A DNA stretch of 41,646 nucleotides from Candidatus Villigracilaceae bacterium. GTDB lineage: Bacteria; Chloroflexota; Anaerolineae; Anaerolineales; Villigracilaceae. The notes under the pieces were generated by a model. That model worked only from the letters and a program-made list of their open reading frames with translations. It had not been told where the DNA came from and did not search any database. Every line of letters begins with the position of its first letter. Positions within the stretch are counted from its first letter, which is position 1. The DNA lies in contig JAPKMP010000029.1 in the NCBI GenBank assembly GCA_026645935.1, positions 1-41,646 on the forward strand, in the 5' to 3' direction. Positions 1 through 41,646 of this stretch are shown piece after piece. The position numbers and the translations under genes were made by a program.

Positions 1-330
1 CCCTTCACGCCAGTATGACTTGACCGCATCCACCCAGTCCCTGCCGATTTCCACGGTCGATTCGACGAAGATATCCTTTTCTTCCACCATGGCGGAGATT
101 GTGACCAGTCGTCTGCGGATTCCAGGTTCGTGTGCCGCATCCCTGCCTAGACCGAGGAGTTGGACCCGGCTTTCAATGGCTTTTGCCAATCCTTTGAGTT
201 TTTGCGCAAACGCCGGGAAATCCACATCCAAATCAGGCACAAGGGCGATCAGGCGGGATGCAGGTTTGAGGTCCGGAAGGGAGGCGGGCGGTACAACGAA
301 CGCGCGCGGATGAGTGTCGATAGATTTCAT
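1..330 (-). CDS. Hypothetical protein, partial (C-terminus outside window)
   Basis: The reading frame is open from an ATG at 328-330 to the window edge, giving 110 residues. An AAGAGGTGAC Shine-Dalgarno lies directly upstream of that ATG, which decides the start. The visible part is soluble, with no signal peptide or membrane segment. Segments such as RLIALVPDLDVD (about 24-35) and the alternating strand/helix pattern after it resemble a Rossmann-like nucleotide-binding fold of the universal-stress type, but I do not recognise the family with certainty. It is separated from the KdpDE pair by a hairpin terminator, so it is probably transcribed on its own. Confidence 0.55.
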   Translation of the reverse strand, partial: MKSIDTHPRAFVVPPASLPDLKPASRLIALVPDLDVDFPAFAQKLKGLAKAIESRVQLLGLGRDAAHEPGIRRRLVTISAMVEEKDIFVESTVEIGRDWVDAVKSYWREG

Positions 331-409
331 GTCACCTCTTATGATGATCGAATCGTATCCAACTCGCATAAAGCAGTGACAAAAATTTCCGGCAATCGCG
401 TTAAGGACA

Positions 410-437
410 AATAAAAATTCCCCTTTGCAGGGGAATT
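410..437 (-). terminator. Rho-independent terminator of the kdpDE operon
   Basis: An 8-bp perfect stem, AATTCCCC (416-423) with GGGGAATT (430-437), has a 6-nt loop. Read on the minus strand it is followed by a T-rich tract at 410-415. It lies 60 bp after the kdpE stop codon and upstream of the next minus-strand gene. Confidence 0.7.
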
Positions 438-497
438 GTAAGGCGACTTATGTGATAAAGGGTTTTATATCATCGTCCTATTTCAACGTGACATTTG

Positions 498-1193
498 TCA
501 ATCATCCGCAATAAAGCGATATCCGATTCCCGGCTCGGTGAGAATGATCTGCGGATTTTCGGGATCGGTTTCGAGTTTCTTTCGAAGCTGGCGCATGTAA
601 ACACGCAGGTATTCGGTGTGGTCTGCATCGGCGGGATCCCATACATGGGCAAGGATGCTCTGGTGGGTTAGCACACGACCGTGATTTGCCGCAAGAAAGG
701 CGAGTAATTTGTATTCGGTGCCGGTGAGTTTGATCTCATCGTCGCCGCGTTTGACGATATGCCATGCAAGATCAATGGTGAGATTTCCGGACTTGACGAC
801 CTTGTTCTGTGCGCCATGTTTCGCCGCGGAATGACGCAGTGCCACGCGCACGCGCGCAAGCAGTTCCTCGATTCCGAACGGCTTTGTGAGGTAATCATCT
901 GCGCCTTTGTCGAGGGCTCTAACCTTGTCTTGTTCGCTATCCCTCACGGATAAGATGATGATCGGGCATTGTGTCCATTCCCTTAGGCGCGTGCAGACTT
1001 CGACGCCATCCATATCGGGTAATCCAAGATCGAGGATCACGATATCCGGCTCCTTCGCAGCGGCGAGAGTAAGCCCTTCCTCACCCCGGCTAGCTGTCGT
1101 GACGTTGAATCCCTTCTCTGTCAGGATGGTGCGGATCGCGCGCTGGATCTGGGGTTCATCATCGATGACAAGGATAAGCGGGGCATTGCTCAT
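498..1193 (-). CDS. kdpE: KdpE-type response regulator (OmpR family)
   Basis: A 231-residue two-domain response regulator. The receiver domain (about 6-118) has the acidic pair D11/D12, phosphoacceptor D55 in IVILDLGLPDMDG, S82, and K104 in YLTKPF. The C-terminal winged-helix DNA-binding domain (about 130-230) contains the TGTEYKLL and GIGYRF segments usual in OmpR/KdpE proteins. The GLPDMDG sequence and the partner kinase point to KdpE, which in other bacteria activates the potassium pump genes kdpFABC in response to potassium limitation or osmotic stress. The start overlaps the end of the kinase gene by 4 bp (ATGA), so the two are translationally coupled. No kdpFABC genes lie in the window, so the regulon is inferred only. 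Confidence 0.9.
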   Translation of the reverse strand: MSNAPLILVIDDEPQIQRAIRTILTEKGFNVTTASRGEEGLTLAAAKEPDIVILDLGLPDMDGVEVCTRLREWTQCPIIILSVRDSEQDKVRALDKGADDYLTKPFGIEELLARVRVALRHSAAKHGAQNKVVKSGNLTIDLAWHIVKRGDDEIKLTGTEYKLLAFLAANHGRVLTHQSILAHVWDPADADHTEYLRVYMRQLRKKLETDPENPQIILTEPGIGYRFIADD

Positions 1194-2644
1194 TCATCCT
1201 CCGGGTCGATCGGCATTTTGGGAGGCGGCATGCCTTCCCATTTCAGTGGAATGGTGAAATTGAACGCAAGCCCGTCAGTTACATTTTCCGCCCAGAGTCG
1301 CCCGCCATGCGCTTCGATGATTCCCTTGCAGATGGAAAGCCCCAGCCCCGTACCGGTCACGCGGTCTGTGGCAGTCAGTCGAAAGAACTTGTCGAATATC
1401 TTTTCGAGAAGGTCCTGAGGCACATGCGGTCCCTGGTTATGGAGGATGACATGCATTAAATCACCTTCCACAAATGCCCGGATGCGAATCACGGATTTCT
1501 CCGGCGCGTATTTCGCACTGTTGCTTAGGAGGTTGGTGAAGACTTGTTCCATCTGCACATAATCAACGGGGACAAGGGGTAAATTCTCAGGCGCATCCAC
1601 TTCGATGCGATAGCTGCCGGTCCAACGTTTCATGCGGGCGAGGACACTACCAATGATCTCGGGCAGAATATTCCATTCGCGTTTCGGTTTGAGTACGCCC
1701 GATTCGATCCGCGACATGTCAAGGAGATTGCCGACCAGGATGTTCAAATGGTCGGATTCGTCGTCGATGGCGGCGATAAGTTCGGCCCGTGCAGGCGATT
1801 CCCAACTGACTTCATTTCCTCTCAAGCTCGACGCTGCAGCTTTGATGGTCGAGAGCGGAGTCCTTAATTCATGCGAGACCGATGAGAGAATCACGGATTT
1901 CAGTCTGTCACTTTCTTCGAGGATTCGCGTCCGGGATTCCGCCTGTGCAAGGCGTGCGCGTTCGAAGGCGAGCGCTCCCTGGCTGGCAAATATCTGCAGT
2001 AACTGTTTTTCGGCGGCGGTCAGGGATGGCTTGGCTCTCCATAGTCGAATCTCACCAAGGATATCTTCAGTCAATTGGATGGGAACCGTCCATTCCGGCG
2101 GACGCGGAGGCGGATTTGTATCCGGCAGGCGGCAAATGATCGGAGGAATTCCCCGCATGTTCAACTCCACTGCTTCACTGCGCAAAACGGCCTGCGTATG
2201 GTTCGAAAGGATCTCCGCAATGGTTTTGGGATCATGCATGCCTGCGAGCGCCGTGCTGAGTTCGTATAACTGGGTTGCTTCACGTTCGCGGGCTGTGGCA
2301 GCGGCGAGGCCGGATTGCAGCCGGCCGACCAACTGGCTGATGGCTATCGCCACGATCAAAAATACGGCAAGGATCAATACATCGGCAGGTTGGTGAACTC
2401 CGAAATTGTAATAAGGCTGGATGAATAAATAATTCAACATCAGGAATTCCGCCAGCGCGCTTGTGATGCCCGCTCCAAGCCCCCAAAAGGCTGTGATCGA
2501 ACCCAACGGAATAAGGTACAGCAGGGCAACGAGGGTTGTGTTAAGCTCGTCGCGCAAGGTAAACAGGACCGCCGTGACAAGGGCGATTATGCCGAGTGCG
2601 AAAAGATGTGGCGAGGCGCGCGAGAGGATTGCCGAACGCTTCAT
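1190..2644 (-). CDS. kdpD: Short KdpD-type sensor histidine kinase
   Basis: A 484-residue membrane histidine kinase. Four membrane segments (about 14-110) form a DUF4118/KdpD-type module. A GAF-like region follows (about 125-235), then HisKA with phosphoacceptor H258 in SVSHELRTP, and a HATPase_c domain with an N box (NLLSNSAKY) and a GTGLGLSI glycine box. Classical KdpD is about 890 residues because it carries a KdpD/UspA cytoplasmic sensing region before the membrane part. That whole region is missing here and the protein begins just before membrane helix 1. It overlaps kdpE by 4 bp. A TATAAT box stands at 2659-2664, and there is no clear Shine-Dalgarno. The family assignment is firm; the stimulus is unknown. 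Confidence 0.85.
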   Translation of the reverse strand: MKRSAILSRASPHLFALGIIALVTAVLFTLRDELNTTLVALLYLIPLGSITAFWGLGAGITSALAEFLMLNYLFIQPYYNFGVHQPADVLILAVFLIVAIAISQLVGRLQSGLAAATAREREATQLYELSTALAGMHDPKTIAEILSNHTQAVLRSEAVELNMRGIPPIICRLPDTNPPPRPPEWTVPIQLTEDILGEIRLWRAKPSLTAAEKQLLQIFASQGALAFERARLAQAESRTRILEESDRLKSVILSSVSHELRTPLSTIKAAASSLRGNEVSWESPARAELIAAIDDESDHLNILVGNLLDMSRIESGVLKPKREWNILPEIIGSVLARMKRWTGSYRIEVDAPENLPLVPVDYVQMEQVFTNLLSNSAKYAPEKSVIRIRAFVEGDLMHVILHNQGPHVPQDLLEKIFDKFFRLTATDRVTGTGLGLSICKGIIEAHGGRLWAENVTDGLAFNFTIPLKWEGMPPPKMPIDPEDE

Positions 2645-2658
2645 GCTTTCTGAGATAC

Positions 2659-2664
2659 ATTATA
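2659..2664 (-). promoter_or_regulatory. -10 box of kdpDE
   Basis: A perfect TATAAT on the minus strand, 14 nt before the kdpD ATG. No convincing -35 hexamer is visible, so transcription would begin only about 8 nt before the start codon. Confidence 0.45.
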
Positions 2665-2752
2665 CCGTTGCAATAGTAAGGCCACCTGCGCGCTCGTTAC
2701 CGCCTATTCATGCAATCCCGCATTTTGATCTTCTTGGCTGTAAAGGAATTGG

Positions 2753-3700
2753 TTATTTTTGCCAGGGTAATTTTTCGAGGTCCACATTCCCGCCGCTGAG
2801 GATTACTCCAACTTTTAATCGGCTCAGGTCGATCTTGCTCTCCCATAGAACGGCAATGACAGTCGCCGCAGAGGGTTCGATGATGATTTTCGCGCGTTCC
2901 CAAATGAATCTCATCGATTCGATGATCCCTGTTTCGCTGACTGTGACGATCTGCTCGACGCGTTTCTGGATGATCGGAAATGTCAGCGTGCCCAGTGAAG
3001 TGAGCAGCCCATCGGCGATCGTTTTGGGATTTAACGATGGGACGATCTCTCCTGCTTTCATGGAGCGTAGAGCATCGTCCGCTTTTTCAGGCTCTGCGCC
3101 GATTACCCGTATACCTTTTTTAATCTCTGTCGCGGCAATTGATGTTCCACTTAATAATCCGCCCCCGCCGACCGGAGAGATGATCACATCCAGATCGGGG
3201 ATATCTTCAAGAAGTTCCAAAGCCGCTGTGCCCTGACCTGCGATCACATATTCATTGTTGTAAGGATGGACGACGCTCGCGCCCGTATCGAGCCTGATCT
3301 TCTCCATCGTGCTTTCCCTTGCTTGGAGCGTCGGCTCGCAGAATGTGATATTTCCGCCATAACCTGCGACGGCGTTTTTCTTCACCAGCGGCGCATTTTC
3401 CGGCATGACAATATATCCAGGGATGCCGCGCATCATTGCCGCCAATGCCAGTGCCTGCGCATGATTCCCGGACGAATGGGTGACTACTCCGCGCTTTGCT
3501 TCCTCGTCCGTCAGCGACCAGACTGCATTACTCGCCCCGCGAAACTTGAACGCGCCCACTTTCTGCAGGTTTTCGCACTTCATAAAGATTTGCGCGCCAA
3601 CCCGTTGATCCAGGCTTTGGCTGGTCAGGACTGGCGTCCGGTGGATATACGGCGCGATGCGTCTGGCTGCGGATTTGATATTGTCCAACGAAACTGACAT
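2753..3700 (-). CDS. PLP-dependent serine/threonine dehydratase (no ACT domain)
   Basis: A fold-type II PLP enzyme of 315 residues. The Schiff-base lysine is K52 in GAFKFRGA, the substrate-carboxylate loop is SSGNH (76-80), the phosphate-binding glycine loop is GGGGL (178-182), and the C-terminal motif SGGNVD is present. The short length and the lack of an ACT regulatory domain fit the catabolic threonine dehydratase / serine racemase / threo-3-hydroxyaspartate dehydratase group better than biosynthetic IlvA. The likely reaction is deamination of threonine or serine to an oxoacid; the exact substrate cannot be read from the sequence. GGAG lies 6 nt before the ATG. It sits 26 bp after the hydroxyacid dehydrogenase gene and is probably co-transcribed with it. 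Confidence 0.87.
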   Translation of the reverse strand: MSVSLDNIKSAARRIAPYIHRTPVLTSQSLDQRVGAQIFMKCENLQKVGAFKFRGASNAVWSLTDEEAKRGVVTHSSGNHAQALALAAMMRGIPGYIVMPENAPLVKKNAVAGYGGNITFCEPTLQARESTMEKIRLDTGASVVHPYNNEYVIAGQGTAALELLEDIPDLDVIISPVGGGGLLSGTSIAATEIKKGIRVIGAEPEKADDALRSMKAGEIVPSLNPKTIADGLLTSLGTLTFPIIQKRVEQIVTVSETGIIESMRFIWERAKIIIEPSAATVIAVLWESKIDLSRLKVGVILSGGNVDLEKLPWQK

Positions 3701-3726
3701 TAATTCTCCAATCTCTACTTTCCGCG

Positions 3727-4641
3727 CTAATATCCCTTTTCAAAATCCACTTGATATTTCAGCGCTTTACCCGCCAGATAAAGCCGGTAATTTTCAATGA
3801 AGATCTTTGCGATATCCTCCGGGAAACTTGGCGCGGAAGTGTGGAAGGTCATGATCAGGTTTTTCGCATCCCAAAATGGATGATTCGGTGGGAGCGGTTC
3901 CTGCTCGAAGACATCCAGTACCGCCCCGGCGATCCTGTTTTGATTCAATGCATCCACCAGTGCAGCTTCATCCAATGAAGTACCGCGTCCCACGTTAATG
4001 AAAATAGCGTGAGACGGCAGGGTCTTCAAAACCTCTGTGTTCACAATTTTATGAGTTTCTTTCGTGTCCGGCAGGATGCTGACAAGATAATCCAATCCTG
4101 TTGCGAATTCGGACAGTTGACCGTGATGGTAATACCTGTCCACATCCGGGGATGTTTCGCTCGACCTTGTAAATCCGCGCACATTCATCCCGAAGAACTT
4201 CGCCGCGCTTGCAACTTCCTCGCCGATGGAGCCGACGCCGAGCAAACCGATGGTTTTTCCATGCAGCGTGCCCGTGAGGGTTTTATCCCACGTTTTGCTC
4301 AATTGCGCCTGTCTTCGTGAAAAGACCTTTCTCTCATGAGCGAGTAGATAGCCAATTACATACTCAGACATCAGCCCGCCAAAAACCCCGCGCGCGTTGG
4401 TCAGGACGTAATCTTTGCGAAGCGATGGAATCAACAGCGGCTCCACGCCCGCCCACATGGACTGGACCCAGCGCAGATTGGGCAGATCATTTAAAACACC
4501 TGGGATCATGGAAGGCGCGCCAAAGATGATCTCGCAGTCTTTGGAAGGGCTGTTTTCGATGATCAGATCAGGGAGATCCGCCGACGCAAGAATTTTCCGA
4601 TAGTCTTCGGCATCCCTGCTGAGGATGAGCAGGCGGGGCAT
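3727..4641 (-). CDS. D-2-hydroxyacid dehydrogenase (NAD(P)-dependent)
   Basis: A 304-residue dehydrogenase of the D-isomer-specific 2-hydroxyacid family, closest in layout to the GhrA-like glyoxylate/hydroxypyruvate reductases. The nucleotide-binding motif GLLGVGSIG lies at 132-140. The catalytic set is R219 (NVGRGTSLDE), E248 (FEQEPLP) and H267 (FHTSAPS). The catalytic domain is split around the NAD domain as usual (about 1-100 and 270-304). It likely reduces a 2-oxoacid such as hydroxypyruvate or glyoxylate. This would fit beside a serine/threonine dehydratase, since both handle oxoacids, but the substrate is inferred. It is divergent from the 309-residue gene, with only 44 bp between them. 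Confidence 0.85.
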   Translation of the reverse strand: MPRLLILSRDAEDYRKILASADLPDLIIENSPSKDCEIIFGAPSMIPGVLNDLPNLRWVQSMWAGVEPLLIPSLRKDYVLTNARGVFGGLMSEYVIGYLLAHERKVFSRRQAQLSKTWDKTLTGTLHGKTIGLLGVGSIGEEVASAAKFFGMNVRGFTRSSETSPDVDRYYHHGQLSEFATGLDYLVSILPDTKETHKIVNTEVLKTLPSHAIFINVGRGTSLDEAALVDALNQNRIAGAVLDVFEQEPLPPNHPFWDAKNLIMTFHTSAPSFPEDIAKIFIENYRLYLAGKALKYQVDFEKGY

Positions 4642-4672
4642 GATGTTCCAATTTTACCCATATTTTTCCGGC

Positions 4673-4678
4673 TATAAT
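4673..4678 (+). promoter_or_regulatory. -10 box abutting the 4686 start codon
   Basis: TATAAT stands 7 nt before the ATG at 4686, with no Shine-Dalgarno between. Transcription would start at or next to the start codon, as expected for a leaderless mRNA. Confidence 0.5.
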
Positions 4679-4685
4679 TGCGGGC

Positions 4686-5615
4686 ATGAATCCGCAGAAT
4701 TCATCGTTCAAGGCGTTCTTGTCACATATCATCGACTATGCGGGGACCTACCCGCCCGCAAATTTACCGCTGGGAGAAGCGTTCAATAATTTTATTTTAT
4801 ATCAGTCAAGCCCGGATGCCTGGATGCTTTCACGCTTCGTCGTCCCTGCAAAACGGCTTTGTGAGTTGCAGGAATTCGGTTCAAACCTGTCCTTTACCGT
4901 CCTGGGGCGCGGCGGCAGGGACCTGGATGAATTCCTTGGAAATGTGAACCTCGATATTGACGACATCCTTTCCTTTCGTGAAGCGCGCGGATCGAGGGCA
5001 AATGTCGATACCTACGAAGCGAGTCTGCCTGCATCAACGCTGGCGGATAGATTCACCGCCAATGATGCCGTCACACGTTCCGCCGACGCGTTGAACAAAA
5101 ACGGGATCACCATCTTTTTCGAAGCGCCGTTTGGCGAAGGCTGGGATGAGCGCGCAGAAAAATTGATTCGCGCTTTGCGGAAAGTGAGGGATAAGCATGT
5201 CGGATTCAAACTCCGCACCGGAGGCGTGGTTGCGGAGGCGTTCCCTTCCCCGGCGCAGGTGGCTTGGGCGATCACAGAAGTCCGGGATTCAGGCGTCCCA
5301 ATGAAATGCACGGCAGGACTGCATCATCCGCTGCGGCATTATGACGGGAGCGTCCAAACAGAGATGCACGGTTTTCTCAATGTGTTTAGCGCCGGAATTT
5401 TGTCGATGGCAGTTGGAATACCCCCTACTCAAGTCCAGGAAATCCTTGAGGACGAAGACCCCTCGAATTTTGTTTTTGATGAAACCGGATTCGAATGGAA
5501 GGGTCTGCGCGCACCGGTATCTGAAATCGTCAGTGCCAGAGGGGTCGTGACTTCATTTGGGAGTTGCAGTTTTGACGAGCCGCGGGAAGACCTGAGAAAT
5601 CTTGGTCTTATGTGA
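4686..5615 (+). CDS. Conserved protein of unknown function next to fumarylacetoacetase
   Basis: A 309-residue soluble protein with no signal peptide or membrane segment. I do not recognise a named family. Striking segments are the N-terminal DYAGTYPPANLPL (about 17-29), KLRTGG followed by EAFPS, and KCTAGLHHPLRH, which carries two adjacent histidines and looks like an active-site loop at the end of a beta strand. The strand/helix alternation suggests a TIM-barrel-like fold. It is followed after 44 bp by fumarylacetoacetase on the same strand, which hints at a role near aromatic amino-acid breakdown. That link is inferred from position only. The start is set by the -10 box 7 nt upstream. Confidence 0.8.
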   Translation: MNPQNSSFKAFLSHIIDYAGTYPPANLPLGEAFNNFILYQSSPDAWMLSRFVVPAKRLCELQEFGSNLSFTVLGRGGRDLDEFLGNVNLDIDDILSFREARGSRANVDTYEASLPASTLADRFTANDAVTRSADALNKNGITIFFEAPFGEGWDERAEKLIRALRKVRDKHVGFKLRTGGVVAEAFPSPAQVAWAITEVRDSGVPMKCTAGLHHPLRHYDGSVQTEMHGFLNVFSAGILSMAVGIPPTQVQEILEDEDPSNFVFDETGFEWKGLRAPVSEIVSARGVVTSFGSCSFDEPREDLRNLGLM

Positions 5616-5636
5616 TCGCATCGACGCGCGGAAAAA

Positions 5637-5642
5637 TATAAT
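5637..5642 (+). promoter_or_regulatory. -10 box of fahA
   Basis: A perfect TATAAT 17 nt before the fahA ATG, downstream of the 4686 gene's stop codon. An AGGA Shine-Dalgarno (5650-5653) lies between it and the ATG. fahA may therefore have its own promoter in addition to read-through. Confidence 0.4.
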
Positions 5643-5659
5643 TAACACCAGGATGATTT

Positions 5660-6880
5660 ATGCCTTTTATCGATATCCACCCCGACACCGATTTTCCGAT
5701 TCAAAACCTGCCGTTTGGGGTTTTTTCCACGATTGCGAATCCGCGTCCGCGGGTTGGCACAAGGCTTGGCGATTTTGTCGTTGACCTCTCCCTGCTTGAC
5801 GATGAAAACCTATTCGGAAAAAGACACGGCTTCTTTGCCGACTCGTCCTTGAATCGTTTCATGGCATCGGGACGGGAGGTATGGCGGGAAATACGTCAGC
5901 GTTTGGTCAGGATTCTTGGCGAGGAGCAGGCGTCCCTTAAGAAGGAGGCGCTGATTTCCATCGATCAGGTCCAGATGCATTTTCCTGTGAATATCGGCGA
6001 TTACACCGACTTCTATGCATCCCGCGAGCACGCCACGAATGTGGGCATCATGTTTCGCGGTAAGGAAAATGCGCTCATGCCCAACTGGCTTCATCTTCCG
6101 GTTGGCTATCACGGACGCGCAAGTTCGGTGATTCTCTCCAGCACGGATGTGATTCGTCCACGCGGACAGATGAAGGGCGGTGGTTCGTCGCCGGAATTTG
6201 CTGCAACGCGCCAGTTGGATTTTGAATTGGAGGTGGGATTTTTTATCGGGACGGGCAATGAATTGGGAAAACCGATTTCGATCGATAAGGCGGATGAGCA
6301 TATTTTTGGTATGGTCCTGCTCAATGATTGGAGCGCGCGTGATATTCAGGCATGGGAATACCAACCGCTGGGGCCATTTCTAGCGAAAAATTTTGCGACG
6401 TCCATTTCCCCCTGGGTGGTGACGATGGAAGCGTTGGAACCATTTCGCGTGCGCGGACCCGAACAGGATCCCGCGCCTCCCCCTTACCTGAAAGCGGACT
6501 TTGTATCCGGATTCGATATTGCGCTCGAAGTGACTCTTCAATCCGCACGGATGGATGCTCCGCAAACCATCAGCCGCTCGAATATGAAACATTTATATTG
6601 GAGCATCGGGCAGATGCTGGCTCATCACACCATTACCGGCTGCAACATGCGTCCCGGCGATTTGTGCGGCACGGGGACCATCAGCGGACCAACGGATGAT
6701 GGTTTGGGTTCGATGCTTGAACTGACCTGGCGCGGCGAAAGACCGATCCAATTGCCGGGCGGCGAAACACGGACATTTTTACAGGATGGGGATACGGTGG
6801 CAATGAAGGGATATTGCCAGGGAAACGGTTACCGAATCGGATTTGGCGAGGTGACGGCGAAGATCCTCCCAACGCTCTAA
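5660..6880 (+). CDS. fahA: Fumarylacetoacetase
   Basis: A 406-residue fumarylacetoacetate hydrolase, near the usual 415-430. It cleaves fumarylacetoacetate to fumarate and acetoacetate, the last step of tyrosine/homogentisate degradation. An SH3-like N-terminal domain (about 1-110) precedes the catalytic domain. DYTDFYASREHATNVG (114-129) supplies D117 and catalytic H124; ELE (189-191) and D223 (LLNDWSARDIQ) complete the metal site. PVGYHGRASS (147-156) and KNFATSISPWVV are hallmark segments. The start is the ATG at 5660 with AGGA 6 nt upstream. Other homogentisate-pathway genes (hpd, hmgA) are not in the window. A hairpin terminator follows directly. Confidence 0.95.
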   Translation: MPFIDIHPDTDFPIQNLPFGVFSTIANPRPRVGTRLGDFVVDLSLLDDENLFGKRHGFFADSSLNRFMASGREVWREIRQRLVRILGEEQASLKKEALISIDQVQMHFPVNIGDYTDFYASREHATNVGIMFRGKENALMPNWLHLPVGYHGRASSVILSSTDVIRPRGQMKGGGSSPEFAATRQLDFELEVGFFIGTGNELGKPISIDKADEHIFGMVLLNDWSARDIQAWEYQPLGPFLAKNFATSISPWVVTMEALEPFRVRGPEQDPAPPPYLKADFVSGFDIALEVTLQSARMDAPQTISRSNMKHLYWSIGQMLAHHTITGCNMRPGDLCGTGTISGPTDDGLGSMLELTWRGERPIQLPGGETRTFLQDGDTVAMKGYCQGNGYRIGFGEVTAKILPTL

Positions 6881-6882
6881 TA

Positions 6883-6912
6883 AAAACCCCAGCCGTGATG
6901 GACTGGGATTTT
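6883..6912. terminator. Hairpin terminator after fahA
   Basis: CCCAG (6888-6892) pairs with CTGGG (6903-6907), extended across one mismatch by AAAA/TTTT. The stem begins 3 bp after the fahA stop codon and lies between two convergent genes, so it may serve both. Confidence 0.6.
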
Positions 6913-6936
6913 GCTTTCACCATTATTTCCTGCGAT

Positions 6937-7209
6937 CTATCTGCGTCTGCGCCCGCCGCGGATCAAATTGACCAGCCAGATCAAGACCACTGCGCCGCCT
7001 ACTGCCACGAGAAAACTGTAAAAATTGAATCCGGTCACGCCAGCCTTCCCGAAAAAATTCATGATGAAGCCGCCGATGAATGCGCCTGCGATGCCGACGA
7101 CGATGTTGGCGAGCGCACCCATCTGGCGGTCGGTCCTCATGATAAGGCTCGCGATCCAGCCTGCCAGCGCACCAAAGACAATCCAAACGATGATCGAGAA
7201 GAAGTCCAT
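6937..7209 (-). CDS. GlsB/YeaQ/YmgE-type small membrane protein
   Basis: A 90-residue integral membrane protein of the transglycosylase-associated (GlsB/YeaQ/YmgE) family. Three hydrophobic helices are visible, with glycine-rich segments such as VFGALAGWIASLIM and NIVVGIAGAFIGGFI that are typical of the family, and a basic tail ending in RGGRRRR. The start is the ATG at 7207-7209, with GGAGG 8 nt upstream; longer upstream frames have no such site. The function of the family is not established; members are often stress-induced. A TATAAT at 7241-7246 fits as its -10 box. Confidence 0.85.
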   Translation of the reverse strand: MDFFSIIVWIVFGALAGWIASLIMRTDRQMGALANIVVGIAGAFIGGFIMNFFGKAGVTGFNFYSFLVAVGGAVVLIWLVNLIRGGRRRR

Positions 7210-7240
7210 AATTCTGCCTCCGTAAAATAGGATTTTTGCG

Positions 7241-7246
7241 ATTATA
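7241..7246 (-). promoter_or_regulatory. -10 box of the GlsB-type gene
   Basis: TATAAT on the minus strand, 31 nt before the ATG, leaving room for the GGAGG ribosome-binding site. No clear -35 is seen. Confidence 0.4.
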
Positions 7247-7316
7247 CCGCCAATCGACTTTCTGATTTGAATATTCTGGAACTCGGTGGACGAGGTCAAG
7301 CATCGATACCCTTGGG

Positions 7317-7322
7317 TATAAT
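7317..7322 (+). promoter_or_regulatory. -10 box of the glycosyltransferase gene
   Basis: A perfect TATAAT 23 nt before the first ATG (7346) and 41 nt before the preferred ATG (7364) of the following gene. The -35 region is not recognisable. Confidence 0.4.
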
Positions 7323-7363
7323 TTGCCCGGCATCGAGAGAATGGAATGACAAGGAACGCGGCA

Positions 7364-8965
7364 ATGTCCGAAGATCGGCAAAACCCAATGGAGTTAAAAG
7401 TAAACATCAAGAATCCCATATCGACGTTGCGCTATCTCGGGCTCTCCCTGCTTGTCTTCATTCTGATAAGGAATTTGTGGGTTTCCGACGATGCCTTTAT
7501 TACGCTGAGGACCGTCGATAATTTTCTGCATGGGTACGGGTTGGTCTGGAATGTGGGGGAACGGGTACAGGCATTTACCCATCCTTTATGGTTGATCCTG
7601 TTGATCCCGGTCGGCATGTTTATCGCTGATCCGTTGTATGTATTTTACATCCCTTCCCTTGTCCTTTCCGTTTGGACACTTTGGATATTTTTCCGCATGT
7701 TCGCTCCCGGTTTAATTCAACTCGCCCTTGCTGTGATTCTGATCGGAAGTTCGTCGGCGTTTGTCGATTATTCGTCGTCCGGGCTGGAAAATCCGCTGAC
7801 GCATTTGCTTTTGGCGGGCTTTCTCGTGATTTATTTTCGGCTCGAACCGTTGACATCGAAGGGGTTTTTCCAATTATCCCTTCTGGCAGGTTTGGGGGTC
7901 TTAAACCGCATGGACACGATCCTGCTCTTCCTCCCGGCTTTGATCCAGCTCCTGTTTGCTCGCGGGAATCAATTCGGACGCTCGGTCATCCTGTTGCTGG
8001 CTGGTTTCCTGCCCTTCGTCGCCTGGGAATTATTTGCACTCTTTTATTATGGGTTTCCCTTCCCGAACACTTATTATGCGAAGGCGGCTACGCATCTGCC
8101 CTCGGACCTGTTGTTGAAACAGGGGATTGCATACATTGAAAATTCCTTTCATTGGGATCCGTTGACATTGGGAACGGTTCTGTTTGGGATATTGTCGGTC
8201 TTTTTTCAACATGATTCAAAACGCATCAGCCTGGCTGTTAGCTGCGTCTTATACATCGCTTATGTGCTATGGATCGGCGGTGACTTCATGTCCGGAAGGT
8301 ATTTCTCTGCCATCTTCCTGATCGGGCTGACGCTGTTGCTGACCTTCAACGCACGTAATCTTTTTGGAGAGATCCCGCCCCGGGTTATTCGACTCCTTTT
8401 CCTGATGTTGATTTTGACGGGTCTTTCTGCAGAACGGCCGCCGATCTCGACCCATTCAGGCCAGCCCGGGCTTTATTCGGATCAATACGACATCGTCAGT
8501 GAACGCTTTTATTATTTCGATGCCAATGGCTGGATAAACTATGTCAAACACGGAGGGCGTCATGACCTCGCAACCAAGGGATTGGAAGCCGGTCAGGCAA
8601 AAATCTCCCCCGTGGAGATGAACACGATCGGCATGTTTGGTTACTATGCGGGACCCGACATCTATATCATCGATACCCACGCCCTGGCGGATCCGCTTCG
8701 GGCGCATCTGCCTGCGGACCACGGCAGGGGAATCGGACATTATGAGCGCACAATGCCCGCAGGTTATCTCGAAACCATCCAGACCGGTTTTTCACAGAAC
8801 TTGATCCAACACCCGGACCTTCATCTTTATTACGAGAAACTCTCCATCCTGATCCATGGCAGCCTGTCCGCTCCGGGACGGTTTCAGGAGATCGTTCGCT
8901 TCAATACCGGGCATTACGACAGATTGCTGGAATATTATTGGCACGATGTTCAGCCAGATCCTTGA
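7364..8965 (+). CDS. GT-C-type membrane glycosyltransferase (AftB-like)
   Basis: A polytopic membrane protein of 533 residues with about ten hydrophobic helices in its first 350 residues and a soluble C-terminal part. After helix 1 it carries a DDAFITLR motif followed by GYGLVWNVGERVQAFTHPLW, the acidic periplasmic loop typical of GT-C enzymes that use lipid-linked sugars; this form resembles arabinofuranosyltransferase AftB-like proteins. The segment NTIGMFGYYAGPDIYIIDT is also characteristic. The acceptor and sugar are unknown. I chose ATG 7364 because AAGGA lies 8 nt upstream; an in-frame ATG at 7346 would add 6 residues. Confidence 0.75.
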   Translation: MSEDRQNPMELKVNIKNPISTLRYLGLSLLVFILIRNLWVSDDAFITLRTVDNFLHGYGLVWNVGERVQAFTHPLWLILLIPVGMFIADPLYVFYIPSLVLSVWTLWIFFRMFAPGLIQLALAVILIGSSSAFVDYSSSGLENPLTHLLLAGFLVIYFRLEPLTSKGFFQLSLLAGLGVLNRMDTILLFLPALIQLLFARGNQFGRSVILLLAGFLPFVAWELFALFYYGFPFPNTYYAKAATHLPSDLLLKQGIAYIENSFHWDPLTLGTVLFGILSVFFQHDSKRISLAVSCVLYIAYVLWIGGDFMSGRYFSAIFLIGLTLLLTFNARNLFGEIPPRVIRLLFLMLILTGLSAERPPISTHSGQPGLYSDQYDIVSERFYYFDANGWINYVKHGGRHDLATKGLEAGQAKISPVEMNTIGMFGYYAGPDIYIIDTHALADPLRAHLPADHGRGIGHYERTMPAGYLETIQTGFSQNLIQHPDLHLYYEKLSILIHGSLSAPGRFQEIVRFNTGHYDRLLEYYWHDVQPDP

Positions 8966-9006
8966 CCTTTGACATCGTATATTCTTATGCGGCGATTTTA
9001 TTACGG

Positions 9007-9012
9007 TACAAT
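9007..9012 (+). promoter_or_regulatory. -10 box close to the 9021 start codon
   Basis: TACAAT stands 8 nt before the ATG at 9021 with no Shine-Dalgarno between. It is a looser case of the leaderless arrangement seen elsewhere in this window. Confidence 0.35.
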
Positions 9013-9020
9013 CCTGAAAC

Positions 9021-9335
9021 ATGAAAGTTAAAGTACTGGGTAGTATCCTTTCGGTTGTCGTTATACTTTTTCTTGTTCGTCTGCCGGTCTTCCCTCTGAT
9101 CACCGAATTGCGCGAGTATTCGCAGGAAGGCGAACGCCTGATCCAAATCTGGAAATATGTCTCCCTGCCGGAATTTTACGATGCGGCTCGATTTGCCCGA
9201 TCCGGCGGGCTGGACACGACATGGCGGAATTATTTGATCCTGTTCGCGGTCAATCATGCAGCGTTGATCGCCGTCTATTTCCTTTGTAGAAGAATCATCG
9301 AAGGAGTCGTATCATGGAAAAAATCGCCCGGTTGA
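9021..9335 (+). CDS. Small membrane protein of unknown function
   Basis: A 104-residue protein with one hydrophobic helix at each end: about 8-25 (SILSVVVILFLVRLPVFPL) and about 72-90 (ILFAVNHAALIAVYFLC). A charged region between them contains SLPEFYDAARFARSGG. Its 3' end overlaps the next gene by 22 bp, which suggests translational coupling with the D-cysteine desulfhydrase-like enzyme. The family is not recognised. The overlap and the normal composition make it likely real, but a chance frame cannot be excluded. Confidence 0.6.
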   Translation: MKVKVLGSILSVVVILFLVRLPVFPLITELREYSQEGERLIQIWKYVSLPEFYDAARFARSGGLDTTWRNYLILFAVNHAALIAVYFLCRRIIEGVVSWKKSPG

Positions 9336-10282
9336 ACTTTGCCCACCTTCCAACGCCGATCGAGGAATTGGCAAACCTTTCTGCTGCTCTTGGCGGACCG
9401 CGCATCTTTGTCAAGCGCGACGATCAGACTGGGCTGGCTTTCGGGGGAAACAAAACTCGCAAATTGGAATTTCTCGTGGCGGAAGCCCGCGATCAAGGCG
9501 CGGACTCGCTCATCTCCGGCGGGGCAATGCAATCCAATCACTGCCGCCAGACTGCGGCGGCTGCGGCGAAGTTCGGTTTCGAATGTAAACTCGTGCTGAC
9601 AGGCGTAAAACCGGGACAAGCATCCGCCAATCTCCTTCTCGATCAACTCTTTGGCGCGGAGATCGTCACCGTCGAAGACCGCGCCTTCCGCGACCAGACC
9701 TTGCAAAAAACCTACGATGACGCGGTTGCGGCGGGGAGGAAGCCTTATCTTGTCCCGTATGGCGGCTCCAGCCCGACTGGCGCCTTGGGCTACGCGTTTG
9801 CAGTGCAAGAGTTCATGAACCAGAAGGTCCACGCGGATTGGATCGTGTTTGGCACATCCTCCGGTGGGACACATGCCGGGTTGGTGTTGGGTCAGCGCAA
9901 ATTTGGCTACAAAGGCAAGGTATTGGGAATTAGCATTGACGAGCCCGAAGAACAACTGAAATCACACGTCTCTGACCTCGCTTCTCGTGCCAGTGAAAAA
10001 CTTGGCGAGCGGATTACCTTCTCACGTAATGATGTGCTTGCGACAGAGGATTATTGCCAGGCGGGTTATGGAGTTTTTGGTGAAGGAGAAAGGGAAGCCA
10101 TCAACCTATTCGCCCGCCACGAAGGCTTATTGCTTGACCCCGTCTACACCGGGCGCGCCGCGGCGGGGATGATCGATCTCATTCGCAGGGGATTTTTCAA
10201 GAAGGGCGAGTCGATTCTTTTCTGGCACACGGGCGGTCAGCCGGCGCTGTTTGCGGATAAATATTCGAATTCGATTTTATGA
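9314..10282 (+). CDS. dcyD: D-cysteine desulfhydrase-like PLP enzyme
   Basis: A 322-residue fold-type II PLP enzyme of the D-cysteine desulfhydrase / ACC deaminase family. The PLP lysine is K47 in GGNKTRKLEF, the substrate loop is GGAMQSNHCRQTA (69-81), the phosphate loop is GTSSGGTHAG, and the C-terminal WHTGGQPALF is the form usual in DcyD-type proteins. The expected reaction is D-cysteine to pyruvate, ammonia and sulfide, with D-serine or ACC as alternatives; sequence alone does not settle the substrate. It starts inside the preceding small membrane gene, with GGAG in that gene's 3' end serving as ribosome-binding site. Confidence 0.8.
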   Translation: MEKIARLNFAHLPTPIEELANLSAALGGPRIFVKRDDQTGLAFGGNKTRKLEFLVAEARDQGADSLISGGAMQSNHCRQTAAAAAKFGFECKLVLTGVKPGQASANLLLDQLFGAEIVTVEDRAFRDQTLQKTYDDAVAAGRKPYLVPYGGSSPTGALGYAFAVQEFMNQKVHADWIVFGTSSGGTHAGLVLGQRKFGYKGKVLGISIDEPEEQLKSHVSDLASRASEKLGERITFSRNDVLATEDYCQAGYGVFGEGEREAINLFARHEGLLLDPVYTGRAAAGMIDLIRRGFFKKGESILFWHTGGQPALFADKYSNSIL

Positions 10283-10365
10283 ATTCTCCATGGGTTGAGC
10301 AGGGTGAGTATTTGTCTCACTTGTATAGAAGCCAACAAGTAATGATCATCTTTTGATCTTTGCCT

Positions 10366-10653
10366 TCAATTATTGGTATTGATCCGTTCCTCGTTGTCGT
10401 TCGAAACTACCCGACCGCCGTATCTTTTGTTTATCAACGTCGCCACCCCGATTAACGCCCAAACAGTATTCAACGCCGTTGCCGAATATGCGCCGTGGCT
10501 GAATGTGTAATACGTCATGATGATGCCTGCAAAAATGTTCATGCCCTGATACGTCAGAGAATCGCTTTTAACCTTTCTGGCTGAGTTCAAGCCAAATGCC
10601 AGAAGATACAGACCGGAACCGATCCAACCGAGGATGTCGATAAACAGCTCCAT
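10366..10653 (-). CDS. CBU_0592-type small membrane protein
   Basis: A 95-residue protein with three predicted membrane helices. It begins ELFIDILGWIGSGLYLLAF, followed by NSARKVKSDS and a polar C-terminus; this pattern matches the CBU_0592 family of unknown function. The start is the ATG at 10651-10653, with GGAGGTGA about 7 nt upstream inside the MOSC gene. The MOSC stop codon and this start share one base (TAATG), so the two are translationally coupled. Confidence 0.75.
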   Translation of the reverse strand: MELFIDILGWIGSGLYLLAFGLNSARKVKSDSLTYQGMNIFAGIIMTYYTFSHGAYSATALNTVWALIGVATLINKRYGGRVVSNDNEERINTNN

Positions 10654-11450
10654 TACCCGATCACCTCCACTTCCATCCCAACTTCGACCTTCCCTTCGTT
10701 CAGCGGGATGGTGTTCATTCCAAAGATCGCGCCGAGTTCGTGCCTGCGGTATTTTTCCAGCGTTTTGAGAGGTTCCTTGCTTTTCGCCAGTGTTTCCTTG
10801 TCGATCGTTGTCACCACGCAGCGCGGACAAGGCTTGACCAGCGCCATCTCCACGCCGCCGATTCGGATGCGCTTCCAGGCATCTTCTGCAAACGGTTCAC
10901 ATCCCTTTACCACCAGGTTCGGGCGGAATCGATTCATTGGGACTGCGGAATCCAGCCGCGAGTTTAAGTCTTGAAGCGATTCCTCAGAGATGATCAGGAT
11001 CGGGTAGCCATCTGAAAATCCGGTGTGATCGTCGCTGTTGATGGCATAGGCTGGATTTAATTTGCGCTTGAAGCCGTCGACGATGCGCACAAGCCGCACA
11101 GAAACGTTTAGCCAATCCGATAGCCATCCGGCGGCGTCATCGCCCTGATCGATGGCATCCACACCTTTGCTTGACCAAATTTCGACCGGGATGGGTGTTC
11201 CCGAACTTTGTATATGGATTTGGATCGAATCGAAATCCGGCGCGGACAAAACCACCGCCTCGTTCTGCAGCGTGGGCGTGACCAGCGCCAGGCGCGGATA
11301 TTCCCGCTGGGTCTGGAACCTGCCATCCGGCGTGACGACCATCATCCGGCGGTCGTTTTCCAGCCCCATCCGGTCGATATATGCCGATGTAACATCAAAG
11401 CCTTTGCAGGCTTTGATGGGGAAATAGGTGAGGTTTGAAACAGAGATCAT
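10653..11450 (-). CDS. MOSC domain protein (YcbX/mARC type)
   Basis: A 265-residue protein with an N-terminal MOSC beta-barrel domain (about 2-115) and a MOSC domain (about 120-265). The conserved cysteine of the molybdenum cofactor site is most likely C208 in KPCPRC, with C211 nearby; PMNRFRPNLVV (171-181) is a hallmark segment. In the YcbX/mARC group such proteins reduce N-hydroxylated compounds. E. coli YcbX has a C-terminal 2Fe-2S ferredoxin domain, which is absent here, so a separate electron donor would be needed. AAGGA lies 6 nt before the ATG. It is part of a minus-strand operon, 30 bp after the hydrolase gene. Confidence 0.85.
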   Translation of the reverse strand: MISVSNLTYFPIKACKGFDVTSAYIDRMGLENDRRMMVVTPDGRFQTQREYPRLALVTPTLQNEAVVLSAPDFDSIQIHIQSSGTPIPVEIWSSKGVDAIDQGDDAAGWLSDWLNVSVRLVRIVDGFKRKLNPAYAINSDDHTGFSDGYPILIISEESLQDLNSRLDSAVPMNRFRPNLVVKGCEPFAEDAWKRIRIGGVEMALVKPCPRCVVTTIDKETLAKSKEPLKTLEKYRRHELGAIFGMNTIPLNEGKVEVGMEVEVIG

Positions 11451-11480
11451 GAAAATCCTTTGGGAATCACGGAGTAGAGA

Positions 11481-12302
11481 TCATTGCCCGGTTGTCATGG
11501 CAGAGTATATCATTTTCGATATTTGCGCCATGCAATCGTGCGCCTGAGTCTCGTCGTTCTCGGGGAACCCCTGCGTGAAAAGGGAGATCGCATATGGTTT
11601 GCGTCCCGGCGGGAAAACGATGCCGGTATCGTGGTAGAACTCGCCCGTCCACCCGGTTTTGTGCGCCACCTTCGCTTCGGCGGGAAGCAGGGCTGGAATG
11701 CTTTCGTTGAACTCCTGACCGAACATCACCTGGATCATCTCATCGCTTGCCCGCTTGGAAACGACCCTGCCTTCCGCGATCAGTCGCATCATGTGGGTGG
11801 AACTGCGCGCACTGGCGGAATTGTTGATGTTGAGGCGGTACGCCTTTTTATCTTCCAATCCGCGGATGACGGACATGTCATTTATTCCAAGTTCGCTGAG
11901 GAACGCATTCACTCGAGCCGCCCCGATCCGCTCCATCAATAGATTCGTAGCAAGATTCGAGGAGCGCACGATCATTAATCTGTTCAACTCGCGGATGGTC
12001 TCGGTTTCGCCGATCCGCATGTACAGCGTTTTATCCGAGTCGTCGGCTTCTTCGAGCGCGAATTCGCTTCCATCCACGATGCTTTTGAACGAGTTGTAGA
12101 CCGACAGACGTTCATCGAATGAAAGCAAACCCACCTCCGCCTGCCGGAACACCTCCATCATCACCGGCACCTTCATCGTGCTGGCGGGATGCATCATCAA
12201 TTTTGCATTGACGAGGATTTGCTCTCCCGTCTTCAGGTCGTGTACTGCCACGCTGATGGTCCTGCCGTCGAACCGGTCGATGAATTTTTCCAACTGCATC
12301 AT
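11481..12302 (-). CDS. Class A beta-lactamase-like serine hydrolase
   Basis: A 273-residue member of the Beta-lactamase2 family. The nucleophile motif is STMK (S41, K44), the second motif is SSN (114-116, in place of SDN), and KTG is at 215-217 (HKTGWTG). The ExxLN deacylation motif of true class A enzymes is not evident; LED at 149-151 occupies that area. There is no N-terminal signal peptide. It may be a DD-peptidase or esterase-like hydrolase rather than a resistance enzyme. Its start overlaps the upstream gene by 4 bp (ATGA), with GGAGG just upstream. Confidence 0.8.
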   Translation of the reverse strand: MMQLEKFIDRFDGRTISVAVHDLKTGEQILVNAKLMMHPASTMKVPVMMEVFRQAEVGLLSFDERLSVYNSFKSIVDGSEFALEEADDSDKTLYMRIGETETIRELNRLMIVRSSNLATNLLMERIGAARVNAFLSELGINDMSVIRGLEDKKAYRLNINNSASARSSTHMMRLIAEGRVVSKRASDEMIQVMFGQEFNESIPALLPAEAKVAHKTGWTGEFYHDTGIVFPPGRKPYAISLFTQGFPENDETQAHDCMAQISKMIYSAMTTGQ

Positions 12303-12826
12303 GCTGTTGCTTCCTCCCGCCGGGAAATGGACATGTAACTTTCGAAGCGAATGAGGTTTTCGACTTCTCTGCCCATCTTTTGAAAACCCGCAACTTCAGC
12401 GTTGTGAGCCTGCCAGCAATCCTCGATGCTGCGCGGCTCGGCGGTCTTGTAAATTTTGAGGGTCATATCCTGAATGGGTTGGGACGGAAAGTTCGCGCTG
12501 ATCAACCCTGTGCTGTCCGTAAAAAGCGTATAGAACTTTATTCCCATCCCAAAGACCAGCGCGTATGCGCCCCGTTCGCGATGCGCAAGGATCGGCTGGA
12601 CCATCGCGAGCCGCAGCGGCGATTCCACCCGGATGATCTCGCGGTTGAGCTTTGCGAGGATGAGAATGGGCAATTGGGTGATCGCGCTGTATTTGGGTAG
12701 GAGTTCGGTATAACAGCAGAATTCTGAAAATCCAACCGCTCGCAGCTGCCTGATCTCGTCTGAATAACGCGCTCTTGCGAGATTCATCAATTCGGGATCA
12801 TGGTCTTGTCTGTAATCAACCTTCAT
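12299..12826 (-). CDS. Hypothetical protein, operon with beta-lactamase-like gene
   Basis: A 175-residue soluble protein of unrecognised family. It has a cysteine pair (FCCY, about 36-39) and a middle region of alternating strands. No signal peptide or membrane segment is visible. It overlaps the hydrolase gene by 4 bp and appears to be the first gene of the operon running to 10366. There is no Shine-Dalgarno; AT-rich TATTAT lies just 3 nt before the ATG, so the start region is unusual. Confidence 0.7.
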   Translation of the reverse strand: MKVDYRQDHDPELMNLARARYSDEIRQLRAVGFSEFCCYTELLPKYSAITQLPILILAKLNREIIRVESPLRLAMVQPILAHRERGAYALVFGMGIKFYTLFTDSTGLISANFPSQPIQDMTLKIYKTAEPRSIEDCWQAHNAEVAGFQKMGREVENLIRFESYMSISRREEATA

Positions 12827-12850
12827 TCGATAATATCCAAAACCTGCAAT

Positions 12851-12870
12851 ATCCCTTCCTGCGAAGGGAT
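12851..12870. terminator. Hairpin between dodecin and the 12.8-kb operon
   Basis: A perfect 8-bp stem, ATCCCTTC (12851-12858) with GAAGGGAT (12863-12870), and a 4-nt loop lie 35 bp after the dodecin stop codon. The flank is only moderately T-rich on the minus strand, so it is a probable terminator of dodecin. Confidence 0.5.
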
Positions 12871-12904
12871 TCGATTCCTGTTCAACCGTTTTTTCTTACG
12901 CGGA

Positions 12905-13120
12905 TTATTCGCCGCTCTCGAATTTAAAGGAGAGTTTTAATTTTGTGCGATACGTGGTTACTTTACCTTCTTCGATAACCAGATCCATTTCGACGACTTC
13001 GGCAACGCGCAGGTCGCGCAGGGATTGCGCCGCGCGTTCCACTGCCGCAGCGGCGGCTTTCTCCCAGGACTCCGTGCTGGTGCCGACCAGTTCGATCACT
13101 TTGTAAACACTTTCTGCCAT
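12905..13120 (-). CDS. Dodecin (flavin-binding storage protein)
   Basis: A 71-residue dodecin, the full family length. It has an N-terminal YKVIELVGTS strand, W19 (SWEKAA) which stacks on the flavin isoalloxazine ring, and a C-terminal KLSFKFE strand. Dodecins assemble into hollow dodecamers that store or buffer flavins. AAAGGAG lies 7 nt before the ATG. It sits 32 bp downstream of the acyl-CoA synthetase gene on the same strand. Confidence 0.93.
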   Translation of the reverse strand: MAESVYKVIELVGTSTESWEKAAAAAVERAAQSLRDLRVAEVVEMDLVIEEGKVTTYRTKLKLSFKFESGE

Positions 13121-13152
13121 GATTCGCTCCTTTCAAGAACACTATACGATAT

Positions 13153-15249
13153 TTAGGGCTTCAATTCAATCCGTTTGATTCTAACGTCAAGAGCTACCGC
13201 CCCCTTGGAAAGCACGCGCAGGGGATTGATCTCGATCTCTTCGATCTCTTCATGTTCGGCAGCGAGGCGCGAGAGGCTGATCAAGACATCCCTGACCGAT
13301 CCCTCATCCACCGGCGGGATGCTGCGAAAACCCTTTAACTTCCTCCCAGCCCATGTTTTGCGCATCATGTCCTCCGCCTCGGCTTGGTCCAGCGGACCCA
13401 GGCAGAAGGCTACATCCTTGAGCCCTTCCACCTCGACCCCGCCCGAACCAAACATCATCAATGGACCGAATTGTTCATCGCGCATCATCCCGACAATGAC
13501 CTCCTGCCCTTCAGCGATATGCGATTGGAGGTGAACGCCGTCGACCCTCGGCGGAGGGACGCGGGATCGAATCTGTGTCAACATCTTCGTAAAAGCGCTT
13601 TGGAGCGATGCTGCATCATTGATGTTCAGCACCACGCCGCCGACATCGGATTTGTGCAGAATATCCGGCGAAGCGATCTTCATCACGACCGGATATCCAA
13701 GTTCATTTGCAATTTCGACGGCTTCGTCTTCGGTCCTGGCAAGTCTGATCGGGGCGGTGGGAATGCCGTAGGCGGTCATCAGCTCGCTTGGAGTCCAGGA
13801 CTTGCCTATTTTGGGTTTTACCTCCGTTTGTAAATTCGGGGTGTTTTGTGCTCCCTTTGTGCGTTTCACCAATGCCGCCAACGCGGATGCAGCACGTTCC
13901 GGAAATGGGAATGTGACAACCTTTGACCGTGTAAATGATTCGACCGCCTTTTCCACCAGTCTCGAGCCCATCAGGGCGATCACGACCGGTTTATCGGATT
14001 TTTCGATCACATCATTGACCGCTTTCGCTACTTCATCCGCTTTGAACATCGGCGGAGGCGGGAGAATGACCATCACCGCGTCCACGTTTTTATCCTGCAG
14101 GAGAATCTTCAAGCATTCGGCGTATTGATCCGGCGAAGCTGAGGCAAGCATATCGACCGGGTTATTTATATTTGCAGCGGGTGGGAGAGTGGCGGATAAA
14201 ACTTTCAGCGTGTCATCGCTCAAACGGGCAAGGATCAGGTTGTTATTCTCGAGAGAATCGGCGGCGATCACACCAGGTCCGCCTGCATTGGTCAATATTG
14301 CAATCCTGCTTAAGGTGTCCGAGTACGCGGTGCGATCGTTCCTTGCTGTGGAAAGACCACCCGGATATCTCTCGAGTGCCCGCGCCCAGTCGAACATCTG
14401 CTCGGCGGTCTCGGCGCGGAGGATGCCTGCCTTTTCGAAAGCAGCATCGAAGGCGGTATCCGATGCGGCCAAGGCTCCAGTGTGCGAGGCGGCTGCTTTT
14501 TGTCCCGCCTCGAAGCGACCGACCTTCAACGCGATGACCGGTTTCCGCTTCGAGACTTCACCCGCAGCCTGGACGAATCGTTTTCCATCTGAAACGCTTT
14601 CCATGTACATCACGATCACATGAGTATGCGGATCGTCGGCGAGCATGGTCAGCATATCGGTTTCGTTCACATCCGCCTGATTGCCGAGGCTGACGATGCG
14701 CGAGAAGCCGAAACCCTGACCGCGCGCCCAATCCACGATGGCGGCAGCGAATGCGCCTGAGTGAGAAATGAAACCGATACCGCCTTGTTCGGGCATGGGA
14801 GGCTGCAGGAATGTCGTATCGAGGGGATAGTGTGTATCAATGGTGCCGATGCAATTTGGACCGAGTAATCGCACGCCGTGTTTCTGTGCAACTTCCACGC
14901 ATTGTCGTTCGAGCTTTGCGCCTTCTTCGCCAACTTCACGAAAGCCCGCCGAGACGATGACGGCAGCACGGATGCCGCGCCTGCCGCAATCTTCGATGAT
15001 TTGAGGTGTGGCTTGTGTGGGGACAATGAGAATTGCAAGGTCAACGGGATATGGGATATCCTGAAGGCGGGCATGGATCTTCCTCCCGAAAACCTCTCCG
15101 CTCTTTTGCGCGAGGAGATGGATTGCGCCCTTGTAACCGCATTGGATGAGGTTGCGCGTCACGCCGTAGCCGAGTTTCTCAGGCGATGTGGACGCACCGA
15201 TGACAACGACGCCTCTGGGTTGAAAGAAGGGCAGAAGGGGGGAGTCCAT
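13153..15249 (-). CDS. ADP-forming acyl-CoA synthetase (fused alpha-beta)
   Basis: A 698-residue NDP-forming acyl-CoA synthetase with alpha and beta parts fused. Order: CoA-binding Rossmann domain (about 7-130, GVVVIGAS), succinyl-CoA-ligase-like domain with the phosphorylated H256 in ASHTGAL, a second ligase domain (about 300-450), then an ATP-grasp domain (about 475-698) with VVMKIASPDILHKSDVGG. It converts an acyl-CoA, ADP and phosphate to the acid, CoA and ATP, a fermentative substrate-level phosphorylation. I chose the ATG at 15247-15249; it has no Shine-Dalgarno, but TTTAAT lies exactly 6 nt upstream. A TTG start 18 bp earlier is less likely. Confidence 0.88.
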   Translation of the reverse strand: MDSPLLPFFQPRGVVVIGASTSPEKLGYGVTRNLIQCGYKGAIHLLAQKSGEVFGRKIHARLQDIPYPVDLAILIVPTQATPQIIEDCGRRGIRAAVIVSAGFREVGEEGAKLERQCVEVAQKHGVRLLGPNCIGTIDTHYPLDTTFLQPPMPEQGGIGFISHSGAFAAAIVDWARGQGFGFSRIVSLGNQADVNETDMLTMLADDPHTHVIVMYMESVSDGKRFVQAAGEVSKRKPVIALKVGRFEAGQKAAASHTGALAASDTAFDAAFEKAGILRAETAEQMFDWARALERYPGGLSTARNDRTAYSDTLSRIAILTNAGGPGVIAADSLENNNLILARLSDDTLKVLSATLPPAANINNPVDMLASASPDQYAECLKILLQDKNVDAVMVILPPPPMFKADEVAKAVNDVIEKSDKPVVIALMGSRLVEKAVESFTRSKVVTFPFPERAASALAALVKRTKGAQNTPNLQTEVKPKIGKSWTPSELMTAYGIPTAPIRLARTEDEAVEIANELGYPVVMKIASPDILHKSDVGGVVLNINDAASLQSAFTKMLTQIRSRVPPPRVDGVHLQSHIAEGQEVIVGMMRDEQFGPLMMFGSGGVEVEGLKDVAFCLGPLDQAEAEDMMRKTWAGRKLKGFRSIPPVDEGSVRDVLISLSRLAAEHEEIEEIEINPLRVLSKGAVALDVRIKRIELKP

Positions 15250-15255
15250 TCGAGG

Positions 15256-15261
15256 ATTAAA
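15256..15261 (-). promoter_or_regulatory. -10 box exactly 6 nt before the acyl-CoA synthetase ATG
   Basis: TTTAAT on the minus strand followed by 6 nt and the ATG at 15249, with no ribosome-binding site. This matches leaderless transcription. Confidence 0.45.
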
Positions 15262-15393
15262 CCACAATAATGGCTTATTTTGAGTTCAGAAATGCCTCAA
15301 TTAAACCCTGGTCAAGTCCGATATCGACATTGCGCGAACCGCTGCCGGTTCGTTTATAAATCGTCTCGGGTTAATTATTCACCAGAACCTTGA

Positions 15394-15792
15394 TCACCAT
15401 TTGTTTTCGATAAAAGCCTTCCACCCCACATTCTCGGCAAGATTGGCGAGGCTTGTCACTTTTCCAACGTCGCCTTTTGCGTCATCGAGAATTTTGAGAA
15501 AAAGCCCATCCAGTTCCCTGCTTTTCAAACGGCGATAGACTTCGAAGACCTGCGGTTGTTTTTCAGGCGGATATTCCGCCTGGACTTTGCGATTGACTTC
15601 CCTCTCGGATACATCCTGCATGTTCATGAGGTATAGGAATGTTCCAACTGCCAATAGCAGGGCGATGCCTGTGAATATCTCCGAACCTCCCAATCCATTG
15701 GACCCATCCAGCACCAAGGACGCCGCCAGGGCGATCACAATGCCGATGATTGTGTAGAACAAACCGTTTTTCTTCCAAAGGAACATGTTCAT
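15394..15792 (-). CDS. Small membrane protein of unknown function
   Basis: A 132-residue protein with two N-terminal membrane helices (about 11-28 and 38-56, the latter IFTGIALLLAVGTFLYLM) and a charged cytoplasmic tail rich in K, E and D. AGAGGTG lies just before the ATG at 15792 and TATAAT is at 15816-15821. I do not recognise the family. Confidence 0.7.
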   Translation of the reverse strand: MNMFLWKKNGLFYTIIGIVIALAASLVLDGSNGLGGSEIFTGIALLLAVGTFLYLMNMQDVSEREVNRKVQAEYPPEKQPQVFEVYRRLKSRELDGLFLKILDDAKGDVGKVTSLANLAENVGWKAFIENKW

Positions 15793-15815
15793 CCGACACC
15801 TCTTTCTTCGAAATC

Positions 15816-15821
15816 ATTATA
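15816..15821 (-). promoter_or_regulatory. -10 box of the 15.4-kb membrane gene
   Basis: TATAAT on the minus strand, 23 nt before the ATG. It lies directly downstream of the decarboxylase pseudogene's end. Confidence 0.4.
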
Positions 15822-15840
15822 GCAAGACGGGACGGCGGTT

Positions 15841-16170
15841 TCAATAACGCGTTCCCAAACCGGGTATCTTGCTCTCGCCTGAGAGGAGAATCCCTCCTGC
15901 GGCCACCCTGCCCCGTTGACCCGCTGTAGTCGCTCCCATCGCGTGCATCAAAATATATTTATTCGAGCCTTCATCGTTCGCGAACCTGGCGGCGAATCCG
16001 CCCGCCATCGGGAAGGCGGAGATTCCCGCCTGTTAGAAAAGACTTCAACCTGCCAAAAAGCAGACCAGCCACGGCGGCGGCTGCTTGAACGGGCATAAAT
16101 CTCATTTGCAAATACGCCGCCATCGCGATCGGAGCAAGAAATTCCGGCAAGCTTCGTGTGATTATCCATC
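15841..16170 (-). pseudogene. Decayed decarboxylase beta-subunit gene (mmdB/oadB remnant)
   Basis: This region fills most of the 509-bp stretch before the aldehyde oxidoreductase gene and has no intact gene. Read on the minus strand it carries fragments matching the intact beta subunit at 18535-19668. In one frame it reads AGISAFPMAG, then ILMHAMGATTAGQRG and AAGGILLS, ending at a stop at 15841-15843. In a second frame it reads LAPIAMAAY and VAGLLFGRLKSFLTGG. An in-frame TAA at 16033-16035, at least two frameshifts and a loss of about 115 central residues mark it as dead. It differs from the intact copy at many sites, so it is an old paralogue rather than a fresh duplication. Confidence 0.85.
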
Positions 16171-16301
16171 GCACGACTTGAAAACAAGGTTCTTCCTGAC
16201 ACGCTCAAAACGGGAAGATAATCAGTATGCGTTTGTTGCCTTCTCTGTCATAATAAAAACGGCATTTTTTCCGCGCCGTTACACAAAAAGGAGAATTGCA
16301 C

Positions 16302-18464
16302 ATGACACTGTCTGCACAATCAGCAGAATCGACTCTTTTGGGGGAATATTCGTATGAACTTCGTGCCGTCGAACGCGGGTACGCCAACCGAACGCTCTAC
16401 ATCAATTTGGAAAACAACCTGATTTCTGAAAAACCGGTCAAGCAGCAAATGAAAGACCTGTTCACAGGCGGGCGGGGATTTGCGCTCAAGCTGTTGTGGG
16501 ATGCCGTTACACCTGAAACCACCTGGGACGATCCGCGGAATGAACTGGTGATTGCCAACGGACCGATTTGTGGAATCACCGCGTATCCTGGCACAGGCAA
16601 ATCAACGGTCGTTACGCTTAGTCCGCTGACAGGGAACGTCATTGACAGCAATGTGGGCGGGTATTTTGCGCCGTTCCTCAAATTCTCTGGCTTCGACGCG
16701 CTTGAAATTCAGGGCAAAGCGGCTCGGGATGTGATCATCTTCATCGACGGTGATAACGGCCGGGTCACGATCGAGCCGTACTCATTCGAAGCGGAGGATT
16801 CGCATTTGATCGGTAACATCCTCACCGCAAAGTATGGCGGCGACGAAAAGGGCAAACGCGGGATTTCGGTTTTATCTTCGGGTCAAGCCGCGGAGCACAC
16901 GCGCATCGCCGCGATCAACTCCACCTGGTACGACGTCCGCCGGAAAGAGGCGCGCATCAAGCAGGCGGGACGCGGCGGCGCGGGGCGCGTTTTCCGCGAC
17001 AAGAAGATTGCCGCCATCGTTTGCCGCTTCAGCGACATGAGCGGCGACAAGAACGGCGTGGCAGATATGGCGCTCATCCGCCAGGCAGGGCAGCGTATCA
17101 ACAAAGAGATCACAGAACTGGACAATTCGCAGAATCAGATGCGGAAGATCGGCACTGCCAACATTGTGGATGTGATGGATCACTTCGACCTTCTGCCGAC
17201 GCACAACTTCCGCTTCGGCTCGCATCCTGACACGCACAAGATCGATTCCAAGGTCTGGAAGGAAAAATTCACCCAAGGCCTGCCGGATGGATGCTGGCTG
17301 GGATGTACCATGTCCTGTTCGCACGGAGTTGATCACTTCCCGATTCAAACCGGACCTTATGCCGGGACCTGTGTTCTGGTGGATGGTCCTGAATACGAGA
17401 ACGCTGCCGGGCTCGGATCGAACATCGGAAACTTTGACGCACAGAAGGTCCTCGAACTCAACTTCTACTGCGACACCTACGGCATCGACACGATCTCGGT
17501 GGCGAACTGTATCGCCTTCGCAATGGAATGTTACGAAGAAGGGATTTTGAACAAGGAGCGCACCGGCGGCTTGGAGTTGAACTTCGGCAACGCAGCGGCG
17601 GCGCTTGAATTACTTCACCAAATGGCGCGCGGCGAAGGCTTTGGCGTGATCGTGGGCCAGGGCGTGCGCTACATGAAGGAATATTTTGCGCGTGAATTCG
17701 GCGGCGACCCGGTCTTCATGCATGATATCGGCATGGAGATCAAGGGCATGGAGATCTCCGAATACCTCACCAAGGAATCGCTTGCCCAACAGGGCGGTTA
17801 CGGGCTCGCCACAAAAGGACCGCAGCACGATGAAGCCTGGCTTATCTTCATGGATCAGGTTCATAACCTCCTGCCCGGTTTTCAGGACAAGGCCGAAGCG
17901 CTGCACTACTTCCCGATGTGGCGGACGTGGTTCAGTCTGCATGGACTGTGCAAACTCCCGTGGAACGATATTTCGCCCGCGAATAATAAGGAAACCAAGG
18001 AACCCGCCAAAGTGCAGGAGCACGTCGAAAACTACACGTGGATTCATCAGGGTGTGACCGGCAAGCCCACCAAAGCCGAAGATTTGCTGGCGCAATCGGA
18101 GCGCGTGTATAACTTTCAAAAAGTATTCGCCCTGCGTATGGGACGCGTCGGACGCAGACATGATTTTCCACCTTACCGCGCCATGGGACCTGTGACCAAA
18201 CTTGAATACGAGTCGCGCCGGGAGCGCTACGATGATCAATTGAAGAGACTCATCGGTATTGACCCGGCGATCCTGTCCACGGAGGAGAAAATGGCGCATC
18301 TCCGCAAATATCGTGAAGCGCAGTATGAATTGCTGATGGACGCCGTCTACGAACGCCGCGGCTGGGATAAGAACAGCATTCCCACCGTGGAAAAACTTCG
18401 CGAATTGAACATGGACCTTCCCGAAGTTGTCGAGGTGGTTGAGCAGGCGAAGAGGAAAATCTAG
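16302..18464 (+). CDS. aor: Aldehyde:ferredoxin oxidoreductase family protein
   Basis: A 720-residue tungsten/molybdenum bis-pterin oxidoreductase of the AOR family, longer than the usual 600-630. The N-terminal AOR domain is at about 25-240. Four cysteines can hold the 4Fe-4S cluster: C331, C335 and C339 (GCWLGCTMSC) and C550 (LHGLCKLPW). It oxidises aldehydes to acids with ferredoxin, or runs in reverse. AAGGAG is 8 nt before ATG 16302, which decides the start over an in-frame TTG at 16296. It stands alone on the plus strand between the beta-subunit pseudogene and the intact decarboxylase operon, and ends in a strong hairpin. The substrate is not readable. Confidence 0.9.
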   Translation: MTLSAQSAESTLLGEYSYELRAVERGYANRTLYINLENNLISEKPVKQQMKDLFTGGRGFALKLLWDAVTPETTWDDPRNELVIANGPICGITAYPGTGKSTVVTLSPLTGNVIDSNVGGYFAPFLKFSGFDALEIQGKAARDVIIFIDGDNGRVTIEPYSFEAEDSHLIGNILTAKYGGDEKGKRGISVLSSGQAAEHTRIAAINSTWYDVRRKEARIKQAGRGGAGRVFRDKKIAAIVCRFSDMSGDKNGVADMALIRQAGQRINKEITELDNSQNQMRKIGTANIVDVMDHFDLLPTHNFRFGSHPDTHKIDSKVWKEKFTQGLPDGCWLGCTMSCSHGVDHFPIQTGPYAGTCVLVDGPEYENAAGLGSNIGNFDAQKVLELNFYCDTYGIDTISVANCIAFAMECYEEGILNKERTGGLELNFGNAAAALELLHQMARGEGFGVIVGQGVRYMKEYFAREFGGDPVFMHDIGMEIKGMEISEYLTKESLAQQGGYGLATKGPQHDEAWLIFMDQVHNLLPGFQDKAEALHYFPMWRTWFSLHGLCKLPWNDISPANNKETKEPAKVQEHVENYTWIHQGVTGKPTKAEDLLAQSERVYNFQKVFALRMGRVGRRHDFPPYRAMGPVTKLEYESRRERYDDQLKRLIGIDPAILSTEEKMAHLRKYREAQYELLMDAVYERRGWDKNSIPTVEKLRELNMDLPEVVEVVEQAKRKI

Positions 18465-18473
18465 TAGAAACGA

Positions 18474-18511
18474 ATCAAAAACAGGCGGCTTCAATCCCGC
18501 CTGTTTTTGAT
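18474..18511. terminator. Bidirectional 15-bp terminator hairpin
   Basis: A perfect 15-bp stem (18474-18488 with 18497-18511) with an 8-nt loop. It contains ACAGGCGG/CCGCCTGT and has A and T runs on its two sides. It lies between the convergent aldehyde oxidoreductase and decarboxylase operon and can terminate both. Confidence 0.85.
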
Positions 18512-18534
18512 TCCATGCGAGAACTTATTCTTGG

Positions 18535-19668
18535 TCAAATTCCCAAGAGTTTACTGACGACCGAAAGCAAAATCCCGCCCGCGATGACACTACCCAACTG
18601 GCCTGCCGTATTCGCTCCCATTGCATGCATCAGAATGAAATTATCCGCATCTTCGTCGTTCGCGGTTTTTGCCGCGAGACGGCCCGCCATCGGGAAGGCG
18701 GAAATTCCCGCCGCGCCGATGAGCGGGTTGATCTTCCCGCCGGTTACAAACGACATCAACTTTCCAAAGAGCAAACCTGCCACTGTATCGAGCGCGAATG
18801 CGAATAGACCGAGCAGCATGATCTTACCCGTATCGATATTGAGGAAACCGGCTGCTGTCATGGTCGAGCCGATTGCCAGACCCAGAAACAGCGTGGCAAT
18901 GTTGATGATTTCATTCTGCGCTGCGTTGCTCAAGCGGTCCACCACGCCCGAAGCCTTCAATAAATTGCCAAGCATCAACATCGAGATGAGCGGAGTGGCT
19001 TCCGGCACCAGCAGACCGACCACCAGGGTCAGCACGACGGGGAAGAAGATCAATGTCCGTTTCGAGATGGGCTTGGGCGCATACTCCATGCGGATCATGC
19101 GTTCTTTTTTCGTCGTCAATAATTTCATCAACGGAGGCTGGATGATGGGGATTAAACTCATGTATGAATACGCCGCCACCGCGATCGGTGCGAGCAGTTC
19201 CGGCGCGAGTTTGGTCGCTACGAAGATCGAAGTCGGTCCGTCAATCGCGCCGATCACGCCGATGGACGCGGCTTGATTCAATGGGAAGCCCAATGCGATT
19301 GCAAGCATGAGCGTGCCGAAGATCCCGAACTGGCCCGCCGCGCCGAGCAGGACCATGCGCGGCTGCGCCAGCAGCGGCGAGAAATCGATCATGGCGCCGA
19401 CACCGATGAAGATGAGCAGGGGGAACAATTCGGTTTTGATTCCCGCGTCGTAAATGACCTTTGTCATGCCTTCGGCGGCAGTCATGCCTGCCAATGGGAT
19501 ATTTGCCAGCAAACAACCAAACCCGATGGGCAATAACAAGACCGGCTCGATCTCCTTGAACACGGCGAGATAGATCAGAATCAGCGCGGCAAGGATCATA
19601 ACGCCGTTGCCGATGGTAAAGTTGGATAAGCCCTTCAGCAATTCAGGAAGCAGCTCGTTAAGGTTCAT
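18535..19668 (-). CDS. mmdB: Sodium-pumping decarboxylase beta subunit
   Basis: A 377-residue membrane protein of the OadB/MmdB/GcdB family with about ten membrane helices. The GAIDGPTSIF segment (140-149) carries D143, which corresponds to the sodium-coupling aspartate of the family. NAAQNEIINIATLFLGLAIG and the C-terminal GAAGISAFPMAGR are further hallmarks. It decarboxylates carboxybiotin and exports sodium ions. It is the last gene of the operon: its ATG is 2 bp after the biotin-carrier stop codon, with GGAG at the end of that gene. A related pseudogene lies at 15841-16170. Confidence 0.92.
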   Translation of the reverse strand: MNLNELLPELLKGLSNFTIGNGVMILAALILIYLAVFKEIEPVLLLPIGFGCLLANIPLAGMTAAEGMTKVIYDAGIKTELFPLLIFIGVGAMIDFSPLLAQPRMVLLGAAGQFGIFGTLMLAIALGFPLNQAASIGVIGAIDGPTSIFVATKLAPELLAPIAVAAYSYMSLIPIIQPPLMKLLTTKKERMIRMEYAPKPISKRTLIFFPVVLTLVVGLLVPEATPLISMLMLGNLLKASGVVDRLSNAAQNEIINIATLFLGLAIGSTMTAAGFLNIDTGKIMLLGLFAFALDTVAGLLFGKLMSFVTGGKINPLIGAAGISAFPMAGRLAAKTANDEDADNFILMHAMGANTAGQLGSVIAGGILLSVVSKLLGI

Positions 19669-19670
19669 GC

Positions 19671-20108
19671 CTACTCCGCAAAATGAATCAACGCCTGTTT
19701 GTGCGCCACGCTTTGTCCCTGATTTACCAGCACCTTGTCCACGGTCCCGCCGTAGATCGAACGGATGCTGTTCTTCATCTTCATCGCTTCGATGATGAGC
19801 ACCACCTGGCCCGCTTCCACCTTTTCCCCGGCTTTCACAAACACTTCCACCACGGTCCCTGGCAGGGGCGAAGTGAGGGTGTGGTTTCCGACGGGTGTGG
19901 GAGCCGATGCAGCCGCCGGAGTCGGAACTTGAATGACGGGCTTTGATCCCGCCTTTGGTCCCGCATCTTTCTGGACCTCAACCTGATTTCTTCGATCCGG
20001 CATGACTTCGAACCGCTGACCCTCCACATAAACGACGACAGGCCGCGCGTTGATATTTTCGATTTCCACATCGTAGGTTTGGTTGTTGACCGTAAGTCTG
20101 TATTTCAT
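19671..20108 (-). CDS. mmdC: Biotin carrier subunit of the decarboxylase
   Basis: A 145-residue biotinyl protein. The N-terminal part (1-50) is strand-rich, a proline/alanine linker lies at about 52-75, and the biotinyl domain (about 77-145) carries K110 in EAMKMKN, the biotinylation site. It carries carboxybiotin from the carboxyltransferase to the membrane beta subunit. GGAG lies 5 nt before the ATG. Confidence 0.92.
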   Translation of the reverse strand: MKYRLTVNNQTYDVEIENINARPVVVYVEGQRFEVMPDRRNQVEVQKDAGPKAGSKPVIQVPTPAAASAPTPVGNHTLTSPLPGTVVEVFVKAGEKVEAGQVVLIIEAMKMKNSIRSIYGGTVDKVLVNQGQSVAHKQALIHFAE

Positions 20109-20135
20109 AAGTCTCCACAGAGACGTCCGGGGACT

Positions 20136-20477
20136 TTAATACCTCGGAGGTCTGGCTTGATTCCCTTTTTCCGCCATTTGTCTTGTTCGCAATCCCAACT
20201 GCCAGGCGGAAACAATCGCTGTCGGGGGCATTTCCAATGGACGCGCAGATGAAGCTTCCTGATCTTCCAATGCCATGCCTGCGGCAAGCAAAGCCACCAG
20301 CAGGTTGGAATCGGCCTGGGTGGATGTGCCAGCTTTGGGCGAGTCTGATGCGGGTGGTTTTTCCCGGGTCAAAGCTGTCAGGACAGCCATCATCAGCCAG
20401 AGTAGAAGGATCGCGCCAAAGACGAGTCCCATGCCGAGGGCGGTGATTTGGAGTGAGAGTTGAAGATCGGGTGTCAT
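20136..20477 (-). CDS. OadG/MmdD-like small membrane subunit
   Basis: A 113-residue protein with a single N-terminal membrane helix (about 12-35) followed by a polar tail rich in A, S and P, the layout of OadG-family gamma/delta subunits. It assembles the complex in related enzymes. The start is the ATG at 20475-20477; it has only a weak AAGG about 8 nt upstream. An upstream GTG would add 17 residues. Sequence conservation is low, so the call rests mostly on topology and its place between the carboxyltransferase and the biotin carrier. Confidence 0.7.
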   Translation of the reverse strand: MTPDLQLSLQITALGMGLVFGAILLLWLMMAVLTALTREKPPASDSPKAGTSTQADSNLLVALLAAGMALEDQEASSARPLEMPPTAIVSAWQLGLRTRQMAEKGNQARPPRY

Positions 20478-20531
20478 ATGTATTTGCCTTGAAAACGGAA
20501 GTGGCAGGTATTTCCTTCCACCTTTCACTCG

Positions 20532-22085
20532 CTACACCGGAATGTTCCCATGCTTGCGCGGCGGCGCGGGCGCGAACTTATCGCGGAGCGCCGAAAGCGA
20601 GGCAATGATCTTCGGGCGGGATTCGCGCGGTTCGATGATGTCGTCCACATAGCCGGTGGATGCGGCATAGTATGGATTATTGAACTTATCGCGATATTCA
20701 TCGGCAAGCCGTTTGCGTTCGGCGACTGGGTCAGGCGCGGATTCGATCTGTTTTTTGTAAAGAATGTTTGCCGCGCCTTCCGCGCCGAGCACGGCGATCT
20801 CAGCGGAGGGCCAGGCATAAGTCACATCGGTCCCAAGATACTTGCTCGACATGACAACATATGCGCCGCCGTATGCCTTGCGCGTGATGACGCAGATTTT
20901 CGGCACGGTGGCTTCTGAATAGGCGTAGAGCAGTTTTGCCCCATGACGGATGATGCCGCCATGTTCCTGGGCGATGCCGGGCAGGAAACCCGGCGAATCG
21001 ACGAAGGTGACCAGGGGAATGTTGAAGCAGTCACACATGCGCACGAAGCGCGTCATTTTGTCGGCGGCGTCGATATCGATCACGCCCGCCATGATGGACG
21101 GTTCCTGCGAAACGATGCCCACACTGTGCCCGCCGATGCGCGCCAGACCGATGATGGCATTGCGCGCCCAATCGGGTTGAAGTTCGAGAAATGTTCCATG
21201 ATCGACGATTTTCTCGATGACCTGGTGCATCACGTACGGCTCATTCGCCTCGAGCGGCACGATGTCGTTGAGAGATTCGTCCATGCGGGCAAGATCGTCG
21301 ATGGGTTGAACATACGGAGGGTTTTCCACGTTATTCGAAGGCAGATACGAAAGGAATCGTCGAGCCGTTTCGAGCGCATCCAACTCCGACTTCAGGCTCA
21401 AATGTGCGACGCCGCTGATGGACATATGAACATTCGAGCCGCCCAGTGATTCCGCGTCGATCACTTCGCCGGTTACGGCTTTGATCACTTCCGGTCCGGT
21501 CAGGAACATGAATGATTGCTTTTCGACCATGATGACGAGATCGGTCAGCGCAGGGGAATAGGCGGCGCCGCCTGCGCACGGTCCGAGCATGATGCTCACT
21601 TGGGGAACCACGCCGGAGTATTGCGCATTGCGTCGGAAAATTTCCGCATAACCGCCCATCGAGCGCACGCCTTCCTGGATTCTCGCGCCGCCCGAGTCGA
21701 TCAATGATATGAACGGCACACCGTTGCGGACCGCCAGGTCCATGACACGGCAGATCTTATGAGATTGCATCTCGCTCAGCGTCCCGCCATAAATTGTAAA
21801 ATCCTGTGAGTATAAATATACCGTCCGCCCGTTGATCTGTCCGTAGCCTGTGACGACCCCGTCACCGTAAAACTTATCCTTCAACAACCCCAATTCATCG
21901 CCCTGATGTGTGATGAACGGTTCGATCTCGTTGAATGTCCCGGGGTCCAGCAGGGCGTCGATGCGTTCGCGCGCAGTCAGTTTTCCCTTGGCGCGCTGTT
22001 TGGCGATGCGTTCCTCGCCTCCGCCTTCCTTCGCCTTCGCGCGGACTTTTCTCAGTTCCAAAATTCTCGGATCTTCATTAGTCAT
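20532..22085 (-). CDS. mmdA: Carboxyltransferase subunit (methylmalonyl-CoA decarboxylase alpha)
   Basis: A 517-residue acyl-CoA carboxyltransferase of two crotonase-like halves. The N half has SGGARIQEG (131-139) and GPCAGGAAYSPAL (168-180), which form the acyl-CoA and oxyanion sites; the C half has GFLPGIAQEHGG and RKAYGGAYVVM. It transfers carboxyl from an acyl-CoA (most likely methylmalonyl-CoA; glutaconyl-CoA or propionyl-CoA are alternatives) to biotin. It is the first gene of the operon. I chose the ATG at 22085, with GAGG 7 nt upstream. A short palindrome, TTTGTC-A-GACAAA, lies at 22117-22129 in the promoter region. Confidence 0.92.
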   Translation of the reverse strand: MTNEDPRILELRKVRAKAKEGGGEERIAKQRAKGKLTARERIDALLDPGTFNEIEPFITHQGDELGLLKDKFYGDGVVTGYGQINGRTVYLYSQDFTIYGGTLSEMQSHKICRVMDLAVRNGVPFISLIDSGGARIQEGVRSMGGYAEIFRRNAQYSGVVPQVSIMLGPCAGGAAYSPALTDLVIMVEKQSFMFLTGPEVIKAVTGEVIDAESLGGSNVHMSISGVAHLSLKSELDALETARRFLSYLPSNNVENPPYVQPIDDLARMDESLNDIVPLEANEPYVMHQVIEKIVDHGTFLELQPDWARNAIIGLARIGGHSVGIVSQEPSIMAGVIDIDAADKMTRFVRMCDCFNIPLVTFVDSPGFLPGIAQEHGGIIRHGAKLLYAYSEATVPKICVITRKAYGGAYVVMSSKYLGTDVTYAWPSAEIAVLGAEGAANILYKKQIESAPDPVAERKRLADEYRDKFNNPYYAASTGYVDDIIEPRESRPKIIASLSALRDKFAPAPPRKHGNIPV

Positions 22086-22116
22086 AGTCAACCTCGCGGA
22101 TGAAGTATAGCGATGC

Positions 22117-22129
22117 TTTGTCAGACAAA
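22117..22129. promoter_or_regulatory. Possible operator upstream of the decarboxylase operon
   Basis: TTTGTC and GACAAA flank one base, a 13-bp palindrome 31 nt before the mmdA ATG. A TATACT lies between it and the gene. It may be a regulator site, but a palindrome this short can occur by chance. Confidence 0.3.
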
Positions 22130-22223
22130 CCAGTGATGGAGGTCATGTGGGAAATAGGACAATCCGCCTCCTCATTTGATTTTGGTTGATTCGGTTTTCT
22201 GAAGCCTCTTCCATGTTGGAGCT

Positions 22224-22682
22224 TTATGGCACATATGGCGGCAGAGAAAGGACCTTGTAATTTCCATCTGCCTCTTTTTCGACCACGATCACATATTCTG
22301 TGATGGCAATTAGCAACGTCTCACCGCAGCAGCCTGTGAATTCAAACTGCTTTCCATCTTTCGTCTTGAATGTGACCGCAAATTCCACTTGTGAGCCTTT
22401 CACTTCTACGCGGACAATATCCAATACTTCCATGCAGACAAAGCCGTTTTGTTCGCATCCGCGCTGCCATAAGGTGACGTAATCTGTGGGGGAGGTATCT
22501 GGGTTCATTTGAGCGAGTTCGGTATAACTGCCTCCGTACAGATTTGCGGCAGTTTGGTAATCCCGCTCAACCAACGCGGAAAAAAATGACCGCATGGCAT
22601 TTTCGGCTTTGTTCGTTGAGATGGGTCCGGAGCAAGCCGCTAATAGACTTATAAACAAAGCCAGAAAGACGGTTCTTTTCAT
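22224..22682 (-). CDS. Putative lipoprotein
   Basis: A 152-residue lipoprotein. The signal sequence runs to a lipobox LLAAC with the lipidated cysteine at about position 17. The rest resembles NTF2/SnoaL-like small domains, with RSFFSALVERDYQTAANLYGG near the N-terminus and a strand-rich second half with two cysteines in GCCGE. It is probably anchored on the outer face of the membrane. I chose the ATG at 22682 because TATATT lies exactly 6 nt upstream; two upstream ATGs would lengthen the signal without benefit. Confidence 0.75.
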   Translation of the reverse strand: MKRTVFLALFISLLAACSGPISTNKAENAMRSFFSALVERDYQTAANLYGGSYTELAQMNPDTSPTDYVTLWQRGCEQNGFVCMEVLDIVRVEVKGSQVEFAVTFKTKDGKQFEFTGCCGETLLIAITEYVIVVEKEADGNYKVLSLPPYVP

Positions 22683-22688
22683 ACTTTC

Positions 22689-22694
22689 AATATA
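22689..22694 (-). promoter_or_regulatory. -10 box exactly 6 nt before the lipoprotein ATG
   Basis: TATATT on the minus strand followed by 6 nt and ATG, no Shine-Dalgarno: a leaderless arrangement. Confidence 0.5.
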
Positions 22695-22714
22695 CATCAT
22701 TTGGCGAAATAAAA

Positions 22715-22742
22715 GAACACTCCACTAATCCATGAAGTGTTC
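22715..22742 (-). terminator. Terminator of the hybrid kinase operon
   Basis: A 7-bp stem, GAACACT with AGTGTTC, is followed on the minus strand by TTTTATTT. It lies 24 bp after the response regulator stop codon and just before the lipoprotein promoter. Confidence 0.6.
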
Positions 22743-22765
22743 CAACTTGAGATAAAACCCGGATC

Positions 22766-23134
22766 CTAGCCCAGGAATTCCTTTACTTTCTTCACAAATT
22801 GAGCCGTATCCACCGGTTTGGTCAGGTAATCTTCGGCACCTTGCTTGATGCCTTTGACGACGCTTTTCGAGTCGTGTTCAGCGGAAACAATGATAATGGG
22901 AATATCCCGCAGCATGGAGTCGTCCTTGACCTTTGCCAACACGGCGAAACCATCCATAACAGGCATCATCAGGTCCAGCAGGATAAGGTCCGGTTGTTCG
23001 CTTTGGATTTTTTCCCAAGCTTCCTGCCCGTTGGATGCAGTGACCACTTGATAGTCAGTTCCGTCCAGCGCCTGTTCAAGAACTTCGATATTGAACGGTT
23101 CATCGTCCACGATAAGTACTTTTGCTTTGCTCAT
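22766..23134 (-). CDS. Single-domain response regulator (CheY/DivK type)
   Basis: A 122-residue stand-alone receiver domain. The acidic pair is D10/D11, the phosphoacceptor D54 (LILLDLMMPVMDG), with S84 and K106 (YLTKP). It has no output domain. It starts 3 bp after the hybrid kinase stop codon, with GAGGTGAG over the junction, so it is very likely the kinase partner or a phosphorelay sink for it. Confidence 0.92.
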   Translation of the reverse strand: MSKAKVLIVDDEPFNIEVLEQALDGTDYQVVTASNGQEAWEKIQSEQPDLILLDLMMPVMDGFAVLAKVKDDSMLRDIPIIIVSAEHDSKSVVKGIKQGAEDYLTKPVDTAQFVKKVKEFLG

Positions 23135-23137
23135 AAC

Positions 23138-25495
23138 TCACCTCAGATATTCTTTGATTTTATTTTTTAAAAGATTTCCGTCCACAGGTTTGGTGACGTA
23201 ATCGTTACAGCCCGCCTCCTTTGCTTTTTCAGCATCGCCAACCATGGCATAAGCGGATAAGCCAATGATGGGCACAGATGCCATGTTCGCACGGATGCGG
23301 CGTGTGGCTTCGTATCCATCCATGATGGGGAGCGAGATGTCCATGAGGATGAGGTCGGGTTTTTCCAACTCTGCCAATGTTACTCCCTGCGCCCCGTTTT
23401 TGGCGAAGATCAGTTCGTAGTCGTCCTCCAGTAATTGGGTGATGAAATTGATATTGAGTTCAGTGTCTTCTACAACCAGAATGGATTTTCGAGACTGCGC
23501 CTCGCGTGTTTCTTTGGTATGTGGTTCGATCGTTGTCGGGGTGACTTCGGTTGGATGGATAGGATCTGCTATAGCTACGGAAGAGGCGGGATCCTTTTCG
23601 TAGTGCATCGGGAACGTGAGGGTGAATGTTGACCCTTCGCCCAACACGCTTTTGGCAGTCAAATCCCCACCAAGCAGACGGGCGAGGTTGCGGCTGATGG
23701 TGAGTCCCAAACCTGTGCCGCCATATTGACGCGTGGTGGTCGTCTCCGCTTGTTGAAACTCCTCAAAGACACGACCCACCGCTTCTTCGCTGATGCCGAT
23801 GCCGCTGTCTTTTACAGAGATGCTGATGATCTCGCCCGCGAGCTTTTCTACTTTGAGAATAATCTTGCCTTCGTGCGTGAACTTGGCGGCATTGCTGAGC
23901 AGGTTGAGAATGACCTGCTTGATCTTGTCTTGATCGGAAAATACGAAACCGATGGTTTCATCGACTTGTTTTTCAAGGGTGACATTCGGTTTGAGGAGGG
24001 GAGTTGCAAGAGCCAAGCATTGATCGGCGAAGCCATCCAAACTGAATTTGCCGGGGATGACATCCATGCGTCCGGCTTCGATCTTGGCGATGTCGAGCAC
24101 GGTGTTGATCAGACCAAGCAGGTGCTGGGAACTGGTGAGCACTTTATCCAAGTTATTGATCTGTTTTTCAGGCAGGACGTCCTGTGCCTTGCCTTTGACG
24201 ATCTGGGTAAAACCCATGATGGCGTTGAGTGGTGTGCGCAGTTCGTGGCTCATGTTGGCAAGGAATGTACTTTTGGCTTTGTTGGCTTGTTCCGCCGCGG
24301 CGCGTGCTTCCTCGGCTTCTGCAAAAAGGCGTTTGGTTTCTTCAAACAGTCGCACATTTTGGACGGCAGTGCCCATATTGGATGCGATGGTTTCAAGCAA
24401 GTTTAGAGAAAGGTCGGTGAAGGCATTCTTTTTTTCATAATCTGCAAGGGAGATGCCTCCGATCACTTCTTTGCCTGCCAGTAGCGGGAGCACCACCACA
24501 GATTTTGGAACATCATTTCCAATCGAACCCTGCCATCTATGCCAGAATTTCTCCACTTCATCACCATTGACTACCCATGAAACGCCACCCCTTCTGGCAG
24601 AAGCGCGAAGCATTATCTTATAACTGTGCAAGTCGAAAATCTCTTCTGTAATATTGACTTGCTCGCCATTGCGAACCATATAGGGCGCGATGACACGATC
24701 GGTCTCTTTATCGAAGATGGAAATGGCGATGTTGTTGATGTTCAATGCTTCCTGTATTCTTTCACCCACCCGTTGGATCATGCTTTTTAAGTCGCTGCTT
24801 TCGGTCAATGTTTGCCCGATGTTGTTGATGATCTGCAATTCGGTAGCGCGTTGCTCGGTCTCCTTGAGCAGGCGCTGGGTTTCATCAAATAAATTGACGT
24901 TCTCAAGAGCAACGCTCATGCTGTTCGCAATGGTTTGCAGTAATCGCACATCGGACTCTGAATATGCATTTTCTCTTTGCCAATTCCGCAAGGCGATGCC
25001 ACCTAGGAATTTATTTCCACTAATGAGTGGAACGCTCAACCATGATTTGAGCTCGTGTTGATCTTGCCCTGGAAAGAAGACATCTATCCCAAACCGTTTA
25101 CTTATATTTTTATTAATGACCAAGGGGCGGCGCCTCTTAATGGAGTGAGCCAGCACACTTGGTACTTCCAGACTGATCTCAAAGTAATCGAGTCGTTTTC
25201 TATTTTCAACGACATATGGAAAAAAGACGATGTTTCGCTTATCATCAACAAACCCAATCCCTACATTGCCATCCTCGAAAATTTCGCTAAGTTTTTCTCC
25301 TACCGCATCAATGATGCCCTGAAAATCCATTTTGGAGGCGAGCGCAGATTGGATGCTGTTGATCACAGCAAGTTCCGCCTCACGCTGGGCGAGCCGTTCC
25401 TCCAGCACATGGATTTTGTCCGCGCCTGTGTTATTTGTTTTCTTTTTGGGAGTTGCCTTCGTCTTCGTGCTTTTGGAAGATGTCCTCGGTGGCAT
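23138..25495 (-). CDS. GAF-GAF hybrid histidine kinase with receiver domain
   Basis: A 785-residue cytosolic hybrid kinase with no membrane segment. Order: basic, lysine-rich N-terminus (1-25), coiled coil (about 27-50), GAF 1 (about 55-200), GAF 2 (about 232-380), coiled coil (about 385-408), HisKA with H417 in NMSHELRTPLN, HATPase_c (N531/N535, DSGIG 563-567, GGTGLGL), linker, and receiver domain with D719 (ILMDISLPIMDG). The two GAF domains presumably sense a small ligand. It forms an operon with the single-domain regulator downstream. Confidence 0.92.
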   Translation of the reverse strand: MPPRTSSKSTKTKATPKKKTNNTGADKIHVLEERLAQREAELAVINSIQSALASKMDFQGIIDAVGEKLSEIFEDGNVGIGFVDDKRNIVFFPYVVENRKRLDYFEISLEVPSVLAHSIKRRRPLVINKNISKRFGIDVFFPGQDQHELKSWLSVPLISGNKFLGGIALRNWQRENAYSESDVRLLQTIANSMSVALENVNLFDETQRLLKETEQRATELQIINNIGQTLTESSDLKSMIQRVGERIQEALNINNIAISIFDKETDRVIAPYMVRNGEQVNITEEIFDLHSYKIMLRASARRGGVSWVVNGDEVEKFWHRWQGSIGNDVPKSVVVLPLLAGKEVIGGISLADYEKKNAFTDLSLNLLETIASNMGTAVQNVRLFEETKRLFAEAEEARAAAEQANKAKSTFLANMSHELRTPLNAIMGFTQIVKGKAQDVLPEKQINNLDKVLTSSQHLLGLINTVLDIAKIEAGRMDVIPGKFSLDGFADQCLALATPLLKPNVTLEKQVDETIGFVFSDQDKIKQVILNLLSNAAKFTHEGKIILKVEKLAGEIISISVKDSGIGISEEAVGRVFEEFQQAETTTTRQYGGTGLGLTISRNLARLLGGDLTAKSVLGEGSTFTLTFPMHYEKDPASSVAIADPIHPTEVTPTTIEPHTKETREAQSRKSILVVEDTELNINFITQLLEDDYELIFAKNGAQGVTLAELEKPDLILMDISLPIMDGYEATRRIRANMASVPIIGLSAYAMVGDAEKAKEAGCNDYVTKPVDGNLLKNKIKEYLR

Positions 25496-25584
25496 TTCCG
25501 GCTTCCCTTCAAAGAGGAGATAAGTTCAACCCAATAATGACTTTCGCCTTAATTGGACTAATTGTACCTTTATTCCAGTCGGAT

Positions 25585-26775
25585 TCAGCCTTTTATCAGA
25601 ACGATCTCGCGTTGCGGGTCACCGATATACAATGCGCCCCTATCTGTCAGCACCACATCCTCTTCCAAACCGATGTAGCCATAATTGGGGACAGCCAGTC
25701 CCGGTTCGATGGTGAAGACTTGACCGACTTCCAGTTTTTGCTTTGGCGAGTCACCGTATTTCTCCCACTGCGGACCCAGCAATGCGCCGCCGTCGTGCGC
25801 TACGCGACCAAGTTGATGACCGAGCGCGTACATGTATTCGGGATAGCCAGAGTCAGTCACAACCTCGCGGGAAATAACATCGATCGAATTTCCGGTGACA
25901 CCTGCCTTCATTGCACCGCGCGATTGCTCGATGGCAGTGCGGATGGTGATGAATCCGCGCTGGACTTCGGGCGGGGCTTCGGTCTCGCCTTCGCGCAAAA
26001 CGTACGCCACGCGTTGAATGTCGGAACAATAGCCCTGGTATTTCACGCCAAAGTCAAAGTGGATGACCTGCCCCGGCTCGATCCTGATATCGGTTGGACC
26101 CGTATGCCCGATGGCTTTGTCTGGACCCGCATTCACAGCGGGATTATTTTCAGCAGACCAGGCATAGCTTACGCCGTATTCTTTCATTAATCCGTGCATG
26201 TAATTCGCAATCTCGATCTCGGTCATGCCGACTTTGATGAAAGCGAAAGTCTTCTTGTAGATTTCATCCGTGATCTCGACCGCTTTTTGGATGAGCGCCA
26301 ATTCGGCTTGGGTTTTGCGTCCGCGCAGGGCATTGATGACCGGCTCCGCACCGACGATCCGATCTGCGTAAAGAGTCCCGGCAAGGGTTTCCCACAACTC
26401 CTCGTACATCGAATGGGTCAAGCCGTCGGCGTGGACGTTGTTTCGCGAAGTGTTGACAGCGATCTGCTCCGGGTCGAGCCGCAGGATCGTCTCGCGCAGG
26501 ATTTCTTTGATGGATTTGTCGTAGCCGATGATTTCGGAATAGACGTTCATTCGCGCGATGGCATCCTTTTCGAGATTGCCGACGATGAATATCTTTTCTC
26601 CTTTCTTTGTGAAAATGATCGCGGAATGCCACGTCAGATCGTTCCCGCCGATCAGAAAATCAAGAACGGGGTCCCGCACTCCGCTTGTCTCGCGGACGAA
26701 GGTAAGCCAGAGGTCGATATCCTGCTCTTTGAGAATTTCGATGGCTTGGTCGACCTTTTCCTGAATGAGGGACAT
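25585..26775 (-). CDS. M24 metallopeptidase (Xaa-Pro aminopeptidase type)
   Basis: A 396-residue two-domain enzyme: a creatinase-like N domain (about 5-145) and a pita-bread catalytic domain (about 155-396). The metal ligands are visible as D241 (HFDFG), D252 (SDIQR), H320 (ALGHQLGR), E357 (IEPG) and E372 (LEED). Such enzymes remove the N-terminal residue before a proline from peptides, in the cytoplasm. AAGGAGAT lies 7 nt before the ATG. It follows the MFS gene by 12 bp on the same strand, so they form an operon; the transporter may bring in its substrates or be unrelated. Confidence 0.9.
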   Translation of the reverse strand: MSLIQEKVDQAIEILKEQDIDLWLTFVRETSGVRDPVLDFLIGGNDLTWHSAIIFTKKGEKIFIVGNLEKDAIARMNVYSEIIGYDKSIKEILRETILRLDPEQIAVNTSRNNVHADGLTHSMYEELWETLAGTLYADRIVGAEPVINALRGRKTQAELALIQKAVEITDEIYKKTFAFIKVGMTEIEIANYMHGLMKEYGVSYAWSAENNPAVNAGPDKAIGHTGPTDIRIEPGQVIHFDFGVKYQGYCSDIQRVAYVLREGETEAPPEVQRGFITIRTAIEQSRGAMKAGVTGNSIDVISREVVTDSGYPEYMYALGHQLGRVAHDGGALLGPQWEKYGDSPKQKLEVGQVFTIEPGLAVPNYGYIGLEEDVVLTDRGALYIGDPQREIVLIKG

Positions 26776-26787
26776 GGGGGTATCTCC

Positions 26788-28059
26788 TTATGTGATGGAA
26801 ATCTTTTGTTTGCGCGGGTCCTTGACAAGGAATATAAGGATACCAAGCATTGCCAATGAGAGGATGGCGGAGATCATAAACGTGGGAACAAAACCCGCGC
26901 TGTCTGCGACCCAGCCGCCGAGGATGGGGGCGATGATGGTCGCCGGTGCGGTGAGGGTTTGCGCCAGCCCGATATAAATGGGGCGTTCGGATTCGCCTCC
27001 GAAATCAACGGTCATGGTCATGCTTATCGTCCAGAGTGAAACGTTGGTCATGCCGGTGAGGATGAAGATTGGGTAGAACCATAGGATGGATGTTGCGTTC
27101 CATGCAAGGAACGCGCTCAACACGGCCGAGACGGCTCCAAGGATGAGCATGACGCGATGGCCGACTTTGTCTCCGAGCCAGCCCATGCCGATATTGGCGA
27201 TGGTTTGTGAGATGGTCAACGTGGCGGTAAGGTAGCCCGCGATGACCGGGGTCATATTGAATTCCCGCAGCGCGTAAACGATATAGAATGAAAATCCCAT
27301 CGTGGCAAATTGCGAGAGGATGCGCACGCTGAGGAACCAGTTGAAGTTTCTATCTCGGCTCAGAACGCGTTTGGCATCGTCCCAGAAATGGGTTTTTTCT
27401 TCGGGGATGATTTTTTCTGTGTCTTCCGGCTCGCGCGTGGCGGCGAGGGCAAACCAGCTTGCGGTGAAAAGAATGCTTGCAAGGAAGAAACAGGTTGCAA
27501 AGTCCCAGGGGGAGGCGAGGGCGTTGAGCAGGTATCCTGCCCCTATGGCGGAAATGCTTATGAAAAGATTCGCAAGCCCGGCTTGCATCCCGAAAAATGT
27601 CCCGCGCGAATCAGGCGGGATGATCTTAGAGATCATCGAGGTCCATGCGTTGGCGGTGAAACCTCCACCGAGTCCCTGCCAGACCAGCATCAAAAAAGCA
27701 AGGATTAGTCCGGCGTTCAAGCCAATGAACGGCAACGCCAGCGCGACCAACGCCAAGCCAAGAAAGGGGATACGCTCGTGAATGGTCATCATCAGAACAG
27801 TGCGCTTGTATTGGCGGAGGCGCGACACATGACTCGCGGTAAAAAGTTGCGGGAGGAGCCAGCCGGCCGAGTGGATGGCTGGTACGAGACCGATCAAGGT
27901 GGCTGAGTCGGTCAGCGAGGCGACGAACAGGGGCAGGATGGTGCTGAACGAGGCGAAGCCGAGTGCCGCGCCGAAGAGACTGCCGTCCCACAGGTTGGCG
28001 CTGATGTTGTGTTTCAGGTTTTCGCGGATATTTTTCTCGAGGGTGGTGTATTGAAACAT
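26788..28059 (-). CDS. MFS transporter
   Basis: A 423-residue major facilitator protein with about twelve membrane helices and a central cytosolic loop (about 215-240). LGDKVGHR resembles the signature loop between helices 8 and 9. The substrate is unknown. The gene is divergent from tetR with 90 bp between them. The palindromic tetR operator lies in that gap and may affect it too. It has no Shine-Dalgarno; TAGAAT lies exactly 6 nt before the ATG. Confidence 0.85.
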   Translation of the reverse strand: MFQYTTLEKNIRENLKHNISANLWDGSLFGAALGFASFSTILPLFVASLTDSATLIGLVPAIHSAGWLLPQLFTASHVSRLRQYKRTVLMMTIHERIPFLGLALVALALPFIGLNAGLILAFLMLVWQGLGGGFTANAWTSMISKIIPPDSRGTFFGMQAGLANLFISISAIGAGYLLNALASPWDFATCFFLASILFTASWFALAATREPEDTEKIIPEEKTHFWDDAKRVLSRDRNFNWFLSVRILSQFATMGFSFYIVYALREFNMTPVIAGYLTATLTISQTIANIGMGWLGDKVGHRVMLILGAVSAVLSAFLAWNATSILWFYPIFILTGMTNVSLWTISMTMTVDFGGESERPIYIGLAQTLTAPATIIAPILGGWVADSAGFVPTFMISAILSLAMLGILIFLVKDPRKQKISIT

Positions 28060-28065
28060 GGCTGA

Positions 28066-28071
28066 ATTCTA
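28066..28071 (-). promoter_or_regulatory. -10 box exactly 6 nt before the MFS ATG
   Basis: TAGAAT on the minus strand followed by 6 nt and the ATG at 28059. It fits leaderless transcription. Confidence 0.5.
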
Positions 28072-28082
28072 CATGATACGGC

Positions 28083-28110
28083 TTGACAAATATCCCATTT
28101 CAGATAAAAT
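28083..28110 (+). promoter_or_regulatory. Sigma-70-type promoter of the exporter operon
   Basis: TTGACA (28083-28088), a 16-bp spacer, and TAAAAT (28105-28110). Transcription would start at about 28117, inside the operator palindrome. This is one of the best promoters in the window. Confidence 0.8.
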
Positions 28111-28113
28111 AAA

Positions 28114-28127
28114 AACGAACGTTCGTT
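28114..28127. promoter_or_regulatory. TetR operator palindrome
   Basis: A perfect 14-bp palindrome, AACGAACGTTCGTT, covers the predicted transcription start of the tetR operon. This placement is typical of autorepression by a TetR dimer that blocks RNA polymerase. It may also affect the divergent MFS gene. Confidence 0.75.
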
Positions 28128-28149
28128 CATTTTTGGAGATTGGAAAATC

Positions 28150-28767
28150 ATGGCAACAAAGGCTAAGGAAACACCGACAAAGGGCGAGGTCACCCGGCTG
28201 GCGATCGAAGACGCCGCTGTCGAATTGTTCATCGAACAAGGTTATCACGCCACATCGATGCGGCAGATCGCGGATCGGGCTGGGCTTGCGCTGGGCGGAA
28301 TCTATAACCACTTCGCCAGCAAGGAAGAGATCTTCGAAGCCATCGTCCTGGATAAGCACCCATACAAGAAAGTCCTGCCGCTGGTTCTTGAAGCGCAAGG
28401 GGAGGATATGAAAGCCTTTTTGCAGAACGCGGTCAAGGTCACGCTTGGGGAACTTGGATCGGAACCGATGTACATGAAATTAATGTTCATCGAATTCGTG
28501 GAATTCAACGGCAAACACGGCGCTTCGATCCTTTCGGAGATTGCGCCCAAAGTGCTGCCAGTGTTCGAACGAATGATCAAAGGCAGGAAGGAACTGCGCG
28601 TGACCAACCCCGCCCTGCTCATGCGTTCGTTTTTCGGGATGATCATTTCCTACTTTATAACGGAAATGCTCATCTCCAAATCGGTGATCGGAAAACTAAT
28701 GCCCAAAGACACCGCCGCTGCCTACACAGATATTTACCTTCATGGCATTCTCAGGGAGCCGGTATGA
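28150..28767 (+). CDS. TetR-family transcriptional regulator
   Basis: A 205-residue TetR regulator. The DNA-binding domain (about 15-65) has the helix-turn-helix around TSMRQIADRAGLALGGIYNHF, followed by SKEEIF. The C-terminal helical domain (about 75-205) is the ligand-binding and dimer region. It is the first gene of a nine-gene exporter operon and overlaps the permease gene by 4 bp (ATGA). It very likely represses its own operon via the 28114-28127 palindrome. CecR, which governs the E. coli YbhFSRG exporter, is an apt analogue; the ligand is unknown. Confidence 0.9.
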   Translation: MATKAKETPTKGEVTRLAIEDAAVELFIEQGYHATSMRQIADRAGLALGGIYNHFASKEEIFEAIVLDKHPYKKVLPLVLEAQGEDMKAFLQNAVKVTLGELGSEPMYMKLMFIEFVEFNGKHGASILSEIAPKVLPVFERMIKGRKELRVTNPALLMRSFFGMIISYFITEMLISKSVIGKLMPKDTAAAYTDIYLHGILREPV

Positions 28768-29891
28768 ACTCGCGATTGACATCCATCATCCGTAAGGAAT
28801 TCATCCAAATATTTCGGGACATGCGCACGTTGGTGATGATTCTCGTCATCCCCATCATGCAGTTGTTCCTGCTCGGCTACTCCGCCACGAACGACGTCCG
28901 CAACATTCCGCTTGCTGTCTTGGATCGAAGCCGCAGCGTTGAATCACGTGCGCTGCTCGATTCCTATCGCGCCGCGGATTATTTCCGCATCGCTTACAGC
29001 GTGGAATCGGAATCAGAAATCGAAGATCTCATTTCACGCGGCGAGGCGCGCGCAGCGGTCATCATCCCGCCGGATTATGCCCAGCGTCTCAGCGACGGGA
29101 ATGCCCAGGTTGCCTTCATCCTCGACGGCTCCGACCCGACCAGCGCATCTACTGCGCTTTCAGCTGCGCAGCTTATCAGTCAGATGCATTCGACCGAAAT
29201 CCTCACCGAAAAATTTTCACGCACAGGCTCGAGCATCCGCGTCCAGCCGCCTGTGGAAGTCCGCACGACCGTTTGGTACAACCCGGATATGGTCAGCGCC
29301 CACTTCATGATCCCCGGCGTGATCGGCATGATTCTCTACGCCATCGCCGCCATTCTCACCGCCACATCGGTCGTGCGCGAGCGCGAGCGCGGAACCATTG
29401 AACAGCTCATCGTTACGCCCATCCGTTCGTGGGAATTGATCGTCGGCAAACTCATGCCCTACGTCATCCTCGGCTTTATCAATACCATCGAAGTGTTGGC
29501 GGTGGGGCATTGGTGGTTTGGTATGCCCATTCGCGGCGACCTCGGATTGATCCTTCTGCTTTCGAGTGTTTTCCTTGTCACCGGCTTGGGTATCGGACTT
29601 TTCGCCTCGACCATTGCGAATACCCAGCAGGAAGCCATGCTCACTGTGTGGATGACGCTCCTGCCGAGCATCTTCCTCTCCGGCTTTTTCTTCCCGCTCG
29701 AAGCGATGCCGAAAATTCTGCAATGGCTTTCGTATCTGGTGCCTTTGCGATATTACCTGGTCATCATCCGCTCGCTCCTTCTCAAAGGTGTCGGTCTCGA
29801 TATGATCCAATTCGATGTCATCGCCATGACCCTCTTTGCCGTTGGCATCATGACCGCTGCCGCGCTGCGATTTAGAAAACGACTCGATTAA
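28764..29891 (+). CDS. ABC-2 type exporter permease (YbhS/YbhR-like)
   Basis: A 375-residue ABC-2 permease. An N-terminal helix (about 20-38) is followed by a large external domain (about 45-175) and five more helices from about 180 to 372. The EREKGT-like box appears as RERERGTIEQL, the coupling-helix motif of this family. It is the only permease in the operon, so it probably forms a homodimer powered by the two downstream ATPases. It overlaps tetR by 4 bp. Confidence 0.9.
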   Translation: MNSRLTSIIRKEFIQIFRDMRTLVMILVIPIMQLFLLGYSATNDVRNIPLAVLDRSRSVESRALLDSYRAADYFRIAYSVESESEIEDLISRGEARAAVIIPPDYAQRLSDGNAQVAFILDGSDPTSASTALSAAQLISQMHSTEILTEKFSRTGSSIRVQPPVEVRTTVWYNPDMVSAHFMIPGVIGMILYAIAAILTATSVVRERERGTIEQLIVTPIRSWELIVGKLMPYVILGFINTIEVLAVGHWWFGMPIRGDLGLILLLSSVFLVTGLGIGLFASTIANTQQEAMLTVWMTLLPSIFLSGFFFPLEAMPKILQWLSYLVPLRYYLVIIRSLLLKGVGLDMIQFDVIAMTLFAVGIMTAAALRFRKRLD

Positions 29892-29899
29892 ATTCATTC

Positions 29900-29944
29900 C
29901 CCTTGCTTCCCCCCTCCTTCCGGGAGAGGGCAGGGGTGAGGGAA
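29900..29944. repeat. REP-like palindromic repeat, copy 1 (intergenic)
   Basis: A GC-rich element with runs of C then G, ending GAGAGGGCAGGGGTGAGGG, stands between the permease and HlyD genes. It shares its right half with the in-frame element inside the ABC ATPase gene at 33361-33420. Confidence 0.6.
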
Positions 29945-29956
29945 AAGGAGATTTCC

Positions 29957-31264
29957 ATGAATCACAAACGTCCACCCATTCCTGCGATTGTCATTGTTCT
30001 GTTGCTTGTTGCGTTGAGCATCTACTTTATCGTCACGCAAACGGCAGGCGCAAATGAAACCGGTCTCACGGCCTCCGGCGCGATCGAGGCTGTACAAGTC
30101 AATATTGCGCCGGAAGTTGCGGGAAAAGTAACCGAAGTCCTCGTCGAAGAGGGCCAATCTGTCTCGGTGGATCAAACGCTTCTGCGCTTGGACCCAACCC
30201 TGCTTGATGCCCAGCGAGCCGTTGCCTCCGCTGCGTTGGACTCTGCCACCGCCGCCCTCGCCGCTGCCCAAACCAAATATGACCAGACGCTCGAAACTGC
30301 TCTCGCCGCGCAAGCCGCACAACGCGCCAAAGATTGGCAGGTGACCGCTCCCGGCGAATTTGACCAGCCGAACTGGTACATCGAACAGGAACAGCAGATC
30401 GCCGCCGCCCAAGCCGAACTCAAAGCCGCGCAAGCCGCCATTGACGACGCGAATGCGAATCTTGAAAAGGTCATCACTGATTTAAAGAATTCCGATTTCC
30501 TCCAAGCCGAACAGGACCTTGCTGAAACGCGCGCCGCCTTTGTCATTGCCGAGCAGGTCAAAGATCAGGCGTCCAATGCGTCCGACAGCGGCGGGCTGAA
30601 TGAAGCTGCGCAGGATTACTATGACGACATTCTCTCGAACCTTGAAGATGCCGAAGAAGCTTATAACGACCTGATGAACAGCGATGAGGCGGAAGACGTG
30701 GAATACGCGCGCGGACAAGTTCTCGTTGCCCAGCAGCGATATGACGCCGCCTATGCCCGCCTGCTGACCCTGCAAACCGGCGCTGACTCTCCCGCTGTGA
30801 TCGCCGCTGCGAAGGAATTGGATAAGGCGAAATCCGCACTCGCGCAGGCAGAAGCAAGCCTCGCCTTGATCGATGCGCAGGTCGCCAAACTGGCGGTCAA
30901 CGCGCCCATGAACGGAGTCATCCTGACGCGCAACGTCGAACCCGGCGAATTCGTCCAACCTGGCGCAACGACATTGACGATCGGTAATATTAACGAACTG
31001 ACCATCACGGTCTACGTCCCCGAAAACCGCTACGGCGAAATATCGCTTGGGCAATCCGCGACATTGACTGTGGACTCTTTCCCGGACATGACATTCGATG
31101 CAACTGTCATTCAAATTGCCGATAAAGCCGAGTTCACCCCGCGCAATGTCCAAACCGTGGAAGGGCGCTCGAGCACGGTCTTTGCCATCAAACTCCGTGT
31201 GGAAGACCCGCAAGGCAAATTGAAGATTGGGATGCCTGCCGATGTGGTATTCAGTGAAAAGTGA
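29957..31264 (+). CDS. HlyD-family periplasmic adaptor (YbhG-like)
   Basis: A 435-residue membrane-fusion protein. One N-terminal helix (about 9-25) anchors it. A lipoyl/barrel-sandwich half (about 40-75, GAIEAVQVNIAPEVAGKV) is followed by a long alanine-rich coiled coil (about 75-310) and the second lipoyl half plus a beta-barrel domain (about 315-435, GVILTRNVEPGEFVQPG). The start is the ATG at 29957, with AAAAGGAG 6 nt upstream. In a monoderm or atypical envelope the partner outside the membrane is unclear; no TolC-like gene is in the window. Confidence 0.9.
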   Translation: MNHKRPPIPAIVIVLLLVALSIYFIVTQTAGANETGLTASGAIEAVQVNIAPEVAGKVTEVLVEEGQSVSVDQTLLRLDPTLLDAQRAVASAALDSATAALAAAQTKYDQTLETALAAQAAQRAKDWQVTAPGEFDQPNWYIEQEQQIAAAQAELKAAQAAIDDANANLEKVITDLKNSDFLQAEQDLAETRAAFVIAEQVKDQASNASDSGGLNEAAQDYYDDILSNLEDAEEAYNDLMNSDEAEDVEYARGQVLVAQQRYDAAYARLLTLQTGADSPAVIAAAKELDKAKSALAQAEASLALIDAQVAKLAVNAPMNGVILTRNVEPGEFVQPGATTLTIGNINELTITVYVPENRYGEISLGQSATLTVDSFPDMTFDATVIQIADKAEFTPRNVQTVEGRSSTVFAIKLRVEDPQGKLKIGMPADVVFSEK

Positions 31265-31302
31265 TCAGTAAGCAGCGAACGGTTGGCACGTAAGGAGATG
31301 GC

Positions 31303-31782
31303 ATGAAGCCGGTTTCATTTGATTGGTCGAAGATGAAGAACATCCAAAAGATTCATCGCGTGCTGTATGCCATCGGGCTGGGGCGGCTGATCGGCGGGAT
31401 CATTCTTCTTTTGACCACCACAGGCAGAAAGTCCGGGTTGAGGCGGGTGACGCCTCTGCAATATGAAAAGATCGGCAAGGATTACTACGTTGGTGCGGCG
31501 CGCGGAGTCAAAGCGGATTGGGTGCGAAACATCCAGGCATTTCCCCAGGTGGATGTCCGCGTGGGCGCGAAGAGATTTCATGGCACTGCCGAGGTCATCA
31601 CGGATCCATCACGCATCGCAGACTTTTTGGAAGTCCGTTTACAGCGGCATCCTCGCATGATCGGGTTGATTTTGGAAAAAGCGCATGGCTTGCCGCGGCG
31701 TCCCAGCCGCGCGCAATTGGAAGAATTGGGACGCACCGAAGCGTTCGTGATCCTGCACCCGGCATCGTTTAGCGAGAATTGA
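31303..31782 (+). CDS. Deazaflavin-dependent (Ddn-type) nitroreductase family protein
   Basis: A 159-residue split-barrel protein of the DUF385/Ddn family. TTTGRKSG (38-45) and DWVRN (72-76) are the family hallmarks; the first contacts the cofactor phosphate. Members use F420H2 in actinobacteria; whether this host makes F420 is not shown here. AAGGAG lies 5 nt before the ATG. Its place within an exporter operon suggests it modifies the exported compound or protects against it. Confidence 0.82.
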   Translation: MKPVSFDWSKMKNIQKIHRVLYAIGLGRLIGGIILLLTTTGRKSGLRRVTPLQYEKIGKDYYVGAARGVKADWVRNIQAFPQVDVRVGAKRFHGTAEVITDPSRIADFLEVRLQRHPRMIGLILEKAHGLPRRPSRAQLEELGRTEAFVILHPASFSEN

Positions 31783-31783
31783 T

Positions 31784-31852
31784 ATGGCAGATTATCTTAT
31801 CCACGTAGAAGATATAAAAATGCGGCAATGCCGTTTGAAGGATGAATCATGA
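31784..31852 (+). CDS. Possible micro-ORF 1 (22 residues)
   Basis: An ATG at 31784 opens MADYLIHVED and runs 22 codons to a TGA that overlaps the next gene's ATG (ATGA, 31849-31852). A second micro-ORF with a similar start (MTNYLVQTE) precedes the following membrane gene in the same way. The DNA around both starts (GAGAATTGA-ATG and after) is also similar. Only a weak GAGA ribosome site is present. It could be a coupled leader peptide or a decayed duplication. Confidence 0.3.
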   Translation: MADYLIHVEDIKMRQCRLKDES

Positions 31853-32274
31853 ACCGTTTTAGGAAGTTGATAATGATTGCGAATGCCCTTTTTCTCAGCT
31901 TGACCGGTTTTGCCCAGATGATATTTGAACTGTTGAGCCACTATCGCGGGATGGGTCCGTTGAATGGAATATTTACAGACACCCCTTACACGATAGGTTT
32001 TTTTGAAGCGCATGGCTTTGCGGTTTTGACCGGGATTCTTGTCTTCTCGGTTATGCTCAAAGGACTGGATGCGCACTGGCATTTATATCTGGCAGGTGTT
32101 TGTTTATTACTTGGAGGCTCCAACCTTCTCTTTTGGGATAGCTTTTCCAAAGTTGGGTTGGTCGCAGCCGGGATCGTCGCTACTTCTTTGCACGTCACGT
32201 TTTTTGTGCTGCAGGTTGTATGTTATTTGATATCGCGAAGGGAAGAGAAGCGCTTTACATCAAGCCATGCCTAA
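31849..32274 (+). CDS. Four-helix membrane protein of unknown function
   Basis: A 141-residue membrane protein with four hydrophobic helices (about 6-28, 48-66, 76-95 and 103-127) and a basic tail with SRREEKR. AAGGATG lies just before the ATG. The family is not recognised. It is the first of two small membrane proteins placed between the reductase and ATPase genes of the exporter operon, so an accessory role in the exporter is possible. Confidence 0.7.
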   Translation: MNRFRKLIMIANALFLSLTGFAQMIFELLSHYRGMGPLNGIFTDTPYTIGFFEAHGFAVLTGILVFSVMLKGLDAHWHLYLAGVCLLLGGSNLLFWDSFSKVGLVAAGIVATSLHVTFFVLQVVCYLISRREEKRFTSSHA

Positions 32275-32294
32275 GTTGATGAATGAGAATTGAA

Positions 32295-32393
32295 ATGACG
32301 AATTATCTCGTCCAAACAGAATATACACATAAACATTTAGCCACCGCCCAATGGAGAATCCATTTTAGATATATTCAAGGAGTTGAAAAATGA
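32295..32393 (+). CDS. Possible micro-ORF 2 (32 residues)
   Basis: ATG at 32295 opens MTNYLVQTEY and runs 32 codons to a TGA overlapping the next gene's ATG (ATGA, 32390-32393). It is the partner of micro-ORF 1 at 31784-31852. Only a weak ribosome site is present. Confidence 0.3.
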   Translation: MTNYLVQTEYTHKHLATAQWRIHFRYIQGVEK

Positions 32394-32815
32394 AGACGTT
32401 TCAAACAAAAGGTTATTTCTTTCGGCAGGCTGCGATCATCACGTTGATCTCAGGAATGTATCTGCACGTCACCAGCCTGTTCATAGGGCGAGATTTGCTT
32501 CGGCAATACATCCTGACCCCAGGGTTCGATATGGCGCTTGCAATCCCCATGACCTATGCCGGGATCGTCGGATGGATTTCCTGGAAACAGGTTTCGTTCG
32601 AGCATGGCTGGCAAAAGTTTTTATATGGGTTCATCCTGGTCTACTTCACGATCAGCATCCCGATCCATGTACAGACCTTACTGACCCAGAGCACCGCGTA
32701 TATCAATGCCTTTCCCGACTGGTACAGTTACTTTGTGCTTGCCTTGATGTCAGCCATGCTGGTGTTCATTTTGAATTTGAGCTATAAGGCGGATCAGGCT
32801 AAGATCATAAAATGA
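32390..32815 (+). CDS. Four-helix membrane protein of unknown function
   Basis: A 141-residue membrane protein with four helices (about 13-30, 48-63, 75-95 and 112-130). AAGGAG lies 8 nt before the ATG. It does not visibly resemble the preceding 141-residue protein beyond size and topology. It overlaps the ABC ATPase gene by 4 bp (ATGA), so they are translationally coupled. Confidence 0.7.
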   Translation: MKTFQTKGYFFRQAAIITLISGMYLHVTSLFIGRDLLRQYILTPGFDMALAIPMTYAGIVGWISWKQVSFEHGWQKFLYGFILVYFTISIPIHVQTLLTQSTAYINAFPDWYSYFVLALMSAMLVFILNLSYKADQAKIIK

Positions 32816-33831
32816 ACCTACTTGTAAATGCAACCGGTCTCAAAAAATCCTTCGGCGAAACCCATGCCGTCGACGGTGTTTCTCTCCAAATCCCCCCCGG
32901 CGAAATTTATGGACTCGTCGGGTCTGACGGCGCGGGAAAAACCACCACCATGCGCCTGCTGGTCGGCGCGTTGAAACCCGATTACGGCTCCATCGAAGTC
33001 TGCGGCTATGACGTGTTGAAGGAAACCGAAGATGCGCGATCGCAGATCGGCTACCTCTCACAGCGGTTCTCCATGTACGAAGACCTGACCGTGCTGGAGA
33101 ACATCCGCTTCTTCGCCGAAGTGCGTGGACTTTCCTCCTCCGAATGGCTTCCGCGTTCGATGGAAATATTGGAATTCGTCGGCTTGGATAAATTCAAAGA
33201 CCGCCGCGCCGGGCAGCTCTCCGGCGGCATGAAACAGAAACTTGGGCTTGCCTCCGCGCTGGTCACTCGTCCGCGTTTGCTTTTGTTGGATGAACCCACC
33301 ACTGGCGTTGATCCCGTCACCCGGCAGGATTTCTGGCAGCTTGTCATCAAACTTGTAGCGACACCTCTCACACCAACCCCTCTCCCTGAGGGAAAGAGGC
33401 AAGGGGCGAGGGAGGAAGGCGTCTCCGTCATCATCTCCAGCCCCTACATGGACGAAGCCTCCCGCTGTCATCGCGTTGGATTTATGAAAAACGGACAGAT
33501 CATCGCCGAAGACACGCCGTCCAATTTGCGCGCGCGACTCAACGGGCGGGTGCTCGAACTGCGCGGCTCCCCGCTCGATACGCTTCGTCACGTCGCTCAT
33601 GCGGATGTGGATGTGGAAGACGTGCAAGCCTTTGGAGATCGATTGCACATCCGCGTGGGCGAAGGAAAATCGAAGGCGGTACTGAAGCGCTTGAAGGCTG
33701 AGATCAAACAGGCGGGCGGTCGTGTGGACGAACTGCGCTCTGTGCCGCCCGTGCTCGAAGATGTATTTATCGCGTTATCGGACCATGAATATGTTGGTGC
33801 GTCGCCCACCCTGGAAAGGAATGAATCATGA
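32812..33831 (+). CDS. ABC exporter ATPase 1 (YbhF N-half-like) with repeat insertion
   Basis: A 339-residue ABC ATPase. Walker A is GSDGAGKT (37-44), Q84 forms the Q loop, the signature is LSGGM (136-140), and Walker B LLLLDEPTTG has D160/E161. The H-loop histidine is replaced by proline (P211 in SSPYMDEA). Between Walker B and that loop lies an extra stretch of about 20 residues (about 182-203, TPLTPTPLPEG and on) encoded by a palindromic repeat. It pairs with the second ATPase at 34266, like the two halves of YbhF, which are fused in E. coli. It overlaps both neighbours by 4 bp. Confidence 0.88.
   Translation: MNLLVNATGLKKSFGETHAVDGVSLQIPPGEIYGLVGSDGAGKTTTMRLLVGALKPDYGSIEVCGYDVLKETEDARSQIGYLSQRFSMYEDLTVLENIRFFAEVRGLSSSEWLPRSMEILEFVGLDKFKDRRAGQLSGGMKQKLGLASALVTRPRLLLLDEPTTGVDPVTRQDFWQLVIKLVATPLTPTPLPEGKRQGAREEGVSVIISSPYMDEASRCHRVGFMKNGQIIAEDTPSNLRARLNGRVLELRGSPLDTLRHVAHADVDVEDVQAFGDRLHIRVGEGKSKAVLKRLKAEIKQAGGRVDELRSVPPVLEDVFIALSDHEYVGASPTLERNES
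33361..33420. repeat. REP-like palindromic repeat, copy 2 (inside ABC ATPase gene)
   Basis: CCTCTCCCTGAGGG with AGAGG forms an imperfect hairpin, followed by CAAGGGGCGAGGG. It keeps the reading frame of the ATPase and adds about 20 residues. Its right half matches the intergenic copy at 29900-29944. Confidence 0.75.
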
Positions 33832-34265
33832 TTAACCTCGATTTCAACGCATTGATCGACCGTCCTCAAAAGGATGTCTTTGCATTTGTTGCCAACCCCA
33901 ATAACATGTCGAAGTGGAATTCCGCTGTTGTAGGTTTGGAACAGATTACGCCGGGCGCAGTGGGCACAGGGATAAAATTCAAAAGCATCGGCGAAATGAT
34001 GGGACGCCGCATCGAAGGCGAAATGCAGATCACCGCTTATGAACCTGATACGAAATGCGGCTTTCAGATCAATGCTGGACCCATGCAGGTCAACATCACG
34101 CTTTCCTTCAAGACCGTCGGCACGGGCACGAAGATCAATCTTAATGCGCAGGGCAACCCTGGCGGTTTGTTCAAACTTGCCGAAGGCGTGCTTGCGGGTC
34201 GGGTCAAAGCCATGATGGAAGAAAACCTTGCCCGCCTGAAAACTGTCCTTGAAAAGGGAGCGTAA
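33828..34265 (+). CDS. SRPBCC (polyketide cyclase/CoxG-like) protein
   Basis: A 145-residue START-like helix-grip protein. It begins INLDFNALIDRPQKDVFAFV and WNSAV, the usual opening of the fold, followed by seven strands and a long C-terminal helix (about 115-143). Such proteins bind hydrophobic ligands in a deep cavity. Lying between the two ATPase genes (4-bp overlap upstream, directly abutting start downstream), it may bind the exported compound, but this is inferred from position. Confidence 0.8.
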   Translation: MINLDFNALIDRPQKDVFAFVANPNNMSKWNSAVVGLEQITPGAVGTGIKFKSIGEMMGRRIEGEMQITAYEPDTKCGFQINAGPMQVNITLSFKTVGTGTKINLNAQGNPGGLFKLAEGVLAGRVKAMMEENLARLKTVLEKGA

Positions 34266-35171
34266 ATGTCTTTACCTGTCATCTACGTCGAAAATCTCAC
34301 GCGGCGCTTCGGCGATTTCGTCGCGGTGGATCACGTCAACTTTGAAGTGAACGCGGGCGAGGTGGTCGGTTATCTCGGACCGAACGGTTCGGGCAAGACC
34401 ACCACCATCCGCATGCTGCTGGGTCTGCTTGCGCCCAGCGAAGGCGAGGCGACGGTGCTTGGTTATGATGTCGTCCGTCAGAGCGAGGAAGTCCGCGCGC
34501 GGGTGGGGTACATGTCGCAGAAGTTTGCGATTTACGACGACCTGACCACATTGGAAAACCTGACCTTCTACGGCGGCGTCTATGGCATTACGGATAAAGG
34601 CCGCATCACGCAGACGTTGGAACTGGTCGGCCTTACCGGGCATGAATCCACGCTGACGAGGGATCTCTCCACCGGGTGGCGTCAGCGGCTGGCGCTTGCC
34701 ATCGCGCTTGTCCATCAACCCAAATTGCTCTTCCTCGACGAACCCACATCGGGAGTCGACCCCACCGCCCGCCGCGCCTTCTGGGATTTGATCTATCAAC
34801 TCGCCGAAAATGGCGTGACCATCTTCGTCACCACGCATTACATGGACGAAGCCGAATACTGCGAACGCGTGGGCGTAATGCGCGACGGCAAATTATTGGC
34901 GATGGACACGCCGACGAATTTGAAAAAGTCCATTATCAAAGGGGATGTGTGGGAAGTGTTTGCGCATCCGCTCGAGCTGGGATTGGAACACCTGCATGAA
35001 CTGGAAGGCGTGGAACGCGTCGGGTTGGCGGGTGACCATTTACGGGTCATCAGCCAACGGGTCAGCGATGAGGCGATGCAAAACTTATTGAGGAGGAAAA
35101 AAATTCAGGTGGAAAAAATCGAGAGGGGGGAACCCACCCTGGAGGATGTCTTTTTGGCGTTGGCGAAATGA
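34266..35171 (+). CDS. ABC exporter ATPase 2 (YbhF C-half-like)
   Basis: A 301-residue ABC ATPase. Walker A is GPNGSGKT (38-45), Walker B LLFLDEPTSG has D158/E159, and the switch histidine H191 (THYMDEA) is intact. The signature is changed to LSTGW (134-138) instead of LSGGQ. ATPase 1 has a sound signature but no switch histidine. The pair thus looks like a heterodimer with one normal and one degenerate site. The start abuts the SRPBCC stop codon. It is the last gene of the operon. Confidence 0.88.
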   Translation: MSLPVIYVENLTRRFGDFVAVDHVNFEVNAGEVVGYLGPNGSGKTTTIRMLLGLLAPSEGEATVLGYDVVRQSEEVRARVGYMSQKFAIYDDLTTLENLTFYGGVYGITDKGRITQTLELVGLTGHESTLTRDLSTGWRQRLALAIALVHQPKLLFLDEPTSGVDPTARRAFWDLIYQLAENGVTIFVTTHYMDEAEYCERVGVMRDGKLLAMDTPTNLKKSIIKGDVWEVFAHPLELGLEHLHELEGVERVGLAGDHLRVISQRVSDEAMQNLLRRKKIQVEKIERGEPTLEDVFLALAK

Positions 35172-35172
35172 T

Positions 35173-35212
35173 ATGTCATTGCGAAGAGCAAGGACGCTCC
35201 TCGCAATGACAT
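35173..35212. repeat. Palindromic dispersed-type repeat / terminator hairpin
   Basis: ATGTCATTGCGA (35173-35184) pairs with TCGCAATGACAT (35201-35212), 12 bp perfect, then one mismatch and GAGC/GCTC. The GTCATTGCGA core is the kind of short repeat found scattered in many bacterial genomes. It sits at the convergent end of the exporter operon and pspC and may terminate both. Confidence 0.75.
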
Positions 35213-35217
35213 GGTGG

Positions 35218-35409
35218 TTACTGTTCGGGGGTGACGATCGCCATAATGAGATAGACCAGCAGCATGGCGCCGTTGAAGGTGAAGAATCCCAGCACGAATA
35301 ACAGCCGGATGACGGTGGGGTCGATGTTGAGATAGTCGCCCAAACCGGCACAGACACCCGCGATCATACGGTTGGATTTGCTCCGCGTGAGTACTTTGAT
35401 ATCGCTCAT
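35218..35409 (-). CDS. PspC-domain membrane protein
   Basis: A 63-residue PspC protein: basic start (LTRSKSNRMIAGVCAGLGDY, the family's signature), then one membrane helix (about 36-58). PspC proteins take part in envelope-stress responses, though short stand-alone forms are of unknown role. AAAGGAG is 6 nt before the ATG. No other psp genes are in the window. Confidence 0.88.
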   Translation of the reverse strand: MSDIKVLTRSKSNRMIAGVCAGLGDYLNIDPTVIRLLFVLGFFTFNGAMLLVYLIMAIVTPEQ

Positions 35410-35468
35410 TGTTCGCTCCTTTCGTAATATCTACTTGCTTTACGCAGGCAAACGAAAAGAGTTGCGGG

Positions 35469-35828
35469 TTATTTGTATTTCCTTCCCTCCAGATAATTGG
35501 CGATTGCCGCATACAATAGAAACATGCCCAACGCAATGAACAACGCCGCCTGTAAGCCGAGCCATTTCAACTGCCACAAGCCGAAACCTGCAAACGCCGC
35601 ACCGACCAGCCCATAGAACGTGGCATTTCGCATGTAAACCGAGCCGACGCGTTCCGATTGGAATAAACTGCGGGCGGTTAGTTTTTCCAGTTTGTGGGTT
35701 TCCTCCTCGTGGCGGTTTTTACAGGCAAGCACATCGTCCGCCATAGCGGCGCAATCGGAGCAAAGTCCGCGCTGACAGTATTTACAGATGCCAACAGCTG
35801 GGTCAGCCGGATGGTAGAAACAGTTCAT
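35469..35828 (-). CDS. B-box zinc-finger membrane protein
   Basis: A 119-residue protein. Its first 40 residues carry a B-box-like zinc-binding pattern: C3, H6, C15, C18, C23, C26, C36 and H40. Two membrane helices follow (about 69-84 and 90-108) and a basic tail. Zinc binding is inferred from the spacing. Its ATG follows the YjbQ stop codon after 1 bp, so it is co-transcribed with yjbQ. Confidence 0.8.
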   Translation of the reverse strand: MNCFYHPADPAVGICKYCQRGLCSDCAAMADDVLACKNRHEEETHKLEKLTARSLFQSERVGSVYMRNATFYGLVGAAFAGFGLWQLKWLGLQAALFIALGMFLLYAAIANYLEGRKYK

Positions 35829-35829
35829 A

Positions 35830-36249
35830 TCATTCTCCGATCACCTGCAAGATCAATTCCCTTTTGCGGGGTTTGTTATCGAAATCCACGAAGATGATCT
35901 GCTGCCAGGTGCCGAGCGTCAGGCGCCTGGCAATGAAGGGAATGGTTAATGAAGGTCCAAGCATGCTGGCGCGTACATGGCTGTGACCGTTTCCGTCGCC
36001 CCACCTCGAGTTGTGGGCATACTCGCGATTTGGCGGGATGATCTCATCGAAGAGGCGTTTCAGGTCGCTCAACGCACCAGCTTCATATTCGATGGTCGTC
36101 ACGCCGCTTGTGGAGGATTGGCAGAAGATCGTTACAATCCCGTTCGTGATCCCGCTTCGCGCGACCTGGCTGGCGACCTGATCAGTAATATCATGAATGT
36201 CTGCATTTCCCCGCGCAGACAAATGAATGCTTAAGGATTTTACCGTCAT
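35830..36249 (-). CDS. yjbQ: YjbQ family protein (UPF0047)
   Basis: A 139-residue YjbQ/UPF0047 protein. Hallmarks are TSGVTTIEYEAG and GNGHSHVRASMLG with clustered histidines, then LGTWQQIIFVDFD. The family has weak thiamine-phosphate synthase activity and its true role is unsettled. TATAAT lies exactly 6 nt before the ATG and overlaps the stop codon of the upstream GyrI-like gene, so there is a promoter at the end of that gene and no ribosome-binding site. Confidence 0.9.
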   Translation of the reverse strand: MTVKSLSIHLSARGNADIHDITDQVASQVARSGITNGIVTIFCQSSTSGVTTIEYEAGALSDLKRLFDEIIPPNREYAHNSRWGDGNGHSHVRASMLGPSLTIPFIARRLTLGTWQQIIFVDFDNKPRKRELILQVIGE

Positions 36250-36255
36250 GCCCCG

Positions 36256-36284
36256 ATTATATCTTTACAACCGGGTGTCTCAAT
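36256..36284 (-). promoter_or_regulatory. Promoter of yjbQ, leaderless
   Basis: TATAAT (36256-36261) is 6 nt from the ATG and TTGAGA (36278-36283) lies 16 bp further upstream. The -10 box contains the stop codon of the GyrI-like gene. Confidence 0.6.
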
Positions 36285-36904
36285 ACGGTCTTCATCTTTT
36301 CGGGTGCAGCCTTGCGTGGGTCGCTCATGTAAATTTCGTGATGCCTGCCGCCAATCGGTCCGACGGTATCCTTGAGCCCGTTCATTGCCATGAATTCCTT
36401 CATCCGGTCGATGGTGGCGGGTTCGGTGGCGTAGGGTCCGATGTGCATGGTTTGAACACACAGACCTTCCTCGAAGTGGGTCAACCGCGCTTTGTTGAGA
36501 GCATCTGTCTCGCCTTTCTTCTTGCGAACTTGTTCGCGCGCTTCCTCGAATATCTCCGGAGTGACAATGTCTGGCTGCATGATCATCAATGTGTAGAACC
36601 AGTTATCCTTTCTAAAGATGTCAAAGTTGCCGTCCTCCACCCACCACAAACCTTCCAATGCCATGACCGGATAATCGATGGCGTTCGTCTCGCGCTTCTT
36701 GAACATGAACTTGAGCGTATACGATAGGCTGTACAACGCCTGAGTCGCCTCTGCAAAGGCAGGTGACTTGCCTGGTTCTGATCCCTTCTCGATAAAGCCG
36801 TCGATCATGGCAAATTGCAGGTTTGGTACTTGCAGCGCCTCGATCTTCTTCGCCGAGGGCTGGTAGAGCGATTTGTACTGTTTTTTTAGGTCAAGGACTT
36901 TCAT
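36257..36904 (-). CDS. GyrI-like small-molecule-binding protein
   Basis: A 215-residue protein of the GyrI-like (SOUL/AraC-effector fold) domain family. LEGLWWVEDG, FYTLMIMQPD and VQTMHIGPYATE (the usual hydrophobic pocket segment) and HHEIYMSDPR near the C-terminus are typical. It binds small molecules in relatives. The start is the ATG at 36904 with GGAGG 5 nt upstream; the longer frame lacks this. It begins 1 bp after the GNAT-YoaP stop codon. Confidence 0.8.
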   Translation of the reverse strand: MKVLDLKKQYKSLYQPSAKKIEALQVPNLQFAMIDGFIEKGSEPGKSPAFAEATQALYSLSYTLKFMFKKRETNAIDYPVMALEGLWWVEDGNFDIFRKDNWFYTLMIMQPDIVTPEIFEEAREQVRKKKGETDALNKARLTHFEEGLCVQTMHIGPYATEPATIDRMKEFMAMNGLKDTVGPIGGRHHEIYMSDPRKAAPEKMKTVLRHPVVKI

Positions 36905-36905
36905 G

Positions 36906-37709
36906 TCAACCTCCGTTGTTTCTTTCCTGCAGCAGTTTATCGAAATCTTTTTCGAGCAGGTATTGATAGGCGAGCGGCTTGCTGTCCAATACCGTGCCGA
37001 AGACGCCATATGCGAACGGAGAACGTTCCTGCACTTCCTTCGCCGTTTTCAGTTCGACCACTTTGGATTCGATACCGCGCGACTCTGCGAAGGTCAGGAT
37101 GGCGTTCGTCCCATTCTCGATATAGGGACATTGCGGCGTGCGGATGATCGTCAACCCGCGACCGAAGGCTTTGGCGCGTGCGTCCCAGTCACTGGGCAGA
37201 GTCGGCTCAGAGCCTGTCCTGAGCGCAGTCGAAGGGGCGGACTCGAACCGATTAACCATCAATTGAAACGATGGCGGCGCCGAAGCCACTTCCGTGAATC
37301 CGTTGCGTTCAAAGATTTCCTTTCCAACCAGCCAGGTGAGACTGCTGGTGAGCATGGCGACCCCTTTCAACTTTTGCGCATGGGTATCCTTGATACATTC
37401 ATCGATCAGGGCCTTGCCGTAGCCCTTGCCTTTGCCTTTTCCCACCACCCAAAGGCAGTGGATGAACATATATCCTTTTGCCTTGACCGCGCGCCAGGCA
37501 AACTCTCCGGGGATGTATTCGATGAAGGCGGTGTCGCGCCCGCCGGTCTCGTGAATTACCTTGATCTTCATGCCTTCCTCGAATCGCGATTCGAGCCAGT
37601 CGCGTTTTTGTTTGTAGCCCGGTTCCTTGCGCTTGCTCATGTAGCAAAAGAAGCCGGACTCGTCCAAGTTGCCTGCATTTACTGATTTGATTTCAAATTT
37701 TACTTTCAT
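36906..37709 (-). CDS. GNAT-YoaP fusion protein with repeat insertion
   Basis: A 267-residue protein: an N-terminal GNAT acetyltransferase-like domain (about 1-145; the acetyl-CoA loop is GKGKGKGYGKALI) and a C-terminal YoaP/thioredoxin-like domain (about 178-265) with TPQCPYIENG as its active-site-like stretch. The linker includes SAPSTALRTG, which is encoded by a dispersed repeat at 37207-37238. AGAGG lies 5 nt before the ATG at 37707-37709. The acceptor is unknown. It is 10 bp downstream of the S33 peptidase gene. Confidence 0.8.
   Translation of the reverse strand: MKVKFEIKSVNAGNLDESGFFCYMSKRKEPGYKQKRDWLESRFEEGMKIKVIHETGGRDTAFIEYIPGEFAWRAVKAKGYMFIHCLWVVGKGKGKGYGKALIDECIKDTHAQKLKGVAMLTSSLTWLVGKEIFERNGFTEVASAPPSFQLMVNRFESAPSTALRTGSEPTLPSDWDARAKAFGRGLTIIRTPQCPYIENGTNAILTFAESRGIESKVVELKTAKEVQERSPFAYGVFGTVLDSKPLAYQYLLEKDFDKLLQERNNGG
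37207..37238. repeat. Dispersed-type repeat inside the GNAT-YoaP gene
   Basis: The element with core CCTGTCCTGAGCGCAGTCGA is a short repeat seen in many bacterial genomes. Here it is in frame in the linker between two domains. Confidence 0.65.
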
Positions 37710-37719
37710 GTTACCTCTT

Positions 37720-38793
37720 TTATTTCTCGGCGGAAAGAAAGTCCGCGACGATCTTGGCAAATTCGTCCGGCTGTTCTTTGAATGAGAAGTGACCGGCGTT
37801 TTCGAGCACGACAAATTCGGCATTGGGGATTGCCTCTTGATACCCGCGGCTGGCGGCTTCGCTTTGCAGGTCATCTGTGCCGTGGATGACCAGCACGGGG
37901 GCGGTGACAGCTTTGAACGCATCGCGGTAGTCATGTTGCTGCCCCATGCTGACGTATTGCGCCCACACCATCCATCCGCCGGATCTTCCCTGGGGCGGCA
38001 TCTGGGCGGGGACATCCACCACCTGGATGTAATACTCCCCAAATTGCTCGTTCATTGCCACCAGGTCATCTTCCGATTTTTGGAAGAGCGCGTTGAAATC
38101 CATGTACTCGGCCATGAATTCATCGAACTCGGCTTGTTGATCGGCGGGGAGCTTTTCTCGCACCGAGGTGAACAAGTCGCTTTCTTCGTCCGGCTGCGGC
38201 ATGACCAGCATATTAGCCGGGGAGATCAGGATCAGTGCCTCGACATGTTCGGGAAACTCCGCCGCATAAAGTGATGCAAGAAATCCGCCCCAGGAGTGAC
38301 CGATGAGGATCAATTTGTCATCCCCCAAAATCTGGCGGATGCGTTCGATGTCCGCGATCTGTGCCCCCAAACCGAGAGTCTTGTCGAGCGTCATCATGTT
38401 TTCATACATGTTCTGCGACTCGAAACGGTCGATCGGTCTGGTGGATTCGCCACAGCCGCGTTGGTCGTAATAGTGGAATTGAAATTCACCGGTTAGCGGC
38501 GCGAGTCCGCTCATCGGCTCGAGGAAGGGCAGTCCCGGTCCGCCGTGAATGACGAGCACGTTACGACCCTCTCCAACGGCAAAGTGATGAAGTTCGATCC
38601 CCGGCTCGACGAGCCAGGTTTCGGAGTTTTGCAATTGTTCCGGCGGTGTGAGCGGCGCGTATAGGTTTTTTTCGCTCCGAACCATGCCTGGCATGTACAA
38701 CGGCTGCGTGGACATATACCAAATCCCGCCCAGGACAAGAATTATCACAGAGAGAATGACTCCCAAAGTGATGAACAAAAATTTTCGTTTCAT
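37720..38793 (-). CDS. Membrane-anchored alpha/beta hydrolase (proline iminopeptidase-like, S33)
   Basis: A 357-residue alpha/beta hydrolase. One N-terminal helix (about 6-25) anchors it with the catalytic part outside. HGGPG (83-87) forms the oxyanion hole, S167 in GHSWGG is the nucleophile, and the acid is probably in HGTDDLQ with the histidine in NAGHFSF. The HGGPG plus DQRGCGES pattern is that of prolyl iminopeptidases. AAGGAAAGATC lies before the ATG. It is the second gene after the WYL regulator. Confidence 0.85.
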   Translation of the reverse strand: MKRKFLFITLGVILSVIILVLGGIWYMSTQPLYMPGMVRSEKNLYAPLTPPEQLQNSETWLVEPGIELHHFAVGEGRNVLVIHGGPGLPFLEPMSGLAPLTGEFQFHYYDQRGCGESTRPIDRFESQNMYENMMTLDKTLGLGAQIADIERIRQILGDDKLILIGHSWGGFLASLYAAEFPEHVEALILISPANMLVMPQPDEESDLFTSVREKLPADQQAEFDEFMAEYMDFNALFQKSEDDLVAMNEQFGEYYIQVVDVPAQMPPQGRSGGWMVWAQYVSMGQQHDYRDAFKAVTAPVLVIHGTDDLQSEAASRGYQEAIPNAEFVVLENAGHFSFKEQPDEFAKIVADFLSAEK

Positions 38794-38808
38794 GATCTTT
38801 CCTTTTTA

Positions 38809-39762
38809 TCAGCCATATTTACTTTTCGTTTCTTCAAGCCATTCTGCCACCATCGTTCGCAACTCCGGCGGTTCCAATACCTCCACGGCTGGACCATACA
38901 TCAACGCGGAACTCGCCGCCCATTCGAGCGTGGGGGCGTGGAATGTGACCTTCACCGAGCCATCCGCTTGCGGCTCGACGATGCGCCAGTAGGATTGATT
39001 GCCCGCGACCAGATTGGCGAATTCCGCTTCAAAGCGCAGGAGAGCGGTGATCTGGGGCTGTGCCTGCATTTCATTCTTCAGATATTCCTGCAAATCGAAA
39101 TCGGCGGGTTTGGTGAAGGATGTCACCAACAACGAAACTTCGGCGATCCGATCGATACGAAACGTGCGGACTTCTTTATGCACATGGCAGAAGCCGATGA
39201 CGTACCACCAGCCCCAGCGATGGACGAGCGCAAATGGGTCGAGTCCGCGCTTGGCGGGATGCGGCACCTGACTGCTTTGGTAATTCATTTCCACGCCCCG
39301 GTGTTCGCGGATGGCGCGGCGGAGTTTTTCGAGGATGGGCGTCTGCGCCTTCAAATCCGCGCGGTGCATACCGGTGGCAACCAGCGACCCGCGCGCCCAC
39401 GCCACTTCACGCGCCTGTTCTTCGGGCAGAAGGTTCTCCAGTTTTGCAAGCGCGCCTTGAGCGGCATCACGATATAAGTCGCCCCACAATTCCCGCACCA
39501 GACCCGTTCCCAGCACCACGGCTACGGCTTCTTCCAGGGTGAAAACCAGCGGCGGCATTTTGTATCCGCGCAAGAGCGAGAATCCGCCGTACGGTCCACG
39601 CTCCGAATAGACGGGGATTCCCATTTCATCGAGCATCTCGAAATATCGGTGGACGGTGCGCAGAGACACGCCCAATTTCTCTGCCAGTGCCGACGCTTTC
39701 TGGTTGGGCTGGTTTTGCAGGAGGAAAATAAGCGTGATGAGGCGGGTGGCTGTGGTGTGCAT
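38809..39762 (-). CDS. WYL-domain transcriptional regulator (YafY type)
   Basis: A 317-residue regulator: N-terminal winged HTH (about 5-60, SLRTVHRYFEML recognition region), WYL domain (about 140-215, containing WWYVIGFCH) and WCX-like C-terminal domain (about 230-315). WYL proteins sense ligands or nucleic acid and regulate nearby genes. It heads the operon with the S33 peptidase and GNAT genes. AAGGATG lies about 8 nt before the ATG. Confidence 0.88.
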   Translation of the reverse strand: MHTTATRLITLIFLLQNQPNQKASALAEKLGVSLRTVHRYFEMLDEMGIPVYSERGPYGGFSLLRGYKMPPLVFTLEEAVAVVLGTGLVRELWGDLYRDAAQGALAKLENLLPEEQAREVAWARGSLVATGMHRADLKAQTPILEKLRRAIREHRGVEMNYQSSQVPHPAKRGLDPFALVHRWGWWYVIGFCHVHKEVRTFRIDRIAEVSLLVTSFTKPADFDLQEYLKNEMQAQPQITALLRFEAEFANLVAGNQSYWRIVEPQADGSVKVTFHAPTLEWAASSALMYGPAVEVLEPPELRTMVAEWLEETKSKYG

Positions 39763-39788
39763 GTGTCACATCCTTGAGAAATATAAAA

Positions 39789-39819
39789 CGGGTATATGTC
39801 AAATCATGACATATACCCG
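39789..39819. terminator. 13-bp palindrome between dinB and the WYL gene
   Basis: CGGGTATATGTCA pairs with TGACATATACCCG around a 5-nt loop. On the minus strand it is followed by TTTTATATTT, as in a terminator for dinB. It also lies 27 bp before the WYL regulator's ATG, so it could instead be that regulator's operator. Both roles are possible. Confidence 0.6.
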
Positions 39820-39840
39820 CAGACGAAAATACTAACCTTC

Positions 39841-41001
39841 CTACCCTTTTCGGATGACATCCTTCCCGTACTTTGCCTGGAGCTCATCCACCACCTCCTG
39901 CAATTTACGGGATTTTTCGCTTCCGACATCCCATAAGCTGAGTTGCCGTACCGGAGCCCCGATTCCGCTGACGCCGACTCCGATCAACCGGACGGCTTGA
40001 TTGGGCTTGCGGACGGCGTTCATCAATTTGACCGCCGCGCGGTAGATCTCATCCTCGTTGTCTGTTAAAGTTTGCAATGTGACCTGTCTTGTCAGCGTGG
40101 TGAAATCGGGCCAGCGGATCTTTATTTTCACTGTCTTTCCGGCGAGATCGTTTTTACGTAACTGTTGCGCAACATCGTGTGATTGTTCCCGCAGGGTCTT
40201 GAGCAGGGTTTTCTCGTCACGGATATCCACATTGAATGTGGTTTCCTGGCTGACGGATTTCGTTTCGTATTCCGTGACGATGGGGCGGTTGTCCATGCCG
40301 TTGGCGTGACGCCACAGGTCGCGTCCGTTTTCGCCAAAGAGGCTGACCAATTCTTTTTCGGGCCAGCGGGCAATATCCCCGATCGTGTGGATGCCGAGTT
40401 CAGCGAGCCGCGCATTCGTTTTTGGCCCCACCCCCCAGAGCATGTCTGCGGGGAGGGGAGCGAGAAACTTTGCCTCCTCCCCGGCGGGGACAACTGTAAA
40501 ACCAAACGGCGGTTCGTTCTTTCTTTTGCTCGATTTCTTCCCAACCTCCGTCGCAATCTTCGCCACGAGTTTATTGGATGCAATACCGAGACTCGAGGGG
40601 AGAGTCAACTCGGTTCGGATCGCAGTTTGCAGGTCCAGGGCGAGGCGCGCGGGGGATTGGGAAAGTTCCGAAATGTCGAGGAATGCTTCGTCGATGGAAA
40701 TCTGTTCCACCAGCGGAGTCAAATTCCGCAGTTTTTCCATCACCTTTTCGGAATATTCGCCGTAAAGCCTGTGCCTTCCCGGTACGATGATCAGGTCGCG
40801 ACAAAGGCGCACAGCCCGGGACATGGGCATGGCCGAGCGGATTCCCAATGCGCGGGCGGCATACGAACAGGATGCAACCACACCGCGTTCATCCGGTTTA
40901 CCACCAACGGCAAATGGTTTCCCGCGCAACTGCGGATTCTGGATCTCTTCGACGGAACAGTAGAACGCATCGAGGTCGAGATGAAGGATCGTGCGGGCCA
41001 T
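39841..41001 (-). CDS. dinB: DNA polymerase IV
   Basis: A 386-residue Y-family translesion polymerase. Catalytic acids are D9 (HLDLDAFY, with D11 nearby), D104 and E105 (SIDEAFLD). SYAARALGI is the conserved fingers segment. The palm, fingers and thumb span about 1-240 and the little finger domain about 245-350. A beta-clamp-binding motif, QLSLW, lies near the C-terminus. It copies damaged templates. The start is the ATG at 41001: TATAAT lies exactly 6 nt upstream, and the in-frame TTG further up has no support. Confidence 0.95.
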   Translation of the reverse strand: MARTILHLDLDAFYCSVEEIQNPQLRGKPFAVGGKPDERGVVASCSYAARALGIRSAMPMSRAVRLCRDLIIVPGRHRLYGEYSEKVMEKLRNLTPLVEQISIDEAFLDISELSQSPARLALDLQTAIRTELTLPSSLGIASNKLVAKIATEVGKKSSKRKNEPPFGFTVVPAGEEAKFLAPLPADMLWGVGPKTNARLAELGIHTIGDIARWPEKELVSLFGENGRDLWRHANGMDNRPIVTEYETKSVSQETTFNVDIRDEKTLLKTLREQSHDVAQQLRKNDLAGKTVKIKIRWPDFTTLTRQVTLQTLTDNEDEIYRAAVKLMNAVRKPNQAVRLIGVGVSGIGAPVRQLSLWDVGSEKSRKLQEVVDELQAKYGKDVIRKG

Positions 41002-41007
41002 GAGATG

Positions 41008-41013
41008 ATTATA
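41008..41013 (-). promoter_or_regulatory. -10 box exactly 6 nt before the dinB ATG
   Basis: A perfect TATAAT followed by 6 nt and ATG on the minus strand with no ribosome-binding site. It is the clearest leaderless case. Confidence 0.6.
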
Positions 41014-41085
41014 GTGCAGCCGGGGTTGCCCCAAGAACGGACGAAAACGGGAAAAATTGACCACCAAATTGTTTTGAATTCATTA

Positions 41086-41114
41086 TTGAACAATTATTAA
41101 AGAAAAGTTATACT
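41086..41114 (+). promoter_or_regulatory. Sigma-70-type promoter of the NBR1-like gene
   Basis: TTGAAC (41086-41091), a 17-bp spacer, TATACT (41109-41114). Transcription would start near 41121, leaving a leader of about 70 nt before the ATG at 41193. Confidence 0.65.
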
Positions 41115-41192
41115 AGGCAAGCGTATAGTCAAAACGGAACATTTTGCAGAACCTTTACGTCCTTACCCCGTGTTGACTTGATGGAGGAAGAA

Positions 41193-41646
41193 ATGAGACT
41201 TGTTATAAGAACGATTTCGACACTGCTCCTGCTTGCGATTCTGATGACTCTTGCGCCGGGTGGATCATCCACCGCAGGCGCGGCAAGTTGTTATTGGGCG
41301 CAGTTCGTTGCGGATGTGACCATCCCCGACGGGACGAACTTTGCCCCGAATACTGCGTTCAAGAAAACCTGGCGCATCAAGAACATCGGCTCCTGCGCAT
41401 GGGGGGGTGACGTCTCGCTGATCTTCGACAGCGGTGAGCGTATGAACGCGCCTGCCTCGCTCACCCTGCCCACGACGGTAAACCCGGGACAGACGGTCGA
41501 TATCACAGTCGATATGACTTCGCCTGCCAACGCCGGTCACTACTTCGGCTATTGGAAATTCAAGACCACGAACTTCGGCGGTTTGACCTTCGGCATCGGT
41601 TCGAATCAAAATAAATCCTTCTGGGTTGAGATTCGAGTCAGCGGCG
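41193..41646 (+). CDS. Secreted NBR1-Ig-like domain protein, partial
   Basis: A partial gene of at least 151 residues that runs off the window. The signal peptide (about 1-30, hydrophobic TLLLLAILMTLAP, cut likely near TAGAA) is followed by an NBR1-type Ig-like domain (about 33-150): WAQFVADVTIPDGTNFAPN, a KTWRIKNIGSCAW segment with the conserved tryptophans, and GHYFGYWKF. It has a disulfide-capable cysteine pair. The domain is common in secreted Anaerolineae proteins; the role is unknown. GGAGGAAG is 4 nt before the ATG at 41193, and an earlier ATG at 41181 is not in frame. Confidence 0.75.
   Translation, partial: MRLVIRTISTLLLLAILMTLAPGGSSTAGAASCYWAQFVADVTIPDGTNFAPNTAFKKTWRIKNIGSCAWGGDVSLIFDSGERMNAPASLTLPTTVNPGQTVDITVDMTSPANAGHYFGYWKFKTTNFGGLTFGIGSNQNKSFWVEIRVSG

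Follow-up and report, generated by a model that had tools for sequence, protein, structure and literature searches.

In the stretch of Candidatus Villigracilaceae DNA that we analysed (41,646 nucleotides, hereafter the window), positions 15845-16167 of the minus strand are very probably a duplicated pseudogene: a further copy of mmdB, from the genus's own lineage, of which the 3′ part survives in decayed form and now has no function. This reading is drawn from sequence comparison, both with the intact mmdB of the same genome and with a sister species (G032) that carries the same remnant. The remnant and the intact gene lie on either side of an aldehyde:ferredoxin oxidoreductase (AOR) gene, in the same orientation. 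The parts of the remnant and the intact operon are as follows.

15845-16167, minus strand: mmdB/oadB pseudogene remnant, 3′ part with internal deletions (tblastn blocks, G032 counterpart, codon-position pattern)
16088-16168, minus strand: block corresponding to MmdB residues 149-175 (tblastn)
16016-16084, minus strand: block corresponding to MmdB residues 292-314 (tblastn)
15856-16029, minus strand: block corresponding to MmdB residues 320-377, the C-terminus (tblastn)
16024-16035, minus strand: approximate site of a 29-nt deletion, plus the exposed TAA at 16033-16035 (alignments with G032 and the intact gene)
18535-19668, minus strand: intact mmdB/oadB, sodium-pump decarboxylase beta subunit (OAD_beta, E 2.7e-147; TIGR01109, E 3.2e-134)
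19671-20108, minus strand: biotin carrier of the mmd operon (profile matches)
20136-20528, minus strand: gamma subunit of the mmd operon (profile matches)
20532-22091, minus strand: mmdA, carboxyltransferase alpha subunit of the mmd operon (profile matches)

The gamma subunit is a divergent chain, which scores 28.2 bits against OAD_gamma (cut-off 27) and 23.6 bits against TIGR01195 (cut-off 36.05).

A tblastn search with the intact MmdB (377 aa) as query and positions 15793-16295 as target returned three blocks, all on the minus strand and collinear with the intact gene. The best match, to residues 320-377, has 69% identity over 58 aa (77.8 bits, E 4e-23); the top score among 1000 dinucleotide-preserving shuffles of the stretch was 23.5 bits. 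Protein identity is 61-64% in the block of residues 292-314 and 48% in that of residues 149-175 (E 1e-6 for each), and DNA identity in the order of the gene is 57/74 (77%), 41/50 (82%) and 112/150 (75%). The blocks themselves span 15856-16168, and homology reaches the 3′ end of the gene at about 15845. When the whole genome was searched with MmdB at E values up to 10, only the intact gene and the pieces of the remnant were found. A preliminary description of this DNA had reported MmdB/OadB fragments in the order of the intact gene, with about 115 central residues missing and a stop at 16033-16035, and had proposed a translated search as a check; the tblastn result agrees with it on the fragments, their order, the central gap and the coordinates. 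The remnant is thus related by descent to the OadB/MmdB family (PF03977, TIGR01109), as the last 58 residues make plainest, but it keeps only 108 of the 377 residues, in three pieces and two frames. With about 270 codons lost and no single frame that matches either family model nearly end to end, it cannot make the membrane subunit. An Rfam search of the remnant (E up to 1) gave no match, and we rejected an RNA element on this basis.

Two large lesions account for most of the loss. The first ~148 codons are missing (a 5′ truncation), as are ~116 central codons, whose gap is the junction between the blocks of residues 149-175 and 292-314. The earlier list of lesions had included the central gap, but said nothing of the truncation or of what kind of lesion changes the frame. 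Both large lesions are common to this genome and G032, whose intact MmdB is 99.7% identical in protein and 96% in DNA, and whose remnant lies in the same place (locus L034, 8073-8605). Synteny in relatives, which had been named as a further check, revealed a corresponding remnant in G032 rather than unrelated sequence.

The small lesions differ between the two species. Alignment with G032 identified a 29-nt deletion in the remnant of this genome that is absent from the sister species; it adjoins a short imperfect direct repeat (GGCGGGGA / GGTGGGAA in G032) and throws the last block (residues 320-377) into another frame. The G032 remnant in turn has a single-base deletion near its 3′ end, where this genome retains the base. 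The TAA at 16033-16035 is present off-frame both in the intact mmdB and in the G032 remnant. It is thus a by-product of the 29-nt frameshift, so the stop noted earlier is correctly placed but is an off-frame triplet exposed by the shift and not a separate mutation. These comparisons also bear on whether a working gene could have been garbled by sequencing or assembly error. Although the genome is a 70-contig draft, the remnant found in G032 shares the large deletion, differs in its small lesions and lacks the 29-nt loss, so that the remnant is not an assembly artefact; we regard such an error as having a negligible chance of being the explanation.

Substitutions between the two species point the same way. 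The remnants differ at 6 of 85, 13 of 87 and 6 of 84 sites at codon positions 1, 2 and 3, whereas the intact mmdB genes differ at 6, 0 and 36 of 377 sites each (Fisher p 7e-7), and purifying selection at positions 1 and 2 was not detected in the remnant. Over its whole length there are 28 substitutions in 322 aligned sites, which matches the neutral rate given by the third positions of mmdB (36/377). Third-position differences in other genes are 41/520 for mmdA, 46/705 for the neighbouring acyl-CoA ligase and 9/133 for the gene at 15394, so that the divergence of the remnant is close to that of mmdB and mmdA and somewhat higher than that of the other two; the region upstream of AOR has 4 differences in 128 sites. 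To judge from these counts, which show no trace of coding constraint, the two remnants have been drifting neutrally since the species split. The shared disabling lesions, the G032 counterpart and the neutral pattern together uphold the original proposal of a dead paralogue of the beta subunit, and in annotations the stretch should be given as a pseudogene rather than a coding sequence.

Three properties that define a duplicated pseudogene were found here, namely descent from a working gene that persists in the genome, disabling lesions (the 5′ truncation, the central deletion and the 29-nt frameshift deletion) and divergence at the neutral rate. The remnant also resembles other duplicated (non-unitary) bacterial pseudogenes in its truncation, internal deletions, frameshift and neutral codon-position pattern, as well as in having an intact parent nearby and a counterpart in a sister species. 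By all of these comparisons it is an ordinary genome fossil, common to sister species and without visible selection. Since it predates a species split, its age may exceed that of most bacterial gene remnants. No such remnant is named in the openings of the abstracts that a literature search returned.

To place the second copy, we built a tree of 29 intact mmdB genes (25 from the genus and 4 outgroups), taken from 34 genomes with an mmdB match, and attached the remnant pair to each of the 55 branches. The remnant blocks were put into columns by hand from the alignment and sites outside the blocks were dropped, which left 295 columns. The six placements on outgroup branches were 35-47 log units worse than the best (AU p 0.0006 or lower), and a foreign mmdB from outside the genus, represented by four outgroup genes, was rejected. 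A placement on the stem of the genus was 5.5 log units worse and was not rejected (AU 0.11). The best placement was beside G024, with the local mmdB pair of this genome (G000) and G032 1.9-2.2 log units behind (AU 0.56 and 0.53). By raw identity, the local mmdB genes are nearest to both remnants, and a tree from the remnant columns joins the remnants with the local genes (support 77), whereas one from the full-length alignment puts them beside G024 (support 56). On this phylogenetic evidence the remnant descends from the genus's own mmdB lineage, and local duplication of the mmdB ~2.4 kb away is the simplest reading of its source, though not a proven one.

The surroundings of the remnant indicate how the two copies came to flank AOR.

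13153-15267, minus strand: ADP-forming acyl-CoA synthetase (acetate-CoA ligase type), the old divergent neighbour of AOR (profile matches, synteny)
15394-15792, minus strand: small predicted protein with no family match; G016 and G014 also have a relative close to the acyl-CoA ligase
16168-16295, plus strand: conserved region upstream of AOR, presumed promoter region (DNA matches; ends where the remnant begins)
16296-18464, plus strand: AOR (AFOR_N and AFOR_C)
18472-18513, plus strand: hairpin terminator 3′ of AOR (17-bp stem, z -7.0)
18464-18538 of the window, with 14545-15195 of locus L124 and with locus L125: rearrangement junctions, joined and reciprocal, in both genomes

The remnant is the foreign part of the spacer between ligase and AOR. 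On one side is a TATAAT-like motif upstream of the gene at 15394, with a similar motif in G016 and G014 (by eye), and on the other is the conserved upstream region of AOR, where DNA matches begin at 16168 for G018 and at 16195 for G025. Ligase and AOR are old divergent neighbours in the closest relatives. Setting G032 apart, the ligase is upstream of AOR in nine of 12 relatives' loci tested, six of them at a distance of 146-287 bp; the 12 were drawn from 28 relatives' loci mostly for their ligase-like DNA, and the fraction is not a frequency. The AOR is divergent from the same acyl-CoA ligase, with a conserved block (d) behind it, in G018, G025, G021, G072, G073 and G017. Block d is found 3′ of AOR in six of the seven loci examined, the exception being G026, and in G064 and G034 the ligase is also beside AOR on contigs too short to show the sequence behind. 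Among 80 AOR loci from named genomes, the ligase is upstream in seven, including all five with at least 89% AOR identity, and an mmdB match was found in none of the 80, many of which are short. The ligase-AOR spacer is 0.9-2.4 kb in loci L070 and L104 (G073), L105 (G017) and L134, compared with 0.15-0.29 kb elsewhere; these long spacers contain other sequence, with no mmdB match.

A corresponding comparison was made for the mmd operon. In the relatives' loci fetched besides G032, from the 34 genomes with an mmdB match, a conserved block that starts with a gene for a PLP enzyme (c1) follows the operon within 5 kb in 18 of 19 cases, the exception being G005. In this genome and G032, by contrast with those relatives, mmdB and AOR meet at their 3′ ends, and blocks d and c1, both displaced, lie together at a second junction (L124, L125). 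The paired junctions indicate that a reciprocal rearrangement joined the mmd operon to the 3′ side of AOR. Both loci lie on one contig in G021 and G017, with the ligase beside AOR, and there one strand carries both mmdB and AOR, as a single inversion requires. A single inversion would not leave the d-c1 junction in the same orientation as mmdB, as it is in G032; either one or more further steps were involved, or the event was no plain inversion. Since the AOR hairpin has counterparts in relatives, the breakpoint in this genome lies in the ~20 bp between the hairpin and the stop codon of mmdB. The idea that staggered breaks of an inversion left the remnant behind is not supported, since the remnant sits beyond AOR rather than at the d4|c1 junction, where no mmdB match was found in G032. 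In G005 (L036, 4657-6200), a DUF1330 gene comes after mmdB, and beyond it are the MOSC and PLP genes that belong to the ligase locus, but ligase and AOR themselves are missing there; judging by this gene order, G005 probably has the same mmdB junction and later lost ligase and AOR.

These gene orders weigh on the suggestion in the preliminary description that the oxidoreductase had been inserted between duplicates, that is, that AOR and its upstream region entered or split a tandem pair of mmdB copies. The flanking of AOR by two copies in the same orientation fits such an insertion, as does the end of the remnant where the AOR upstream region starts. However, six relatives have the divergent ligase-AOR pair with block d behind, none of the 80 AOR loci from named genomes has mmdB while all five of the closest have the ligase upstream, and a similar terminator hairpin follows AOR in G018, G025 and G021. 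Because AOR kept its old ligase neighbour and the mmd operon joined its other side, we do not think that AOR was inserted, and we consider the insertion highly improbable. The preliminary description had offered, as its other possibility, an old second decarboxylase operon that decayed. A second mmdB copy did exist, and it is conceivable, though unlikely, that a whole mmd operon was once present and that all of it but the last part of mmdB has been erased: mmdB is the final gene of the operon, its 3′ end is preserved in the remnant, and the excess third-position divergence of the remnant (see below) hints that the copy once worked. Against this, searches for fragments of mmdA, biotin carrier and gamma subunit gave nothing, either between 15250 and 16295 (E up to 1) or in the rest of the window outside the operon (E up to 0.01), the 5′ side of the remnant adjoins the AOR upstream region directly, and among 36 other genomes of the genus a second mmdB match occurs only in G032, which has this remnant, and in G017, whose single gene is split into two overlapping pieces. 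In G017 (L106, L105/L172), AOR and ligase are in pieces as well as mmdB, and sequencing indels are likely there.

Within the preferred reading of a duplicated pseudogene, the copy may or may not have worked before it decayed. For a copy that was dead from birth, divergence at positions 1 and 2 is expected to be about half that at position 3. Compared with the intact gene, the remnant of this genome differs at 27/175 sites at positions 1 and 2 and at 38/87 at position 3 (LRT p 0.003-0.008), and that of G032 at 37/194 and 40/95 (LRT p 0.05-0.10); the test assumes equal mutation rates and a Jukes-Cantor correction, and the history of the two versions is largely a common one. The third-position difference is 0.437 in this genome, where 0.33-0.34 would be expected if the copy had been neutral from birth, and 0.421 in G032, where 0.35-0.36 would be expected. 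In a gamma model, the third-position ratio on the stem is 1.6-fold for the local placement and 2.0-2.4 for the other three, figures that favour a period of selection less than the count test does. We trust these branch lengths less than the count test, since rate variation inflates positions 1 and 2. In their input, the row for G032 had one base left out, with a gap a few columns on. The excess at third positions is a hint that the second mmdB copy may have been under selection for a period.

A partial duplication, in which the copy was made with AOR or alone, comprised no more than the 3′ part of mmdB and never worked, is a real possibility, albeit one that the codon counts mildly disfavour. 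It would account for the truncation at the boundary of the AOR upstream region; a local source was not rejected, the pattern since the species split is neutral, and the gamma model gives just a 1.6-fold excess on the stem for the local placement. Third positions nevertheless exceed the neutral-from-birth prediction, in a test that is crude, and weak for G032. It is rather doubtful that the lineage once had two working beta-subunit genes around AOR, the second being kept, used and then discarded after the rearrangement. If this were true, the remnant would be a record of selection for the physical coupling of the sodium pump to aldehyde oxidation and to the formation of acyl-CoA/ATP.

These observations give the following course of events. 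As comparison with relatives shows, acyl-CoA ligase and AOR were old divergent neighbours, with the mmd operon elsewhere. A reciprocal rearrangement of the inversion type, visible in the junctions, joined the 3′ end of AOR to that of mmdB, and the displaced flanks to each other. A copy of mmdB would have arrived between the gene at 15394 and the upstream region of AOR, for which local duplication is the simplest route. The lesions that both species have show that the first ~148 and ~116 central codons were lost before the split from G032; neutral drift followed, in which the 29-nt frameshift deletion arose here and the single-base deletion in G032.

The remnant and the reciprocal junctions mark the rearrangement by which the mmd operon and the AOR/ligase pair came together in one branch of the genus, and this rearrangement is mildly useful as a lineage marker. 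AOR and the sodium-pump operon became close neighbours recently in this lineage, and their proximity should not be taken to mean that they form a functional cluster of ancient origin. The 18472-18513 hairpin now lies between the convergent AOR and mmdB and has A and T tracts, and from this arrangement it is probably a bidirectional terminator. The similarity to the hairpin sequences 3′ of AOR in G018, G025 and G021 was seen by eye. Two weak mir-26 matches from Rfam fall on this terminator (22.5 and 21.4 bits; gathering threshold 57). In G032, the AOR-mmdB spacer is ~130 bp longer, with the extra sequence inside the hairpin.
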